A DNA stretch of 64,000 nt from Halothiobacillus diazotrophicus (GTDB lineage Bacteria > Pseudomonadota > Gammaproteobacteria > Halothiobacillales > Halothiobacillaceae). The stretch is taken from contig NZ_CP016027.1 in NCBI RefSeq assembly GCF_001663815.1, positions 372,001 through 436,000 on the forward strand. The letters are read 5' to 3'. Under the pieces are notes generated by a model, which ran no database searches, was not told the origin of the DNA, and saw only the letters and a list, made by a program, of their open reading frames with translations. Below are positions 1-64,000 of this stretch, one piece after another. Position 1 is the first letter of the stretch; every line of letters begins with the position of its first letter. The translations under genes were made by a program, and so were the position numbers.

Positions 1-527
1 ACGACCTCGAATCCCGTCAGGCCTATCAGGCGGTGGTGGAGCAGGAGCGTCAGGCCAAGGCCGATGCCAAGAAGGCCGAAATGGCGACCCTCGAAGGCGC
101 GGAATCCGACATCAAGATCCTGGTGGCCGTGGCGACCAAGGGCAGCGGTCGGGTGAACGAGCACTTCGGTCACGCCACGGAGTTCCAGATCTACGAAGCG
201 AGCACCAGCGGCGCGAAGTTCGTCGGTCACCGTCGTGTGGATCTGTACTGCCAGGGCGGCTATGGCGAGGACGAGGCGCTGGAGAATTCCGTCATCAAGG
301 CCATCAACGATTGCACGGCGGTGTTCGTCGCCAAGATCGGCGGTTGCCCGAAGGCCGAGCTTGAGGCGGCGGGGATCGATGCGGTCGACAAATACGCCTT
401 CGAGTACATCGATCAGTCCGTGATCGCCTACTTCCGGGAATATCTGGAGAAGGTGCGCGACGGTTCGGTGGTGTACGGCAAACGGGGTGATGCCCAGATT
501 CGTCAGGGTGCCTTCGTGGCTGCCTGA
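1..527 (+). CDS. nifB: NifB, C-terminal part (5' end outside window)
   Basis: This is the 3' end of the gene for the radical-SAM enzyme that builds NifB-co, the iron-sulfur-carbide precursor of the nitrogenase cofactor. The frame is open from base 3, so the gene begins upstream of the window. What is visible is a charged linker rich in Lys, Glu and Ala, then the NifX/NafY-like domain that many NifB proteins carry at the C-terminus. Recognisable pieces are GRVNEHFGHA, VDLYCQGGYGED, KIGGCPK and YAFEYI. The radical-SAM CxxxCxxC motif lies outside the window. It heads the co-directional nif genes that follow. Confidence 0.95.
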   Translation, partial: DLESRQAYQAVVEQERQAKADAKKAEMATLEGAESDIKILVAVATKGSGRVNEHFGHATEFQIYEASTSGAKFVGHRRVDLYCQGGYGEDEALENSVIKAINDCTAVFVAKIGGCPKAELEAAGIDAVDKYAFEYIDQSVIAYFREYLEKVRDGSVVYGKRGDAQIRQGAFVAA

Positions 528-596
528 TGACCTTTCGGGGGCGGTGACAAACCTTATCCGCGCCGTCCCCTTTATTGACTACAGGAGATTAGTGTC

Positions 597-815
597 ATGG
601 CTTACAAAATTGTTGCTTCCCAGTGCACCGGTTGCTCGGCTTGCGAACCGGAATGCCCCAACGAGGCCATTTTCGAGAAGAGCGGGATTTTCTACATCAA
701 GCCCGAGAAATGCACCGAGTGCATCGGTTTCTTCGATGAAGCGCAGTGCGTGGCCGTTTGCCCGGTCGACGACACCTGCGTGATCGACAACAGCTATCCG
801 CGCTACAGCGCCTGA
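597..815 (+). CDS. fdxN: 2[4Fe-4S] ferredoxin, nifB-linked (FdxN type)
   Basis: A 72-residue bacterial-type ferredoxin carrying two [4Fe-4S] clusters. The first Cys set is [12 protein letters not shown]; the second is [18 protein letters not shown], with the insertion between the second and third Cys that is common in nif ferredoxins. Proteins of this kind next to nifB are thought to pass electrons to NifB or nitrogenase. The ATG at 597 follows CAGGAGATTA, a good ribosome binding site. It lies 69 bases after nifB and 10 bases before the Fe-S carrier gene, so it is probably part of the nifB transcript. Confidence 0.95.
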
Positions 816-825
816 GGAGGCCGCC

Positions 826-1158
826 ATGGACCTGACCTTTACGCCCAAGGCGCAGCGCTTCATCCAGCGCATGATCATGTTCAACGGCGGCAGCAGCACC
901 AGCGGCTTCCGTCTGGCGGTTTCGCCCGGCGGCTGCTCGGGACTCTCCTACGACTTCAGCGTGGAGGATGCGCCCAAGGCCGACGATATGTCGATCGAGA
1001 GCAACGGGATCAAGGTCTTCCTGGCGAAGGACAGCGTGCCCCTGCTCGACGGGGTGATCGTGGATTGCGAAGACAGCCTCATCAATACGGGGCTCGTGTT
1101 CAAGAACCCGAATGCGGCGGAAAGCTGCGGTTGCGGCACGTCGTTTACGCCGAAGTAA
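826..1158 (+). CDS. A-type iron-sulfur carrier, nif-specific IscA/HesB family
   Basis: This 110-residue protein belongs to the HesB/IscA/ErpA family of Fe-S cluster carriers. The three family cysteines are visible: Cys37 in GGCSGLSYDF and Cys101/Cys103 in the C-terminal CGCG. A fourth, Cys81, lies in VDCED. The location between a nif ferredoxin and other nif genes marks it as the nif-dedicated copy (often called nif-IscA), which would deliver clusters to nitrogenase maturation proteins together with NifS. It starts 10 bases after the ferredoxin stop with GAGGAGG upstream of the ATG. Confidence 0.93.
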   Translation: MDLTFTPKAQRFIQRMIMFNGGSSTSGFRLAVSPGGCSGLSYDFSVEDAPKADDMSIESNGIKVFLAKDSVPLLDGVIVDCEDSLINTGLVFKNPNAAESCGCGTSFTPK

Positions 1159-1235
1159 CGAATTGAGCCTGAGTGGGCTTGGATTGGCTTGGTTGTGATT
1201 TCAGGACTTCGTGTTGCTGAAAGGAGCGAATCGTA

Positions 1236-1757
1236 ATGAATCCGATGGAAGAAGATCTCTGGTTGTCGCGCAATTACTACGGTGGGCTTTTACCGGCCGC
1301 CGCCGAGCGCGAACTGCACTGCGCCGCCCGGGCCTACCTGGACGACGCGCGCGCCGAGTTTCATCTTCAGAAGGCATTGGCGATCGCACCGGACGAGATT
1401 CTCGTCCACCTCGGCCTGTACAAGTTCTACTTCTACAAGGGCCGGCTGGCCGAGGCGTTCGAGGTGGCCTCGCGCTGCCTGCGGATGACCGCCGAGGAGC
1501 TCGGGCTGGCGTCGGATTGGCGCCGGGTTTCGCCGGGCGATGCGCGATTCGACAATTTCGAAGACGCCCGGGCCCGCTTTTATCTCTTCGTGCTGAAGGC
1601 CTACGGCTATCTGCAATTGCGATTGGGGCAGTACGACGACGGACGTTCGGTGCTCACCAAGATCACCGAACTCGATCCGGGCGATCGGATTCAGGTGAAG
1701 CCGCTGCTCGATGTGTTCGACCGGCCCGACGACTACGCGGACGACGACGATGAATAG
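1236..1757 (+). CDS. nif-associated TPR-repeat protein
   Basis: A 173-residue helical protein with TPR-like repeats. Examples are the stretch FHLQKALAIAPDEILVHLGL around residues 42-61 and FYLFVLKAYGYLQLRLGQYD around 117-136. It ends in an acidic tail (DDYADDDDE). Proteins of this type occur beside nifB in several diazotrophs, but no exact function is established to my knowledge; a scaffold or protein-interaction role is inferred. A related TPR protein sits at the end of the fix operon (9270-9749) and shares the HFYLFTLKAL/RFYLFVLKAY block. It overlaps the next gene by 8 bases. Confidence 0.85.
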   Translation: MNPMEEDLWLSRNYYGGLLPAAAERELHCAARAYLDDARAEFHLQKALAIAPDEILVHLGLYKFYFYKGRLAEAFEVASRCLRMTAEELGLASDWRRVSPGDARFDNFEDARARFYLFVLKAYGYLQLRLGQYDDGRSVLTKITELDPGDRIQVKPLLDVFDRPDDYADDDDE

Positions 1758-2538
1758 GGCAGAGCGAGAAAACCCGGCAGCGGTCGACTGGCTGGATCAG
1801 CCGATTAGCTGCGATGGCTGCCCGGACGACGTGAAGCCCGAGGGCCGCTGCGAGTTGATGAAGGCCTGCGTGCGGGATCGTTCGGTCCAGCGGATCGCCA
1901 AGTTCTTCAGCTGGAATCCGGACGTGGCGAACGACTACCTGAAGCATCCGTACTTCGAGGTGCGTGCCTGTGCCGCCAAGCACGCGGACGTGTTCCACCT
2001 GCGGACCCTGGTCAACGATCCGGACGAGACGGTGCGCTGGGCGGCGGTGATGCGTCTGCCGCGCAGCTACCTGCTGCGGCTGATCCACGATCCGCATCGT
2101 GAGGTGCGCATCCGGGTGGCAAGCCGGCTCAGCGAGCAGGATCTGGACGTGATGATCGACGATCCCGACTACTACGTGCGGTTGATGGTCGCGAAGCACC
2201 TGCCGGAGCACAAGCTGCCGCTGATGATCGACGACGAGGATCCGGAGGTGCGCCGGACGGTGGCGCGCCGCATCCCGCGCGAATGGCTGGGCCGGATGTT
2301 GCTCGACGCCGATGCCGTGGTGCGCATGGAGGTCGTGCGACGCCTGCCGGATTCGGCCCTGCTGTCGTTGGTGCGCGACCCCGACTGGCGGATTCGCTAC
2401 GAGGCGGCGGTTCGGGGCAGCAAAGAGGTTCTGCAACTGCTGGTCGATGACCCGGATACGGAGGTGCGCGGTTACGCCCGCGAGCGCCTGGATACCTGGG
2501 GGCCGGTGGAACTCAATGATTATCGGGAGGAACGGTAA
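1750..2538 (+). CDS. LRV protein: Fe-S cluster plus leucine-rich variant repeats
   Basis: About 262 residues. The N-terminus has a Cys cluster, C-x2-C-x9-C-x5-C (SCDGCP...GRCELMKAC), matching the [4Fe-4S] domain of the Azotobacter vinelandii LRV protein. The rest is a right-handed superhelix of about eight 24-residue HEAT-like variant repeats, each with a D-P-D/E-x-x-V-R core. The family is encoded next to nifB in Azotobacter; its role is unknown. The open frame extends back to 1711, but the ATG at 1750 gives the natural N-terminus and an 8-base overlap with the TPR gene, which suggests translational coupling. Confidence 0.9.
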   Translation: MNRAERENPAAVDWLDQPISCDGCPDDVKPEGRCELMKACVRDRSVQRIAKFFSWNPDVANDYLKHPYFEVRACAAKHADVFHLRTLVNDPDETVRWAAVMRLPRSYLLRLIHDPHREVRIRVASRLSEQDLDVMIDDPDYYVRLMVAKHLPEHKLPLMIDDEDPEVRRTVARRIPREWLGRMLLDADAVVRMEVVRRLPDSALLSLVRDPDWRIRYEAAVRGSKEVLQLLVDDPDTEVRGYARERLDTWGPVELNDYREER

Positions 2539-2855
2539 TGGGCATGAGTCGAGACAGTTCGATCGTTGAAATCAACGATCAACCGGAATTCAACTATGGC
2601 GACAAGGTGCGTTCCCTGAAGCACGTACGCAATGACGGTACCTTCAACGGCAAGGAGATCGGCGACGTGCTGGTACGCAAGGGTGACGTCGGCTATGTGG
2701 CCAATATCGGTACTTTTCTACAGCAATTCTTCATCTACGGCGTGGACTTCTACGAGCACGGCTACATGGTCGGCATGAAGGCACGTGAGATAGAACTGGT
2801 GACTCCGGAGAATTCCTCTCCCGATGCCACCACCACAACGGAGGATGCAACATGA
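2538..2855 (+). CDS. nifZ: NifZ family protein (first copy)
   Basis: A 105-residue protein with the NifZ core: YGDKVRSLKHVRNDGT, GDVLVRKGDVGYV and FFIYGVDFYEHGYMVGMKARE. NifZ helps mature the P-cluster of the nitrogenase MoFe protein. The start ATG overlaps the LRV stop codon by one base (TAATG) and GGGAGG lies upstream, so translation is probably coupled. The 3' end overlaps the next nifZ-like gene by four bases (ATGA). The C-terminal tail is Thr/Pro rich and probably disordered. Confidence 0.93.
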   Translation: MGMSRDSSIVEINDQPEFNYGDKVRSLKHVRNDGTFNGKEIGDVLVRKGDVGYVANIGTFLQQFFIYGVDFYEHGYMVGMKAREIELVTPENSSPDATTTTEDAT

Positions 2856-3133
2856 TTGAACCAAGACAACCCCGCTTCGACTGGGGCCTGCGGGTCCTGG
2901 CCTGCGACGACCTGTTCAACGACGGTTCCTACCCGGAGTTGACGCAAGATGAACTGATCGTACCCAAGGACGCTTTCGGCGAAATCGTCCGTGTCGGGTA
3001 TCTCGAGGAAAGCCACGCACCCCTGTACCTGGTCGAGTTCGACAATGGCCGGGTGGTGGGCTGCCTCGAGGAGGAAATCACGCCCGTACTCGAAGGTATG
3101 GCCACCGTGGTCGAAGGCCTGGCCCATGAGTGA
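2852..3133 (+). CDS. nifZ: NifZ family protein (second, divergent copy)
   Basis: A 93-residue NifZ-like protein, with WGLRVLACDDLFNDGSYP, GEIVRVGYLEE and YLVEFDNGRVVGCLEEEI. It is clearly related to the gene just upstream but diverged, with more acidic residues and a shorter tail. Some nif clusters have a two-domain NifZ; here the domains are separate, overlapping genes. Function in nitrogenase P-cluster maturation is inferred from family and position. It starts inside the previous stop (ATGA) and overlaps nifS by 8 bases, so the three are very probably translated together. Confidence 0.85.
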   Translation: MIEPRQPRFDWGLRVLACDDLFNDGSYPELTQDELIVPKDAFGEIVRVGYLEESHAPLYLVEFDNGRVVGCLEEEITPVLEGMATVVEGLAHE

Positions 3134-4307
3134 GCCGCGCACAGTCTATCTCGACAACAACGCCACGACGCCGCTGGCGCCGGAAGCGTTGACGGCCATG
3201 CTGCCGTATCTGTCGACGGACTTTGCCAACCCTTCCAGCGCGTCCCGTGCCGGGACGGCCGTGAAGGAAGCGATCGCCGGCGCGCGCGCCGACGTGGCGG
3301 CCCTGCTGGGTTGCCGCACGAGCGAACTCGTGTTCACCAGCGGCGCCACCGAGAGCAACCACATGGCGATGCTCGGTGCGCTGGCCATGGCGCCGGAAAA
3401 GCGCCATCTCATTACCAGTACCGTGGAACATCCCTCGGTGCTGCTGCTGTGCCGCCATCTCGAGCAGACCGGGGTCGAAGTGACCTATCTGCCCGTGGAT
3501 GCCAGCGGTCAGCTGAATCTTGCCGAATTGCGTGCGGCGATCCGGCCCGACACGGCGTTGATTTCGCTGATGTGGGCCAATAACGAAACGGGCGTGGTGT
3601 TTCCGATTCCGGACATTGCGGAAATGGCCCGGGCGGCCGGTGTGCCGCTGCACGTCGACGGCACCCAGGTGCTTGGCAAGATGCCGCTGGATCTGGCGTC
3701 CATCGGTGTGTTGCTCTTCTCCTGTTCGGCGCACAAGGTGCACGGCCCCAAGGGCATTGGTGCCCTGTATATCCAGAAGGGTTTGGGCTTGCCGCCGCTG
3801 ATCTATGGCCATCAGGAGCGCGGGCGTCGGGGCGGAACCGAGAACGTGCCCGGCATCATCGGCTTCGCCGCTGCCGCGCGATTGATGGCCGACATCGAGG
3901 CGGAGTCCGTACATCTGCGCGTACTGCGCGACCGTTTGGAACAGGGTGTGCTCGACTGTTTCCCCACCGCGATGGTGCATGGTCAGGCGGCGGAGCGACT
4001 GCCCAATACGGTCAATATCGCCTTTCGGAGCATCGAGGCCGAGGAACTGCTGCATCGGCTGGATCAGCGCGGCATCGTCGCGGCCACCGGCGCCGCCTGT
4101 GCGGCCGGCGGTTCTCGACCCTCCCATGTGCTTTCGGCCATGGGCATTTCCCGGGACGACATTCTGACCTCGCTGCGCTTTTCCGTCGGGCGCTACAACA
4201 GCCGCGACGACGTCGAGCAGCTGATCCGGGCCTTGATCGAACTGGTCCCCACGGCCGAACCCGCCCATCAGGCGGCACCGGCCACGCCACACGCCATTCA
4301 TCCCTAA
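3126..4307 (+). CDS. nifS: Cysteine desulfurase NifS
   Basis: A class V PLP enzyme that removes sulfur from L-cysteine and supplies it for nitrogenase Fe-S clusters. The start at 3126 gives 393 residues and the classic N-terminus VYLDNNATTPLAPEAL. The Schiff-base lysine is Lys204 in SAHKVHGPKG, and the persulfide-carrying cysteine is Cys325 in GAACAAGGSRPSHVL, where the short loop before SHVL is typical of NifS. The open frame runs upstream to 2991, but that part overlaps nifZ and is not NifS-like. It overlaps the second nifZ by 8 bases, fitting tight co-expression. Confidence 0.97.
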   Translation: MSEPRTVYLDNNATTPLAPEALTAMLPYLSTDFANPSSASRAGTAVKEAIAGARADVAALLGCRTSELVFTSGATESNHMAMLGALAMAPEKRHLITSTVEHPSVLLLCRHLEQTGVEVTYLPVDASGQLNLAELRAAIRPDTALISLMWANNETGVVFPIPDIAEMARAAGVPLHVDGTQVLGKMPLDLASIGVLLFSCSAHKVHGPKGIGALYIQKGLGLPPLIYGHQERGRRGGTENVPGIIGFAAAARLMADIEAESVHLRVLRDRLEQGVLDCFPTAMVHGQAAERLPNTVNIAFRSIEAEELLHRLDQRGIVAATGAACAAGGSRPSHVLSAMGISRDDILTSLRFSVGRYNSRDDVEQLIRALIELVPTAEPAHQAAPATPHAIHP

Positions 4308-4329
4308 GTGCATCCAGAAGGAACAGTCC

Positions 4330-4539
4330 ATGAAGGTCATGATTCGTAAAGACAATGCCGGCAACCTTACCGCCTACGTGCCGAAGAAGGATCTGGAGGA
4401 AAAGATCACCCAGATGGACGATCCGGCCATGTGGGGTGCACCGGTCACCCTGAGCAACGGATGGCGGCTTTCCCTGCCGGAAATGCCGGCCGATACGCGT
4501 CTGCCCATCACGGTGGAAGCCCGGAAGTTGGAGGACTGA
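4330..4539 (+). CDS. nifT: NifT/FixU family protein
   Basis: A 69-residue protein with the NifT/FixU pattern: MKVMIRKD start, AYVPKKDLEEKI, and the block WGAPVTLSNGWRLSLPEMP. The family is found almost only in nif clusters, and its deletion has little effect in the species studied, so the exact role is unclear. It starts 22 bases after nifS with AGAAGGAA upstream of the ATG and ends three bases before the next gene. Confidence 0.93.
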   Translation: MKVMIRKDNAGNLTAYVPKKDLEEKITQMDDPAMWGAPVTLSNGWRLSLPEMPADTRLPITVEARKLED

Positions 4540-4542
4540 ACC

Positions 4543-4818
4543 ATGGCGATCGATGCCACGACCCTGAATGCGTTGCTTGTCGAGGGACAGGCCGCCTGCG
4601 AGGCGGGTGCCGGCAATATCCTGACGGCGATCCGCCCTCATTTCCCGGGGCTGACCATCACGCAGTGCCCATCGTCGGATGTCACGGAAACGCCGTTCCA
4701 GACCGGATCGCATTTCGACATTCATCTGGTGGATACGCGCAACCACTGCTGGGCGCTCACCGACTCAGCCGACGACGCGACGGCGGTGCTGCTCGCCATG
4801 CACGGGCGGCCATCATGA
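4543..4818 (+). CDS. Small conserved nif-linked protein, function unknown
   Basis: A 91-residue protein. The N-terminal helix region has LLVEGQAACEAGAG and the C-terminal half has HFDIHLVDTRNHCWALTDSADDATAVLLAM. I recognise it only as the kind of small protein that occurs beside nifS/nifT in gammaproteobacterial nif clusters; it may belong to a DUF such as DUF6129, but I am not certain. It is sandwiched between nifT (3-base gap) and the DegT-like gene (ATGA overlap), so it is clearly part of the operon. No signal peptide or membrane segment is visible. Confidence 0.75.
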   Translation: MAIDATTLNALLVEGQAACEAGAGNILTAIRPHFPGLTITQCPSSDVTETPFQTGSHFDIHLVDTRNHCWALTDSADDATAVLLAMHGRPS

Positions 4819-5966
4819 GCACCGTACCCGTTTCCATCGTCTTCTCGGATCCGGATATCGGCCGTGCCGAACTGGACGAGATCGAGGCCATCCTCCGTTC
4901 CGAGCAGATCAGCGCCGGCAGCGACGTGGTGGCCTTCGAGAACGCCTTCGCCAATTACGTGGGGCGGAAGTACGCCGTGGCGGTCGCGAGTCCGACCATC
5001 GCCCTGATGCTGTGCCTGCGCGCCTGGGATATCCAGCCGGGCGACGAGATCATCCTCTCGCCCTACAGCTGGTGGCAGATTGGCCATGCCCTGAGCTGGT
5101 ACGGCGCCCAGCCCGTGTTCGGCGACATCGACTACTACTCGGGCACGCTCTCGGTGAAGAGTGCGGAAGCGCTCGTGACGGCAAAGACGCGCGCGATCAT
5201 GGCGGGCAACACCAAGGGCCATCCGGCCGCCTGGGGGCCGCTGCGCGAGCTGGCGACACGAACGGGGCTGCGCCTGATCGAGGATTCCACCGAGGCCATC
5301 GGTTCGCGCTACGGCGAGCAGCTCGTTGGCTCGTTCGGCGATTGCACCATCTTCGGCTTCGGCCAGCCCAGCCCGATCCTCTGCGGCGAGGGGGCGATGA
5401 TCCTGACCGACGATACGGATCTGGCCAGCAGCCTGCGCCAGTACCGGGGCCGAGCCATGGCGGATCGCGCCTCGGTGTCCGGTGCGGCGCGTCCGCCCAT
5501 GCAGGCGGAGATGAGCAACATGCAGGCAGGTCTCGGCATGATGCAGCTGTCACGGCTGGACGGGATTCTCGAACGGCGTCGGCAGATTGAGGGTTTCTAC
5601 TTCGAGCACATGAAGTCGTTCGAGGGCATCAAGGATCCGTACCGCAGCCCTGAAGCCAGCGAGGTGCACTGGTTCACCTACGAGGTTCACCTGGGGACGC
5701 GTTTCAGCCGCAGCAGTCGCGACGCGATCGTCAACGACTTGCGCACCCACGGCATCGAGGCGGGGGCGTACTGCTACCCAATGCACATGCAGTCGTACTA
5801 CCGCGAGCGGGGCGCGCCGCGCTGCCCGACCACGGAACGGGTCTCGGATCGGACGCTGGTCTTGCCGTTCCATCCCCGGCTGACCGAGGAAGAGGTCGTG
5901 TTCATCATCGACACGCTCAAGGACGCCTCGGTGAATGTGGGCGCGGGCGCCGCGATTTACCTGTGA
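4815..5966 (+). CDS. DegT/DnrJ/EryC1/StrS-fold aminotransferase homologue without the PLP lysine
   Basis: 383 residues of the DegT/DnrJ fold, which normally covers PLP-dependent sugar aminotransferases and AHBA synthase. Family landmarks are present: the N-terminal IEAILRSEQISAGSDVVAFE, the glycine/serine region VASPTIALML, and Asp157 in IEDSTEAIGS, which normally pairs with the PLP ring nitrogen. The segment that should hold the Schiff-base lysine reads FGFGQPSPILCGEGAMI, with Ser186 (bases 5370-5372) where lysine is expected five residues before GEG. The protein is therefore unlikely to be an ordinary transaminase. It starts at 4815 in the ATGA overlap; the longer open frame back to 4431 is a shadow of other genes. 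Confidence 0.85.
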   Translation: MSTVPVSIVFSDPDIGRAELDEIEAILRSEQISAGSDVVAFENAFANYVGRKYAVAVASPTIALMLCLRAWDIQPGDEIILSPYSWWQIGHALSWYGAQPVFGDIDYYSGTLSVKSAEALVTAKTRAIMAGNTKGHPAAWGPLRELATRTGLRLIEDSTEAIGSRYGEQLVGSFGDCTIFGFGQPSPILCGEGAMILTDDTDLASSLRQYRGRAMADRASVSGAARPPMQAEMSNMQAGLGMMQLSRLDGILERRRQIEGFYFEHMKSFEGIKDPYRSPEASEVHWFTYEVHLGTRFSRSSRDAIVNDLRTHGIEAGAYCYPMHMQSYYRERGAPRCPTTERVSDRTLVLPFHPRLTEEEVVFIIDTLKDASVNVGAGAAIYL

Positions 5967-5983
5967 TCCGTCCCGGTGGATCG

Positions 5984-6011
5984 GCCACTCGTCGAGAAAC
6001 CGGCGAGTGGC
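5984..6011. terminator. Hairpin between the DegT-like gene and the [2Fe-2S] ferredoxin gene
   Basis: An 11-bp stem (GCCACTCGTCG paired with CGGCGAGTGGC, one G-T pair) with a 6-base AGAAAC loop sits 18 bases after the DegT-like stop codon. No T-run follows, so it may be an attenuating or mRNA-stabilising hairpin rather than a full intrinsic terminator. No sigma-54 promoter with GG-N10-GC spacing was found between it and the ferredoxin gene. Confidence 0.45.
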
Positions 6012-6112
6012 ACTTGGCTCCGTTCAGTGTCCGGCACGCGCGGACGGGCACTGACCCGAGTCAAACGACACGATCAACCTTAGGTAAAACAATGTAATAG
6101 AAGGAGCATGCA

Positions 6113-6418
6113 ATGGCCGTCGTGACCATTCTACCCAGCAACAAGACCATCACCGTTGACGCAGGCACCCTGCTGAGTGCCGCCATCATCGCCGCCGGTG
6201 AACCCCTCAAGCTCAAGTGCGAAGGCAAGGGCGAGTGCGATACCTGCCACGTGTTCGTCCATGAAGGGCGCAAGTCTCTTTCCAAGCTACAACGCAAGGA
6301 AAACGAACAGCTCGACACGATCGTCGGCGTGGGCAGCAAATCCCGTCTGGCCTGCCAGGCGACAATCGGCGACGAAAACGTCACGGTCGAATTGCTCGGA
6401 TTCTCATCCGGCCTGTAA
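6113..6418 (+). CDS. [2Fe-2S] ferredoxin, adrenodoxin-like, nif-linked
   Basis: A 101-residue plant/vertebrate-type [2Fe-2S] ferredoxin. Ligands follow C-x5-C-x2-C ... C: Cys36, Cys42 and Cys45 in KCEGKGECDTCHVFV, and Cys81 in SRLACQATI. Ferredoxins like this in nif clusters may serve as an electron donor or as a protective or assembly factor; the exact partner cannot be told from sequence. The ATG follows GAAGGAGC. It is preceded by a 146-base spacer with a hairpin, so it may have its own promoter or a reduced readthrough from upstream. Confidence 0.92.
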   Translation: MAVVTILPSNKTITVDAGTLLSAAIIAAGEPLKLKCEGKGECDTCHVFVHEGRKSLSKLQRKENEQLDTIVGVGSKSRLACQATIGDENVTVELLGFSSGL

Positions 6419-6481
6419 GTACCGGCGACCGTGATCGGTCCGCATCCTGCGGACCGGTGAAACGACCACAGGAGACATGTC

Positions 6482-7312
6482 ATGAACGATCCCATCACCG
6501 AAGTGCGGTCGGCCCTTGCCGCCGGTCGGGTCATCCCCTACATCGGGCCGGGCGTCCTCGCCGCCGCCGGTGCGGATCTGCCGAGCAATCTGCCGACCCT
6601 GGCGGAGATCCTGAGCAGCCGGGTTTCCGTGCCGCACAAGATACGCAAGAATTTCACCGCGGTCGCGCAGTACATCGAGAATTTCAAGCACCGCAAATCC
6701 CTGAAGGCGGTGCTCAACGATCTGTTCTCCGTCGCCACGCCGGTGCCCGAGCTGATGAAGACGCTGGCCGGAATGGATCTGCCGATGATCGTCAATCTCT
6801 GGTACGACAACACCTTGGCCCAGGCGCTCAAGGATCAAGCCAGCTGGGGCCGGATCCAGGGATTCAGCCAGTCCGAGCATTACGGCCAGTGGTACGGGTT
6901 CTACCAGCCCGACGGCACGGCCACGGATGCCGCGACGGCCGAAAGCTGGACCACGGTGCTCTACGAGCCCTGGGGCTCGATCGTGCCAGATCAGAACTAT
7001 CTCGCCTCCGATGCGGACTTCGTGGAAGTGCTGACGGAAATCGACATCCAGACGCCCATCCCGCAGATCGTGCAGGATCGGCGCAAGGATCGCGGCTTCC
7101 TGTTCCTGGGCTGCCGCTTCGACGACCAACTGCAACGGACCTTCGCCCGCCAGATCATGAAGCGTTCCTCGAATCGGCACTGGGCCGTGATCGAAGGCGA
7201 GCTCACCAAGAAGGAAGCGCGGTTCCTGGAAGAGCAGGGGATCGAGCGACTGGATATCAGTCTCGCGGAAGTACTGAATGGGGCCTTGACCGACGAGGCT
7301 GTGCCTGCCTGA
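6482..7312 (+). CDS. SIR2-like domain protein in the nif operon
   Basis: 276 residues resembling the SIR2_2 group of NAD-binding Rossmann proteins. Visible are an N-terminal VIPYIGPGVLAAAG (the usual G-A-G-x-S nucleotide loop is altered to G-P-G-V-L), MIVNLWYDNTLAQAL at the place of the usual TTNYD motif, and a C-terminal GFLFLGCRFDDQLQRTFA matching the family's closing motif. The classical sirtuin catalytic His context is not obvious, so deacylase activity is uncertain; NAD or ADP-ribose sensing or hydrolysis are alternatives. It follows the ferredoxin gene by 63 bases, with AGGAGACATGTC before the ATG, and ends the plus-strand nif run. Confidence 0.75.
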   Translation: MNDPITEVRSALAAGRVIPYIGPGVLAAAGADLPSNLPTLAEILSSRVSVPHKIRKNFTAVAQYIENFKHRKSLKAVLNDLFSVATPVPELMKTLAGMDLPMIVNLWYDNTLAQALKDQASWGRIQGFSQSEHYGQWYGFYQPDGTATDAATAESWTTVLYEPWGSIVPDQNYLASDADFVEVLTEIDIQTPIPQIVQDRRKDRGFLFLGCRFDDQLQRTFARQIMKRSSNRHWAVIEGELTKKEARFLEEQGIERLDISLAEVLNGALTDEAVPA

Positions 7313-7466
7313 TAACCTCCCCCATTCAAGAGGGCAGACACGCCAATAAGAGCGGCTGGTCGTCTTCGCTACCTGTCTGTCGCGTAAGTCGACTGCTCTT
7401 GATTTCGACCAGCTTTTAACGCCTGCCTGCAGAAGCGCCCGCCTTCAGCCAGATCGTCTGTGCGCT

Positions 7467-7487
7467 GACCGCCGAGAATTCGCGGTC
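7467..7487. terminator. Possible hairpin after the SIR2-like gene
   Basis: GACCGC and GCGGTC form a 6-bp stem around an 8-base AT-containing loop, followed by TTCTC. It lies between the converging SIR2-like and PilS-like genes. The stem is short and the T-run poor, so this is a weak call. Nothing else of note is seen in 7313-7538. Confidence 0.25.
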
Positions 7488-7538
7488 TTCTCAGTCTCGA
7501 TCGCGTATCAGGTATGTGCGTTCCGGCCCTTCCGCAGC

Positions 7539-8153
7539 TCACTTCAGCTCCAACGTCACGGTGTTACTGGAGTGATTGCAGGCTTTGGATATACCCCATT
7601 TATCGAGAGCGCCGCCCCATGCACGAATTACCGCGCCGTTGATCCAAACGGCGAATGGCGCTTCCGGCTCCGTATGGCTGCGTTTACCCAGGTTGTAGGC
7701 CGTGTCGATCACGGCAAGATCCGAGCACGCCCGGGCGGGCAGATTGTTGTCCATCAACTGGAACCGGGCGCCATCCTGTACAGGCTTAACCTCGATGTGC
7801 CCACCCCACTGGTTGACCCAAACGGGACTGCCGATTCCTTTGCCAATGCCCAGTTCAGCCCCCTTGGCTAGCGTCAGGCCGGCATATTTGCCCTGTTGAC
7901 CACTCTGATCTGCTGCCTGAAATTCGCCCTGCGCCGCTGCGGCGCGTATGTCGTGCACGATGGCATAAACCCGCTTCACCTCGTGCTTGGCCGGCCAGTA
8001 CCAGCAGAACGACCCCGCAATAGCGCCCCCGATGAACAGAATGAACAGTATTCTCGGGATAAAACGGGTTATGGGGCGTTTCGAAGGAGTGTTGCCTAGC
8101 GCAACAGGGCCAGCTTCGTCTGTTGTATGACTCATTGGATAGGGCTCACTCAT
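7539..8153 (-). CDS. Membrane-anchored protein with PilS-type pilin-like domain
   Basis: About 204 residues from the ATG at 8153; the frame is open to a GTG at 8237 and no start has a convincing ribosome site, so the N-terminus is uncertain. After a hydrophilic, Thr/Ser/Pro-rich lead comes one membrane segment (ILFILFIGGAIAGSFCWYW), then a periplasmic domain. Its order of motifs resembles type 4 major pilins of the PilS family: YAGLTLAKGAELGIGKGI, WGGHIEVKPV, an ACSDLAVIDTAY helix, VWINGAV and the final C-terminal NTVTLELK after a second cysteine (KACNHSS). A prepilin-peptidase site is not seen at the membrane segment. No other pilus gene is in the window. Confidence 0.6.
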   Translation of the reverse strand: MSEPYPMSHTTDEAGPVALGNTPSKRPITRFIPRILFILFIGGAIAGSFCWYWPAKHEVKRVYAIVHDIRAAAAQGEFQAADQSGQQGKYAGLTLAKGAELGIGKGIGSPVWVNQWGGHIEVKPVQDGARFQLMDNNLPARACSDLAVIDTAYNLGKRSHTEPEAPFAVWINGAVIRAWGGALDKWGISKACNHSSNTVTLELK

Positions 8154-8301
8154 GGGATGTTTAGGGACTTCGGCGGCGAAGCATACGTCAGAAAATGATT
8201 GATTCACCATCCTATGGGAATTTGTCTGTTGAATCACATGGGTCTATGGGGGTAATCCGAAGGGTTGGCAGCGTGTTGCCCACGCGGCAACCGACAAGCG
8301 T

Positions 8302-8392
8302 GTAGGTTGGGCTAAACGCAGTGCAGCCCAACACAACAACGGGTCATTTATCCATCCTTGTTGGGGTGCGCCGCTGGCTTACCCCAACCTAC
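8302..8392. repeat. Palindromic repeat element (GTAGGTTGGG family), full copy
   Basis: A 91-bp element bounded by inverted ends GTAGGTTGGG and CCCAACCTAC. It has two modules: one with GGCTAAACGCAGTGCAGCCC and one with TTGGGGTGCGCC...GGCTTACCCCAA. Each module is itself an inverted repeat. The same element recurs at 50470, 51258, 52452, 52591 and partly elsewhere in this window. It lies in the 8154-8712 spacer, which is otherwise AT-rich with no gene that I can support. This looks like a REP/MITE-type repeat; no transposase of any kind is in the window. Confidence 0.85.
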
Positions 8393-8712
8393 ACCCGCTG
8401 AGGCAGTCGTCCCTAGGCAGATCACCGCATGAAAATATCAATGCGGATAAACAATTAACCCATTTGGGGTATGTCGTCCGCTTATGGATTCTGTAACGTT
8501 CGACGTGGGTCAATTCGTGCCATTTGATCCAGAAATTTTGGCGGGTTGTGTTTGCCTCCATCCATAAAGTCATTTAATTTTAAATTTTTAGTTAAAGAAA
8601 AGAGATGGCGATATGACGGCCAAGTTATACACCTGCCATACACGGAATATGCACCAGTTGAGGTCTTTGTATCTTATGAATTACTAACAGGTCTTAATCT
8701 AGTGAGGTTGGA

Positions 8713-8931
8713 ATGAATATTGATTACCAAAAAGTCCAGGAAAAAATCCGAAATATGGAGGTGGATGTAAAAGAGTTACTTGGTGAAATAGTGAGGATGC
8801 TCGAAAAGGAGGGGGATTCTTCAGTTGATAAGGTCGAAATTAACGCTGTAATGACCGTAATTGGGAAGGATAAATTCAGAATATGTATTGGTAGGCCGGG
8901 GGCTCCAGGCACAGTGTGTATAGAGCTATAA
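8713..8931 (+). CDS. AT-rich small ORF of unknown function, Cys-containing tail
   Basis: A 72-residue ORF with a good ribosome site (GTGAGGTTGGA) before the ATG. It is much more AT-rich than its neighbours. The N-terminal 40 residues are charged and probably helical (VQEKIRNMEVDVKELLGEI), followed by a short tail with Cys58 and Cys69 around a Gly/Pro-rich GRPGAPG. The layout, an acidic leader and a distinct C-terminal tail, resembles precursor peptides of ribosomally made natural products, but no modifying enzyme is nearby. It is followed after 21 bases by another such ORF. Confidence 0.55.
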   Translation: MNIDYQKVQEKIRNMEVDVKELLGEIVRMLEKEGDSSVDKVEINAVMTVIGKDKFRICIGRPGAPGTVCIEL

Positions 8932-8952
8932 TGTTCAAAAGAGGGAATTTAT

Positions 8953-9195
8953 ATGAAAATTATTGACTTGGAAGAAATCGATCGGGTTGTTGTATTTGAA
9001 AAATTAGAAGAGGCGGAAAAGTTCTGTAAAAATCCAGAAAAATTTTTGAGAGAGAATGGTGCGCTACAGAAAAACGAACCATTCAATGGTATGGATTTCG
9101 ACCCTGAGGAGTTGTTAAAAGTTGACTATAGTAAAGATAAGGCATGGAGATGCCATTTAAAGGAGTGTACTTGGACTTGGTGTGATATCGCATAA
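8953..9195 (+). CDS. AT-rich small ORF, possible peptide precursor (Cys/Trp-rich C-terminus)
   Basis: An 80-residue ORF preceded by AGAGGGAATTT, a good ribosome site. The first 60 residues are acidic (DLEEIDRVVVFEKLEEAEKF, then DFDPEELLKVDYSKD). The last 18 are different in kind, AWRCHLKECTWTWCDIA, with Cys67, Cys72, Cys77 and a W-x-W. This leader/core contrast is what one expects of a modified peptide precursor or a small metal-binding protein. Base composition marks it and its upstream neighbour as foreign to the region. I do not recognise the family. A strong hairpin follows at 9212. Confidence 0.55.
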   Translation: MKIIDLEEIDRVVVFEKLEEAEKFCKNPEKFLRENGALQKNEPFNGMDFDPEELLKVDYSKDKAWRCHLKECTWTWCDIA

Positions 9196-9211
9196 TATCC
9201 TACAAGAAAAG

Positions 9212-9257
9212 GTAGCCATGTAGAGTGGGCAACCTGTTGCCCACTCTACATGGCTAC
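9212..9257. terminator. Perfect 21-bp hairpin between converging genes
   Basis: GTAGCCATGTAGAGTGGGCAA and its exact complement flank a CCTG loop. It lies between the AT-rich small ORF (ending 9195) and the last gene of the minus-strand fix operon (ending 9270). Read on the minus strand it is followed by CCTTTTCTTG, so it can end the fix operon. The perfect arms and the GTGGGCAA...TTGCCCAC core also resemble widespread palindromic repeats, so it may have arrived as a repeat and serve as a terminator. Confidence 0.75.
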
Positions 9258-9269
9258 GTTGCTGAGATC

Positions 9270-9749
9270 TCAGCCCAAGCTCGATCCATCCGCATAAGCC
9301 CGAATCACCGAGGCACCCACCAGATCCTCCGGGTCCAGCTCATCGAGTTTTTCCAGCAGCGACCGGCATTCCGCGAATTCGCCTTGCCGCAGTCGAATAA
9401 AGCTCAACGCCTTCAGGGTGAAGAGGTAGAAATGGGCCGGGCTTTGCGTGTCGGCCCAGTCGGCCGTGGGGCGGTCGAGTTTCTGCCAGGCGGCAGTGAA
9501 GCGGCCGAGTCGGGCGCTGACGGCCAGACCCAGTTGTGCGACGTTGGCGGCTTCTTCCAGGCGCGATTGCCGAAACAGCAGCTTGTAGAGCGCGTAATAG
9601 GCCGACAGCTGGTCGGGGTTTACCGCCAGCGTGTCGCGCAGCATCTGTTCGACGTGACCGAGGGTACCGCGTTCGATGGTCGCGTCTTCAATGATTGTGT
9701 CCTTGGGGGGCGTTCGTCGCTTGTTGGTTGAGGGCGATGCGGCCTGCAA
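9270..9749 (-). CDS. Second nif/fix-associated TPR-like protein
   Basis: About 159 residues of helical TPR-like repeats, for example LRDTLAVNPDQLSAYYALYK and SPAHFYLFTLKALSFIRLRQGEF. It shares the block around HFYLFTLKAL and the LEKLDELDP ending with the TPR protein at 1236-1757 (RFYLFVLKAY, LTKITELDP), so the two are probably paralogues. No ATG or GTG is available at the 5' end; a TTG at 9749 lies just after AGGAGG, with short spacing. It is the last gene of the fixABCX run and starts 20 bases after the FeSI-type ferredoxin. Its function is unknown. Confidence 0.75.
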   Translation of the reverse strand: MQAASPSTNKRRTPPKDTIIEDATIERGTLGHVEQMLRDTLAVNPDQLSAYYALYKLLFRQSRLEEAANVAQLGLAVSARLGRFTAAWQKLDRPTADWADTQSPAHFYLFTLKALSFIRLRQGEFAECRSLLEKLDELDPEDLVGASVIRAYADGSSLG

Positions 9750-9768
9750 GGCCTCCTGCAGGCTGAAG

Positions 9769-10104
9769 TCAAATATCGTTCGGCCACACGTCCGCTGCCG
9801 CGAACAGGCGCTCGACGGGTTTGCCGTTCAGCAGATGCTCTTCGATGATGACAGCGACGTCGCTTTCCTGAACCCCCGTGTACATGATGCCCTCCGGGTA
9901 GACGAGCACGCTCGGCCCCGCGTGACAGGGACCGATGCAGCCGCAGTTGGTGAGCAGGAATCGGCCCCAGAGTTTCTGGGCGTCGAAGGCCTGCTGGAAT
10001 CCCTGCAGGATGGCGAGGGAGCCCTTGGCGCCGCAGGAACCGCGCGGATGGCCGGGCGGTCGGGATTGCACACAGACGAAGACATGCCGTTCGGGTTTGC
10101 TCAC
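9769..10104 (-). CDS. Thioredoxin-like [2Fe-2S] ferredoxin (Shethna protein I type)
   Basis: A 111-residue protein of the thioredoxin-fold [2Fe-2S] ferredoxin family, the group that includes Azotobacter FeSI. Ligand regions are visible: CVQSRPPGHPRGSCGAKGS at the N-terminus and TNCGCIGPCHAGPSVLVYPE in the middle. The latter is the family's hallmark, followed by GIMYTGV. Members are found in nif or fix clusters as electron carriers; a partner is not known here. It lies 15 bases after fixX, so it is part of the fix operon. Confidence 0.9.
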   Translation of the reverse strand: MSKPERHVFVCVQSRPPGHPRGSCGAKGSLAILQGFQQAFDAQKLWGRFLLTNCGCIGPCHAGPSVLVYPEGIMYTGVQESDVAVIIEEHLLNGKPVERLFAAADVWPNDI

Positions 10105-10119
10105 GGTGATTCGCTCCCC

Positions 10120-10407
10120 TTAGCCGAACTTGAACAGGATGCCGTGCCCGCCGCGCGGATAAGCCCAATCCACGTTATGGTGTTCCGAGCAGATGATGCG
10201 GCAGGTGCCACATTCCAGGCAGCCGTCGGTATTCAGTTCCACACCACCCGTTTCGGTGGCCGAATAGCAGGCGGCCGGGCAGGCGAAGGTGCAGGCCTGC
10301 ACTTCACAGGTGCTGGAACAGACCGATGGATTGGCAATCTGGATATGCGGCCGGCCTTCGTCGACCTTGTAGCGATTCTGGAACAGTTTTTCTTCGATCT
10401 TGATCAT
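10120..10407 (-). CDS. fixX: FixX, ferredoxin-like partner of FixABC
   Basis: A 95-residue ferredoxin-like protein. It has a Cys set [19 protein letters not shown] and a second [14 protein letters not shown], followed by the closing [18 protein letters not shown] typical of FixX. It forms part of the electron-bifurcating FixABCX complex, which makes low-potential electrons for nitrogenase from NADH. The ATG at 10407 overlaps the fixC stop as ATGA and has GGAGAGCGACGAG upstream, so I prefer it to the longer open frame starting at 10422. Confidence 0.95.
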
Positions 10408-11705
10408 CTCGTCGCTCTCCACATGCGGAAGGCGTCACCCATGAGTCCCCACAGGGAACGCCGTTGTACAAAACTCTTGCGAATCGCGCGTTCCTTGCTG
10501 TGCTTGTCCTCGCCGTCCACCGTGAGCATGGTGTGCGCCGCGCGGTTGAGCAGTTGGGGATACACCGAAAAGAACTGCGGGTTGTTGTGCAGGGTATCGG
10601 GCAGTTGCCGGTACTTGTGCAGATCCTTCATCACGAAGCTTTCGTCCATGGCCGTCTTGTAGCGGGCCAGGTGCGCCGCCGTGCAGGGCATGCCCTCGTT
10701 GTGCAGGGCGATGACGGTTTCCGCAGCGAGCCTGCCGCTAGTCATGGCGAGGTTGGAACCTTCGCGGTGGGCGGCGTTGACGAGCCCGGCGCTATCGCCG
10801 ACCAGCATCCAGCCATCGCCGTACATCTGCGGAATCGCCTTGTAGCCGCCTTCGGGAATCAGGTGGGCCGCATATTCCTTCATCTCGCCGCCTTCGATGA
10901 GTGGGGCGATGGCCGGATGGGCCTTGAGTTCCTCGAGGAGGGTATAGGGTGCGATGCCGGCCTTCTTGAAGTCCGAGACCATGCAGCCGATGCCGAGGGT
11001 GATGGATTCGCGGTTGGTGTACAGGAAGGCGGTGCCGACCATGCCGTGGGTGACGGACCCGAAGATCTCGATGACGACACCTTCGTCGCCTTTCACGTTG
11101 AAGCGACTCTCGACGACTTCCTGGGGCAGGAAGTGGATTTCCTTTACCGCCAGCGCGACGTTCTTGGGGGCGATTTCGTCATGGAAACCAGCTCGGGTGG
11201 CGAGCAGAGAGTTGACGCCATCGGCCAGGATCACCACGTTCGCATAGATGTCGCCGCCTTCCCGGTCGGTGCGTACGCCGATGACCTTGCCGCTCTCGTC
11301 GCGCAGCAGTTCGGTGACGGTGGTCTCGCAGATCACGAGCCCGCCAGCTTCCTTGACCTTGCTGGAGAACCATTTGTCGAAGGGCGCGCGCAGGATCGTG
11401 TAGCGGTTGGGTTTCTCGCTGTTGAATTCGTCGGAGCGGTAGTTGCTGCCGATGAAGGACTTGTCGTCCAGCACCCACATGCGCTGTTCGATGATGTGGC
11501 GCTCCAGCGGCGCATCCTCGCGAAAATCCGGGATGATGCGTTCCAGCGCATCGGCGTAGAGAATGGCGCCCTGGACGTTCTTGGTGCCCGGCGTCTCGCC
11601 GCGTTCGAGTTGCAGGACGTTCAGCCCCGCCTTGGCGAGGGTATAGGCTGCCGCATTGCCGGCCGGGCCCGCACCCACGACGATCGCATCAAATTTTTCG
11701 GCCAT
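10404..11705 (-). CDS. fixC: FixC, FAD-dependent ETF-quinone oxidoreductase-like
   Basis: A 433-residue flavoprotein of the ETF-QO family. The N-terminal dinucleotide-binding motif is [19 protein letters not shown], ending in [12 protein letters not shown]; a second FAD contact is [11 protein letters not shown] near residue 300. In the FixABCX complex this subunit accepts electrons and passes them to quinone. It lacks its own Fe-S domain, which FixX provides; the two genes overlap by four bases. A good GGAGTCTC precedes the start after fixB. Confidence 0.95.
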
Positions 11706-11724
11706 TTCTAGAGACTCCTGAGGT

Positions 11725-12816
11725 TTAACCGGCCCGACGATTCACAGCCAGACGGCTGCGGAATGCCTCGGTCAGGGCGGGAAGGATTTTCAGCGCATCG
11801 CCGACGATGCCGTAGGTCGCAAAGTCGAAGATGGGGGCATTGGGGTCGTTGTTGATGGCGATGATCACGTCCGCCCCTTCCATGCCGACCCGATGCTGGA
11901 TCGCGCCGGAAATGCCCGCTGCGATGTAGAGATTCGGGCGTACCGTCTTGCCGGACTGGCCGATCTGCCGATCCGCAGAAAGCCATCCGGCGTGGGTGAC
12001 CGGACGCGAGCCGCCGACCTCGGCGCCGAGTACGGCGGCCAGATCCCAGATCAGCTTGAAGTTTTCGGCCTTGCCCATGCCGCGGCCGCCGGCCACGATC
12101 AGGTTGGCGTAGGCGAGTTGCGCCTTGTCCTGGTCTTCATCGGGGATGAAGGACAGCACCTTGGCGATGATGTCGTTTTCCACCATGCCGAGCTGTTCGG
12201 TGACGAAGCGTCCGGTCCGGCCCGGTTCGGCATCCGGCATGGACATCACGCGCGGGCGAACTGTGGCCATCTGCGGCCGGTAGTTGAGCGTCTGGATGGT
12301 GCAGAGCAGGCTGCCGCCGAAGGTGGGCCGGGTGGCCAGCAGGCCGCGGTTATCCGGATCGATCGCCAGTTCCGTGCAGTCGGCGGTCAGGCCGGTGAGC
12401 AGGGTGGTGGCGACGCTGCCCGCGAGATCGCGTCCCAGGGTGGTCGCGCCCAGCAGCAGGATTTCCGGCTCGTACTTGTTCACGAGGTCCGTCATCGCCT
12501 TGGTGTAGGGCTCGTTGCGGTAGTCCTTGAGTATGGGGTCGGACACCGTGTAGGCGACATCGGCACCGTAAGTGAATGCGGTTTCACCGGCGGCGGCCGT
12601 TTCGGCCGGATCGCCCCCCAGGACGACGGCACCCAGCTCGACGCCGAGGACGTCGGCGAGTTTGTGCCCTTCGCCCATCAGTTCCCACGAGACCGGATGA
12701 ACCTGGCCGCGCTCCATTTCCACAAAGACCCAGATGCCCTTGTACGAAGCAAGGCGCGGGTCGAGTTCCAGGCGCTTCTTGCCTTTCGGGGCGGGTTTAG
12801 CTGCGTTATCGCTCAT
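11725..12816 (-). CDS. fixB: FixB, electron-transfer flavoprotein alpha subunit
   Basis: A 363-residue ETF alpha-type subunit. The FAD-binding C-terminal domain is clear: [57 protein letters not shown] and the [21 protein letters not shown] block. With FixA it forms the flavodoxin-like core of the bifurcating complex. The N-terminus carries an extra basic, Lys/Ala-rich stretch before [11 protein letters not shown]. It lies between fixA (25 bases away) and fixC (19 bases). Confidence 0.96.
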
Positions 12817-12841
12817 GATCCGACTCCTTAATAATTTTGGG

Positions 12842-13687
12842 TTAACCGGCGATCAAGCCGAGCTCGCTGGCCAGACGGGGATGCTGGCCTGTCAGTACGT
12901 CGAGCAGGGCGGCCGCCTTGGCTTGCGGGGTATCACCGTCCACGCCGATCATCTGTGCCTTCACGGCCTTGGGTTTCGGCGCGAACACCTTGCTGACCAC
13001 GGTGGGCGAACCCTTCAGGCCGATCTTGGTGACATCCTCGATACCGGCGCGATCCTTGCTCCACTTGGGTACTTCGGCCCGGGCGGAGCGGAACATGTCG
13101 CTCATGGTGGCGAAGCGGATCTGGTTGGTGCCTTCCAGCATGGTGATCAGGGCGGGCAGTTGCGTCTTGATGACCTGGACGCCGCCTTCTGAGCGGCGCT
13201 GGATCGTGATGGTCTTCTGATCGAGATCGACGGCATCGACGGCCGATACATAGGTCAGGAGTTGCAGGCCGAGCCGCTTGGCGATCCCCGGGCCGACCTG
13301 GGCGGTATCGCCGTCGATCGTCTGCTTGCCGGTGAAGACGATGTCCACGGGGCTTTCCTCGCCGATCGTGCGGATCGCCTGGGCCAGGGCGAAGGAGGTG
13401 GCCAGGGTGTCGGCGCCGGCGAATGCGCGATCCGTCAGCAGCACCACGTCATCCACCCCGTAGGCGATGGCCTTGCGCAGGGCGTCTTCCGCCTGCGGCG
13501 GGCCCATGGTCAGTACGGTGACGCGTCCGCCCATCTTGTCTTTCAGCCGGAGCGCCTCTTCGATGGCGAACAGGTCGAAGGGGTTGATGATCGCCGGAAC
13601 GCCCTGACGCATGATGGTGTTGGTGACCGGGTGGACCCGGATCTGCGCGCTGTCCGGAACCTGCTTGATGCAAACGACGATATGCAT
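12842..13687 (-). CDS. fixA: FixA, electron-transfer flavoprotein beta subunit
   Basis: A 281-residue ETF beta-type subunit. The N-terminus [20 protein letters not shown] is the family start, followed by [17 protein letters not shown] and the bifurcating-flavin segment [19 protein letters not shown]. The open frame runs back to 13846, but the ATG at 13687 has GAGGAGTCAACC before it and gives the normal length. It is the first gene of the operon. A sigma-54 promoter is seen about 50 bases upstream of the start (13737-13751), with NifA-type sites beyond. Confidence 0.96.
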
Positions 13688-13736
13688 GGTTGACTCCTCG
13701 CCCCTGTCGGGTATGGGTTTGTTTACAGGGGTATGA

Positions 13737-13751
13737 GCAAACTTCGGGCCA
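13737..13751 (-). promoter_or_regulatory. Sigma-54 (-24/-12) promoter for fixABCX
   Basis: Read on the minus strand this is TGGCCC-N5-TTGC, preceded by T and followed by TC, against the consensus TGGCAC-N5-TTGC. The invariant GG (13749-13750) and GC (13737-13738) have the required 10-base gap. Transcription would start near 13725, leaving a leader of about 40 bases before fixA. A TGT-N10-ACA activator site is about 110 bases upstream of that start point. Confidence 0.85.
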
Positions 13752-13829
13752 ACTGTTTTCCGTTTTTTAACTTGTGGAAAAAAAAGAAGAAAATGGCCTT
13801 TGTCATGAGGTTTCATTCTGTTCGTTTCG

Positions 13830-13845
13830 TGTCGCATTTCCGACA
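13830..13845. promoter_or_regulatory. NifA-type upstream activator site 1 (TGT-N10-ACA)
   Basis: TGT-CGCATTTCCG-ACA matches the NifA binding consensus exactly. Its centre is about 112 bases upstream of the predicted fixA transcription start, inside the 80-150 base range typical for NifA-dependent promoters. Confidence 0.8.
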
Positions 13846-13972
13846 AATCGGCGGTTTTGTCGAGACTCCGACCCGCGGCAGGTTCAGGTGAGGTTCTTCT
13901 TTTCCTGTGTGATCTCGGCCGTCACTGCATCACTGCCATCACGTCTCATCGAACGGGTGTCGGCGTCTCCGA

Positions 13973-13988
13973 TGTTCTATCCGGGACA
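13973..13988. promoter_or_regulatory. NifA-type upstream activator site 2 (TGT-N10-ACA)
   Basis: TGT-TCTATCCGGG-ACA, an exact match to the NifA consensus. It lies between the two divergent promoters, about 255 bases from the fix start point, and could be a secondary site. Confidence 0.55.
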
Positions 13989-14163
13989 CGGACTGCTATT
14001 TCGTTCGATTGGCTGGGTGGGGCATCGCGTGCCTGCAGGATCGAATCGGTCGATTCAATACCTCTTTATACAGGGACCACTGTGTGGCACGGACAGGTCG
14101 GCGGTTCGCTTGAGGGCGGGGCGTCCCGTTTCTGACAAAACGATGAATCAAACCCTGCGTTTA

Positions 14164-14179
14164 TGTCGGAAAGGCAACA
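14164..14179. promoter_or_regulatory. NifA-type upstream activator site 3 (TGT-N10-ACA)
   Basis: TGT-CGGAAAGGCA-ACA, an exact match to the NifA consensus. It is the nearest such site upstream of the feo sigma-54 promoter, about 240 bases from its predicted start point. That is longer than usual but workable with DNA bending. Confidence 0.6.
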
Positions 14180-14385
14180 GGAACCGCCACGGATGCTGCG
14201 TTCGCCCGCCTTTGTGAGGGAACGTTGAATTGCACCGATTTGGGGCTCATGCCGGAGATGGCGCGGATTGGTCGAAGTCCCATGCGCTAAGGGCGGGCAA
14301 ATGAATTTTGCTGCGGCGGTATTACGGGATATCCCGGGATAAATAGGACTTGTTGCGTGCGGTATTCCGGTGCATCGGGTTTTTG

Positions 14386-14400
14386 TGGCACGGTTCCTGC
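14386..14400 (+). promoter_or_regulatory. Sigma-54 (-24/-12) promoter for the feo operon
   Basis: TGGCACGGTTCCTGC matches TGGCAC-N5-TTGC with one change (CTGC for TTGC). GG (14387-14388) and GC (14399-14400) have the exact 10-base gap, and T follows. The predicted start is near 14412, giving a leader of about 210 bases before the first feoA. Confidence 0.8.
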
Positions 14401-14494
14401 TGCGTGCTAGTTAGGCGGCTTGGTTCGCACCCCGGACAACACGGGGGGCAACACCGGGGACAACATGGGTATTCCGAATGGTTTCCCTGGCATA

Positions 14495-14526
14495 TTCGAA
14501 TGGCGTCTTCGAATGGCGTCTTCGAA
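14495..14526 (+). repeat. 13-bp tandem repeat in the feo leader
   Basis: Two perfect copies of TTCGAATGGCGTC and a third partial TTCGAA lie between the sigma-54 promoter and feoA. Each unit contains the palindrome TTCGAA. They are inside the predicted untranslated leader. Confidence 0.7.
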
Positions 14527-14543
14527 ACGCGGGCCAACCGATG

Positions 14544-14578
14544 TGGGATATCCCGGAGATCTTGATCTCGAAATCCCA
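14544..14578 (+). promoter_or_regulatory. Nested hairpin in the feo leader
   Basis: Outer arms TGGGAT / ATCCCA enclose an inner stem GAGATC / GATCTC with a TT loop. It ends about 44 bases before the first feoA start codon, so it could affect translation or mRNA stability. No known riboswitch class is recognised. Confidence 0.4.
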
Positions 14579-14621
14579 TCCCGAGATCCCGATTTGTGAT
14601 CACTGAAGCGAGGCATTCATC

Positions 14622-15020
14622 ATGGCATTCTGGTTCGGCTCATCGACCCTGACGATGGAAGACTTCACGGCATCGCCGACACCGGCGAGCGACCGCTCTT
14701 CGGCTCGGGTAGCCACACCCGCAGCGCCCCGGATGCCGATGGGTCAGACTGACCCAGCGACGCGGCCGACAAGCGCCCGCAAGGACGGTTTTGCCCTGGG
14801 CCTCGCCACACCCGGGGCCCGTGTCGGCGTCACCGAGATCACCGGAAACAACCCTGCGCTGGAAAAGCGCCTGGAGGCCATGGGTATCCGCGTGGGTTCC
14901 GCGCTGGAAGTGTTGCAGCATGAAGGCGGCTCGGTGATCGTGCGCATCGGGACCACGCGGCTGGCGCTCGGGGTCTCGATGGCGCATCGCCTGCGCGTTG
15001 CGTCCCTCGATCTACATTGA
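14622..15020 (+). CDS. feoA: FeoA-domain protein with N-terminal extension
   Basis: 132 residues. About residues 58-130 form a FeoA (SH3-like) domain: LATPGARVGVTEITGNNPALEKRLEAMGIRVGS, then EGGSVIVRIGTTRLALGVSMAHRLRV. The first 55 residues are a low-complexity extension rich in Ser, Thr, Ala and Pro, unlike a standard FeoA of about 75-80 residues. FeoA proteins support Fe(II) transport by FeoB. A second, normal-length FeoA follows 28 bases later. The 5' leader has the sigma-54 promoter and repeats described at 14386-14578. Confidence 0.9.
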   Translation: MAFWFGSSTLTMEDFTASPTPASDRSSARVATPAAPRMPMGQTDPATRPTSARKDGFALGLATPGARVGVTEITGNNPALEKRLEAMGIRVGSALEVLQHEGGSVIVRIGTTRLALGVSMAHRLRVASLDLH

Positions 15021-15048
15021 TGCGTTCCGTCATTCGAGGAGATCAGCC

Positions 15049-15291
15049 ATGAGCGACGCCATCCACCTGACCATGCTGAAAGCCGCCGAGCGCGGCATCG
15101 TTCGGGGCTTCGCACCGGGAGATGCCCATTACCGACGCCGCCTGATGGCGATGGGCTTGACGCCGGGTACGGCTTTCACGGTCACCCGTCTGGCACCGCT
15201 GGGCGATCCGATTCAGATCGAGGTGCGCAATTCCGCCCTGACACTGCGCAAGGACGAGGCGATGATGCTGCGGATCGATCGTCTCGCCTGA
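15049..15291 (+). CDS. feoA: FeoA, ferrous iron transport accessory protein
   Basis: An 80-residue FeoA of normal size. It contains ERGIVRGFAPGDAHYRRRLMAMGLTPGTAFTV and PIQIEVRNSALTLRKDEAMML, the two halves of the SH3-like fold. The ATG at 15049 follows CGAGGAGATCAGCC, a very good ribosome site, so the longer open frame from 14998 is rejected. It is the second of two feoA genes before feoB. Confidence 0.95.
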   Translation: MSDAIHLTMLKAAERGIVRGFAPGDAHYRRRLMAMGLTPGTAFTVTRLAPLGDPIQIEVRNSALTLRKDEAMMLRIDRLA

Positions 15292-15454
15292 GGGGCGACG
15301 GTTCGGACAAGGGCTCCCCAGACAGGTTCCAGACAACGAATACCGGAAATCGAATGCCGCCGGATGGGCTGGATAGCCTGGATGCAGGGGTGGGCCGGGG
15401 GCGTTCGCCGAGACATCTGACGAGTTAACTGAACGGGCAAGCGAGGAGCCGAAG

Positions 15455-17815
15455 ATGGCAACGTTTACGGTCGGCATGATTGGCAATCCCAATTGCGGAA
15501 AAACGACGTTGTTCAACGCGCTGACCGGGTTGCGGCAGAAAGTCGGCAACTGGCCGGGCGTCACCGTGGAGCGCAAGACCGGCGCGTTCGAGATCGACGG
15601 CAATCCGATCGAACTTGTCGACCTGCCCGGTACCTATTCGCTGGATGCATCCTCCAGTGCTTCCCTCGACGAGATCGTGGCCCGGGAATTCGCCCTGTCC
15701 CATGAGGCGGATGTGATCGTCAACATCGTGGATGCCAGCAATCTCGAGCGGAACCTGTACCTTACGGCGCAATTGATGGAGATGCGCGTCCCCTTGATTC
15801 TGGCCGTCAACATGCTTGATCTCGCAGAGGAAGCGGGGATCAGCGTCGATTGTGACGAGATGGCCCGCCGGCTGGGCTGTCCGGTCGTTCCGGTTACGGC
15901 CACGCGCAAGACCGGGCTCGATGAGCTCAAGCGGCAATTGCTGGCGCGCGCCCGGCATTCGGACGAGCCCGGCATCCGCATCGAATATGCGCCGCTGCTC
16001 GAAACGGCGCTGCGGGATCTGATGTCGCGTCTGGAACCGATTGCGCAGCGTCATCGCGTCGACGCGCGCTGGCTGGGCGTAAAACTGCTGGAGCAGGATC
16101 GTCAGGCGGAAGCCCTGGCCGATGAGCCGTTGCTGGCGGCCGTCGCGCAGGCTCAGGAACAGATTCGCGCCCATCTCGACGAGGAGGCGGACGTCTTCGT
16201 CGCCGATGCCCGCTATACCTTCATTCACGGCGTCGTCCAGGCTTGCGTGAAACGGCGGGGGCAGCTGCGGCGTTCGCTCACCGATCGCATCGATGCGGTG
16301 GTGCTGAACCGGTTCCTCGGTATCCCCATCTTTCTGCTGGTGATGTACCTGCTCTTCGTGATGAGTTTCAACGGCGGGGGGATCTTCTCCGATTTCTTCG
16401 AGCAGTCGGCGCAGGCCATCTTCGTCGATGGCGTGGGGCATCTGTTACAGCTCATGCATGCGCCCGACTGGTTGATCACGCTGTTGTCGACCACCGTCGG
16501 TGGGGCCATCCAGCTCGTGGCAGCCTTCATCGCGCCGATCGGCATGACCTTCCTGTTCCTGTCCATCCTCGAGGATTCCGGCTACATGGCCCGGGCCGCC
16601 TTCGTGATGGATCGCTTCATGCGCCGAATCGGCCTGCCGGGCAAAGCCTTCGTGCCGATGATCGTGGGATTCGGCTGTAACGTGCCGGCGGTCATGGCGA
16701 CCCGCACGCTGGAAGATCCCCGGGAACGGCTGATTTCCGCCCTGATGCAGCCGTTCATGTCCTGCAGCGCGCGGCTGGTCATCTACATGGCGTTCGTGGC
16801 CGTGTTTTTTAAGGCACATGGCGGTCAGGTGGTGTTCGGGCTCTATCTGCTCGGCATCGTGGTGGCGATCCTCACGGCACTGCTGCTCAAGCGCACCGCC
16901 CTGAAGGGCGAAGCCACGCCGTTCGTGATGGAACTCCCGACCTATCACATCCCCACACTCAAGGGATTGATGCTCGCCACCTGGGAGCGGCTGTCCGTCT
17001 TCATCCTGCGGGTGGGCAAGGTGATCATCGTCGCCTCGACGGTCGTGACCTTGCTGTCGAGTTTCAGCCTGAGCGGCCGACCGGTGGCTGCCGGGGATAT
17101 CGAGAACTCGGTGCTGGGGCAGGTGGGCAAGGTGGTCACGCCGCTGTTCCATCCGATGGGTGTGACCGACGAAAATTGGCCGGCGGCCATCGGCCTGTTT
17201 TCCGGCGTCGTCGCCAAGGAGATCGTGATGGGGACGATGAATGGCGTCTACAGCCGGATGGATGCCGGCGATGCCGCCGCGGCGCGTCAGGCGAATCCTT
17301 CGGTCGAGCCGCCGGCTTTTGATCTCTGGCAGAGCCTGGGTGACGCCGTCGCCACGATTCCCGCCAATGCCGCGACATTCGCGCACGGGTTCTTCGATCC
17401 CCTGGGCTTCAGCAGTCTCGAACAGGCCAGGGACAGCAATCTCCAGCAGGTGGCCGCGCAGCAGAATCTCGATACCACGACGCTGTCGCGGATGGCATCG
17501 CTCTTCACCGTTCCCGCTGCGCTGGCGTACCTGATCTTCGTGCTGCTCTACATGCCCTGCATCAGCACCATGGCGGCGCTGTACCGGGAAACCCGTAGTC
17601 GCGCCTGGAGTCTGTTCTCCATGGCCTGGGGCATCGGTCTGGCCTATGGTCTGGCCGTCGCGTTCTACCAGTTGGCCACCTATGCCGAGCATCCGGTCGG
17701 CACGGTGGTCTGGCTCGTCGTTCTGGTCGGGCTGCTGGGGATCGTGATAGCCCTGTTGAAGCGCCAGGGGCGGCAGGGCTTTGGGGCTGTTGTTCGCTCG
17801 ACGATGGCGACTTGA
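15455..17815 (+). CDS. feoB: FeoB, ferrous iron transporter
   Basis: 786 residues. The cytoplasmic N-terminal GTPase domain has G1 GNPNCGKT (residues 10-17), G3 LVDLPGTYSL and G4 AVNMLD. After a helical linker come two Gate regions and about eight to ten membrane helices, with conserved VGFGCNVPAVMATRTLEDPRERL and MQPFMSCSARLVIYMAF. It imports Fe(II) across the inner membrane using GTP. It is the last gene of the feoA-feoA-feoB operon, whose promoter is of the sigma-54/NifA type, linking iron uptake to nitrogen fixation. A 163-base gap separates it from feoA; nothing regulatory was recognised in it. Confidence 0.97.
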   Translation: MATFTVGMIGNPNCGKTTLFNALTGLRQKVGNWPGVTVERKTGAFEIDGNPIELVDLPGTYSLDASSSASLDEIVAREFALSHEADVIVNIVDASNLERNLYLTAQLMEMRVPLILAVNMLDLAEEAGISVDCDEMARRLGCPVVPVTATRKTGLDELKRQLLARARHSDEPGIRIEYAPLLETALRDLMSRLEPIAQRHRVDARWLGVKLLEQDRQAEALADEPLLAAVAQAQEQIRAHLDEEADVFVADARYTFIHGVVQACVKRRGQLRRSLTDRIDAVVLNRFLGIPIFLLVMYLLFVMSFNGGGIFSDFFEQSAQAIFVDGVGHLLQLMHAPDWLITLLSTTVGGAIQLVAAFIAPIGMTFLFLSILEDSGYMARAAFVMDRFMRRIGLPGKAFVPMIVGFGCNVPAVMATRTLEDPRERLISALMQPFMSCSARLVIYMAFVAVFFKAHGGQVVFGLYLLGIVVAILTALLLKRTALKGEATPFVMELPTYHIPTLKGLMLATWERLSVFILRVGKVIIVASTVVTLLSSFSLSGRPVAAGDIENSVLGQVGKVVTPLFHPMGVTDENWPAAIGLFSGVVAKEIVMGTMNGVYSRMDAGDAAAARQANPSVEPPAFDLWQSLGDAVATIPANAATFAHGFFDPLGFSSLEQARDSNLQQVAAQQNLDTTTLSRMASLFTVPAALAYLIFVLLYMPCISTMAALYRETRSRAWSLFSMAWGIGLAYGLAVAFYQLATYAEHPVGTVVWLVVLVGLLGIVIALLKRQGRQGFGAVVRSTMAT

Positions 17816-17837
17816 GTCGTGTTGGGCGGGTTATTCC

Positions 17838-18359
17838 TTACCGCAACAGAGTCAACAGATACCCGAAGACTGCCACGATGATGATCGACAGGATCAGGAT
17901 TACCGGGCCGCGCGGCAACTCCGGCATCCCCGACAGGGTCTCGTGCAGTTTCTGATTGAACGGCCGATCGGTGCCCCAGAGGATACCGAACAGTCTGGCC
18001 AGTCGCGCTTCCCCCACCACGAAGCCGATGGCTCCGAAGATAATGGCCATGGGCAACGCCAGGGCGATCCCGGTTCCGAACAAGAACGGCATGCCCTTCA
18101 CCACACTCGCTTTTGCGACGGGCGGACCGCCCTTGATAAGAATCACCAAGATCCAGATGACGAAGGTCAGCGCCCCGAAAAAGGCGCCGAACAGTAGGGC
18201 GAGTATTCGCTCCGAAAGCCGGATTTTATGGTCGCCGATCGGCTTGGCGCTCGGCAGGCCCGACGGAAGGATATAGAGGGACCCGCAGGATGGGCACCGG
18301 TTGGTTGGTCGTTCAGGACTGAAGGTATAAGTGCAGTCCCTGCACCGGTAGGTTTTCAG
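17838..18359 (-). CDS. Zinc-ribbon membrane protein, probable CTG start
   Basis: About 173 residues. The N-terminus is a small zinc ribbon (YRCRDCTYTF ... NRCPSCGSLYIL), then three or so membrane helices: LFGAFFGALTFVIWILVILI, FLFGTGIALALPMAIIFGAIGFVV and VILILSIIIVAVFGYLLTLL. There is no ATG, GTG or TTG before the zinc ribbon. A CTG at 18357-18359 gives the N-terminus (M)KTYRCRDC, typical of such ribbons, and has AGGGA five bases upstream. A GTG at 18149 would drop the ribbon. The frame directly continues that of the upstream CZB gene, only the TGA at 18381-18383 separating them. The role is unknown; it ends convergent to feoB. Confidence 0.65.
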   Translation of the reverse strand: MKTYRCRDCTYTFSPERPTNRCPSCGSLYILPSGLPSAKPIGDHKIRLSERILALLFGAFFGALTFVIWILVILIKGGPPVAKASVVKGMPFLFGTGIALALPMAIIFGAIGFVVGEARLARLFGILWGTDRPFNQKLHETLSGMPELPRGPVILILSIIIVAVFGYLLTLLR

Positions 18360-18380
18360 CGTCGTCCCTGCGGGTGACGA

Positions 18381-18833
18381 TCAGGCGGATGTCGGCGGCA
18401 CGGGAGCTTTCCCCATGCCGAAGCTTGCCCGACATTTCTGCTCGGCCTGGCTCAGCATGGCACTCCGCAGGAGCGCATTGAAGGCCGCGGTGAACAGTCC
18501 CTGCGTTTCCGAGAACTCCTTGAAGATGCTCTCGGGCGGTTTTCTGCCGAGAATACGGCTGGACATCAGGGTGCTGGCCGCTTCGTGCATCTGCTGATGC
18601 AATTCACGCACCGTATTGAATTCCTTGGTCTGCCCCGGGGGAATCGGGGTCTGGTCCATGAATTTGCCGAAACGACACTCGTGGTGACCCTGGATGATCT
18701 TGGTCTGATCGTAGAGCAGGGCGCCCATGATCTTGCTGTACCAGGCGTAGTGCCAGTAGGTGACTTCCTCGAAACCATTGATGAAGGTTTCGTAGTCGAA
18801 ATCGTCGATGGGAATGGATGCATCAGTGTTCAT
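18381..18833 (-). CDS. CZB-type (chemoreceptor zinc-binding) domain protein
   Basis: 150 residues from the ATG at 18833; the longer frame begins with a TTG. The core matches the CZB fold: WHYAWYSKIMGALLYDQTKIIQGHHECRFGKFM with the His and Cys positions of the zinc site, and ELHQQMHEAAS with the later His. Such domains usually sit on chemoreceptors or diguanylate cyclases and sense zinc or hypochlorous acid; here it stands alone. Several cyclic-di-GMP enzymes are encoded elsewhere in the window. It is followed in frame by a zinc-ribbon membrane protein. Confidence 0.8.
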   Translation of the reverse strand: MNTDASIPIDDFDYETFINGFEEVTYWHYAWYSKIMGALLYDQTKIIQGHHECRFGKFMDQTPIPPGQTKEFNTVRELHQQMHEAASTLMSSRILGRKPPESIFKEFSETQGLFTAAFNALLRSAMLSQAEQKCRASFGMGKAPVPPTSA

Positions 18834-19091
18834 GAAAGTCTGTCTCAAGCTATCTGTTGAATGTGTCGAGTGTACTGCAAATACGTACGAAATCGGTCAG
18901 GCCTTTCGGTCCCGATTGTTCGGATTTTGTTGGTTGTTCCCGAACGTCGTCCGGGCGCGTCGTCGATGTTGCCGATCAACGGGCCTGATGCGGTCGGGTC
19001 GATATCGGCAATGGACGTTGCCGATGAGTTTTCAGTCTCCTTCTGACTAGCTGGTGCGGGATCCGTTCCGCACGGGTTGCATTGTTCCGTC

Positions 19092-19850
19092 TTAGGCCGG
19101 CATAACGAGTCCTGCGAGGTAGTCGCAATTCACATAACCCGCGGTGGGCGCAGGACCGGCCCGTACCGCGATGGGTTGGCCCGGTTCGCCAAGGTCGCTG
19201 AGAATGGACACCGCGCCCGTAAAGTCGTCCTGTGCCGTGTAGGCATTGTCGGTCACGAGGACCGGAATCCCCGCAGCCAGGGCGGATTTGACGCCATTGG
19301 CGGAATCTTCGAGGGCGATGCATTCCTCCGGCGCCAGCTGCATGGCGTCCAGGGTATAGGTGTAGATGTCGCCGGCCGGTTTTTTCGCCGGGACGATGTC
19401 GCCAGCGGCAATCACTTCGAACCAGTCGATGGATGCCTTGCCGAGCGTGGCTTCCAGCAGACCGGTGACGTTTTCCGGCGTCGTCGTGGTCGCAATCGCC
19501 AGTCGCAGGCCCTGGTCGCGGGCTTCGTCCAGCAGTCGGCGCACACCGGGACGCAGGGGAATCTCACCGTCGGCCAGCAGGTTCAGATAATGGGCGGTCT
19601 TGGCCTTGTGCAGACCGGCGATCCAGGCGGCCTCGTCGGCCACGGCCGGATAGTCGGGATTGTGCCGGTCGATGTAGTGGCGGATGCGCTCCTTGCCGCC
19701 TGTGACGGCGAGCAGTTCGCCGTACAGTTCGACGTCCCAGTCCCAATCGAGGCCGGCGTCGCGAAAAGCGAGGTTGAAGGCGATCCGGTGACCGTCGCGT
19801 TCGGTTTCGGCCAGTGTGCCGTCTACATCAAACAAAATCGCTTTTAACAT
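19092..19850 (-). CDS. cbbY: HAD-family phosphatase, CbbY type
   Basis: 252 residues of the haloacid dehalogenase superfamily. Motif I is FDVDGTLAETERDGH (nucleophile Asp8, acid Asp10), motif II lies in LAIATTTTPENV, and motif III/IV in AKKPAGDIYTYTL and CIALEDSANGVKSALAAGIP. The ETERDGHRIAFN cap start is characteristic of CbbY, the xylulose-1,5-bisphosphate phosphatase that removes a RuBisCO inhibitor. This supports an autotrophic Calvin-cycle host, although no RuBisCO gene is in the window. The start is ATG at 19850. The 240-base stretch before it to 18849 holds nothing I can name. Confidence 0.88.
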   Translation of the reverse strand: MLKAILFDVDGTLAETERDGHRIAFNLAFRDAGLDWDWDVELYGELLAVTGGKERIRHYIDRHNPDYPAVADEAAWIAGLHKAKTAHYLNLLADGEIPLRPGVRRLLDEARDQGLRLAIATTTTPENVTGLLEATLGKASIDWFEVIAAGDIVPAKKPAGDIYTYTLDAMQLAPEECIALEDSANGVKSALAAGIPVLVTDNAYTAQDDFTGAVSILSDLGEPGQPIAVRAGPAPTAGYVNCDYLAGLVMPA

Positions 19851-19973
19851 TGATCGAACCTGTTCTCATTTCATCTGCGATAAAGCCAGATAGGCTATCC
19901 TAGCGCCACGTAACTTGCCAGTATGGCTTGTGTGCCGCCGTGTCATGATTGGGACGAACGAGGAGATTTCAAT

Positions 19974-20822
19974 ATGCAACGCTTGGGAGTGGGTCAGGGG
20001 GCAAGCTGGATTGCCGAAGGTTGGCGATTGTTGCGCAGCCGGATGACGCTCGTCATCGGTGTGGTGATTCTGACCTATGTACTGCTGTTTCTGGCCAGCA
20101 TGCTGCCGTTCGTGGGCAATGTCGTCGTGGCGCTCGCCAGTCCGTTCCTGATGGGCGGGATCTACGTCGTGCTGCATCGTCTGCGGGAAATCAACCGACG
20201 AGCCGAAGCGGAGCCTCTGGCGCGGGAGCAGCCCATTTCCTGGGATCTGCTGTTTTCCGTATTCCAGAATCCGGCGCCCCGCAAATCCCTGATCGGATAT
20301 GCCCTGGTGTCCCTCGGCTTTCAATTGCTGGTACTGCTGATCCTGGCCGGTTTCGTCGCCGTGGCGCTGTCGGGCATCGATCACACCGTACTGACGGACC
20401 CGACGGCGACCGACAAGCAGCGTATCGAACAGTTGTGGCCGATCCTGACTTCCCCGTCGGCCGGTATTCTCTGGGTGACCGTGCTGGTGATGTCCGTGCT
20501 GTACGGGATGGCGGTGTTTTTCGTCGTGCCGCTGATCGTGCTGCGTGGGGCGAAGCTCTGGCCGGCGATGCGCGCGAGTTTCGCCGCCGTCACCGTGAAC
20601 TGGCTGCCGTTTCTGGTGTATGCCCTGATCTGGGTGCTCCTGATCTTGACCGTGCCGTTCACGCTGGGCCTGAGCCTCATTCTCATCGGTCCTCTGATGA
20701 TCACGAGTGTCTATGCGTCCTTCGAGGACATCTGGCCCGAGGCTGCGTCTTCGGATGACGAGACAAGCGGCAGCGACAAACCGCCATTCGAGCCGCAAGA
20801 GCACACATCGACCGTGATGTGA
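19974..20822 (+). CDS. Multi-pass membrane protein, BPSS1780 type
   Basis: 282 residues with about five or six membrane helices, such as LVIGVVILTYVLLFLASMLP, LGFQLLVLLILAGFVAVAL and WLPFLVYALIWVLLILTVPF. The start motif ASWIAEGWRLLRSR and the pattern of helices fit the BPSS1780 family of unknown function. ATG at 19974 follows GAGGAGATTTCA; the open frame from 19923 is a weaker choice. The C-terminal tail is acidic, then Ser/Pro rich. It overlaps the next gene by four bases (GTGA), so the two are probably co-translated. Confidence 0.8.
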   Translation: MQRLGVGQGASWIAEGWRLLRSRMTLVIGVVILTYVLLFLASMLPFVGNVVVALASPFLMGGIYVVLHRLREINRRAEAEPLAREQPISWDLLFSVFQNPAPRKSLIGYALVSLGFQLLVLLILAGFVAVALSGIDHTVLTDPTATDKQRIEQLWPILTSPSAGILWVTVLVMSVLYGMAVFFVVPLIVLRGAKLWPAMRASFAAVTVNWLPFLVYALIWVLLILTVPFTLGLSLILIGPLMITSVYASFEDIWPEAASSDDETSGSDKPPFEPQEHTSTVM

Positions 20823-21700
20823 TCGGGATGAATGATGCGATAGGCGGTCAGATCGCGCGCGGGTCCCGCCGGATCGTCCTGGTGGCGGACGATTACGGTC
20901 TGTCCCCCGAGGTGGATGCCGGTATTCTCGATCTCGTGGCAGCCGGGCGGCTCAGCGGTTTCGGCTGTTTGACGCAACTGCCGCGCTGGCAGGAAGCCGC
21001 ACGGGCCATATCGACCGAGTCCGTTTCAGTGGACGTCGGTCTGCACCTGAACCTCACCCAGGGGTTCGGCGCGGCCTGGTACCGGCCGTTGCCCCGTCTG
21101 ATTCTCAGCGCCTATCTCGGCGGTTTGTCCGCGACCACCGTGTCCCGAAGCTTTGCCGAACAGATCGACCGTTTCACGGACGCGCTGGGCCGGGCGCCGG
21201 ATTACATCGACGGTCATCAGCATGTCCACCAGTTGCCTCGGGTCCGGGACGCGTTGCTGGACTTGCTCGAATCGCGCGGTCTGCGCCCCTGGCTGCGGGT
21301 CACTGCCCCCCTGATTGCACCGCCCGCCGATCTCAAGGCTTGGTTGATCGCCCATCTCGGCGCGCCGCGATTCCGGGATGGTTGCCGCCGCCTGGGACTG
21401 GCGATCAATCCTGCCTTTGGTGGGGTTTATGGTTTCGACACGGACGAAGCCGGTTACCGGACGTTACTGGAAGCCTGGCTGGCCAAGGCCCCGGACGGTA
21501 GCCTGCTGATGTGCCATCCCGGCAGGGCCGGTGCCCGCACGGCGCTTGATCCCATTTCCTTGGCACGTTCAGTCGAGCGCGCCGTGCTGCTGGGGCCAGA
21601 TTGGGCAGATATGTTGGCGAGTTACCACTGTGAGCTCGTTAACGGAACAAGAGCCTATGCGGGCGGTGTCGGGCGTTTTCCCGTGCAGGGTGAGCGATGA
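20819..21700 (+). CDS. ChbG/HpnK-family deacetylase (YdjC-like)
   Basis: About 293 residues. Motifs of the YdjC/ChbG/HpnK carbohydrate deacetylase fold are clear: VADDYGLSPEVDAGILDLV with the metal-binding Asp pair, DVGLHLNLTQG, YIDGHQHVHQLPRV with the catalytic His, and LLMCHPGR at the end. HpnK acts on hopanoid intermediates and ChbG on chitooligosaccharides; without other hopanoid genes nearby I cannot choose. GTG at 20819 overlaps the membrane-protein stop; an ATG at 20828 is also possible. Confidence 0.9.
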   Translation: MIGMNDAIGGQIARGSRRIVLVADDYGLSPEVDAGILDLVAAGRLSGFGCLTQLPRWQEAARAISTESVSVDVGLHLNLTQGFGAAWYRPLPRLILSAYLGGLSATTVSRSFAEQIDRFTDALGRAPDYIDGHQHVHQLPRVRDALLDLLESRGLRPWLRVTAPLIAPPADLKAWLIAHLGAPRFRDGCRRLGLAINPAFGGVYGFDTDEAGYRTLLEAWLAKAPDGSLLMCHPGRAGARTALDPISLARSVERAVLLGPDWADMLASYHCELVNGTRAYAGGVGRFPVQGER

Positions 21701-21744
21701 TTATCAACAGAACCGCTTGTGCTGAGATTGATTCTCGGAGTGCG

Positions 21745-22086
21745 TTACGACGGATTTATTTTCTCTCTTTGTGGGTAAATTCCTTTGCCAATAAATTCGG
21801 ATATGAGATATAGGAAAAATGGACCGGGTAGATATACAGCCAATATCAGACCAGAATACCCGAGGTCGCCATGCCTGAATTTTAAGTAGAGCAGTAGTAA
21901 AGTCGCTAATGCCGTTGCTTGTATTAATACATAGACAGCCAGTCTCTTTCTGTTGATTTTTATATCATTGGGTGGGTATATCAGCATCCATAAAGCGAAA
22001 GCAAATCGGATCGGCATAACGACGGTCAATATCGGGAAGCTCACCGCTCCAATGCCGATCAATATTAGCGTCATATCCATATTCAT
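21745..22086 (-). CDS. Small membrane protein, unknown function
   Basis: 113 residues with three membrane segments: LILIGIGAVSFPILTVVMPI, LAVYVLIQATALATLLLLYL and GLILAVYLPGPFFLYLISEF. The stretch is AT-rich compared with the genes on either side. The ATG has AAGGAAGAATGA upstream. No motif identifies a family. It converges with the deacetylase gene. Confidence 0.55.
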   Translation of the reverse strand: MNMDMTLILIGIGAVSFPILTVVMPIRFAFALWMLIYPPNDIKINRKRLAVYVLIQATALATLLLLYLKFRHGDLGYSGLILAVYLPGPFFLYLISEFIGKGIYPQREKINPS

Positions 22087-22389
22087 TCTTCCTTGCGGCT
22101 TGTGTTGTTCACCTGAAATTGTTTTTTATCCAACTTGGAAATCCGGTTGAGGTTGTTTGCCTGCGCATGAAGAAGTTTGGGCGCCTCCATAGTATATGAT
22201 TTTGCCGCAGAGAAATTTCGCTGTTGACGCACGGCGTTGATTGAGAGGATTTCTATATTTCGGCTCTTTGAACATCAACGCGTCAGTTTGAACCTATTCA
22301 TTAAGATAACCAAATGGTCATCTTCCGGCCAGCCTCCTGTTGTCTTGGTTTCGTCATAATGCAAGCCAGTATTTTCGGAATTTGGCAGC
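22087..22389. other. Intergenic, no gene seen
   Basis: A 303-base AT-rich spacer between the divergent small membrane protein gene and the efflux operon. It contains long T-rich runs but no ORF with a ribosome site and no clear repeat. The efflux operon promoter should lie here; no convincing -35/-10 pair could be fixed by eye. Confidence 0.4.
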
Positions 22390-23787
22390 ATGATCTTTCT
22401 TCACCTTTCCGCCGCACATTCGTGTCTCCGCATGGCCCGGATCGGCGTCGTGGCCGGCATGGCAATCGGCGTCGCCCTGTTGTCCGGTTGCGCCCAGTAC
22501 CAACCGATCCGGGTGCCGACGCAACCCGACTATGCCCAACGACCGAACAGCGATCAGGTATCCGGTAAACCCCTGACACTGGCCGAGATCCGGCAACGGG
22601 TGGTTCGGGATAACGCGGACCTCAAGGCAGCACGGCTCGCCCTGGCGGTTCAGGATGCCGACGTCGCCCAGGCGGCGGCGCCGCCCGATCCCGCGCTGAA
22701 TCTGGCGCTGGACCATCCGCTGAACGGGGCAGGGCTGATCAATGCCCTGAATCAGTCGCTGAGCGTCGATCTGTCCGCGCTGGTCACGCGGGGTGCGCGA
22801 CTGGACGAAGCGCGAGCGAACCGGCTGCGGACGCGTCTGGGCTTGTCCTGGCAGGTGCTGACGACCGAGGCGATGGCCGTCAATGCCGCCATCGAATTGG
22901 TTTCGGTGCGTCAGCAACTGGCGTTGCTGGATGCCGACGCCCAGGCCGTCGACGCGCGGCTTGCGCGGAGCCGTCAGGCCCTGGCCAAGGGCTTCATCAC
23001 CCAGGATGTCGTCTCCGCCGAAGTCGTGCGCTCCGCGGATCTGGCGCGCCAACGGGACGATCTTCGCCTGCAGCGGGATACGCTCAGGCAGCAACTCAAT
23101 GCGCTGATGGGGCTGGCGCCCGCGACCCGTTGGCCGTTCTCGGACCGTTTTCCGGCCTTTGCCACGCCATCCGATGCCTCGGTGCGGGAGGCGCTTTCGA
23201 CGCTCTCCACGCATCGCGCGGATCTGCTGGCGCTGAGGGCCGGCATACAACGGGCCGATGCCGCCTACCGAGCGGCCATCCTGCGCCAGTTTCCCGGGCT
23301 CACCCTCGGATTGAGCCGGGCCAACGACACCAGCAACGTGCAGACGGCCGGCTTCAGTATCGGTCTGACCCTGCCGGTGTTCGGCGGCGCTCAGGCCGAG
23401 GTCGCCCGCACCAGGGCGACCCGCGCCCGGATGGTGGCCGAATTCCAGGCCCGAATCGATCGGGCCGATGCGGATGTCGCCCGGGTACGCGACAAGCTGG
23501 AGAACCTGCGTCGCCGGCTGACGCAGATCGATGCGCGTCTGCCCATCCTGATGCGCACGGCGGCCCATGCCCAGACCGCGTTGGACGCGGGGTACTTTTC
23601 CACCGGTTCCTATCTGGCGGTGCGCGCCAGTCTGACAGCGGAGCAGATGAATCGTATCCGCACCCGGCAGGCCATCGCGCAAACCGAGCTGTCCCTGGCA
23701 ACCCTGCTCGGCCAGTCGCCATCCCTCATGGGCGCCGAGCCCGAATCGCCGTCATCCCAATCGTCAATTCAGAGGACGCAACCCTGA
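22390..23787 (+). CDS. Outer membrane efflux lipoprotein (TolC/OMF family)
   Basis: 465 residues. The N-terminus has a lipoprotein signal ending in ALLSGCAQY. The rest is the two-repeat coiled-coil outer-membrane factor fold: LTLAEIRQRVVRDNADLKAARLALA at the first repeat and ILRQFPGLTLGLSRANDTSN plus LTLPVFGGAQAEVARTRA at the second. It forms the outer-membrane channel for the RND pump encoded downstream. A later ATG at 22432 would still leave a full signal peptide. Its stop overlaps the adaptor start by one base (TGATG). Confidence 0.93.
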   Translation: MIFLHLSAAHSCLRMARIGVVAGMAIGVALLSGCAQYQPIRVPTQPDYAQRPNSDQVSGKPLTLAEIRQRVVRDNADLKAARLALAVQDADVAQAAAPPDPALNLALDHPLNGAGLINALNQSLSVDLSALVTRGARLDEARANRLRTRLGLSWQVLTTEAMAVNAAIELVSVRQQLALLDADAQAVDARLARSRQALAKGFITQDVVSAEVVRSADLARQRDDLRLQRDTLRQQLNALMGLAPATRWPFSDRFPAFATPSDASVREALSTLSTHRADLLALRAGIQRADAAYRAAILRQFPGLTLGLSRANDTSNVQTAGFSIGLTLPVFGGAQAEVARTRATRARMVAEFQARIDRADADVARVRDKLENLRRRLTQIDARLPILMRTAAHAQTALDAGYFSTGSYLAVRASLTAEQMNRIRTRQAIAQTELSLATLLGQSPSLMGAEPESPSSQSSIQRTQP

Positions 23788-24950
23788 TGCGCCAATTCCT
23801 TTCCGGGCAACCCGTACTGTCGACGTCCCTCACGCTCACGCTGATTGCCCCCCTGCTGATCGGTCTGATGTTCGTTCGTTCGGCCTGCGCCGACGACGAT
23901 GAGCAGCCACCCACGCCTGCGGGGCTGACGGCCCTCGTCCAGGTTCAGCCGCTGGCCCGGGAAACCCTGGTCCCGACCATCCGTGCCTATGGTCAGGCCA
24001 TTGCCGACCCCACGCGGACCCTGAGCGTGACGACCCAGACCGGCGGTCAGGTGACCCAGCTGATGGTCGAGGCCGGCCAATGGGTGCACAAGGGGCAGAA
24101 GCTGCTGGTGTTGACGCTCGATCCCAAGGCGCGTCTTGCCTACCAGAAGGCGCAGACACAGTTGAACGTGGCCGAGCAGGATCTGCATCAGAAGCAGTAT
24201 CTGTTCGCCCGGCAGATGGCGACGAAACAGGAGGTCGTGCTTGCCAGACAGGCAGTGACCGATGCCCGCAAAACGCTGATGGCCCAGCGGAAACTCGGTG
24301 CGGGCGAAGCGGTACACGTGATTCGGGCCAGCGAGGATGCGCTGATCCTCACCATGCCGGTTTCCGTGGGCGCCCTGGTGCCGCCTGGGGGCGTGCTCGC
24401 GACGATGTCTGCCCGACACGCGCTCCTGTTGCGTCTGGGCATCGAGCCGGAAGACGCCCCGCGGGTCGCCGCCGGGATGACGGTGACCTTTGCGCCGGTC
24501 TTTACCCGCGTGGTGGATCACCATCCCCAACGCACGGCAAAAGTCGTCCGGGTCGACGGCCGGATCAATCCGGCTACGCGGTTGCTGGATGTGGTGGCAC
24601 GTCCCGATGGTTCGTCGGGAACGGAGGTGGCCTCGGGCGACCTGATCGCCGGGATGACCGTAATGGCGCGGATCGGGCTGCCGTCCCGCACGGGGCTGGT
24701 CGTTCCGACCGATGCGGTGCTCGCGATCGGCAAGGCGCAGCCGCATGTGTTCGTCATCCGGGCGGGGCATGCCGCATCCGTATCCGTTCGACCCGAGCTT
24801 CGTGTCGGGGATCGAACGCTCGTCGCGCCCGTCACGCCCGGCAGTCTCAGGGTGGGGGACGCCATCGTAGTGGCCGGACAGTACGCGCTGAAATCGGACA
24901 TGGCCGTGCGTATCGCCTCCGATGCGTCATCGAACGGTATCCCGCAATGA
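23787..24950 (+). CDS. RND efflux periplasmic adaptor subunit (membrane fusion protein)
   Basis: 387 residues with an N-terminal export signal (LTLTLIAPLLIGLMFVRSACA) and the HlyD/AcrA layout: barrel-sandwich hybrid starting at VTTQTGGQVTQLMVEAGQWVHKGQ, a short coiled-coil hairpin, and beta-barrel and membrane-proximal parts (MTVMARIGLPSRTGLVVPTDAVL). It bridges the RND pump and the outer membrane channel. ATG at 23787 overlaps the upstream stop; the long frame from 23130 is a shadow of the OMF gene. It overlaps the pump by ATGA. Confidence 0.92.
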   Translation: MRQFLSGQPVLSTSLTLTLIAPLLIGLMFVRSACADDDEQPPTPAGLTALVQVQPLARETLVPTIRAYGQAIADPTRTLSVTTQTGGQVTQLMVEAGQWVHKGQKLLVLTLDPKARLAYQKAQTQLNVAEQDLHQKQYLFARQMATKQEVVLARQAVTDARKTLMAQRKLGAGEAVHVIRASEDALILTMPVSVGALVPPGGVLATMSARHALLLRLGIEPEDAPRVAAGMTVTFAPVFTRVVDHHPQRTAKVVRVDGRINPATRLLDVVARPDGSSGTEVASGDLIAGMTVMARIGLPSRTGLVVPTDAVLAIGKAQPHVFVIRAGHAASVSVRPELRVGDRTLVAPVTPGSLRVGDAIVVAGQYALKSDMAVRIASDASSNGIPQ

Positions 24951-27900
24951 CGTTACATCGAGTCAGTTCCTTTGCCGAATGGCTGCTGTCGCATCGCCGT
25001 TCGCTGCTGTTCCTGCTGGTGTTGCTGGTGATCGCGGGTCTCTACGCCGGAACGCGCATGCCGGTTTCTCTGTTCCCCTCCGTCTCCTTCCCGCGCATCG
25101 TCGTGGCGCTGGATGCGGGCGATCGCTCGGCCGAGCAGATGCAGATGGAAATCACGGTGCCCATCGAACGAGCCCTGCGCGGCGTACCCGGTGTCGTGGC
25201 CATCAACTCGACCACCAGTCGCGGCTCTGCGGACGTCGACCTGCGTTTTGCCTGGGGGACGGACATCCTGCAGAAGGTTCAGCAGGTACAGGGCGCGCTG
25301 ACCCAGGCCGTGTCGCAATTGCCGGCCGGGGTGCAATTCCGCGTGCGGCGCATGAATCCGACCCGATTCCCCGTGGTGGCCTACAGCCTGACTTCGGACC
25401 GAATCAGTCCGACCGATCTGCGCCGGATTGCCCGACTACAGATCCTGCCGGTACTGTCCAGCGTATCCGGCGTTCGCCAGGTGTCGCTGCAGGGTGGGCA
25501 GGTCGCAGAATATCGGGTGTCGGTGAATCCGAGCCGTCTGGCGGCCCTGAACCTCTCGATGCAGGACGTGGTGCAGGCGCTCTCGGCGGAAAATACCGTG
25601 CAGGCGGTCGGCAAGCTCCAGGCCCGTGGGCGGCTCGATCTGCTCTTGGCCGATTCCCGCTTCAAAACGGTGGATGAGGTGCGTCAGACCGTGCTGCGCA
25701 CCGGGACCAACGGCATCATCCGCCTCGACGAAGTGGCCGACGTGCGCACGGCGACGGTGCCGAACTACCGGATCGTCACTGCCGACGGCAAGCCGGCCGT
25801 GCTCGTGCAGATCTACCAGAACCTCGGCGGCAATACGATCGCCATCGATCATCGGGTTCAGGCCAAGCTGGCGGCCCTGGAGCCGAGTCTGCCGAAGGGC
25901 ATCACGTTCAAGCGGTGGTACGACCAGAGTACGGTGATTCTGGATTCCGCCAACTCGGTGCGCGATGCGATTCTTCTCGGAATCGTGTTCGCGACCCTGG
26001 TGCTGCTTCTGTTCCTGCGCAGCGTGAAACTTGCCGCGATCACCCTCGTGATGGTGCCCGCCGTGCTGGCGGCGACGACGGTGCTGCTTTCCGTGCTCGG
26101 CATGAGCTTCGACATCATGACGCTGGGCGGGATGGCGGCCGCCGTGGGCCTGATCGTCGACGACATCATCGTGATGCTCGAACAGATCACCCGCAAGCTC
26201 CGTGCGCAGGGCCACGGGCCGAGAACCGTCATGCAGGCCGCCCACGACTTCACACACCCGCTGGCCGGTTCCAGTACGGCGACGATCATCATCTTCCTGC
26301 CGCTGGCTTTCCTGAGCGGCGTCACGGGGGCCTTTTTCAAGGCCTTGTCCCTGACGATGGCCACCGCGCTGATCATCTCGTTCCTGTTCGTCTGGCTGGC
26401 GCTGCCGCTGATCGCCGACAAGCTGCTGGGCGAGCGGGATGCCCATGCGGAAAACACGGGACCGATCGTCCGTCGGGTACATCAGGGCTACGCATGGCTG
26501 ATGCAACGCCTGCTCCATCGTCCGCTCTGGACGCTGCCACTGATTGGCATGGTGATCGGGGTGGGCGTTCTGGCGCTGGGCCGGGTGCCGTCCGGCTTCA
26601 TGCCGGCCATGAACGAGGGGGGCTTCGTGCTGGATTATCAGACGGCGCCGGGTACCTCGCTGGTCGAGACCGATCGGCTGGTGCGTCAGGTCGAGCATAT
26701 CTTCGCGACCACCCCCGAGGTGGCGACCTGGACGCGCCGGACGGGCACCCAGCTTGGGGGCGGGCTCACCGAAGCGAATCAGGGGGACATGTTCATCCTG
26801 CTGAAGAGCCCCCAGGGCCAGCAGGCGGTCATGGACAAGATTGCGGAGCGCATCCAGACCGAGGTACCGGGATTCGAGCTGCTGGACATGAACCAGCCCA
26901 TGCAGGATCTGATCGGCGATCTCAGCGGCTCGCCCCGGCCGGTGGTGGTCCGCTTGAGCGGGGCCGGCTGGCAGACGCTTCAGGCGCTTGCGCCGAAGGT
27001 GGCCGATGCCCTGGGCAAGGTGCAGGGGCTCAAGGAAATCAACGACGGGCTGGTGGTTGCGGGCGGCGCGGTAGATATCCGGATCGACCACGTCCGGGCC
27101 GCGCTGGAAGGGATGACACCGGCGGGCATTACGCAACAGCTTGATACCCTGCTGGCCGGTTCCGTGCCCACGCGTATCCGGGTTGGCCAGGAAATGATCG
27201 GCGTGCGTGTCTGGGTGCCCCAGCAGGATCGCCGGTCGTTGGCGGACATCCGCCAGATGATGCTTCGGGCACCCGATGGTCATCTCGTCCCGGTGGCGCG
27301 CGTGGCGACTTTGACCCGGGTCAACGGCATCGCCGAGATTACGCGGCACGACCTGCAGCCGGCCGTATCGGTATCCGCCCGGATCGAGGGGCGCGGGTTC
27401 GGTGCGACCATCGGCGATGTAAAGCGGGTGCTCGCGGCACCGGGCCTGCTCCCGCCCGGCGTGCACTATGAATTCGGCGGGCTGTACCTGCAGCAGCAAA
27501 AAGCCTTCGGCGGCCTCATGCTGGTGTTCGTGGCAGCCGCACTGTTGGTGTTTCTCGCCTTGCTGTTCCTTTACGAACAGTTCACGGCGGCCCTGGCGAT
27601 CATGACGGCGCCGCTGCTGGCGGTGGGTGGCGTGTTCACCGGGTTGTGGCTGGCGGGGCAGACCCTGAACATCTCTGCCCTGATGGGCATGATCATGATC
27701 ATCGGGATCGTGACCGAAGTCGCCGTGTTCTACTTTTCCGAGCTTTCCGTCCTGCGCGCTGCGGATGCGCCGGTTACCCCGGCGCTGCTGATCGAGGCAG
27801 GCATCAATCGGATCCGTCCCATTGCCATGACCACCATCGCCGCCATTCTGGCACTGCTCCCCCTGGGGCTCGGTATCGGGCAGGGGTCCGCGATGCAGCA

Positions 27901-28018
27901 GCCGCTGGCGATCGCGATCATTTCCGGCCTGGCCATCCAGATGCCGCTGGTGCTGGTGATCATGCCGGTGATCTACCGGGTACTGCTGAACGTGGGGCGG
28001 CGTGCGGCAGCGCAGTGA
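24947..28018 (+). CDS. RND-family efflux pump, inner membrane permease
   Basis: 1023 residues with the AcrB/CusA architecture: an N-terminal helix, porter domain PVSLFPSVSFPRIVVAL, six-helix bundle, second porter domain and six more helices. The proton-relay aspartates are Asp405/Asp406 in VGLIVDDIIVMLEQI; two adjacent aspartates are typical of the drug/hydrophobe (HAE) group rather than the heavy-metal (HME) group. The likely substrate is therefore a hydrophobic or amphiphilic compound; this cannot be narrowed further. Translation is probably coupled to the adaptor. Confidence 0.93.
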   Translation: MTLHRVSSFAEWLLSHRRSLLFLLVLLVIAGLYAGTRMPVSLFPSVSFPRIVVALDAGDRSAEQMQMEITVPIERALRGVPGVVAINSTTSRGSADVDLRFAWGTDILQKVQQVQGALTQAVSQLPAGVQFRVRRMNPTRFPVVAYSLTSDRISPTDLRRIARLQILPVLSSVSGVRQVSLQGGQVAEYRVSVNPSRLAALNLSMQDVVQALSAENTVQAVGKLQARGRLDLLLADSRFKTVDEVRQTVLRTGTNGIIRLDEVADVRTATVPNYRIVTADGKPAVLVQIYQNLGGNTIAIDHRVQAKLAALEPSLPKGITFKRWYDQSTVILDSANSVRDAILLGIVFATLVLLLFLRSVKLAAITLVMVPAVLAATTVLLSVLGMSFDIMTLGGMAAAVGLIVDDIIVMLEQITRKLRAQGHGPRTVMQAAHDFTHPLAGSSTATIIIFLPLAFLSGVTGAFFKALSLTMATALIISFLFVWLALPLIADKLLGERDAHAENTGPIVRRVHQGYAWLMQRLLHRPLWTLPLIGMVIGVGVLALGRVPSGFMPAMNEGGFVLDYQTAPGTSLVETDRLVRQVEHIFATTPEVATWTRRTGTQLGGGLTEANQGDMFILLKSPQGQQAVMDKIAERIQTEVPGFELLDMNQPMQDLIGDLSGSPRPVVVRLSGAGWQTLQALAPKVADALGKVQGLKEINDGLVVAGGAVDIRIDHVRAALEGMTPAGITQQLDTLLAGSVPTRIRVGQEMIGVRVWVPQQDRRSLADIRQMMLRAPDGHLVPVARVATLTRVNGIAEITRHDLQPAVSVSARIEGRGFGATIGDVKRVLAAPGLLPPGVHYEFGGLYLQQQKAFGGLMLVFVAAALLVFLALLFLYEQFTAALAIMTAPLLAVGGVFTGLWLAGQTLNISALMGMIMIIGIVTEVAVFYFSELSVLRAADAPVTPALLIEAGINRIRPIAMTTIAAILALLPLGLGIGQGSAMQQPLAIAIISGLAIQMPLVLVIMPVIYRVLLNVGRRAAAQ

Positions 28019-28140
28019 TCTCGCCGTTGATCCAGGCATAGGGTCCGGTCGTAGGGGAACGAACCGTGGGCGCCCATTGCCCGATCGCAATTTGCTATCA
28101 TGCACGCATCTTTCGCTTGTCCATCTAAGGAGACGCCCCT

Positions 28141-28770
28141 ATGGCGATCGCTAACCGTCGTTCGGTCATGACCCTGTTCACCAACCCTGAAAGCCCGGAT
28201 TGCCACCGAACTCGGATCGTCCTTGCCGAAAAGGAACTCACCGCCGATGTGATCGATATCTCCGTGGGGGAGATTCCCGAAGATTTTCACGACCTGAGCC
28301 CGGAAGGCACGGTGCCGGTGCTGGCCGATCGCGATCTCGTGATCACCAATGCCCGCGTGATCATGGAATACCTGGACGAGCGCTTCCCGCATCCGCCGCT
28401 GATGCCGGTCGATCCGGTCAGCCGTGCCAAGGTGCGCACCGCCTTGTACACCATCGAACGGGACTGGTACGGTTTGCTGCCCGAGTTCGAACGGGGCGAG
28501 AAGACCGTTTCCCGTGCACGCAAGCAGCTGCGCGAAGGGCTGCTGGCCCTGGCCCCGGCCTTCGGTCACCAGCCGTTCTTCATGAGCGAGGAGTTCAGCC
28601 TGACGGACGTGACGCTGTCTGCGCTGCTGTGGCGTCTGCCCGTATACGGTATCGAGCTGTCCGGCGCCGGTTCCAAGCCCGTGCTCGATTACATGAAGCG
28701 CATGTTCGACCGCCCGACCTTCCAGTTGAGCCTCACCGAAGTCGAGCGCGAGATGCGCGACCGCTACTGA
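28141..28770 (+). CDS. sspA: Stringent starvation protein A
   Basis: 209 residues with a glutathione-S-transferase-like fold that lacks enzyme activity. The N-terminus is MTLFTNPESPDCHRTRIVLAEKEL, then VGEIPEDFHDLSPEGTVPVL and ARVIMEYLDERFPHPPLMP, all typical of SspA, which binds RNA polymerase and controls acid and starvation responses. Its pairing with sspB 32 bases downstream is the standard order in beta- and gammaproteobacteria. The ATG follows AAGGAGACGCCCC. The M10 start is also possible. Confidence 0.96.
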   Translation: MAIANRRSVMTLFTNPESPDCHRTRIVLAEKELTADVIDISVGEIPEDFHDLSPEGTVPVLADRDLVITNARVIMEYLDERFPHPPLMPVDPVSRAKVRTALYTIERDWYGLLPEFERGEKTVSRARKQLREGLLALAPAFGHQPFFMSEEFSLTDVTLSALLWRLPVYGIELSGAGSKPVLDYMKRMFDRPTFQLSLTEVEREMRDRY

Positions 28771-28802
28771 TCGCGCCCAGTCATTGCCATTAGGGATATC
28801 CC

Positions 28803-29324
28803 ATGCTTTCCAAACGCCCCTACCTCATCCAGGCCCTGTACGAATGGACCGTCGATCAGGGTCACGTGCCGATCATCGTCGTCGATGCCACGGTATCGCG
28901 GGTGGTGGTTCCGCCGGCGCATGTCGAGGAAGGGCAGATCCATTTGAACATCAGCCCGAATGCAGTTCGGGATTTCTCGATGGATCGGGCGGCCATCGCC
29001 TTCGAAGCGCGTTTTGGCGGCAAGGCCGAGTCCGTGTTCGTGCCCATGCGCGCGGTCATCGGCATTTATGATCGCGATTCCGGCAGCGGCGCGCAGTTCC
29101 CACCGGAACCGGACGAGGAATTCATGGACGATGACGATCAACCGGCCGTACCCACCCTGAGCCTGGCGGGCGCGAAATCGCCGGAGCCCCCTACGCCCCT
29201 GCGGCCCGTCACCGATGACACGGCAGCGGCCGCCGATGAGGCATCCCCGACGTCCGAACCGGACGACGAACCGCCAACGCCGCCCGACGGTCCAAAAGGT
29301 CCTCGCCTGCGCATCGTCAAGTAG
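28803..29324 (+). CDS. sspB: ClpXP adaptor SspB
   Basis: 173 residues. The substrate-binding domain covers about residues 1-105: RPYLIQALYEWTVDQGHVPI, HLNISPNAVRDFSMD and IYDRDSGSGAQF. SspB brings ssrA-tagged proteins to ClpXP. The tail is long, acidic and Pro/Thr-rich and ends in PKGPRLRIVK, the short basic/hydrophobic motif that docks onto ClpX. Confidence 0.95.
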   Translation: MLSKRPYLIQALYEWTVDQGHVPIIVVDATVSRVVVPPAHVEEGQIHLNISPNAVRDFSMDRAAIAFEARFGGKAESVFVPMRAVIGIYDRDSGSGAQFPPEPDEEFMDDDDQPAVPTLSLAGAKSPEPPTPLRPVTDDTAAAADEASPTSEPDDEPPTPPDGPKGPRLRIVK

Positions 29325-29525
29325 GCCCGCGCAGATTCGGATCTTCGTGCCGCAGTTGCCCATTGTCGGACAAACGTGCACGGTACGGATCCGAGGGCGA
29401 CGTTTTTCCAACCTGAGCCCCGTTCCGGAGGTTTGGTCCCGTCACGGGTTTGGTTATACTGCGATCAAGACGTGAAAAACTGCGTGAACTGTTGTGTTTA
29501 AGACAATGATTTTTTGTGTATTTGA

Positions 29526-31904
29526 ATGAGCCAAGCCAAGCAAACCATGCTGTTTCAACCCCAGCGGATGGTGGCCGATCTTTTCCTGGTCGGCCTGATT
29601 CTGCTCATGGGGTATTACAGTATTTCACTGTTCACCTATTCGCCCGCTGATCCCGGCTTCAGCACCACGGGGCAGGGCGGTCACCTGCATAACGCTGGTG
29701 GACTGATTGGTGCCTGGTTGGCGGACTTCTCCCGATTCCTTCTGGGGTATGGGGCATTTGCGCTACCGCCGATGGTGCTGGTGTTCGCCTTGCGTCAGTT
29801 CGTGCGGCTGCGTGCCGGCAACGGTTTGCTGGACGTGTTCATGGCGATCCAGATCGGCGGGGTGATCCTCACGGTGTTTGCGGTCACCGTTCTGGCGGCA
29901 ATTCACCAGCCACCGAATACCGGCATGGGCGTCTCGGCCGGCGGGGTGATCGGCAACGTCCTCGCCAATGGGGTGATTCATTACCTGGGCGCATTGGGCG
30001 GCACCGTGCTGATGCTCGGATTCCTCATGCTGGCGTTCTCGACGGTCTCGGGCCTCTCCTGGTTTGCCGTGTTCGAACTGATCGGCCGCTTTCTCGAAGG
30101 CGTGTTCGTACTGCTGGCACGGCTCGGTGGCTTACTGACCCAACGCGTTCCGCGCGTGACCGTCGCGACGTCCTCTGGGGTCGACGACACCGCTGCGGGC
30201 GCCACGGATTTCAGCCTGACACCGGCACCGCGCCGTCGCAGGAAAGCGGTCGATACGAGCGAACGGGTCGAACCCAGCCTGGCAGAGACGGCGTCCGAAC
30301 CGATCGAGGCCCCCAAACCCCTGCTGCCCAGCCTGAGCAAGAAATCGCGCACAGCCGCCGCGCCCAAGCCGCCACGGCCGATCCAGCCGGTACTCGGCAC
30401 AGAGAATGGTCTGCCGATTGTGGATCTGCTCGATTTCGCGCCAAAAGCCGAGACCGGTTACAGCCCGGAAACCCTGCAGGCCATGTCCCAGTTGATCGAG
30501 GATCGTCTGGAAGAGTTCGGCGTGCGCGTCGATGTGGTCGCGGCCACGCCGGGCCCCGTGATCACGCGGTTCGAACTGCAGCCGGCCGCCGGGGTGAAGG
30601 TCAGCCAGATTTCCAACCTGGCCAAGGATCTGGCCCGCGCGCTGTCGATCGTCTCCGTGCGGGTCGTCGAGGTGATTCCCGGTAAGTCCACCGTGGGGCT
30701 CGAAATTCCCAACCAGGTGCGCGAAATCATATCCCTGCGCGAACTGATCGAATCGAAGCATTACCGGGACAGCAAGTCCTCGCTCACCATGGCCCTCGGC
30801 AAGGACATTGCCGGTGGCGCCGTGACGGCGGATCTGGCCCGCATGCCGCACCTGCTGGTGGCGGGGACGACCGGTTCGGGCAAGTCCGTGGGCGTGAATG
30901 CCATGATTCTCAGCCTGCTGTACAAGTCGCGCCCGGAAGATGTCCGTCTGATCCTGATCGATCCGAAGATGCTGGAACTCTCCGTGTACGAAGGCATTCC
31001 TCATCTGCTCGCGCCCGTCGTGACGGACATGAAGGAGGCGGCCAACGCCCTGCGCTGGGCCGTGGGCGAGATGGAGCGACGCTACAAGCTCATGTCGGCG
31101 CTGGGCGTGCGGAATCTCGCCGGTTGCAACGAGAAGATCCGCACGGCCGCTGCCCGTGGCGAGCCCCTGCGCGATCCCTTCCACAATCCGGCGGAGGCCT
31201 TCGATCCGGACTTGCCGGCGCCGGAACTGGAGGCCTTGCCCTTCATCGTGATCGTGGTGGACGAATTCGCCGACATGATGATGGTGGTCGGCAAAAAGGT
31301 GGAAGAACTGATTGCCCGACTGGCCCAGAAAGCCCGTGCGGCGGGGATTCATCTGATCCTGGCCACCCAGCGGCCTTCCGTGGATGTGATCACCGGTCTG
31401 ATCAAGGCGAACATTCCGACCCGGATATCCTTCCAGGTATCCTCCAAGATCGACTCGCGCACGATTCTCGACCAGATGGGTGCGGAGAATCTGCTGGGCC
31501 ACGGCGACATGCTCTATCTGCCGCCCGGCACCGGTCTGCCCAAACGTGTTCATGGCGCTTTCGTGAGCGATGACGAGGTGCATCGCGTGGTCGAGGCGCT
31601 CAAGGCCCTGGGCGAACCGAACTATATCGAGGCGGTGCTGTCTGACGAATCCGCCGCTGCGGTGACCCTGCCGGGCGAGAAGCCTGTTTCGTCGTCGGGC
31701 GAAGCCGTCGACGAATATTACGATCAGGCGGTTGCGATCGTGACCGAAACGCGCAAGGCGTCCATCTCCTATGTCCAGCGACGGTTGAAGATCGGTTACA
31801 ACCGCGCCGCGCGCCTGATCGAGGAAATGGAGAACGATGGGATCGTCGGTCAGCTACAGGCCAACGGGTCCCGCGAGGTATTGGCGCCGCCCCCACCCAA
31901 ATGA
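29526..31904 (+). CDS. ftsK: DNA translocase FtsK
   Basis: 792 residues. Four N-terminal membrane helices (for example [18 protein letters not shown] and [17 protein letters not shown]) are followed by a short, charged linker (about residues 215-290) and the motor domain with Walker [13 protein letters not shown], Walker [16 protein letters not shown], and a C-terminal winged-helix gamma domain ([25 protein letters not shown]). It pumps DNA at the septum and activates XerCD. The linker is shorter than in E. coli FtsK. A candidate extended -10 (TGGTTATACT) lies at 29451-29460. Confidence 0.96.
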
Positions 31905-32085
31905 TCGATGAGGGCTGAGTCCGCAAGAATCGCCCTGCGCCGCCCTGGGGGTGCCAGTCAGTGATCGCGGCTGATCTTTATGCCGCGGATCGTTGTTCCA
32001 ACGATGGGTCATTTCCTTTCGCTACGGGCGAATTTTCCTTTTGTACGCTATTTTCCCGAGAGTGTCGGGTGTTCAGGTGAGTATC

Positions 32086-32787
32086 ATGATGCGTCGTCGC
32101 GGTTTGTCGGGTTTGGTCCTCGGGCTGATGGGTTGGGTGATGCTGGGCGCGGGCTCCTGGACGGTCGCTTATGCGCAGAACGAGGGCGGCGCGGACGTCC
32201 AGGCATTTCCGCTGGGTTCCGACACAAATCCCGCCGATACGCGGCCGCTGACCGAGTTCGTCCAGAAACTCAAGAGCTTTTCCGCCAATTTCGTCCAGCA
32301 GCAGGTCAATGCGCGGGGCCTGAAGCAGGCGCCGTCCTACGGTCATTTCGTGCTTTCCCGACCCGGACGGTTCTTCTGGGTGTACGAAAAACCCTATGTG
32401 CAGAAGCTGATCGCCAACGACGGGACTCTGTGGGTTTACGATCCCGATCTGGCACAGGTCACCCGCAGTTCGCTCACCAAGGATCGCGGTGCGCCGATTG
32501 CCATCTTCCTCGGCACCAAGCCGCTGGATTCGGTGTTCACCATCAGCGCTCAGGGCAAGAATGACGGGCTGTCCTGGTTCGGGCTCGTCGATCGGGCCGG
32601 TCAGAGCGATTTCAGCCAGCTGCAGGTCGGCATGGACGACCAGGGCATCAAGGCGATGGTGTTTACCGACAAGCTGGGTAATCGCACTACCGTGCAGTTC
32701 AGCGACCGCAAGGTGAATCAGCCCGTGGATCAGAAGCTGTTCGCCTTCACGCCGCCGCCGGGCGTTGATGTGGTTGAAAATCGCTGA
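32086..32787 (+). CDS. lolA: Outer-membrane lipoprotein carrier LolA
   Basis: 233 residues. An Arg-rich signal peptide leads to AYAQ and the mature chain follows. The periplasmic LolA fold is seen in TEFVQKLKSFSANFVQQQV, GHFVLSRPGRFFWVYEKPYVQKLIANDGTLWVYDPDLAQV and QVGMDDQGIKAMVFTDKLGNRT. It carries lipoproteins from LolCDE to LolB. The frame opens at 31993, but ATG at 32086 has CAGGTGAG upstream and gives a proper signal peptide. A 50-base non-coding gap then leads to rarA; order ftsK-lolA-rarA is common in gammaproteobacteria. Confidence 0.94.
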   Translation: MMRRRGLSGLVLGLMGWVMLGAGSWTVAYAQNEGGADVQAFPLGSDTNPADTRPLTEFVQKLKSFSANFVQQQVNARGLKQAPSYGHFVLSRPGRFFWVYEKPYVQKLIANDGTLWVYDPDLAQVTRSSLTKDRGAPIAIFLGTKPLDSVFTISAQGKNDGLSWFGLVDRAGQSDFSQLQVGMDDQGIKAMVFTDKLGNRTTVQFSDRKVNQPVDQKLFAFTPPPGVDVVENR

Positions 32788-32836
32788 TTCGCCTTCGATC
32801 ACGCCAACACGCACAACAACATTCGCGCCACGCCTC

Positions 32837-34138
32837 ATGCACGATCTGTTTCATCAGGAACCCACGCCGCCGCTGGCCGAGGCCTTGCGTCCCAAGACCC
32901 TGGACGAGGTGATCGGCCAGAGCCATCTGCTGGGTGCGGGCAAGCCATTGCGGCTGGCCTTCGATGCCGGCAAGCCGCATTCGATGATCTTGTGGGGGCC
33001 GCCGGGGGTGGGCAAGACCACACTGGCGCGCTTGACGGCTCAGGCCTTCGATGGCGAATTCATCGCATTGTCTGCTGTGTTTTCCGGCGTCAAGGACATC
33101 CGCGCCGCCATGGATCAGGCGGAACGGAATCTGGCGCTGGACAAGCGCACGATCCTCTTCATTGATGAGATCCATCGGTTCAACAAGGCGCAGCAGGATG
33201 CGTTGCTGCCCTATGCCGAGTCCGGTCTCGTGACGCTGATCGGCGCCACCACGGAAAACCCGTCCTTCGAGGTGAATTCGGCCCTGTTGTCCCGGGCACA
33301 GGTCTATGTCCTGAAATCCCTGACGGAAGCCGAACTGCGTCAACTGATCGATCGCGCGCGGCATACGGTACTGACCCGGATCGAATTCTCGTCCGACGCG
33401 CTGGATGCCCTGATCGGTCTGGCCGACGGCGATGCGCGGCGTCTGCTGAACATGCTCGAACAGCTGGATACGGCGGCGACCGCCTCGGGGCAGGGTGTGA
33501 TCGATACGGATTTCCTGCAGAATGCCCTGACCCAGGGGGCCCGGCGATTCGACAAGGGCGGCGAGCATTTCTACGATCAGATTTCCGCCCTGCACAAGTC
33601 CGTGCGCGGATCGAATCCGGACGCCGCCCTGTACTGGCTGTGCCGCATGCTCGACGGCGGAGCGGATCCGAAATATCTTTCACGCCGAATCGTGCGCATG
33701 GCCTGGGAGGATATCGGCCTGGCTGATCCGCGGGCAATGCAGATTGCCAACGACGCCGCGACGACCTACGAACGGCTGGGTTCACCCGAGGGCGAATTGG
33801 CGCTGGGACAGGCCGTGATCTATCTCGCCGTTGCCGCCAAGAGCAATGCAGGGTACATGGCCTTCAACCGGGCAATGTCTTTCGTCAAGCAGGATCAATC
33901 CCGCGAGGTACCCATCCACTTGCGCAACGCACCGACGAAGCTGATGAAGGAACTCGGCTACGGTCATGCCTACCGCTATGCCCATGACGAACCCCATGCG
34001 TATGCGGCGGGCGAAAGCTACTTGCCCGAAGGCATGGCCGATCCGGGCTGGTATCAGCCGGTGCCCCGCGGGCTCGAGGAGCAGATTGCACAGAAGATGG
34101 CCTTTCTCCGAAAGCTGGACGACGAAGCCGAGTCGTGA
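32837..34138 (+). CDS. rarA: Replication-associated recombination protein RarA (MgsA)
   Basis: 433 residues of AAA+ ATPase. It has PLAEALRPKTLDEVIGQSHLLG, Walker A LWGPPGVGKTTLARL, Walker B RTILFIDEIHRFNKAQQDALL, sensor I LIGATTENPSFEVNSALLSR and the C-terminal tetramer region ISALHKSVRGSNPDAALYWL. RarA acts at stalled replication forks. The ATG at 32837 gives the family's N-terminus; the frame is open from 32765, overlapping lolA. Confidence 0.95.
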   Translation: MHDLFHQEPTPPLAEALRPKTLDEVIGQSHLLGAGKPLRLAFDAGKPHSMILWGPPGVGKTTLARLTAQAFDGEFIALSAVFSGVKDIRAAMDQAERNLALDKRTILFIDEIHRFNKAQQDALLPYAESGLVTLIGATTENPSFEVNSALLSRAQVYVLKSLTEAELRQLIDRARHTVLTRIEFSSDALDALIGLADGDARRLLNMLEQLDTAATASGQGVIDTDFLQNALTQGARRFDKGGEHFYDQISALHKSVRGSNPDAALYWLCRMLDGGADPKYLSRRIVRMAWEDIGLADPRAMQIANDAATTYERLGSPEGELALGQAVIYLAVAAKSNAGYMAFNRAMSFVKQDQSREVPIHLRNAPTKLMKELGYGHAYRYAHDEPHAYAAGESYLPEGMADPGWYQPVPRGLEEQIAQKMAFLRKLDDEAES

Positions 34139-34153
34139 CCCGCTAACAGCGGG
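34139..34153. terminator. Hairpin after rarA
   Basis: CCCGCT and AGCGGG with an AAC loop, starting at the rarA stop codon. It has no T-run. It lies between converging rarA and the GGDEF gene, so it may act on either, weakly. Confidence 0.3.
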
Positions 34154-34182
34154 AAAGCGATCGACTCAGATGCGTTATCTGT

Positions 34183-36078
34183 TCAGGAGTCGCGATCCTG
34201 ATCAGCGAGCGGCTCGTAAAAGCGGTAGGCGCTGCAACCTGCATTCTTCGCCAGATACATGGCCTGGTCGCTGTGCTTGAGCAGGCTGTCCACATCGTCG
34301 CCGTCCTGAGGGTAGACAGCGATACCGATGCTCGCGCTGGGGCAGATGATCTGTCCGTGGATCTCGATGGGCGCCGCAAGTGCGTCGATAATCTTCTGGG
34401 CGACGACAGCCGAATCTACGGGGGAACTCAGGTTGGCCAACAGGACGATGAATTCGTCGCCGCCCTGTCGACCCACCGTATCCTCGGCGCGGAGTGTGGC
34501 GGTGAGTCGCTCGGCAACGGTCTGCAGCAGCAAATCGCCGGCATCGTGGCCGAGCGTATCGTTGATTTCCTTGAACTTGTTCAGGTCGATGAACATCACG
34601 GCGAACGGCGTCTGGGTCCGGCGGACGCGGGCAATGGTGTGCTGGATCCGATCCTGAACCAGACGCCGGTTGGGTAGATCGGTCAATGAGTCGAAATTCG
34701 CCAGATGCTCGATACGTGCCTCTGCGGCCTTGCGGTCGGTAATGTCGTGCATCACCCCGATGAATTTGCGCAATCCGTTCAGGGTGAATTCAGAGACACG
34801 AAGTTCGATGGGAAAAATCTCGCCATTGCTCCGTCGGGCATCGAGCGCGCGTACGGTACCAACGACGTGAGGCGTTCCACCCTCTAGATAGCGCTTCAGA
34901 TGATGGTCGTGCTCCACGGCGTCGCGTTCTGGCATCAGCATGGACACGTTCCTGCCCAGAACCTGCTCGCTGGGGTAGCCGAAAATCCGTTCCGCCGCCG
35001 GATTATAGAGTTCAACCAGACCCTCCGCCGAGATACTGATCATGCCTTCGTCGGCGCTATTCAGCAGCAGGCGGACATAATTCTCGCTTTCCTTCAGCTT
35101 GTCGTTCGCTTCTCGCGTGGCGCGTTCGGAGCGAACCAGTTCCGCGACGAGTGGCGCCAGTAGCCAGCGCAGCGAGAGCAGTCCGCCGATCAGCAGCAGG
35201 GCAAGCGCGGGCAGGAGATAGCGCAACTGGTGCCAGATCGGCGCGTACAGGGCTTGGCTATCGACTTTGAGGACCATGCCGAGGCCCCAGTTTGCGACGG
35301 GCGAATAGGCAGCAACCACTTCCTGATGGCGGTAATCGCGTGCGATGACGAAACCGGTTTTTCCAGCAAGCGCATAGCTCATCGGCAATGGCGTTCCCGC
35401 AGAGGACAGCGATTGCAGTGTCATGATGTCCGGATTCAGTATGGTCGGGAAACACTGCATTTCGTCCGGCCCTGAGGTGGCGCACAAGGCGAGATCCGAG
35501 GTGCTTTTCACGTGGCTGGGATGAGGAGCGAACATGTTTGTCAGGGACGGAAGGGGACTCTCGGTGATCACCTTGCCAATGACCGTACCGTCTTCCTCGA
35601 CATTGATGATGCTGCGCAGAAAATACGCGTCTTCGTAGGTTAGGAGGGTGTTATCGGCAATATTGATCGGCACGGAGAGGATGGGGTGCTGCGCGAAACG
35701 TCCGGCTTGAGCCACTTTGTCGCCATGGGCATCGAACAGGGCGATGGCATTCAGACCTGTCTGCAGAAAGGAATCGGCACCCAGCTGGAGGGCCTTCTGG
35801 GCCTTGATATTCTGGGGGTTCTGGTTGATGGCGTCGAGCTGACGAATCAGAAACGGCCGGGTGGCTACCGTCTCGCTTTTATCGAAGCTTTGTCGGATTT
35901 CGGTCTGGGCCAGCACCACATGATTTTGCAGGTCGGTGCTGAGACTGGTGCGAAGCAGATTTTCCGCATGGTTCTTCATGACGTAGAACACCGTCGTACC
36001 GACGGTTGCCATGGCCGTAACGAGGATCAGACCGGAAACGATCGTAATCCTTTTCTGAGCGATTCTGGAACGGGGCAT
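34183..36078 (-). CDS. Membrane diguanylate cyclase: sensor, PAS, GGDEF
   Basis: 631 residues. Two membrane helices (about 12-34 and 282-305) flank a periplasmic Cache-like sensor. A PAS domain follows (SENYVRLLLNSADEGMISIS ... GVMHDITDRKAAEARI), then a GGDEF domain from LTDLPNRRLVQDRIQ to the end. The catalytic motif is GGDEF in GRQGGDEFIVLL and the inhibitory I-site RAED lies five residues before it, so the enzyme should make cyclic-di-GMP with product feedback. The PAS repeat RNVSMLMPE resembles one in the hybrid kinase at 41801-45343 (QNVKMLMPE). Confidence 0.93.
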   Translation of the reverse strand: MPRSRIAQKRITIVSGLILVTAMATVGTTVFYVMKNHAENLLRTSLSTDLQNHVVLAQTEIRQSFDKSETVATRPFLIRQLDAINQNPQNIKAQKALQLGADSFLQTGLNAIALFDAHGDKVAQAGRFAQHPILSVPINIADNTLLTYEDAYFLRSIINVEEDGTVIGKVITESPLPSLTNMFAPHPSHVKSTSDLALCATSGPDEMQCFPTILNPDIMTLQSLSSAGTPLPMSYALAGKTGFVIARDYRHQEVVAAYSPVANWGLGMVLKVDSQALYAPIWHQLRYLLPALALLLIGGLLSLRWLLAPLVAELVRSERATREANDKLKESENYVRLLLNSADEGMISISAEGLVELYNPAAERIFGYPSEQVLGRNVSMLMPERDAVEHDHHLKRYLEGGTPHVVGTVRALDARRSNGEIFPIELRVSEFTLNGLRKFIGVMHDITDRKAAEARIEHLANFDSLTDLPNRRLVQDRIQHTIARVRRTQTPFAVMFIDLNKFKEINDTLGHDAGDLLLQTVAERLTATLRAEDTVGRQGGDEFIVLLANLSSPVDSAVVAQKIIDALAAPIEIHGQIICPSASIGIAVYPQDGDDVDSLLKHSDQAMYLAKNAGCSAYRFYEPLADQDRDS

Positions 36079-36273
36079 GCGTTACATGGGTGAGGCAATC
36101 GATTGGCCTGCTATTGTCGCACGGTTTTCGAATCCTGCTTTAAACACTTTTTCCGGGGATTCGCCGTATCGATCCGCTGGTCATCACCACTTTCGAATAC
36201 TGGCCCGTTGAGGGACGACTGGCTCGGACGTAGACTAGACTTCCAGCAGACCGATCAAGTGGAGGGATGAGGT

Positions 36274-36957
36274 ATGAAAAGGCATGTTGCAGCGGCTTCG
36301 GTTTCGGGTGCCGTACTCAGCGCCCTCCTGTTCGGTCAGGCGCTGGCTGCCAGTTCGACAACGGAAGATCCGAGCGTCAAGATCACTCGGGATATTTCCT
36401 CGATCACGGTGATCGATCATGGTCGCAAGGTCGTGATCGAGCGAAACCAGAATCCGAACAACACGATCGATCCCGAATATGCGAAAACCAGCCGCGATTG
36501 CCCGCCGTTCTGCGTTCAACCCATGCAGCTTCTCCCGGGGGTACATACCATCGGCGAACTCGAACTGCTGAAGCTCCTCAAGCAGCATGCAGACGGGGAC
36601 GACTCGATCATGATCATCGATTCCCGTACGCCGGACTGGTATGCGAAGGGCACGATTCCCAGTGCCGTGAACATCCCCTGGACGACGATCTACCGTGGGA
36701 CAGATAACTACGATCCCTTCATCGTGGAAAATCTCCTGACCGACACCTTCCATGCGAAGGTCAAGGATGGCATATGGGACTTTCGCGGGGCCAAGAAGCT
36801 CGTGCTGTTCTGCAACGGCCCCTGGTGCGGTCAGTCGCCGACCAATATCAAGGAACTCGTGAGCATGGGGTATCCGGCGGACAAGCTCTATTGGTACCGC
36901 GGCGGCATGCAGTCCTGGCATAGTCTCGGCTTCACGGTGGTCAAGCCGCACGAGTAA
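36274..36957 (+). CDS. Exported rhodanese-like domain protein
   Basis: 227 residues with a signal peptide ending near LAASSTTE. The rhodanese domain spans about residues 95-222: MIIDSRTPDWYAKGTIPSAVNIPW and an active loop CNGPWCGQS holding the sulfur-carrying Cys. An upstream CPPFCVQPM segment adds two more Cys. Periplasmic rhodaneses handle thiosulfate or sulfane sulfur, in keeping with a sulfur-oxidiser, but the substrate is not known. A good GAGGGATGAGG precedes the ATG. Confidence 0.88.
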   Translation: MKRHVAAASVSGAVLSALLFGQALAASSTTEDPSVKITRDISSITVIDHGRKVVIERNQNPNNTIDPEYAKTSRDCPPFCVQPMQLLPGVHTIGELELLKLLKQHADGDDSIMIIDSRTPDWYAKGTIPSAVNIPWTTIYRGTDNYDPFIVENLLTDTFHAKVKDGIWDFRGAKKLVLFCNGPWCGQSPTNIKELVSMGYPADKLYWYRGGMQSWHSLGFTVVKPHE

Positions 36958-37008
36958 CCCGTCCGAGGGGGTATCGATAGGGGCGGCGCCCGCCAAAGCT
37001 GACGGGTG

Positions 37009-37794
37009 TCAGTCCTGTCCGTGGGATGGTGCGAAGCGTTCCGGTTCCACCCCTGCCAATGCCTGAAAAGCGGGCCTGGCGAAGTAGTAGCCCTGGAACA
37101 GCTCGATCCCCAGGGCTTGGAGCACGGCGAATTCTTCGTAGGTTTCCACGCCTTCGGCGATTACCGTGATACCGAGTTCCAGGCATACCTGCATGACCCC
37201 ACGCACGATGGCGTGATTCACCTTGCGTTGATCGATATGGCGGATGAGGGCCATATCCAGCTTGAGGATGTCCGTCTGGATTTCGGCCAGAAGATTCAGC
37301 CCTGCGTACCCGGCGCCGAAGTCGTCGATGGCTGTCTTGAAGCCGCGCTGTCGGTAATACGCGACGATCTCGCGCATGTGGCCGATGTCGTCGACCTTTT
37401 CGGCTTCGTTGATCTCGAAGATGATTCGTTCGATCGGAAAGCCGTAGGTTTCCGCAGCGGCGAGGGTCGTACGAATGCACAGTTCCGGCCGGTACACCGC
37501 GTTGGGCATGAAGTTGATGCTCAACATCGAGGGCATGCCCAGTTCGGCGGCGAGTTTGATGGCCTTGGTCCGGCAGGACTGGTCGAATCGATACAGATTC
37601 GTGTCATTCACATGGGTGAAAACCTGGCCGGCCGGCTCGTTGCCGAGTCCTCGGACCAATGCCTCGTGCGCAAAGATCTCTCGGGTCGTGGTGTTCACGA
37701 TGGGCTGGAAGGCCATGGTGAAGTCGAAGCCCAGGTCCGTGGCATGGGCGCACTCCGCACATCCGAGCGGGCGAAAGTCGGGTTGTAACTTCAT
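37009..37794 (-). CDS. EAL-domain cyclic-di-GMP phosphodiesterase
   Basis: 261 residues with a short N-terminus carrying GCAECAHATDLG, then an EAL domain. All catalytic landmarks are kept: HEALVRG, SINFMPNA, FEINEAEKV, DDFGAGYAGLNLL, LKLDMALI and AEGVETYEEF with QGYYFARP at the end. It should be an active cyclic-di-GMP hydrolase. The ATG at 37794 follows GGAGGGATG; the longer frame to 37944 has no family match. The two N-terminal cysteines could bind metal or sense redox. Confidence 0.9.
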   Translation of the reverse strand: MKLQPDFRPLGCAECAHATDLGFDFTMAFQPIVNTTTREIFAHEALVRGLGNEPAGQVFTHVNDTNLYRFDQSCRTKAIKLAAELGMPSMLSINFMPNAVYRPELCIRTTLAAAETYGFPIERIIFEINEAEKVDDIGHMREIVAYYRQRGFKTAIDDFGAGYAGLNLLAEIQTDILKLDMALIRHIDQRKVNHAIVRGVMQVCLELGITVIAEGVETYEEFAVLQALGIELFQGYYFARPAFQALAGVEPERFAPSHGQD

Positions 37795-38160
37795 CGTGTC
37801 GGCACATCCCTCCGGCCGTTGGTCGCGTGATCGGGGCAACAAGTCCCGATCTGGCCCTGTCTCCCGGTATTCTCGCGCGAAGCCATGCGGGAAACCAGCC
37901 ATTCCTTGTCTTGTTTCGGACATTAGGCAGGCGATCGCTGTCATCCCGTCGACAGATGGACGCGGCCCCTGATGCCCAAGTCATTGGTTTGAAGCCGATG
38001 AACGTGTCGATAGTCATGTTTTTCCCTGGGGCACCGGGGGTGGCATTGTACTTGCTGTGTTGCCTGTATTTGATTGCACAGGTTGTATTTCCGACAACGG
38101 GATCTGACTTTCAGCCGCGAACGGGTTTCGGAAATGCGCCCAAGACCAGAGGATAAGAAC

Positions 38161-38625
38161 ATGGCAACACTTGAAGAAGGCAGGATATCCATCGCGTTGC
38201 GCACGGGTAAACCGACAGGACTGGGCGATCTGGGCATTCCCCCGGGCGAAGAAACCCGGATCATGAAGGGTCAGGGGCATGAATTCGTGCAGACGCTTGC
38301 GGGCGGCGGCGTAGGCCGGATGTTTCAGAATATCCGCGTGATTGCCGTCTGGGCCCCATTGGGGGACGCGCCGGTCGTCAAACTATTCGTTATTCTGGAA
38401 GTATTCGGTGACAACACCCTGTCTCAGGGCCCGGAATGCGGCCTTACGCTCCGTTTGTATGCGGGCGCGCAACATCTCATGGATCTTCCCACGACCTCGC
38501 TGTTTCTGCCGTATCCGAATTGCTGGTACGACAACCGATTCGCCTTCGATCTGCCGGTTGACGTGTTCGAGGCTCTGGATCATGTGGCATTGATCGTCGG
38601 CGCGGACACCGTGGTGGTTCTGTGA
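38161..38625 (+). CDS. Conserved-looking protein of unknown function
   Basis: 154 residues from an ATG at 38161 behind AGAGGATAAG; the open frame extends to 38074 without ribosome site. No signal peptide or membrane helix. The protein has blocks such as GVGRMFQNIRVIAVWAPLGD, VFGDNTLSQGPECGLTLRLYAG and LPVDVFEALDHVALIVGADT, suggesting a compact beta-rich fold. I do not recognise a family. The next ORF starts 33 bases later, so the two may be co-transcribed. Confidence 0.6.
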   Translation: MATLEEGRISIALRTGKPTGLGDLGIPPGEETRIMKGQGHEFVQTLAGGGVGRMFQNIRVIAVWAPLGDAPVVKLFVILEVFGDNTLSQGPECGLTLRLYAGAQHLMDLPTTSLFLPYPNCWYDNRFAFDLPVDVFEALDHVALIVGADTVVVL

Positions 38626-38658
38626 CTGGCGTGATCCTTCGCTTCGGGAATCGGGATC

Positions 38659-38976
38659 ATGTCCGCGGCTAGTCCGACGGCGACAGACTATCTGCAGCTG
38701 TTCGAGCGTTACGGCACGGATTTCGGTCCGGCGTATCTGGCGCCGGAGGATGAGCGTTACCGCCTCCTGTTCGACCAGATCTGCCGGCTCCTGGTCGCGC
38801 CCTCCAGCTTCAATCAAGCGATGCCCCAGGAGTTCCGGCAAGCTGCAAAGCGCTATCTGGCCGGTGAGGCGTCGACCCTGGCACATCTGCGCGATCCACA
38901 GAATCGGCATTTCATGCTGAGCGATCTCCACGACTATGTCCATCTGACGGCGCACATGGGCGGTTCTGGCTGGTAG
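38659..38976 (+). CDS. Small cytoplasmic protein of unknown function
   Basis: 105 residues, mostly helical, with YLQLFERYGTDFGPAYL, LLFDQICRLLVAPSSFNQAM and a His-rich end MLSDLHDYVHLTAHMGGSGW. No signal peptide and no recognised motif. It follows the unknown gene at 38161 by 33 bases; there is GGGAATCGGGA before the ATG. Confidence 0.55.
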   Translation: MSAASPTATDYLQLFERYGTDFGPAYLAPEDERYRLLFDQICRLLVAPSSFNQAMPQEFRQAAKRYLAGEASTLAHLRDPQNRHFMLSDLHDYVHLTAHMGGSGW

Positions 38977-39114
38977 CGATCCGTTGCGATGCCCGAACCG
39001 ATCGGAAACGGGCTGTGCAGAACGTGGCACGTGTCGGTGGCCTGCCTGAAAATTTCGATGACATCTTCTACCATCGGATCGTCCATTCAAAAAATGTGAC
39101 GGGAGGTTTATGTC

Positions 39115-39666
39115 ATGACACAGCCACTGAACAACAAGAAAGTCGCCATTCTGGTCGCAGATGGCTTCGAACAGGTTGAATTGCTCGAACCGCGGAAGGC
39201 ATTGGCAGAAGCCGGTGCGGAGACGGACGTGGTCTCGCCGTCCGAAGGATCGGTAAAAGGGTGGAATCATACCGACTGGGGACAGGGTGTTCCCGTCGAC
39301 AAGGCGCTCGATAAAGCCGACGCGGCTGATTACGATGCCCTGGTCCTGCCTGGTGGGGTGATGAATCCGGACCAATTGCGTCGCAATCCCAAGGCGCTGG
39401 CTTTCGTCAAAGCGTTTTTCGCGCAACACAAACCGGTCGGTGCCATCTGTCACGGCGGCTGGACGATGATCGACGCCGGCGTCGTCGATGGACGGCGCAT
39501 GACGTCCTACTGGAGCATCCAGTCCGATCTCAAGAATGCCGGCGCCCATTGGGTCGATGAGGAAGTGGTGGTCGACGATGGCCTGGTCACGAGTCGCAAC
39601 CCCGATGACCTGCCGGCATTCAACCGCAAGCTCGTCGAGACGTTCGCCATGGGCGGTCACGCATGA
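39115..39666 (+). CDS. DJ-1/PfpI family protein (YhbO-like)
   Basis: 183 residues of the DJ-1/PfpI class I glutamine amidotransferase-like fold. Markers are VAILVADGFEQVELLEPRKAL with the Glu, the nucleophile elbow GAICHGGW with the Cys, and TSRNPDDLPAFN at the end. Relatives act as glyoxalase/deglycase or stress-protective enzymes; the exact reaction cannot be set from sequence. The ribosome site GGGAGGTTTATGTC is good. An intrinsic terminator follows at 39716. Confidence 0.92.
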   Translation: MTQPLNNKKVAILVADGFEQVELLEPRKALAEAGAETDVVSPSEGSVKGWNHTDWGQGVPVDKALDKADAADYDALVLPGGVMNPDQLRRNPKALAFVKAFFAQHKPVGAICHGGWTMIDAGVVDGRRMTSYWSIQSDLKNAGAHWVDEEVVVDDGLVTSRNPDDLPAFNRKLVETFAMGGHA

Positions 39667-39715
39667 TTCGTCACGCCTGATTCGTCATTGGTCTCGGCCT
39701 GTCCAATGATCGGAC

Positions 39716-39737
39716 CCCGGCTCCGGCCGGGTTTTTT
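39716..39737 (+). terminator. Intrinsic terminator after the PfpI gene
   Basis: CCCGGC and GCCGGG enclose a TCCG loop and are followed by six T residues. It lies 50 bases downstream of the PfpI stop. Confidence 0.85.
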
Positions 39738-39871
39738 ATGTGCGTATCAGATGGCAGATGGTCATCAGACCTTGTCTGCCCATTGCGCGACGGTATCGTC
39801 GGCGGTCCGAATCATATCGGGGGCGCTGTGCCAAATGAAAGCAATACCACCGCAGTGCTTTCCCTTAGCGC

Positions 39872-40474
39872 TTAGGGTTTCAAAGCTTCGACGGGCAGGT
39901 TGATCGTGATGTCATCGGAAACGCCCGGGGCGTATTTGCCCATGTGGAAGTCCGAACGTTTCAAGCGCGTGTAGGCATTGGCACCGATTTCGTCCTTCTT
40001 CACGATCGGGTTTTCTTTGTGTTGAAAGGATGTCACTGTCAGCACCACGGGTTTCGTGATGCCCTTGATGGTCAGATTGCCATAAACCTTCACCGGCTTG
40101 CTGCCGACAAACTTGACCATCGTGGATTTGAAAGTGATCTCGGGATAGCGGGCCGAATCGAAGAAATCCTTGTCCTGCAGCTTGTCGTTTAGTACCGAAT
40201 AGCCCGTGTTGATCGATTTCGGGTCAATACGAATCGCTACGGAGGCGGTTTTGGCCTGGGGGTCGTAGATGATCGTGCCTTCGGTCTTGTCGAAACTGTG
40301 CACCTGCATCGAGAAACCGAAATGATTGTATTCGAAGCGGGGTTGGGTATGCGTCGGGTCGATGACATAGGTCGTCGGCGCGGCCTGGGCATGGGGTGCC
40401 AGGGCCATGAGCAGAAACAGGTACATGATTCTGGTGACTGTATGGTCATGGCGGTGGCGTGGAAGAATGCGCAT
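39872..40474 (-). CDS. YceI-family periplasmic protein
   Basis: 200 residues with a signal peptide (MYLFLLMALAPHAQA) and a lipocalin-like YceI barrel: YVIDPTHTQPRFEYNHFGFS, KDFFDSARYPEITFKSTMV, GNLTIKGITKPVVLTV and ANAYTRLKRSDFHMGKYAPGVSDDITI. YceI proteins bind isoprenoid-like molecules such as polyprenyl chains. The start at 40474 has GGAGGAACATCACC upstream; the frame runs to 40615 without support. Confidence 0.93.
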   Translation of the reverse strand: MRILPRHRHDHTVTRIMYLFLLMALAPHAQAAPTTYVIDPTHTQPRFEYNHFGFSMQVHSFDKTEGTIIYDPQAKTASVAIRIDPKSINTGYSVLNDKLQDKDFFDSARYPEITFKSTMVKFVGSKPVKVYGNLTIKGITKPVVLTVTSFQHKENPIVKKDEIGANAYTRLKRSDFHMGKYAPGVSDDITINLPVEALKP

Positions 40475-40586
40475 GGTGATGTTCCTCCGATCAGTTTGAT
40501 TCGGGGTCAGGAAGACGGTGACGGCCCGAGCGGGTCTGAGCGCGCAGTCTCGCCCATCGCATGGGTCGGTCCGGAAACCGTTGCGA

Positions 40587-41798
40587 CTACAGATTCTGGG
40601 CCAGCGCCGCAACACCGGCCCGGGGAATGAACTGCCGGAAACTCTCGAAGTCCATCGGCCGGGCGATGTAGTAACCCTGAGCCGTATCGCAGCCGAGGCT
40701 GGCCAGCATCTCCCAGTCCGCCTGGGTTTCGACGCCCTCGGCCACGCTTTTCACCCCCAAGCGGCGGGCCATGTCGATACTGGACTGCACGACGATCCGT
40801 AGCGACTCGTGGTGGACGAGGTCCTTCACGAAGAACTGATCGATCTTGAGTTCGCTGAATGCGATACGCGTGAGTTGCTGCAGGCTCGAATAGCCGGTGC
40901 CGTAATCGTCGATCGACAGGGCAAACCCCTTCATGCATAGGCGGGCAAGGTTTTCCAACGCATGTGCCACATCGGTCATGGCTGCCGTTTCCGTGATTTC
41001 CAGAATGATGTACTTGGGATCCAGCCCCGTCTTCAGAACAACTTTCGCGATCTTGTCGGCGAGGGTGGCATCGTGCAGAGAGACGCGCGAGAGATTGATC
41101 GAGATGGAGATCGGGTACCCGCTTTCATGGAGTTCCTTGCAGGCCATGGCGGATCGCTCAAGCATCAGGAACGTCAGGTCGTCGATGTTGCCACGCTCTT
41201 CGAGCAGGGGAATGAATGCCTGGGGGGCGATAATGCCGTGATCGGGGTGGCGCCAACGGGCGAGGGCCTCGGCGCCGATCACGGCCCCGGACTTGAAGTC
41301 CACCTTGGGTTGGAAGAAGGGTTCGAACTGTGCCTCGCTGATTCCCTGACGTATCTCATCCAGGGAAAAGGGCGCAGGTTTTTCCTCGGCTATCTGAATG
41401 GCACTTTTCGGACGGTAGCTGTTCAATAGGTTTTTCAGGCGCTCCAGGGAAATGGGTTTTTCGATGGAACCGAGCAGATGGATATCGTACATGGCCGCCA
41501 TGCGCTGCACGAGCTCCAGCAGGCGGCTGTCCATGGCGCTGATGATGATGACGGCTACGTCGTGATGCAGCTGGCTCAGATGGCGCAGAAACTCGAGACC
41601 GTCCATTTCCGGCATGTTCAGGTCGCAGAGGGCCACATGGATGGGCTCGCCGCTTTCGTGGTGGATTTGCTCGAGCGCCTGCCTTCCATTGCTGGCGACC
41701 GCGACGGATGTGGCGCCCAGGGCATTTAGCATGGTCACCAACATCCGTCGCTGGAAGTCGTCGTCCTCGATGACCAGCAGGTTGAGCGTATCGATCAT
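40587..41798 (-). CDS. Response regulator with EAL output domain
   Basis: 403 residues. An N-terminal REC domain starts LNLLVIEDDDFQRRML, with phospho-acceptor Asp in ALCDLNMPEMDGLEFL and the Lys in GSIEKPIS. After a linker comes an EAL phosphodiesterase with AEALARWRHPDHG, ISINLSRVSL, LEITETAAM, DDYGTGYSSLQQL, LKIDQFFVKDL and AEGVETQADW, all intact. It follows the hybrid kinase gene with a 2-base gap, so phosphate from that kinase probably controls cyclic-di-GMP breakdown. Confidence 0.94.
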   Translation of the reverse strand: MIDTLNLLVIEDDDFQRRMLVTMLNALGATSVAVASNGRQALEQIHHESGEPIHVALCDLNMPEMDGLEFLRHLSQLHHDVAVIIISAMDSRLLELVQRMAAMYDIHLLGSIEKPISLERLKNLLNSYRPKSAIQIAEEKPAPFSLDEIRQGISEAQFEPFFQPKVDFKSGAVIGAEALARWRHPDHGIIAPQAFIPLLEERGNIDDLTFLMLERSAMACKELHESGYPISISINLSRVSLHDATLADKIAKVVLKTGLDPKYIILEITETAAMTDVAHALENLARLCMKGFALSIDDYGTGYSSLQQLTRIAFSELKIDQFFVKDLVHHESLRIVVQSSIDMARRLGVKSVAEGVETQADWEMLASLGCDTAQGYYIARPMDFESFRQFIPRAGVAALAQNL

Positions 41799-41800
41799 GG

Positions 41801-44800
41801 TCAACTTCCCTGATTTCGGGTGCGTTCGGCGAGCATCCGACCGAAGCGATCGAGAGCCGCCGTCAAATCCGATTCCGCGGCACATGCTGCTGTATGGTCG
41901 TTCGCACGCGCCGTTTCCTCGATGCGCTGACAGGCCTCGGCGAGCTCTTGGGCGCCGACCATCCGGGAGGACCCCTTCATGCGATGGGCGGCATCTGCCA
42001 CCGATATCAAACTTGTCTCGGCCTGCGCGCCCGTCTTCAACTCGTCAGCGAGTCGGGTGGCGTCCGCCAGGATATGACGATGAAATTCCTGAAGAAGTCG
42101 CACACGTTCCGCATCGGTTTGAACGATATTAGCCAAAACACTGCTATCGAGAATGCGTTCCTGGTCTGATTCGTCAGTGGCCTCGCCTAAGGGTGTTGTT
42201 TTTTTATCATTTTCCGCATCCGACACAGGGAGCCAGCGGGCAATCGCCTGTTTGAGCTGGGTGAGGTCTGCCGGCTTGACCAGCAGATCGTCGATGCCTG
42301 AAGCCTGGCAGCGTTCCAGTTCCTCGGAACTGGCATTTGCCGTCCAGGCGATGATCGGCAGTCTTGGCCGCTTTTCTTCCGTTTCGATCTTGCGAACCGC
42401 GCGCGCAAAGGCATAGCCGTCCAACTCCGGCATGTGGCAATCGGTGATGATCAGTGCGCAGTCATCCTTGGGCCAGGCGGCGAGGGCCGATATGCCGTTG
42501 TCTGCCGAAACGACGCGTAGCCCGAGCAGACGAATTTGTCGTGCAAGCAGGTCGCGATTGATCGGATGATCGTCGACCGCAAGTACCTGGGGGGCATTGT
42601 CGGTATTCTCGCGGAAGGGCGTCACCTTCCGCTGTTCGACCACGGGCAATAGGGCGGGGAGTCGATCTGCGGGCGCTGCGGAAACGGGCAGTGTCAGGAT
42701 CAGACTGAAAGTCGCGCCCTCATTCGGCGCGCTGACGAGCTGGATCTGGCCGTCGAGAAGATCGGCCAGCCGACGGCAGATGGACAGACCGAGCCCCGTG
42801 CCGCCGTACAGGCGCGCCGTATCCGCACTGGCCTGGCGGTAGTGCTGGAACAGTTGGGCCTGGACCTCCTCGGCGATGCCGACGCCCGTATCGCGGACGG
42901 AGAATCGGATGCGTTCCCCACTTTCCTTCAATTCGAGCAACTCGGCGCTGACCACGATCTCGCCTTCTTCGGTGAACTTGATCGCATTGCTGACGAAATT
43001 GTTGAGAATTTGGGACAGGCGAAGCGGATCGACAATATGTGCCGCACTGAGCTTGGGGTCGATTTCATGCTTGAGTAGCAGATTCTTGGCGCTGGCCACG
43101 CGGGAATACGTGTTCACGACCTCCTGAATCAGCTGAGGAATCGAGGTCGCCTGGGGCGAGAGCACCAGCTTTCCTTCCTGGATCTTCGACCAGTCGAGAA
43201 TGTCGTTGACGATGCGCAGCAGCCCCCGGGCGGATTCCCAGGCGGCTTGGAGCGTGGTGATCTGATCCGGCTCCAGATCGGTCATCGACAGGACTTCCAG
43301 CATGCCGAGAATCCCGGTGAGCGGGGTGCGGATTTCATGGCTCATGGTGGCGAGGAAGGAGTCCTTCAGATGGTTCGCCTTTTCCGCATCGTCCCGGGCG
43401 GCGATCAGTTGCTGTTCGTGCAGCTTGGTTTCGGTGATGTCGCGAATGACGCCCGTAAAGTGCACGGCATCGCTGAGTTGCAACGTATTTACGGCGAGAT
43501 TGATCGGGAAGCGACTGCCGTTTTTCCGCTGGGCCTCCATCTCCCGACGCTGGCCGACCACACGGGCTTCCCCGGTCTCGAGATAGCGTGCGAGGTAATC
43601 GTCGTGCTGACTACGATGGGGTTCGGGCATCAGCATTTTCACGTTTTGCCCCATGACCTCCGCTTCGGTGTAACCGAACAACTGCTCGGCTGCGGGGTTG
43701 AAGCTTTCGATCGCCCCGTGCTGGTCGATGGTGACCACCCCATCGGCCACGGCATTGAGGATCTCCTGAATTCGTTTGCGGCTGTCGATCAGGGCACGCT
43801 TGGCGGCATATTCCTGCGTGACGTCGCGGAACACGAGAATGGCGCCGATAATCGCGCCCTGTCGGTCGCGGATCGGCGCGCAGCTGTCCGCGATCGGGCG
43901 CTCCGTGCCGTCGCGCGCGATGAGCACCGTGTCGTTGGCGAGGCCCTGAATGCTACCCATGTTCAGGGTGTTCCACACCGGCACCGGCGCAGGGGCGCGC
44001 GTCTGCTGGTTGATGATGTTGAACACCTCGCCGATCGGTCGTCCGTAGGCGTCGGCCTGGGACCAGCCCGTCAGTTTCTCGGCGACGGGATTCAGCCGAT
44101 TCACGTTGCCCTCCTTGTCGGTGGACAGCACCGCGTCGCCGATGGCGTTCAGCGTCACCGAAAGGCGTTCCTCTCCGGCCGCGTGGGCAATCACGCGTTT
44201 TTCCAGTTCCTTGTTGAGCCGCCTGATGGATTGCCGGGCCAGTTGACGACTCAGGGTCACGCGGGCGATGTAGAGCGTGAGTAAGGCAAGCATGAGGAAG
44301 GTGAGTGCGAGGATCGCCCAACTGAAGGTATGGGTGTAGAACGCCGAGGCGTACAGGGCGGAATCGGGTATGAATGAGACGATTTTCCATTGGTAGGGTG
44401 GCGATGAGGCCTGACTGGCCGTGGCTCTGGCTTCCTCGATCGGGCCCAACGTACTGAGCGGTCGTACCGTGTCGTAAACGAATAGTCCCCGATCCGTTCG
44501 GAGAAAGCCCTGTTCCGAGGCACGGATGACCGGCCAGATGTCGGGATATTCATGGGCGAAAGTGCGCGACTTGTCGCCAAACATGAATCCCCATTCTTTC
44601 GTGGGGTTCGGGCCGCTCAACCAGTATCCCTCCTGGTTAAGCAGCATGCCCTCGTGCGGCAGGCCGCCCTGCATCGTTGTATGAAAGTTCTTCAGCAGCC
44701 GGTCACCGAAGTAGTTGAGGATGACCACGCCCTTCTTGTCGCCGTTTCGATCGTATACCGGCGTGCCGAATCGGATCATGGGTTTGTAGGGTGTTTCGAT

Positions 44801-45343
44801 TCTCCGGTGTTCCATATTCAGGTCGAGCGGAGACACGAATATCTGGTTTCGGTTGAGCGCAAGGCTATCCTCGAAATAGTAGCGGCCGCGTTTGTTCTGC
44901 AATTTCGCTGCAGTCACCACTGCGGGCATACCGTCGTTGTCGTTGATCCGTATTCGTTCCTCGCCCGTGGCATCGAGGTAGCGAATCTGGTCATAACGTC
45001 GGGATTTTTTCGCCAGTAGCAGAAAGATTTTTTCGAGATCCGCACGCTGGGCCGGTTGACCATCGCTGAGATAGGACTGCAGGAGTGGCAAGTTGGACAA
45101 TACCTGCAAATCGGTGATGACCGAGGCAAAATCCGACTGGATACTCTGTTTGGCCACCAGAATGCGACTGTGTTCGCGTACTTCGGCCCGCTGCAGGCGG
45201 ATATGCTGGTCGAAACGAATGACCGAATACAGAATCCCGGACAGGATGAGCACGACGGGTACGAAGATCTGCGTAAAACGTACCAGTAATGCCTGGACTT
45301 CAATCCTCTCGTTCGGTTGCGACATTCTGGATACTGACTCCAT
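41801..45343 (-). CDS. Hybrid sensor histidine kinase (Cache, PAS, PAS, HisKA, REC, Hpt)
   Basis: 1180 residues. Membrane helices near 24-44 and 345-365 flank a large periplasmic sensor. Then come two PAS domains (about 395-510 and 525-640), HisKA with FLATMSHEIRTPLTGILGMLE, an HATPase with FGG...-type GGTGLGLSICRRLADLLDG, a REC domain (VLAVDDHPINRDLL, ITDCHMPELDGYAF) and an Hpt domain with DAAHRMKGSSRMVGA. It forms a full phosphorelay in one chain. The next gene downstream is a REC-EAL protein, its likely output. Start could be Met1 or Met7. Confidence 0.93.
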   Translation of the reverse strand: MESVSRMSQPNERIEVQALLVRFTQIFVPVVLILSGILYSVIRFDQHIRLQRAEVREHSRILVAKQSIQSDFASVITDLQVLSNLPLLQSYLSDGQPAQRADLEKIFLLLAKKSRRYDQIRYLDATGEERIRINDNDGMPAVVTAAKLQNKRGRYYFEDSLALNRNQIFVSPLDLNMEHRRIETPYKPMIRFGTPVYDRNGDKKGVVILNYFGDRLLKNFHTTMQGGLPHEGMLLNQEGYWLSGPNPTKEWGFMFGDKSRTFAHEYPDIWPVIRASEQGFLRTDRGLFVYDTVRPLSTLGPIEEARATASQASSPPYQWKIVSFIPDSALYASAFYTHTFSWAILALTFLMLALLTLYIARVTLSRQLARQSIRRLNKELEKRVIAHAAGEERLSVTLNAIGDAVLSTDKEGNVNRLNPVAEKLTGWSQADAYGRPIGEVFNIINQQTRAPAPVPVWNTLNMGSIQGLANDTVLIARDGTERPIADSCAPIRDRQGAIIGAILVFRDVTQEYAAKRALIDSRKRIQEILNAVADGVVTIDQHGAIESFNPAAEQLFGYTEAEVMGQNVKMLMPEPHRSQHDDYLARYLETGEARVVGQRREMEAQRKNGSRFPINLAVNTLQLSDAVHFTGVIRDITETKLHEQQLIAARDDAEKANHLKDSFLATMSHEIRTPLTGILGMLEVLSMTDLEPDQITTLQAAWESARGLLRIVNDILDWSKIQEGKLVLSPQATSIPQLIQEVVNTYSRVASAKNLLLKHEIDPKLSAAHIVDPLRLSQILNNFVSNAIKFTEEGEIVVSAELLELKESGERIRFSVRDTGVGIAEEVQAQLFQHYRQASADTARLYGGTGLGLSICRRLADLLDGQIQLVSAPNEGATFSLILTLPVSAAPADRLPALLPVVEQRKVTPFRENTDNAPQVLAVDDHPINRDLLARQIRLLGLRVVSADNGISALAAWPKDDCALIITDCHMPELDGYAFARAVRKIETEEKRPRLPIIAWTANASSEELERCQASGIDDLLVKPADLTQLKQAIARWLPVSDAENDKKTTPLGEATDESDQERILDSSVLANIVQTDAERVRLLQEFHRHILADATRLADELKTGAQAETSLISVADAAHRMKGSSRMVGAQELAEACQRIEETARANDHTAACAAESDLTAALDRFGRMLAERTRNQGS

Positions 45344-45649
45344 GATATTCCGTGTCGTCCCTAATATTAGACCAACGAAATCCTGACCGTAACTATTTGC
45401 TATTAAATATAAAGAGCGAGTCCAGGTGACCGTTTATAGGCGCTAGGGTGCTCGTCCGGGAGGTGTCGATACACCATTGGCAGGTTTGTCATGATGCCCC
45501 CATGAACAAGGGTCATACTTTGAGTTTTTTCCAGAGTCGGGTTCCGATTCGGAAATCTGTGCGCTCAAACCAGCAGCGCCCATCGATCACTTAGGCTTTG
45601 CGCCTATTGCGCGTATCATGCGCGGATACCCCGGACGGAGGACAGATCC
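45344..45649. other. Intergenic, no gene seen
   Basis: A 306-base spacer between the divergent hybrid kinase gene and the small exported protein gene. AT-rich near the kinase start, where promoters should lie. No ORF with support and no copy of the palindromic repeat. Confidence 0.4.
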
Positions 45650-46006
45650 ATGCTCCTGATGCACCCATCCAAACTGCTTGGCGCCCTGATCCTGACGGCA
45701 GTGCCCCTGGCCAGCCCCGCGGTCCATGCCGACATCATCAACTGGAATCTGCTCTACGGGGATGCGCCGGGCGTTGGGGGGAGCCTCGGCACCATCTTTG
45801 CGCCACCGCTCTATACCATCGTGCCGGCGCAGATCGATGGGGCGGATCATGTCGTCATCAGAAAGCGCCACCGTGTGTACCGTCACGAGGCCCATTGGCT
45901 GATCCACGAGTCTCATCCTCATCGCCACCCGCACGCGCAGAGCGACGACGTGCATCGTGAAATCTACCGGCAGCCACGCGAAGCGCACGAACGCGGCGAA
46001 GATTGA
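45650..46006 (+). CDS. Small exported protein of unknown function
   Basis: 118 residues with a signal peptide (LLGALILTAVPLASPAVHA) and a short mature chain. The chain has YGDAPGVGGSLGTIFAPPLYTIVPAQ and a His-rich tail, including HESHPHRHPHAQSDD. The tail could bind metal; no family is recognised. A clear GGAGGACAGATCC precedes the ATG. Confidence 0.65.
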   Translation: MLLMHPSKLLGALILTAVPLASPAVHADIINWNLLYGDAPGVGGSLGTIFAPPLYTIVPAQIDGADHVVIRKRHRVYRHEAHWLIHESHPHRHPHAQSDDVHREIYRQPREAHERGED

Positions 46007-46222
46007 CCGGCCCAGGTTACCTGCGACAACCCCACACGGCTGGTCCGGCACGCCATCCCCTACGTTGAGTCGGTCGGACCAGGCTCCCGATCCGTCAACC
46101 GGATTAACCAATCGTCATGAACTCGCCACTTATTGGCAATGCCCCACTGGTTATGGTGAGCCTGCATCAACGATCCCGTTGATCGTCATATGGCGCGTTG
46201 CGCCCCATTGGAGGATCTCATC

Positions 46223-46537
46223 ATGAAATCACGTTATGTCCTTGCAGGTCTTGCCGGTATCGGCCTGAGTCTGACGGGTATCGTCGGCGCCCAGGCCTAC
46301 GACGGCGAATCGCTTGCCACAGGGGCCAAGATCGGCATGCCGGAAGCGCGAACCCTGGCGCTCAAGGCCCGACCGGGCACCATCACCGACGAAGAACTGG
46401 AAAAGGAGGGCGGTGGTAGTGGTCTGCGCTATTCGTTCGACATCCAGGGGACCGATCAAGTGGCCTATGAAGTCGGTATCGATGCCCGGTCGGGTACCGT
46501 ACTAGAAAACGATCGGGAAAGCGCCCGTCCCGACTGA
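46223..46537 (+). CDS. PepSY-domain exported protein
   Basis: 104 residues: a signal peptide (YVLAGLAGIGLSLTGIVGAQA) and one PepSY domain, with GMPEARTLALKARPGTITDEELEKE, GLRYSFDIQ and VAYEVGIDARSGTVLEN. PepSY proteins are thought to inhibit proteases or sense envelope stress. ATG at 46223 follows GGAGGATCTCATC; the frame opens at 46190. A terminator follows at 46592. Confidence 0.88.
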   Translation: MKSRYVLAGLAGIGLSLTGIVGAQAYDGESLATGAKIGMPEARTLALKARPGTITDEELEKEGGGSGLRYSFDIQGTDQVAYEVGIDARSGTVLENDRESARPD

Positions 46538-46591
46538 CTCGCAACAGCATAACTCGGCGGCGCGTCCGGAACGCGTTCGCCCTACGTCGAA

Positions 46592-46629
46592 AACCCGAGC
46601 CTCGTCATTTCCACGAGTCTCGGGTTTTT
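46592..46629 (+). terminator. Intrinsic terminator after the PepSY gene
   Basis: CCCGAGCCTCGT and ACGAGTCTCGGG pair with one mismatch around a CATTTCC loop and are followed by five T residues. A-rich bases upstream let it also work on the other strand. Confidence 0.85.
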
Positions 46630-46735
46630 CGTTATCGGTTTTGGGTGTCGGATTCGGAGAGCGGATCGCTTTGGGTGGTCTGTCGACCATGACCAGCCCG
46701 GCGCGACCCTCTTGAGTGAACCTTGGCGATGAACC

Positions 46736-49039
46736 TTAGGCGCGGACTTCGACCGGCGTGCCCTTATAGGCCGGTGTGAGCGAGTTCTTCTCGTGATAGG
46801 ACAAGGGTACGAGGGGATTGAGTTCCGGATAGTATCCGGCGACCGTCCCGTCCGGCAGGTCGTAGGGCGTCACTTTCAGGCCGCCGATCTGCCGTTCTAT
46901 CCCATCGTCGATCTGACTGCGCAGCGTCACGGTCTGTCCTTCCGTCAGTCCCAGTCGATCCATCTCCTTGCGGTTCATCAACACGATTTCCCGGCTGCCT
47001 TCCAAGCCGCGCAGGCGGTCCGAAAACCCGTAGATCGTCGTGTTGAACTGATCGTTGGAGCGCAGGGTGATCAGGGTCATGGCGTTTTGTCCGCTGGGGG
47101 ATTGTCCCAGGGCCGACAGGGTGGTCGGCGGGGTGAACTGGGCCTTTCCGCTTTCCGTCTTCCAGTTCCGGTCGCGGGCCGGATTCCCGCGATAGAAGCC
47201 GCCGGGTTGCATCATCCGCTTGTTGAAATCGCTGAAATCGTCGGGGAAGGTCTCGGCGATCAGGTCGCGGATCAGGTCGTAGTTGGCGACCCACTCGTCC
47301 CAGCGCAGGCGCGGGTTCGGCGGCAGCGTGGCCTTGGCGATGCCGGCGACGATTGCCGTTTCCGAGCGGACTTTGTCGCTGGGCGGTTCGGCCGTGCCGA
47401 GGGAGCCGTAGATATGGCTGAACGTATCCTCCATCGACACGGCCTGCGGGCCGCTTGCCTGACGGTCGATATCGGTGCGGCCGAGACAGGGCAGGATATA
47501 GCTCACCTTGCCCGGTGCCAGATGCGAGCGGTTCGGCTTGGTGGAAATGTGTACCGTTAGATCCAGGTTCGGCCAGGCCGCCTCCAGGCGCTCGCGGTCG
47601 GGCAGGGCACGCAGCAGATTGCCGCCCAGCGACAGCATCGCCTTGACGCTGCCGTCCAGCACGCCCTCACTGGCTTTCACGATATTGAGCCCTTCTTCGC
47701 TGGGCGCGTCGATACCGAACTGCGCCTTCAGCTTCTCGGCCGGCATGTGGGCGGATTTCTCGCCGATGCCGACCGTTCGCTGACCTTGCACGTTGGAGTG
47801 GCCGCGTACCGGCGACATGCCGGCGCCGAGGCGGCCGATGTTGCCGCGCATCAGCAGCAGATTGCAGTACATGCCGAGGTTGAGCCAGCCGTTCACATGT
47901 TGCGTCAGGCCCATGCCGTAGATGCCGATGACGTTCTTGGCCGCGATGTAGATGTCTGCCGCTTCCACGATCAGGGCGCGGCTCAACCCAGACTGCGCCT
48001 CGATTTCCGACCAATCGAACGCGCGGATCAGGGCGGCGGTCTCGGCAAAACCGGTCGTTTCCGACGCAATGAAGTCATGATCCAGAATGGTGCCCGGGGC
48101 AGCATCTTCACGGGCGAGCACATGCTTCATCATGCCGGCCAGCACGGCGATGTCGCCGCCCGGTTTCACCTGATAGTACTTGTTGGAGATCCGGGTGGGG
48201 TGATTCGTGATCATTTGCATGATGTTCTGCGGATCGACGAACTCCAGCAGCCCGCGTTCACGTACGGGATTGAAGGTTACGATCTTGCAGCCCCGTTCGA
48301 CGGCCGCCTTCAACGTATGCAGGAAACGCGGCGAGTTGGTGCCGGTGTTCTGGCCGAAGAAGAAGATGGCGTCGCAGTGGTCGAAGTCCTCCAGCGTGCA
48401 GGTGCCCACCGGCGTGCCGATGAAGGTCTTGAGGTTCACGCTCGTCGTCTCGTGACACATGTTGGAGGACTGCGGCAGATTCTGATGGCCCATGGCACGG
48501 GCGAACAGGGCATACAGATACGACGCCTCCAGCCCCGCATGGCCGCTGGCGTAGAACACGGCCTCCTTCGGGGCGATGCGCTGGAGAATCTGGCCGATCT
48601 CCTGCAGGGCCGTATCCCAGCTGACCGGAACGTAGCGGTCGCGGGCGGCATCGTAGCGCAGCGGCTCGGACAGGCGCCCAGCCCGCTCCAGATCGTGGTC
48701 GTGCCAGGATTTCAGCTCGCTGACGCTGTGTTCCTCGAAGAAGGCGGCGTCGGCTCGTTTTTCATCCAGTTCCCAGAGGGTTGCCTTGGCGCCGTTTTCG
48801 CAGAATTCGAACTTGGCCGGTTTGGCCGGTTTGGCCCAGGCGCAGGAACTGCACATGACCCCGCCGGGTTTGTTGAGATTGGCGAGAATCTTTGCCGCAA
48901 CGGTGGACCCGCCCACGTCGCCGAAAATCCGCGAGATGCCGCGCAATGAACCCCAGCCACCGGCCGGACCCCGGTCGTACGGGGTATTGGGGTCCTGTGC
49001 AATCGGGGAATGCGCGTTCTTGTTTTCCGAAGTCGTCAT
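46736..49039 (-). CDS. FdhF/YdeP-family molybdopterin oxidoreductase
   Basis: 767 residues of the formate dehydrogenase-like molybdoenzyme family. It has a short N-terminal Cys set MCSSCAWAKP, a possible active-site Cys in SSNMCHETT, MGHQNLPQ, GQNTGTNSPRFLHTLKAAVERG, the cofactor segment GMGLTQHVNGWLNLGMYCNLLLMRGNIG and a C-terminal aspartate-decarboxylase-like cofactor domain (FNTTIYGFSDRLRGLEGSREIV). YdeP-type enzymes are linked to acid resistance; the electron acceptor is unknown. No FdhD gene is nearby. Confidence 0.9.
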   Translation of the reverse strand: MTTSENKNAHSPIAQDPNTPYDRGPAGGWGSLRGISRIFGDVGGSTVAAKILANLNKPGGVMCSSCAWAKPAKPAKFEFCENGAKATLWELDEKRADAAFFEEHSVSELKSWHDHDLERAGRLSEPLRYDAARDRYVPVSWDTALQEIGQILQRIAPKEAVFYASGHAGLEASYLYALFARAMGHQNLPQSSNMCHETTSVNLKTFIGTPVGTCTLEDFDHCDAIFFFGQNTGTNSPRFLHTLKAAVERGCKIVTFNPVRERGLLEFVDPQNIMQMITNHPTRISNKYYQVKPGGDIAVLAGMMKHVLAREDAAPGTILDHDFIASETTGFAETAALIRAFDWSEIEAQSGLSRALIVEAADIYIAAKNVIGIYGMGLTQHVNGWLNLGMYCNLLLMRGNIGRLGAGMSPVRGHSNVQGQRTVGIGEKSAHMPAEKLKAQFGIDAPSEEGLNIVKASEGVLDGSVKAMLSLGGNLLRALPDRERLEAAWPNLDLTVHISTKPNRSHLAPGKVSYILPCLGRTDIDRQASGPQAVSMEDTFSHIYGSLGTAEPPSDKVRSETAIVAGIAKATLPPNPRLRWDEWVANYDLIRDLIAETFPDDFSDFNKRMMQPGGFYRGNPARDRNWKTESGKAQFTPPTTLSALGQSPSGQNAMTLITLRSNDQFNTTIYGFSDRLRGLEGSREIVLMNRKEMDRLGLTEGQTVTLRSQIDDGIERQIGGLKVTPYDLPDGTVAGYYPELNPLVPLSYHEKNSLTPAYKGTPVEVRA

Positions 49040-49398
49040 GATGTTCCTCCTCAGGATCTACAGAAACGGCGGCGTGCCAAAGGCCAGGTCGGCAGACACC
49101 CGTTGTCGCGATGAATCCCGATCGGTCCGGGGCGGGGTGGCAGGAAGCGGATCGCCAGTCCGGCAACCGCACCGCTACTCGATGAGGTCACCCCGATTCC
49201 GATCGGTCGGCAAATAATTCGTATAGAGTCGATTCATCGACGTACTCAACAAGGTTAGGCGATAAATCGGGTTTCATCCTGACGACACGGCATATTCCGG
49301 TCGAAGGTGCCGAACGCGATCGATGGCGATCCGGCCCGAGGCGATTGTTGAATCCGTGACGCATACCGCGTGCGAATGCCTTCCCGCGGCACATCCAG
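49040..49398. other. Intergenic, no gene supported
   Basis: A 359-base spacer upstream of the molybdoenzyme gene and downstream of the hydrolase gene. It contains a 29-codon minus-strand ORF (49188-49277, ATG, weak ribosome site) that I do not consider supported. I looked for a molybdenum-cofactor or cobalamin riboswitch and saw none that I could defend. Confidence 0.35.
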
Positions 49399-50118
49399 TC
49401 ACGCCCGGTGCGCCGCGATAAACGTGAGGATCGCCTGCCGGGCTTCCGCCGCAGCCGTCGGCGAGTAGACCAGCCGAGCGGTCGGGTCCGTACCCGCTTC
49501 CGGGTTGTCGAACGCGTGGTGGGTCTGGCCATAGAGCGACAGACGGAAATCATTGCCGGCATCGTCCATTTCCTCGCTCAGGGCGAGTATCACGTTCATG
49601 GGCGACACCATGTCCTGGGTGCCTTGCAGCAGCAGAACCGGCGCCTTGATCCGCGTGGACATGTCCGGGGCGGCAGTCTTGATCAGGCCGGAACAGACGA
49701 TGATGCCTGCCACGTCCGCCCCGGTCCGGCCGTAATCCAGGGCGATCATGCCACCCGCGCTGTAGCCCAGGCAGAAGATAGGTCGATCCGGGCCGAACTG
49801 GCGCCGGACGGCCTCCACGCAGGCGCGCAGCGCCGCTGCGCCCTCATGGCGGTGATCCAATAGCCGTTTGATCATCGGGCCAACCTGAGCCGGATCGCTT
49901 GGGCTGAACCCCTCGCCGTAGAGATCCGCGATCACCACCGCGCAGCCCTGTTCCAGCAACGGGGCCGCATGATCCCGCGCCAGGGTGCTCTGGCCCCGCC
50001 AATCCGGCAGCAGCACGACCAGTGCCGTCGGTGCCCGTGTCTCGTCCCGCATCAGCAGGCCAATGTATTGCGTTTCGCCATCCGTGTACGGCAGCGGCAT
50101 TTCGGAAAACTGAGCCAT
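49399..50118 (-). CDS. Dienelactone hydrolase family protein
   Basis: 239 residues of alpha/beta hydrolase of the DLH group. It starts with LVVLLPDWRGQSTLARDHAAPL and the nucleophile elbow is GYSAGGM, with Ser in place of the Cys of true dienelactone hydrolase. Acid and base are visible in GTQDMVSP and GQTHHAFDNP. It is probably a cytosolic esterase of unknown substrate. GGGAGGAATCCG precedes the ATG. Confidence 0.9.
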   Translation of the reverse strand: MAQFSEMPLPYTDGETQYIGLLMRDETRAPTALVVLLPDWRGQSTLARDHAAPLLEQGCAVVIADLYGEGFSPSDPAQVGPMIKRLLDHRHEGAAALRACVEAVRRQFGPDRPIFCLGYSAGGMIALDYGRTGADVAGIIVCSGLIKTAAPDMSTRIKAPVLLLQGTQDMVSPMNVILALSEEMDDAGNDFRLSLYGQTHHAFDNPEAGTDPTARLVYSPTAAAEARQAILTFIAAHRA

Positions 50119-50469
50119 CGGATTCCTCCCGTTGTTCAGGTGAAGTAGGTCGGGGCGTTTTGCCCGGTCAGGGAAAGTCCGTTGCGGCAGAGGTTACGAT
50201 GCGTGACGCGGCCGGTATATCGCGGATCAGGTGCCCAACCGGTTGCGTGACACGGTACGGGTTGGCTGGATCGCTGCTCAGGGCCGGTCAGGCAATGGGC
50301 CGGTTTGAGGCGTCGTACCCTGTTTTCGCCGATGTTCGTTCAGGCTACGGATACAGTTTGAAACAATTGTGACAGGCAGACGGTACATCCCAATCTCGAT
50401 GGACGGACATAGGCGGCGGTGCGTAGGGCGTTGGTGGTGTGCTCAAGTCGATCGCATCGCCGGCATGGC

Positions 50470-50559
50470 GTAGGTTGGGGTAAGCCCTGGCGCACCCCAA
50501 CTGGGATGGTCCAATGATCCCCGGCTTTGTTTGGCTGCACGGCGTTTAACCCTAGCTAC
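50470..50559. repeat. Palindromic repeat element, degenerate copy
   Basis: Reverse-orientation copy of the 8302-8392 element. The first module, GTAGGTTGGGGTAAGCCC...GGCGCACCCCAAC, is good; the second, GGCTGCACGGCGTTTAACCCTAGCTAC, has decayed. It occupies the spacer 50119-50586 before the thioesterase stop. The rest of that spacer holds nothing I can name. Confidence 0.8.
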
Positions 50560-50586
50560 GGTGCTGGCTTGGGGTGATTTGGGCGA

Positions 50587-51015
50587 TCACCGTTGGGCTG
50601 GGCGTTTCTTTGTCTCAACCTTCGCATCGAACTTTTGTCGGTTGATCACAAAGCGCTCGTGCCGGCCTGTTGAAATGCAATCGACGCCATCGTGTGCCAT
50701 TACCGCGAACACCAACTTTCGCCCCACCACCTCGATCAATTCCACCGTAACGGTGACTTCCAGACCCGGCGGGGTCGCGGCCTCATGACTCACGTCGATA
50801 TGGGTGCCGACCGTCTGTTCTTCCGGCCAGTCCAGGTGCGGGTTGATGGCCTTGATGCACGCCCACTCGAGCAGGCCTACCAGAAATCCAGTGGCGAACA
50901 CTTCGGGCATGGCGGTGAATTCCGCCGATTCCGGATAGAGGGCGGGTACGGTTTTGCTGGTTGGCACCGTGAATCGGTGTTCGTAGGCGATGCCGGGTTT
51001 GAGGGTTTTTTTCAT
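50587..51015 (-). CDS. Thioesterase-family protein (FlK-like hot-dog fold)
   Basis: 142 residues of the hot-dog thioesterase fold, similar to the fluoroacetyl-CoA thioesterase FlK group: VFATGFLVGLLEWACIKAINPHLD, TVGTHIDVSHEAATPPGLEVTV and MAHDGVDCISTGRHERFVI. Members act on acyl-CoA esters; the physiological substrate is unknown here. The C-terminal end, KKRPAQR, comes close to the repeat element. The 51016-51549 spacer upstream holds a repeat array. Confidence 0.88.
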   Translation of the reverse strand: MKKTLKPGIAYEHRFTVPTSKTVPALYPESAEFTAMPEVFATGFLVGLLEWACIKAINPHLDWPEEQTVGTHIDVSHEAATPPGLEVTVTVELIEVVGRKLVFAVMAHDGVDCISTGRHERFVINRQKFDAKVETKKRPAQR

Positions 51016-51257
51016 GGTTTTTTACTTCTCGTTATGCATGAGTTCGCCAATATAACCCGGTTGTCGCGCAGACTCCTGTTGAGAACTGCTGGCACGGATA
51101 GTGGTGAAATATCGGATCTGGCTTGGCATATCGATAAGCGGGTGGGAGAAGGGGAATCTTCGAGGAGTCGAGAATCATCGGCTCCGAGCCTTTTGTGCCG
51201 ATGCGCTCAATCATCTTGATGTGCAGAAGCCGTGGTCTTTATCCCCCCCTGCGTGAC

Positions 51258-51486
51258 GTAGGTTGGGGTAAGCCATGGCGCACCCCAACAGGGCGGGTGA
51301 AATGTTCCGCGGCTGTGTTGGGCTGCACTTGCGTTTAGCCCAACCTACGGGTGAGGGGGAGATTTAACGTTGACCCCGATTATTCAGGCCTCATCGCCCC
51401 GGAGTAGGTTGGGGTAAGCCCGTGGCGCACCCCAACAGGCGGTCGGTCAGGCGTAGGTTGGGGTAAGCCTGTGGCGCACCCCAACA
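51258..51486. repeat. Palindromic repeat array 1
   Basis: A full copy at 51258-51348, then a half copy at 51403 (145 bases later) and another half copy at 51453. Between them is a shared link, GATTTAACGTTGACCCCGAT followed by TATTCAGGCCTCA, that recurs in array 2. The period of about 145 bases and shared link show expansion by tandem duplication. It fills most of the 534-base spacer between the thioesterase and the lipoprotein gene. Confidence 0.85.
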
Positions 51487-51549
51487 GAGATGGTTGATTG
51501 CGCTGTCGCCGTGCTGGGCCGCACAGCGTGTGTTCATGCGTCCGTCCGG

Positions 51550-52254
51550 TTACGGAAACGCCTTGGCCTTGGTCGTGAGCTGTTCACGATACTCGGCCAG
51601 GGCCTTTTTCATCACGGCCACCCAGGCACCATCCGTTGCGGCCATATTGGCATCCTCGGCATGGATGCTGATGGTTTCCGGCTTGTCCTTGGTGGATACA
51701 TCGATATCCGTGGCGATATTCGTGCTCAGGGTCACGGCCCAGAAGCCCGGCCGGAACCACGACCAGAATTTCTTGATGTGGATATCCAGCAGGATCGGAG
51801 CGGTGGTGGAGGAGGGAGCCGTCGCTTCCTTGACCTGGTAGCCGGCTGCTTCGAGCGCCTCGGTGGCGTTGAGGCGGACGACGCTTTCGACGGTCTGGCC
51901 CGGTTCCAGCAGAATATCCCCCATCGCCTTACCGAAGGAATTGCGCTTGCGGCCGATGGCCCGTGCCTTGATGGCGGCCGTGGCCTTGTCCGCCCCTTCG
52001 AATCCCAGGGACGGGGTGCTCGGTTCGCCGGGATCCTCCTCGAAATGCCGTTCGTCGGTGACCGAGCGGATCACCACCACCCGACCGTTCGACGGCGCGG
52101 CCGTGGCCGCCGATGCTGTCGCCATGCCGGCCGCCGACATACCGGGTTGATCGAGACTGATCTCGCTGCGGCTGGTCGCGCAACCGGCCAGAACCAGACA
52201 GGCGACCACGGCGGTCGCACCCGTACCAAACTTGGCAAATGCTTTTATGAACAT
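51550..52254 (-). CDS. Lipoprotein of unknown function
   Basis: 234 residues. The N-terminus is a lipoprotein signal with lipobox LVLAGCATS. The mature chain has VVVIRSVTDERHFEEDPGEP, GQTVESVVRLNATEALEAAGYQ and ILLDIHIKKFWSWFRPGFWAVTLS. The pattern resembles YajG-type lipoproteins or those annotated loosely as flagellar, but there is no clear family call. It is flanked on both sides by repeat arrays. Confidence 0.75.
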   Translation of the reverse strand: MFIKAFAKFGTGATAVVACLVLAGCATSRSEISLDQPGMSAAGMATASAATAAPSNGRVVVIRSVTDERHFEEDPGEPSTPSLGFEGADKATAAIKARAIGRKRNSFGKAMGDILLEPGQTVESVVRLNATEALEAAGYQVKEATAPSSTTAPILLDIHIKKFWSWFRPGFWAVTLSTNIATDIDVSTKDKPETISIHAEDANMAATDGAWVAVMKKALAEYREQLTTKAKAFP

Positions 52255-52451
52255 CGCGTTATCCTTCCCTGGTTGTTATTGATCGATGGTTTTTCTGATT
52301 GTTGTGCCCTGGCACTATGCCACAGAAAAATTGGGGTTAGAAAGGGCGGATGCGTCGTTAGCGGGCAGGACCATGGCGGTGTGCTGGATCAGCCTTTCAG
52401 TGTTGGGCGGGATGTGAAAGCCAAGGCTCAGGCCTCAAAAGCCTGAAACTA

Positions 52452-52770
52452 TTTGGTGTAAGCCAGCGGCGCACCCCAACAGGGAGGGTGAAATGTTCCG
52501 CAGCGATGTTGGGCTGCACTGCGTTTAGCCCAACCTACGGGAGGGGGAAATTTAACGCTGCCCCCGATTATTCAGGCCTCAACGCCCGGTGTAGGTTGGG
52601 GTAAGCCCGTGGCGCACCCCAACAGGGCGGGTTGAATGTTCCGCAGCTGTGTTGGGCTGCACTGCGTTTAGCCCAATCTACGGGAGAGGGGGAGATTTAA
52701 TGCTGACCCCGATTATTCAGGTCTCAACGCCCCGGAGTAGGTTGGGGTAAGCCCGTGGCGCACCCCAACA
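52452..52770. repeat. Palindromic repeat array 2
   Basis: Full copies at 52452-52538 (first end decayed) and 52591-52681, and a half copy at 52737-52770, spaced by 139 and 146 bases. The same link as in array 1 joins the copies (CCCCGATTATTCAGG). It lies in the 582-base spacer 52255-52836. Together with array 1 it encloses the lipoprotein gene. Confidence 0.85.
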
Positions 52771-52836
52771 GGCGGTCGCTCAGCAGAGGAAGTTGGCTGG
52801 GCAGGATACCTGGCCCGCTTCCGGTGTTCAGCCGCT

Positions 52837-53136
52837 TCAGCAGTTATAGCGACAGACGTTCATGCTCAAATAGAGCGCATACGCCTCGCCACTGCGCAAC
52901 CAGTGCTGCACATGCGTTTCCAGCGCTTCCCCGGTCAACGGATCGTCCAGTTCGCAAAACGCTCCATACCGATGGCGCGGGCTGGATGCCGACTCGGCCA
53001 CCACCGTGTCCTCTTCGACAAACAAGGTAAATGGCGGAACGCTGCCGTAGGGTGCAGCAAATGCGGCAATACCGTGCTGGGCAAACAACTGCTCAACCTG
53101 TTGATTAAACTCGGATTCGGATAAAGCTTGTGACAT
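52837..53136 (-). CDS. Small protein of unknown function
   Basis: 99 residues: a helical start (QALSESEFNQQVEQLFAQHG), then FAAPYGSVPPFTLFVEEDTVV and a C-terminal HVQHWLRSGEAYALYLSMNVCRYNC with two Cys near the end. No signal peptide or known motif. It lies next to the HINT-domain ORF and could be an immunity-type partner, but this is only a suggestion from position. Confidence 0.5.
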   Translation of the reverse strand: MSQALSESEFNQQVEQLFAQHGIAAFAAPYGSVPPFTLFVEEDTVVAESASSPRHRYGAFCELDDPLTGEALETHVQHWLRSGEAYALYLSMNVCRYNC

Positions 53137-53213
53137 GGCAAAGCGTAAAATCGGTTATTCAGTGGGAGATGCGGGCAGGGATGATTTTACTCTGATCCTA
53201 ATTATCATGTCCT

Positions 53214-54056
53214 CTATTGTCTAACCCACAGCCCCGTACTACCCACAAAGTATGTATGCCAGTCTTCGACCTCGATTTTGTATACCGTTGTCGTAAATAC
53301 AACAGGTTCGCCCGTTTCCTCGTCGACCCAGTTTTCCATATCGAAAGCTACTTTATTGCTGATTAACTTTGGTGGAGACTCGTTGAAATCCCATGAGTGG
53401 CCACTTTCCAAGAATTCGTATGATTCTTCTGTATAAACCACTTGAGGTTGATCGGTGCGGAAGCAATCGCTGACACCAGTGATGTGGCATGCACTGCCGT
53501 CCGCCAGCCTGAGCAATGGCCGGTACCATTCTTCGGGGTGAAGCAAGTGGGGTCGGCGACGTCGGCCTGATGGCTCAAACAATCGCTCTGCGGCCATCCA
53601 ACCATGCCCATCCACCCAGACAGGGTGATTGGGAGTTGCGAAGACCCAATCAAACATAGATGTTCGATCACCCTTCTTCTCGCCGGTCGAGTCATCCACC
53701 GGTCTCTGCACCCAACTAAGGCTCACCACCGGCTTGTTTTCAAAGCGGAAGGTGTTTGCCACGCGCTTGTACGCTGTCTCAGTCCCCATTTCCGGGTTCT
53801 CAGGCCGGGACAATACCCAATCCCCCACCTTGATTTCTTCGATGGGCTTCAGGCCATCTTTAGTATGGACCAGTGTTCCCGCGATAAAGCAGTCAACCAG
53901 GGGTTTGAGCATCTCAGTATGTAACTCTCTAGTTCTACGGCTTGTAAGAAGGTGAATCGCCGGACTTGCCAACTTTGGCCTTGGACTATTACCGTGAATT
54001 GTTTCACCGACCCCAATACGGATGGATAGATGATTCAGTTCTATGTTGGGCTGCAC
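53214..54056 (-). CDS. HINT-domain protein, remnant of a polymorphic toxin
   Basis: Up to 280 residues. From about residue 55 there is a HINT (intein-like) domain: the Cys start DCFIAGTLVHTKDGLKPIEEIKVGDWVLSR broken here as DCFIAGTLV and IKVGDWVLSR, then FATPNHPVWV and the closing WHTYFVGSTGLWVRQ. In secreted polymorphic toxins such a domain lies between a long N-terminal part and a C-terminal toxin. Here neither is present. The GTG start and the first residues are encoded by the end of a palindromic repeat; the ATG at 53912 (MLKPLVDCF) is an alternative start. It is probably a fragment. Confidence 0.7.
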   Translation of the reverse strand: MQPNIELNHLSIRIGVGETIHGNSPRPKLASPAIHLLTSRRTRELHTEMLKPLVDCFIAGTLVHTKDGLKPIEEIKVGDWVLSRPENPEMGTETAYKRVANTFRFENKPVVSLSWVQRPVDDSTGEKKGDRTSMFDWVFATPNHPVWVDGHGWMAAERLFEPSGRRRRPHLLHPEEWYRPLLRLADGSACHITGVSDCFRTDQPQVVYTEESYEFLESGHSWDFNESPPKLISNKVAFDMENWVDEETGEPVVFTTTVYKIEVEDWHTYFVGSTGLWVRQ

Positions 54057-54075
54057 TGCGTTTAGCCCAACCTAC
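54044..54075. repeat. Palindromic repeat element, half copy
   Basis: TGTTGGGCTGCACTGCGTTTAGCCCAACCTAC, the second module only (shown here by its ends TGTTGGG and CCCAACCTAC). It overlaps the first codons of the HINT-domain ORF. Confidence 0.8.
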
Positions 54076-54099
54076 AGGAGCGGGGTGAAACCGATACTG

Positions 54100-54513
54100 T
54101 CAGGCGGAATTACGCATCGAAACGACGGACATCAGGCGTTTGGGAATTCGGAATCCCCGTTCAAGGAAAAATTCTTCCGTATCCTGAAACGGCGTGGCAT
54201 AGACCGGTACGCCTCGGCATTGATCCACCACATGGGCCAGCAAGGCCGAGCCGATGCCGCGTCGTTGGAAGTCCGGTCGCACAATCAGTTCGCCGATGAA
54301 GGTAGAGAATGCGCCATCCGTAAAGGCGCTGACGTAACCAATCAGCAGTCCGTCCGCATTCCGGCAATAGGCGATGATCGGGTATGCCGCCATCGATCGT
54401 TCAATGGTTGCTGCGTCGTAGTCCGATTCCTTGCCCCAGCCCACCGAAGCCAGCAGATTGGCGACCTCATCGGCTGCGATGTTCTTGTCGGTCTTGATGG
54501 TGATGTCAGTCAT
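54100..54513 (-). CDS. GNAT-family acetyltransferase
   Basis: 137 residues of the GNAT fold: LLASVGWGKESDYDAATIE, LLIGYVSAFTDGAFSTFIGELIVRPDFQRRGIGSALL with the acetyl-CoA loop QRRGIG, and the end VYATPFQDTEEFFLERGFRI. The substrate is unknown. ATG at 54513 follows CGGAGGAGACTGT; the open frame to 54585 is less likely. Confidence 0.9.
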   Translation of the reverse strand: MTDITIKTDKNIAADEVANLLASVGWGKESDYDAATIERSMAAYPIIAYCRNADGLLIGYVSAFTDGAFSTFIGELIVRPDFQRRGIGSALLAHVVDQCRGVPVYATPFQDTEEFFLERGFRIPKRLMSVVSMRNSA

Positions 54514-54921
54514 ACAGTCTCCTCCGTTTCGTGCATTGCCTGTCAGAAAAAATGTCACTTGTCGTGACGCGGTGCATGGCCTCAAATGATTATTTGTGCC
54601 GTCGAATTTATGATTTAGCTCACCATTTATTAGAAGAACCGTGGTCTGCCCCTATTGTCCTAATTTGGTATAAGTACTGCTGGTGGAATTTTACTCTGAC
54701 CCCAATTATCCCTGGCCCCAATTATCCCAAGTTATTATTTTTTGTTCCCGTTGTTTGATGGTGATGAGTTTTTGGCTCCAGAGCTCTGTTGCAATTTCGG
54801 AATGTTTGCGCTCTTAATTAATTGTTCTCCGCTAGGTCTGCGCTGCATGGTTGGGATGTTAGCGCTATCTTGGCAAATTCTGGTGCTGGAGTTTTTTTCT
54901 TCGCTCATCATTTTTCCCTAT
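54514..54921. other. AT-rich intergenic stretch, no gene supported
   Basis: A 408-base spacer that turns AT-rich after about 54590. It has two copies of CCCCAATTATCCC near 54690-54730, matching the CCCCGATTATTCAG link of the repeat arrays. ORFs in 54531-54978 look random in codon use and have no motif. Confidence 0.4.
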
Positions 54922-55365
54922 TTACGTGTTATAAATAATAAAATAAACAATGCTGATCATTCCTGTGATAAATATTAATCCGGTTGATATATTTAGAGCG
55001 TGGTTTATTTTGATGTAAACATTCGGTTTGTCGAAGTATTCCTCATCTCCGTCTAAATAATACTTCTCTGCGTAGCCAATCTGTTTGGAAATTCCTTTGT
55101 TGCTGATTAGGTAGGCGGCTAAGGAACTAATGGTGCTTGTAAGTAATAATGCCCACCCTAATTTCAATAGCCAAATTTCCCTTGATGTGTCTAATGGAAT
55201 AATTGAATTTATAGATGCTATGGATACACCTAGCGCAGCTGAAGAAAGCGTTAGTATTGATTTGTCGTAGTTTTCGGTGTTTGATAGATCTCTCCTGAGA
55301 AGTTCGTTTCTAAGGTTTTCGTAAATCTCCTTATCTTTTGCCACTTCCTCTTTTGTTCTATCCAT
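54922..55365 (-). CDS. AT-rich small membrane protein with three helices
   Basis: 147 residues. The N-terminal 40 are charged and helical (KEEVAKDKEIYENLRNELL), followed by two close membrane segments (SSAALGVSIASINSIIPL and WALLLTSTISSLAAYLI), a charged loop and a third (GLIFITGMISIVYFIIY). The layout, with a helical head and close helices, is like small SLATT-type or similar effector proteins, but I do not claim the family. Low GC marks it as acquired. Confidence 0.6.
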   Translation of the reverse strand: MDRTKEEVAKDKEIYENLRNELLRRDLSNTENYDKSILTLSSAALGVSIASINSIIPLDTSREIWLLKLGWALLLTSTISSLAAYLISNKGISKQIGYAEKYYLDGDEEYFDKPNVYIKINHALNISTGLIFITGMISIVYFIIYNT

Positions 55366-55410
55366 ATTTTGTATCAACGAATGGTTTAAAAATCGAATAT
55401 CCTGTTAGCT

Positions 55411-55434
55411 AAAAACCCGCCATTCGGCGGGTTT
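55411..55434 (-). terminator. Intrinsic terminator after nrdB
   Basis: AAACCCGCC and GGCGGGTTT pair around an ATTC loop. On the minus strand the stem runs into five or more T residues. It lies 10 bases after the nrdB stop. Confidence 0.88.
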
Positions 55435-55444
55435 GTTGTTTCTC

Positions 55445-56704
55445 TTACCAGTTCAGCGCACCGCCGGTCTGGTAGTCGGTGACGCGGGTCTCGAAGAAGT
55501 TCTTTTCCTTCTTGAGGTCGACCACCTCGCTCATCCAGGGGAAGGGGTTGCCGGCCCCCGGGTACTGTTCCGGCAGGCCGATCTGGTTGCAGCGCCGGTT
55601 GGTGATGAAGTGCATGTACTCTTCGCACATTTCGGCGGAGAGGCCGAGCAGGCCGTGGGGCATGGTGTCGCGGGCGTAGGCGATTTCAAGTTCGCAGGCC
55701 TCGCGGACCATGGTGATGACTTCCTGCTTGAAGGCGTCGGTCCACAGGTGCGGGTTTTCGATCTTGATCTGGTTGATCACGTCGATGCCGAAGTTCAGGT
55801 GGATGGATTCGTCGCGCATGATGTACTGGTACTGCTCGGCGATGCCGGTCATCTTGTTGCGGCGTCCCAGGGACAGGATCTGCGCGAAGCCGGTGTAGAA
55901 CCACATGCCTTCGAACACGACGTAGAAGGCGACGAGGTCACGCAGGAAGTCCTGCGCGCCTTCGGTGGTGCTGGTGTCGAACTCGCCGGTGGAGAGGTTC
56001 TTGGTGTACTTGAGTGCCCAGGCGTCCTTCGCGGTGATGGACGGGACTTCGCGATACATGTTGAACAGCTCGCCTTCGGAGAGACCGAGGGAATCGACGA
56101 TGTACTGGAAGGTGTGGGTGTGGATCGCCTCTTCGAAGGCCTGGCGCAGCAGGTACTGGCGGCATTCGGGGTTGGTGATCTGGCGGTAGATGGCCAGCAC
56201 GATGTTGTTGGCGACCAGGGATTCCGCGGTGGCGAAGAAGCCGAGGTTGCGCATGATCATGTGGCGCTCGTCGAGGGTGAGGCCGTCGCGGGCCTTCCAG
56301 ATGGCGAGGTCGGCCTGCATGGAGACTTCGGTCGGCATCCAGTGGTTGTTGCAACCGGCGAGGTACTTTTCCCAGGCCCAGGTGTATTTCATGGGCAGGA
56401 GCTGGTTGACGTCGGCGGTGGCGTTGATGATGCGCTTGGCGGAGACGTCGACGCGGCCTGCACCCTGTTCGATGCCTTCCAGGCCGGTCTGGCTGTGGGC
56501 GTGCTCTTCGCCGGTGGCATGGGCGGTGGTCTGGCCTGCCGGTTGGCGGACTTCATGATAGGCCGGTTGGGCGTTCAGCTGTTCGGCGGCAACGGATTCG
56601 GCGGCCACAGCGTCGTTAGCTTGGTCAGCGGCCGGGTTGCGGCGGGGGGTGGGTTCCATGGTGTCCCAGTTCAGCATTGGTTTGTTCCTCTTCTTGTCGC
56701 TCAT
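55445..56704 (-). CDS. nrdB: Ribonucleotide reductase small subunit, class Ic type
   Basis: 419 residues, with a low-complexity N-terminal 85. The ferritin-like domain starts at [17 protein letters not shown]. Ligand positions are Glu161 in TAESLVANN, Glu192 and His195 in [13 protein letters not shown], and further down [11 protein letters not shown]. The place of the radical tyrosine is Phe199 (HTHTF), as in the Chlamydia trachomatis enzyme, which uses a Mn/Fe centre in place of a tyrosyl radical. The whole sequence resembles that type closely. It pairs with nrdA, 141 bases upstream in the reading direction. Confidence 0.93.
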
Positions 56705-56845
56705 GGCCGTAGCGTCTCTATCGATGGGCGACTACGGCGGATTCAAGTTCTGATTCGTGTGCGGCTCGCCCGGTGATTCCCCGGTCGGTTCCCCGGATGG
56801 TTCCGGTGGGGTGGAGCCGTGGGGTCACCTGACGAGGTTGTCGGC

Positions 56846-59716
56846 TTATTGGCAGGCTTCGCATCCCGGATCGTCGATCAGGCAGGCCTTGGGCTCGGCG
56901 GAGGCAGGCATCACGTCGGCGGAGACACCGCGCAGCTTGCCGTCCAGCTTGGTCATGGTGGTCTTCTCGACGCGCGTCTTGGAGGCGGCGCGCAGGTAGT
57001 AGGTGGTCTTCAGACCGACCAGCCACGCGTTCTTGTACATCTGGTCCAGTTTCGGACCGGAGGGGTCGGCCAGGTACAGGTTGAGGGACTGGGCCTGGTC
57101 GAGCCACTTCTGGCGACGGGAAGCGGCTTCGATCAGCCAGCGCGGCTCCACTTCGAAGGCGGTGGCGTACAGGGCCTTGATGTCGGCCGGAATGCGGTCG
57201 ATTTCCTGCACGCTGCCGTCGAAGTACTTGAGGTCGTTGACCATGACTTCGTCCCACAGGCCCTTGGCCTTGAGATCGCGCACCAGATACGGGTTGACCA
57301 CGGTGAACTCGCCGGAGAGGTTGGACTTCACGAACAGGTTCTCGAAGGTCGGCTCGATGGACTGGGCCACGCCGCAGATGTTGGAGATGGTCGCGGTCGG
57401 GGCGATGGCCATGGTGTTGGAGTTGCGCATGCCCTGGGTGCGAACCTTCTCGCGCAGGCTATCCCAGTCGAGGCTGGTGTCGCGGTTCATCACGAGGTAC
57501 TTGCCACGGGCCTGGGCCAACAGTTCGATGGAGTCGATCGGCAGGATGCCGCGGCTCCACAGGGAACCTTCGTAGCTGGCGTAGCGGCCGCGCTCGCGGG
57601 CCAGATCGCTGGAGGCGGAAATGGCGTGGTAGCTCACCGCTTCCATGGAGCGGTCGGCGAATTCGACGGCGGCATCGGAAGAGTAGGGGATCTTCTGGAT
57701 GTGCAGAGCATCCTGGAAGCCCATGATGCCGAGGCCGACCGGGCGATGACGCAGGTTGGAATTGCGGGCCTGCGGCACGGAGTAGTAGTTGTACTCGATC
57801 ACGTTGTCCAGCATGCGCATGGCGGTCTGGATGGTGCGCGCCAGCTTTTCCTGATCCAGGCCGTCGGCGGTGACGTGCTGGGCGAGGTTCACCGAACCCA
57901 GGTTGCACACGGCGATCTCGTTGTCGTTGGTGTGCAGGGTGATCTCGGTGCAGAGGTTGGAGCTGTGCACGACGCCCGCATGCTGGTTGGTGTAGCGGAT
58001 GTTGCAGGGATCCTTGAAGGTGATCCACGGGTGGCCGGTTTCGAACAGCATGCCGAGCATCTTGCGCCACAGGGTGACGGCCTTGACGCGACGGAAGTGC
58101 TTGAGGTCGCCGCGGTCGGCCATTTCTTCGTAGCGGGTGTAGGCCTTGGTGAAGGCTTCGCCGGTGAGGTCGTGCAGGTCCGGCACGTCGGAGGGCGAGA
58201 ACAGGGTCCAGTCACCTTCCTCGATGACGCGCTGCATGAACAGGTCGGGCACCCAGTTGGCGGTGTTCATGTCGTGGGTACGACGGCGGTCGTCCCCGGT
58301 GTTCTTGCGCAGGTCGAGGAATTCCTCGATGTCCATGTGCCAGGTTTCGAGGTAGGCACAGACGGCGCCCTTGCGCTTGCCGCCCTGGTTCACGGCCACG
58401 GCGGTGTCGTTGGCCACTTTCAGGAAGGGCACGACGCCCTGGGACTGGCCGTTGGTGCCCTTGATGTGGGCGCCGAGGGCGCGGACGCGGGTCCAGTCGT
58501 TGCCGAGGCCGCCGGCGAACTTGGAGAGCAGGGCGTTGTCCTTCACGGCAGCGAAGATGCCGTCGAGGTCGTCCGGCACGGTGGTGAGGTAGCAGGAGGA
58601 CAGCTGCGGACGCAGGGTGCCGGCGTTGAACAGGGTCGGGGTACTGCTCATGAAGTCGAAGGAAGAGAGCAGGCGGTAGAACTCGATGGCGCGGGCTTCG
58701 CGGTCGATTTCGTTGATGGCCAGGCCCATGGCGACGCGCATGAAGAAGGCCTGCGGCAGCTCAAAGCGCACGCCGCGGCTGTGCAGGAAGTAGCGGTCGT
58801 ACAGGGTCTGCAGGCCGAGGTAGGTGAACTGCAGGTCGCGGGTGGGCTCGAAGGCGGCTGCCAGTCGCTTGAGGTCGTACTGCTTCAGGGTCGGGTCGAG
58901 CAGTTCGTGCTCGATACCGGCGGAGATGTAGGCGGTGAAGTAGTCCGCGTACAGGTTGCCCATCTCGGCCTGGGTGCATTCGGTGACCGGCTGCTTGAGG
59001 AAGCGCAGGGCTTCGGTGCGCAGGCCGTCGAGCAGCAGGCGGGCCGCGACGTAGCTGTAGTTCGGGTCTTTCTCGATCAGGGTGCGCGCGCTCATCACGA
59101 GGGCGGTGTTCACTTCCTTCTCGGGGACGCCGTCGAACAGGTTGCGGAGGGTTTCGCGGGCGACGGCACCGGCGTCGACGTCGCTCAGGCCGGCGCAGGC
59201 TTCATCGACCAGGGCGCGCAGACGGGCCTGATCCAGCGGCACGAGAGTACCGTCGGCACGCTTCATGTGCAGTTGCGGGGCCGCTTCGGCTTCTTCCTTC
59301 ACTTCGGCGGCGCGCTTCTGCGCCTGCTGTTCGCGATAGAGCACGTAGGCGCGGGCGACCTTGTGGTGACCTTCGCGCATCAGGGCCAGTTCGACCTGAT
59401 CCTGGATGTCTTCGATATGCACCGTGCCGCCGCCCGGCATGCGACGCATCAGGGCCTGGGTGATGCCGTCGCCGAGGTTGGCGACGAGATCGTGCACGCG
59501 CATGGACACCGCGGCGCCACCCCCTTCGACTGCCAGGAAGGCCTTGGTCATGGCGACCCGGATCTTGCTGGCGTCGTAGGCCGTGACCTTGCCGTTACGT
59601 CGGATGACGCGCAGGGAACCGGGCGTGGTGGCGGCGGTTTCGACTTCGGCGTTCAGGGCGTTGGCGGCGGGGGAGACGGGGGTTTGGGTGGCGGTGGCAG
59701 CGGTGGTTTGGGGCAT
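56846..59716 (-). CDS. nrdA: Ribonucleotide reductase large subunit
   Basis: 956 residues. Two ATP-cone-like domains are seen, LRVIRRNGKVTAYDASKIRVAM and PQLHMKRADGTLVPLDQARL. The barrel has SSCYLTTVPDDL, the active-site Asn/Cys/Glu in SSNLCTEITLHT, a partner Cys in VCNLGSVNLAQ, and the redox-active C-terminal pair CEACQ. It reduces ribonucleotides together with the class Ic NrdB. ATG at 59716 follows AGGATAGAGAACC. An NrdR-like box lies upstream (59950-59965). A 1039-codon plus-strand ORF through this gene is a shadow. Confidence 0.96.
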   Translation of the reverse strand: MPQTTAATATQTPVSPAANALNAEVETAATTPGSLRVIRRNGKVTAYDASKIRVAMTKAFLAVEGGGAAVSMRVHDLVANLGDGITQALMRRMPGGGTVHIEDIQDQVELALMREGHHKVARAYVLYREQQAQKRAAEVKEEAEAAPQLHMKRADGTLVPLDQARLRALVDEACAGLSDVDAGAVARETLRNLFDGVPEKEVNTALVMSARTLIEKDPNYSYVAARLLLDGLRTEALRFLKQPVTECTQAEMGNLYADYFTAYISAGIEHELLDPTLKQYDLKRLAAAFEPTRDLQFTYLGLQTLYDRYFLHSRGVRFELPQAFFMRVAMGLAINEIDREARAIEFYRLLSSFDFMSSTPTLFNAGTLRPQLSSCYLTTVPDDLDGIFAAVKDNALLSKFAGGLGNDWTRVRALGAHIKGTNGQSQGVVPFLKVANDTAVAVNQGGKRKGAVCAYLETWHMDIEEFLDLRKNTGDDRRRTHDMNTANWVPDLFMQRVIEEGDWTLFSPSDVPDLHDLTGEAFTKAYTRYEEMADRGDLKHFRRVKAVTLWRKMLGMLFETGHPWITFKDPCNIRYTNQHAGVVHSSNLCTEITLHTNDNEIAVCNLGSVNLAQHVTADGLDQEKLARTIQTAMRMLDNVIEYNYYSVPQARNSNLRHRPVGLGIMGFQDALHIQKIPYSSDAAVEFADRSMEAVSYHAISASSDLARERGRYASYEGSLWSRGILPIDSIELLAQARGKYLVMNRDTSLDWDSLREKVRTQGMRNSNTMAIAPTATISNICGVAQSIEPTFENLFVKSNLSGEFTVVNPYLVRDLKAKGLWDEVMVNDLKYFDGSVQEIDRIPADIKALYATAFEVEPRWLIEAASRRQKWLDQAQSLNLYLADPSGPKLDQMYKNAWLVGLKTTYYLRAASKTRVEKTTMTKLDGKLRGVSADVMPASAEPKACLIDDPGCEACQ

Positions 59717-59949
59717 GGTTCTCTATCCTTGTTTGTTGGGCAGGGTTCGTTGTCTGGACAGGAGCAGCACGGTCGGCGGGCCATGCTGCGGCCGGGGGCG
59801 CGGGTCGGTGTGCGGTGGGTCGGGTTTTGCCGAAAACGACGTTTCCCCGGCCGGGCGCATCCGCCTGAACCGTTCAGCGATTCTTGGACAATGCTCCGGC
59901 CTTGTCAACCGGATAAAGCACAAAAAGATGTGGCATGAATTTTTACGAA

Positions 59950-59965
59950 CCACTATATATGGGTG
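59950..59965. promoter_or_regulatory. Candidate NrdR box upstream of nrdA
   Basis: CCACTATATATGGGTG resembles the NrdR operator (ACACWATATATWGTGT) in its CACTATATAT core. The usual second box at about 31 bases is not clear on either side. It lies in the 514-base spacer 59717-60230, where no gene is seen. Confidence 0.5.
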
Positions 59966-60230
59966 TTACTGTTTTCGCACAAGGGGGTGCTTCGGTGGAA
60001 TTTCTGTGGACAACTGGTGGGGGAAACGGCGCGGAACAAGCAGTATCAGGCGTTTAGCGAGATGACATTCCCGTGACTGAATTGGCCGCGATGCCGTTGC
60101 TATCTTGTAGTGAAAAAAGGTTAGGATGCGACCGCTCAACGCAGTGCGTCGGGCGATTTGTCCGTACAATCGGACCGATGGCCGGTCAGGGTGATCCGAC
60201 CGGGTGGCGAGGTGGATAAGGGAGTGGGTT

Positions 60231-61238
60231 ATGCATGTTTTGGTGACGGGCGCGGCCGGGTTCATCGGTTCGTCCACGTCGATGCGTCTGCTGGCGCGCG
60301 GCGATACGGTGATCGGGATCGACAATCTCAACGACTACTACGACGTGGGCCTGAAGAAGGCCCGCCTGGCCCGTCTGCAGGATCACCCCAATTTCTCGTT
60401 CCGGACGCTCGATGTGGCGGATCGCGCGGGGGTCGCCGATCTGTTCGCCAACGCGCGTATCGACCGGGTGGTGCATCTGGCCGCGCAGGCGGGCGTGCGC
60501 TACTCCATCGAGAATCCCCATGCCTATGTCGACAGCAATCTCGTGGGGTTCGTGAACATTCTGGAGGGCTGCCGACACGCCGAGGTCGAGCACCTGGCCT
60601 ATGCCTCGTCCAGCTCCGTGTACGGGGCGAACGAAACCTTGCCGTTCTCGGTGCACGACAATGTGGATCATCCGCTCTCGCTGTATGCGGCGACGAAGAA
60701 GGCCAACGAGCTGATGGCCCATACCTATTCGTCGCTCTACAACCTGCCGACCACCGGTCTGCGGTTCTTTACGGTGTATGGCCCCTGGGGCCGGCCGGAC
60801 ATGGCGCTGTTCAAGTTCACGAAGAACATTCTCGCGGGCGAGCCGATCGACGTATACAACTACGGCAAGCACCGACGGGATTTCACCTATATCGACGATA
60901 TCGTCGAGGGCGTGATCCGGGTGCTCGACCGGCCGGCGAGCGCGAATCCCGACTGGAATGGCACCACGCCGGATTCGGGCAGTTCCCGCGCGCCCTGGCG
61001 GGTGTACAACATCGGCAACAGCGATCCCGTGGAGCTACTCACCTATATCGAATGCATCGAGCAGGCGCTGGGCATGAAGGCGCAGGTGAATCTGCTGCCC
61101 TTGCAGCCGGGAGATGTGCCCGATACCTATGCGGACGTCGCGGACCTCGTGCGTGACGTGGATTACCGGCCGGCGACGCCCGTTGCCGAGGGCGTTCGGC
61201 AGTTCATCGCGTGGTACCGGTCGTACTATTCCGTCTAG
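60231..61238 (+). CDS. NAD-dependent epimerase (UDP-glucuronate 4-epimerase type)
   Basis: 335 residues of the extended short-chain dehydrogenase fold. The cofactor loop is [22 protein letters not shown]; the [19 protein letters not shown] segment is characteristic of UDP-glucuronate 4-epimerases, followed by [22 protein letters not shown] and the catalytic YAATKKANE. It would make UDP-galacturonate for surface polysaccharide. ATG at 60231 follows AAGGGAGTGGGTT; the open frame begins at 60204. The 3' end overlaps the minus-strand membrane protein by four bases. Confidence 0.93.
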
Positions 61239-61582
61239 TGGGTGTCTTTCCCGTCCCGGGGCTCATCCTTCGGTGCGCGACGGGGCAGGAACAGCACGAT
61301 GAGCACGCCGATGCCGGCCAGGGTATAGGCCAGTGCCGCGATGTAGACCGAGGCGACCGCGGCCTTGCCGCTGCCCGCGTGGTTCAGCCCGGATACGATG
61401 ACCGTAAATACGAGAAAGATGCTGAATGCCCCCCAGGCAAGCAGTCCGCCGAAGAGTACCAGCGACTGTCGCAGCGCACCCTGCATCAGCCGGTTCAGGG
61501 ATTTGACCAGCAACACCAGCCCGACGCCGAAGAAGACGATGAGTGCCCAGTTGGTAAGCAGGGAGAGAATCGTCTGGCTCAT
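61235..61582 (-). CDS. Small membrane protein of unknown function
   Basis: 115 residues with three membrane segments ([55 protein letters not shown]) and a charged C-terminus ([15 protein letters not shown]). No family recognised. It is followed in the other direction by a GGDEF protein 25 bases upstream. Confidence 0.6.
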
Positions 61583-61606
61583 GATGAGGGATTCGAGTCG
61601 GTCGGG

Positions 61607-62422
61607 TCAGTCGGCGGGGTCGGGTAGGCGATGAGGAAACTGAAATCTGCCCGGGGACGGTTTCTGGGCATTGTAGTCATAGATGAAGGCACGCCCCCGG
61701 CCTTGTTCCTTGGCCTGATACATGGCCATGTCGGCCTCGTTGATGATGATGTCGGAAACGAGGTCGTGTTGCCCGAGCATTCGGATGCCGATACTGGCGC
61801 CAACGTGTAGTGCATGCTCCTGATGGAAGATGGGCGCACTGATTTCGGCAATGATCTTGTTGGCGATGATCAGGGCGCGCTCCCGGGCCAAGGGCAGTTC
61901 CGGGCCGAGTCGGTGCAGGAGCACCACGAACTCGTCTCCGCCCAGCCGCCCCACCGAATCTTCCGTCCGCGATAGTCGACGCAGTCGATCCGCCACGACG
62001 ATCAACACGGTGTCACCGGTTTCATGCCCATAGCTGTCGTTGACGGCTTTGAATCCGTCCAGGTCAAGCAGCAGGAAAGCGCCGTATTCCTTGTGCCGGG
62101 CGTTGCCGGCGATGGCTTTCGCCAGATCGCGCATGATGAGCCGACGGTTCGCCAGTTCCGTGAGCGGGTCCGTCAAGGCGAGATGGTTCAGACGCTTAAG
62201 TGCCGAGTCGCGAGCGGTCGCGAATGGGCGAATGACCCAGAAATAGATCAGTACGGCGGAAACGAGGCCCAGCAGTACGGCGTCTAGGATGGCCGCAAGG
62301 TAGGTGCCCTTCATGAACGGGGGGAGAGGTGCCATGCCGAACATCAGCATGATGCAGAACTCCGCGGTGGCAATGATGGCGACGATACGAAAGGTCACCT
62401 GCCAAGTGTTCAGGCTCCTCAC
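61607..62422 (-). CDS. Membrane diguanylate cyclase (GGDEF)
   Basis: 271 residues. Two membrane helices near the N-terminus (about 10-30 and 40-62) are followed by a GGDEF domain: LTDPLTELANRRLIMRDL, LLLDLDGFKAVNDSYGHETGD, the active motif in GRLGGDEFVVLL with I-site RTED five residues before it. It should make cyclic-di-GMP. The start is GTG at 62422 without a clear ribosome site; no longer in-frame start exists because of a stop just upstream. Confidence 0.9.
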   Translation of the reverse strand: MRSLNTWQVTFRIVAIIATAEFCIMLMFGMAPLPPFMKGTYLAAILDAVLLGLVSAVLIYFWVIRPFATARDSALKRLNHLALTDPLTELANRRLIMRDLAKAIAGNARHKEYGAFLLLDLDGFKAVNDSYGHETGDTVLIVVADRLRRLSRTEDSVGRLGGDEFVVLLHRLGPELPLARERALIIANKIIAEISAPIFHQEHALHVGASIGIRMLGQHDLVSDIIINEADMAMYQAKEQGRGRAFIYDYNAQKPSPGRFQFPHRLPDPAD

Positions 62423-63117
62423 GGCAGGTGCAGTACCTGGCGTCGGGAATCAATGGGCTGGGTCATGTTGGTTACTCGAGGGCAGTGTTCTCATTCGGTC
62501 CTCGTTGGTAAAACGATCGCCGTAGTTCAGTCTTGTCAGGCGACTGAAATAATGGGGTTTCTTTAATTTACAGTACACATCGGGTGAGAATTAGGCAAGT
62601 CTAATTGGCTGATTCGGATTATCCTCGATTGTGCGTTGACCGGCAATCGAGCCGTTGAGTTCCCGATTCGATTAATAACCCTTTTGATTATAGGTTATTG
62701 TCCCGGTAGCGGTAGCTAGAGGGGATCGGCGTGCACAGCGCAGGATCAGGAGTCGATACGGCAACAGGCCGCCGGCCGCTCCTATCCGGTAGACAATGGG
62801 AAGGATGGGCTGAGGCCAGTGAGTTTTCTTGCATCGTGCACTGCCAGTGGTCATTGTGTGAAGGGATATAATCGGATTCAGCTACGAAATCGATTTCGTT
62901 CGGGTATTAGGTTGTTAATTAATTAATAATAAATAATTAGCCGAGGTTCGTATGTAATCGACATAAAGATAATGGATTCTAATCCGGCACCATCACTTGG
63001 CGGACCGGATATGATCTCCGGATCGGTTTATGGACCGATTATCAGCGCCATGATCCGAGTTATATCATTCAGGTTCGCTTTGACGGCGGTTTGTCGAATG
63101 GGTCGGCAGGTTAGGAA
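62423..63117. other. Intergenic, no gene seen
   Basis: A 695-base spacer. It is AT-rich around 62920-62945 (TTAATTAATTAATAATAAAT). No ORF with family match or ribosome site, no repeat from the window's family and no terminator for the flavoprotein gene was found. An origin or phage site is not indicated. Confidence 0.4.
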
Positions 63118-64000
63118 TCAAACCGCCTGGCCGGCCACCCAGCCCGAGGACCAGGCCCATTGGAAGTTGTAACCGCCGAGCCAGCCGGTGACATCCACGA
63201 TTTCCCCCACGAAGTACAGACCGGACACGGCCTTGCTCTCCATGGTCTTGGAGGAAAGCGCGGCCGTATCGACCCCGCCCAGGGTCACTTCGGCCTTGGC
63301 ATAGCCCAGTGTGCCCGCAGGCATCAGCGTCCACTCGGTGAGGGCCTGCTGCATGGCGGCAATGTCCTTGTTGCCGTGTTCGGCCAGCGGTTTGGTCCAG
63401 CCCCGCGCGGCAGTCCATTCCTGGGCAAAGCGTTTGGGCCAGTAGCTAGCGAGCAGTGTGGCCAGGGTCGCCTTGCCGTGGCGATGTTCCTGAAGCCACG
63501 CAGGGACGTCGAGGTCCGGGAGCAGATCGAGACGGATCGGCTGTTTGCGATGGCCCGGTCGTTCGCTCTCGTAGTTCTGATTCTGCCAGTAGCTCGAAAT
63601 CTGCAGGATGGCCGGACCGGACAGACCGCGATGGGTGATGAGCAGGGATTCCCGGAAGCGGGCCTTTTGCCCGGGACACTGGCTGACGACGTCGATGGCC
63701 GTGCCGGCAAGTCCCTGAAGGGCGGTCAGCGTGTCGGGCGGCAAGGCAAGCGGCACCAGCGCCGGCTGAGGCGGGACGACGGGCAGGCCGAATTGCTCGG
63801 CGATGCGATAGCCGAACGGCGTAGCGCCCAGTTGCGGGATGGCCAGCCCGCCGGTGGCGATCACGAGGGATTGGCAGGTGAAGTGTCCCTGATCCGTGTG
63901 GACGGAAAAGCCGGATTCCGCCTGGTCTCGACCCTCAGCAATGCGCTGCACGGCGCGGGGCTGTGCCCAGCGTACCTGACCCAGATCGCACTCGGCCCGC
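63118..64000 (-). CDS. FAD-dependent oxidoreductase, HI0933/YhiN (BaiN) family, 5' end outside window
   Basis: The visible 294 or so codons are the C-terminal part of a flavoprotein of the HI0933/YhiN group. It has SLVIATGGLAIPQLGATPFGYRIAEQFGLP, the long insert domain LVPLALPPDTLTALQG...FRESLLITHRGLSGPAILQISSYW (shown by its ends) and the closing SGLYFVGEIVDVTGWLGGYNFQWAWSSGWVAG. Function of the family is mostly unknown; some members reduce unsaturated bile acids. The N-terminal FAD motif lies beyond the window. Confidence 0.92.
   Translation of the reverse strand, partial: RAECDLGQVRWAQPRAVQRIAEGRDQAESGFSVHTDQGHFTCQSLVIATGGLAIPQLGATPFGYRIAEQFGLPVVPPQPALVPLALPPDTLTALQGLAGTAIDVVSQCPGQKARFRESLLITHRGLSGPAILQISSYWQNQNYESERPGHRKQPIRLDLLPDLDVPAWLQEHRHGKATLATLLASYWPKRFAQEWTAARGWTKPLAEHGNKDIAAMQQALTEWTLMPAGTLGYAKAEVTLGGVDTAALSSKTMESKAVSGLYFVGEIVDVTGWLGGYNFQWAWSSGWVAGQAV

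Follow-up and report, generated by a model that had tools for sequence, protein, structure and literature searches.

In Azotobacter vinelandii, Fe(II) uptake genes are induced upon nitrogenase derepression, and in Bradyrhizobium japonicum mutation of feoA or feoB abolishes nodule nitrogenase activity, according to the available text of a 2023 review (PMC10669500). According to the same text, it is not known whether A. vinelandii raises its iron uptake because iron is falling or through coupling to nif derepression. In the Gram-positive Paenibacillus sp. WLY78, feoAB was up 54- and 12-fold under N2-fixing conditions, and the available text describes neither a direct nif-type feo promoter nor a nif-dedicated second feo copy (PMC4774088). 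In Table 1 of another source, feoABC appears under metal acquisition as part of the machinery for nitrogen fixation (PMC12903952). At the fixABCX-nifA1 locus of Mesorhizobium loti R7A, a -24/-12 promoter precedes fixABCX in a set also defined by a NifA upstream site, as in the locus described here; the term feo is absent from the available text of that paper (PMC3538637).

In the available open-licence literature on feo and nif control, we found no description of a NifA/sigma-54 promoter preceding feo, and the term feo is absent from the text of several papers on NifA regulons or nitrogen-fixation regulation. The nif genes of Paenibacillus are not known to be run by NifA and sigma-54. The NifA/sigma-54 promoter type is itself known; what is new in Halothiobacillus diazotrophicus is its apparent feo target and the probable exchange of Fur for NifA control between paralogous operons. 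Whereas nif coupling is left undecided for A. vinelandii in the review, a direct nif-type promoter is predicted here.

The spacer between fixABCX and feoAAB

The window, that is the whole 64-kb stretch analysed, covers bases 372001-436000 of a genome assembled as one contig of 2,908,964 bases (2.909 Mb). A spacer of 934 bp (13688-14621) separates fixABCX, on the minus strand, from feoA1-feoA2-feoB, on the plus strand. The flanking genes are as follows.

10120-10422, minus strand: fixX, ferredoxin-like (NCBIfam FixX, E 5.5e-19, under cut-off)
10404-11705, minus strand: fixC (NCBIfam FixC-type FAD oxidoreductase models, under cut-off)
11725-12816, minus strand: fixB, ETF alpha-type (NCBIfam electron-transfer flavoprotein alpha models, under their cut-offs)
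12842-13687, minus strand: fixA, ETF beta-type (Pfam ETF, E 1.7e-45)
14622-15020, plus strand: feoA1, nif-linked copy, 132 aa, N-terminus MAFWFGSS (Pfam FeoA, E 3.3e-15)
15049-15291, plus strand: feoA2, nif-linked copy, 80 aa (Pfam FeoA, E 8.3e-21)
15455-17815, plus strand: feoB, nif-linked copy, 786 aa (Pfam FeoB_N, Gate, FeoB_C and FeoB_Cyto, all over cut-off)

FixA of the window is 85% identical to FixA of Acidithiobacillus, while FixB and FixC are 87% and 86% identical to those of the congener G007. The feo operon combines FeoA domains with the FeoB G domain and Gate domains that define a Feo transporter, and Fe(II) transport is predicted. The genome also carries nifH, nifD, nifB, nifU and draT, and RpoN is encoded elsewhere in it (over cut-off). 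A SIR2_2-domain protein (window 6482-7312) lies within the nif region near nifS-like and aminotransferase-like genes.

The spacer contains matches to the -24/-12 consensus TGGCACR-N4-TTGCW (12 specified positions, with GG and GC 10 bp apart) and to the NifA upstream site (UAS). These are listed below with the nifA gene.

13736-13751, minus strand: fixA -24/-12 (sigma-54) promoter, TGGCCCGAAGTTTGCT, 11/12
13830-13845, no strand assigned: UAS1, TGT-N10-ACA, 94 bp upstream of the fixA -24 element
13973-13988, no strand assigned: UAS2, TGT-N10-ACA, 237 bp from the fixA -24 and 413 bp from the feoA -24
14164-14179, no strand assigned: UAS3, TGT-N10-ACA, TGTCGGAAAGGCAACA, 222 bp upstream of the feoA -24 element
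14386-14401, plus strand: feoA1 -24/-12 (sigma-54) promoter, TGGCACGGTTCCTGCT, 11/12
Genome 360992-362629: nifA, 706 bits against a cut-off of 529

The first-pass annotation had reported a -24/-12 element facing each way and three exact TGT-N10-ACA sites, and all five were recovered at these positions. Its chance rate for the latter, one per 4 kb, was about fourfold too high: the genome holds about one per 15 kb, with 194 exact sites against 230 in a reversed control and no genome-wide enrichment. Three sites in the 934-bp spacer compare with an expected 0.062 (P for three or more 3.8e-5, uncorrected for the choice of this spacer). UAS3 and UAS1 are inverted copies of each other over 23 nt (83%). 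In the 64-kb window, exactly two sites reach 11/12 or better with GG and GC fixed, namely the fixA and feoA1 elements. The strict pattern TGGCMC-N5-YTGCW occurs 34 times genome-wide and 23 times in the control, so most genome-wide matches may be due to chance; the spacer holds two, each facing its own gene, with 0.011 expected. Neither motif alone is informative genome-wide; the combination of both is.

Of the 23 sigma-54-like sites (10/12 or better) in a 124-kb region that takes in the window and the nif genes, 11 are preceded by an exact UAS at 70-300 bp, a range picked after the distances had been seen. In 5,000 circular shifts the mean was 0.99 and none reached 11. The same 124 kb (247,970 positions) were scored with a weight matrix built from ten fixA promoters of other genera. 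The scan placed the fixA promoter at rank 3 and the feoA1 promoter at rank 11 but left the nifH promoter outside the top 30, and the matrix is therefore imperfect.

Further sites of this kind were seen elsewhere in the genome. A sigma-54-like site at window 38041-38056 (plus strand, 10/12) has exact UAS at 37907 and 37939, 134 and 102 bp upstream, and is followed by two ORFs with no Pfam match (38074-38625 and 38659-38976) and a DJ-1/PfpI gene (39115-39666); it may be an additional target of NifA, one that lies outside the nif cluster. At L001:7863-8072 (genome 319863-320072), two divergent sigma-54-like sites, 11/12 each, flank a single UAS (genome 319978); an amine-oxidase-like gene lies on one side of them, and on the other a run of genes with SelO, an FAA hydrolase and a Rieske protein among them. 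The nifH promoter (12/12; L003:5692-6028, genome 357692-358028) has UAS at 86 and 246 bp, and a second sigma-54-like site there (10/12) points the opposite way, toward an ORF without Pfam match and draT. Between a gene for a periplasmic substrate-binding protein and one for an acetamidase/formamidase, L098:5355-5768 (genome 1091355-1091768) holds two divergent strict-pattern -24/-12 sites and is perhaps a general nitrogen-limitation control region.

The fixA promoter was compared across 80 fixA loci from named genomes, with flanks of up to 10 kb, many of them shortened by contig ends. One of these loci, L005 (JAJYYE010000011.1), comes from a metagenome-assembled genome that we took as G007 on the basis of FixA identity. 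A -24/-12 element (10/12 or better, at most 250 bp from fixA) was found in 16 loci, each of which carries an exact UAS within 600 bp as well; both elements are missing from the other 64, where fixA presumably sits inside longer operons. The position of the promoter is conserved in Acidithiobacillus and G007. The distance from UAS to promoter is 93-94 bp in six Acidithiobacillus loci (L004 and L006-L010), in L005 and in the window, and 82-86 bp in the remaining nine of the 16. In an eight-row alignment of fixA upstream regions, the TGT, ACA, GG and GC columns are invariant. Assignment of the fixA promoter to the NifA/sigma-54 type is thus a firm prediction.

A second, nif-linked feoAAB

The first-pass annotation overlooked that this feoAAB is a second copy: a housekeeping feoAAB, preceded by a Fur-like box, is also present in the genome, and nif linkage therefore applies to the additional copy alone. 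This genome has two FeoB genes, with 74% identity between them, and each of nine congeners has one; no FeoB was found at E 1e-60 in 17 further genomes of the family. All ten housekeeping copies, including the one in this genome, are in feoA-feoA-feoB order, the same as the nif-linked copy, with 72-75% FeoB identity between the two kinds.

The two kinds differ in what precedes them. In all ten housekeeping copies, feoA1 is preceded by AAATGACTATTGTTCTCATTT (six exact, four with one mismatch), which we call Fur-like for its resemblance to the Fur consensus, Fur binding being putative. In the spacers of the nif-linked copies no such box was found, the best match having 8 mismatches in 21 positions in the window and 9 in G007. 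Conversely, the housekeeping copies have no convincing sigma-54 promoter: within 500 bp, nine of the ten lack a sigma-54-like site of even 9/12, and G008 has a 9/12 site. Best matrix values for the seven housekeeping upstream regions scored ran from 3.1 to 10.3, and the feoA1 sites of the window and G007 scored 12.6 and 15.2. The highest of the seven, from G005, is not much lower than that of the feoA1 site in the window. In the 500-bp comparison, the start codon used for G005 lies far upstream, which displaces the stretch examined for that genome. An exact UAS does not discriminate by itself, because three of the ten housekeeping feoA1 genes also have one within 500 bp.

In a 16-row tree, the ten housekeeping FeoB form the sister group of the nif-linked FeoB (96/96), a placement that depends on one long branch (0.36), that of the nif-linked copy. 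This position implies a duplication at least as old as the genus radiation, fast evolution, or origin in an unsampled near relative. The long branch would also fit a redundant copy that is being lost and has no function beside the nif genes, as would the state of G007, which keeps feoA1 alone there with transposase-like sequence directly downstream. Against such decay, all three reading frames in the window are uninterrupted, FeoB keeps its full length and every one of its Pfam domains, and codon-position GC (0.65/0.43/0.82) is like that of a working gene; we give this explanation very little credence.

Among other candidates in and around the spacer, a 147-aa ORF (13774-14217) was rejected as a hidden gene, being without a coding signature (codon-position GC 0.56/0.52/0.56). 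The spacer and feoA1 leader gave zero Rfam matches up to E 1 for an RNA element or riboswitch, and no IHF site was found in the spacer at a threshold of 8/9 positions. The leader contains three tandem 13-nt repeats at window 14488-14526, one TGGCATATTCGAA and two TGGCGTCTTCGAA, and GGGATATCCCGG is present twice, at 14326 and 14545.

The feoA1 promoter and the arrangement in G007

FixA was detected at E 1e-60 in two of the ten genomes comprising this one and its nine congeners, the other being G007. FixABC of the two are sisters (97/88) and together sister to the six Acidithiobacillus loci in a 28-row tree. G007 also has a feoA1 beside its nif genes.

L107:4266-4598, minus strand: orphan nif-linked feoA1 of G007, within the nif cluster

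The nif-linked FeoA1 of the two genomes are 66% identical in the FeoA core, share a MAFWF start found in no other of 16 FeoA1 compared, and pair in the tree with moderate support (88/86). Neither feoA2 nor feoB was found beside the G007 gene; the sole FeoB of G007 is on another contig, and the sequence directly downstream of feoA1 reads like a transposase. FeoA alone in G007 may act on the housekeeping FeoB.

In G007, feoA1 and fixA share a strand and are about 4.5 kb from each other, separated by a gene for a beta-helix protein and transposase-like ORFs, and each has its own -24/-12 element and its own UAS. With separate elements at such a distance, the divergent spacer is not conserved as a shared switch. 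The idea that the spacer is a control region shared by fixABCX and feoAAB also sits poorly with the window itself, where the nearest UAS differ for the two genes (94 bp for fixA, 222 bp for feoA). The two spacer promoters look independent, and a rearrangement in one of the two lineages likely accounts for the differing layouts. Nor is a divergent fixA/feo layout conserved more widely: within flanks of at most 10 kb, many of them truncated at contig ends, FeoA or FeoB is near fixA in one of the 80 loci, that of G007, in a different orientation.

Linkage of feo to nif was also surveyed across the class. NifD was detected at E 1e-150 in 31 of 369 sampled genomes, this one included, and FeoB was sought in 32 genomes (the 30 others with NifD, G007 and G000), of which 20 gave a match at E 1e-40 or better. 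Among these 20, G000 is the only one with FeoB and NifD on one contig and no more than 100 kb apart, the next nearest FeoB being about 133 kb away in G162; absence elsewhere is a weak negative, because apart from G000 the two share a contig in only G151, G162, G274 and G287. Nif-linked feoA was found in two genomes and the full nif-linked operon in this genome only.

The feoA1 promoter of the window has CTGC rather than TTGC at -12; its predicted start lies about 12 bases past the -24/-12 element, giving a leader of about 210 nt. In G007, the nif-linked feoA1 has a -24/-12 element TGGCACAAAAAATGCT (11/12) and an exact UAS TGTCGGCTTTGCAACA, 239 bp apart. UAS and promoters are not in register when the two upstream regions are aligned, so what is common to both is the pair of elements and their rough distance, not the whole sequence. 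Since the G007 gene has its own elements in a different gene order, a nif-type feoA1 promoter is seen in two genomes and in different neighbourhoods.

It might still be that fixA alone is a NifA/sigma-54 target, the feoA1 match having arisen by chance and feoAAB using an unrecognised promoter. In favour of this, the strict pattern is only mildly enriched genome-wide, the feoA site has a lower score than the one before fixA, and in one housekeeping region the best value is no more than about 2 bits below that of the feoA site. Two strict sites in the spacer, each facing the right gene, are nevertheless far above expectation, an equivalent site precedes feoA1 in G007, and the spacer gave neither a sigma-70-like site in our scan nor a Fur-like box, so that we regard a chance match as quite improbable.

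A NifA/sigma-54 promoter before feoA1 is well supported by these comparisons. NifA sites usually lie roughly 80-150 bp from the promoter, and the 222-239 bp seen here, beyond that range, weakens the NifA assignment for feoA1. The remoteness of UAS3 would suit a real sigma-54 promoter driven by another enhancer-binding protein, such as NtrC, with uptake following general nitrogen limitation and UAS2 and UAS3 belonging to fixA or to chance. Other sigma-54-like sites in the genome do precede likely nitrogen-scavenging genes (for example those for an acetamidase/formamidase and a periplasmic substrate-binding protein). We nonetheless consider control of the NtrC type unlikely, given that feoA1 of G007 has an exact UAS at a similar distance even though fixA is 4.5 kb off, and that nifH of this genome likewise has its second UAS at 246 bp.

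Predicted nif control of Fe(II) uptake

That FixABCX and the nif-linked Fe(II) uptake operon belong to one predicted nif regulon, as first proposed for this spacer, is supported by footprinting in relatives. The duplicated Feo operon has probably exchanged Fur-type for NifA/sigma-54 control, with two independent promoters pointing outward from the spacer. We infer that NifA sitting on UAS1, at a distance of 94 bp, would stimulate RpoN-polymerase to transcribe fixABCX from the fixA promoter, and that the resulting FixABCX would deliver electrons to nitrogenase. At the other end, NifA bound at UAS3 would reach the feoA1 promoter over 222 bp by DNA looping and switch on feoA1-feoA2-feoB for Fe(II) uptake. 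The cell would then import more iron as it commits to making iron-rich nitrogenase, not once iron has become short.

In the simplest history, the nif genes would have been acquired once, from an Acidithiobacillus-like source and prior to the divergence of the two lineages, and a native-type feo copy would already have been linked to them at that divergence. We tentatively suggest a fuller account, which we would not yet favour over its alternatives taken together: the acquired nif regulon may have captured a duplicate of the host's Fe(II) transporter by exchange of a Fur-type for a NifA/sigma-54 promoter, giving nitrogenase a feed-forward, Fur-independent iron supply. In the sister lineage the unit may have shrunk to FeoA alone, tuning the housekeeping FeoB under nif control.

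Both circuits appear to be present in this one genome, with a Fur-like box before one feoAAB and a NifA-type promoter before the other, which makes the question of iron response versus nif coupling testable within one strain. If the proposed exchange is true, it would also show how a regulon gained by horizontal transfer can bring a host gene under its control through a change of promoter.
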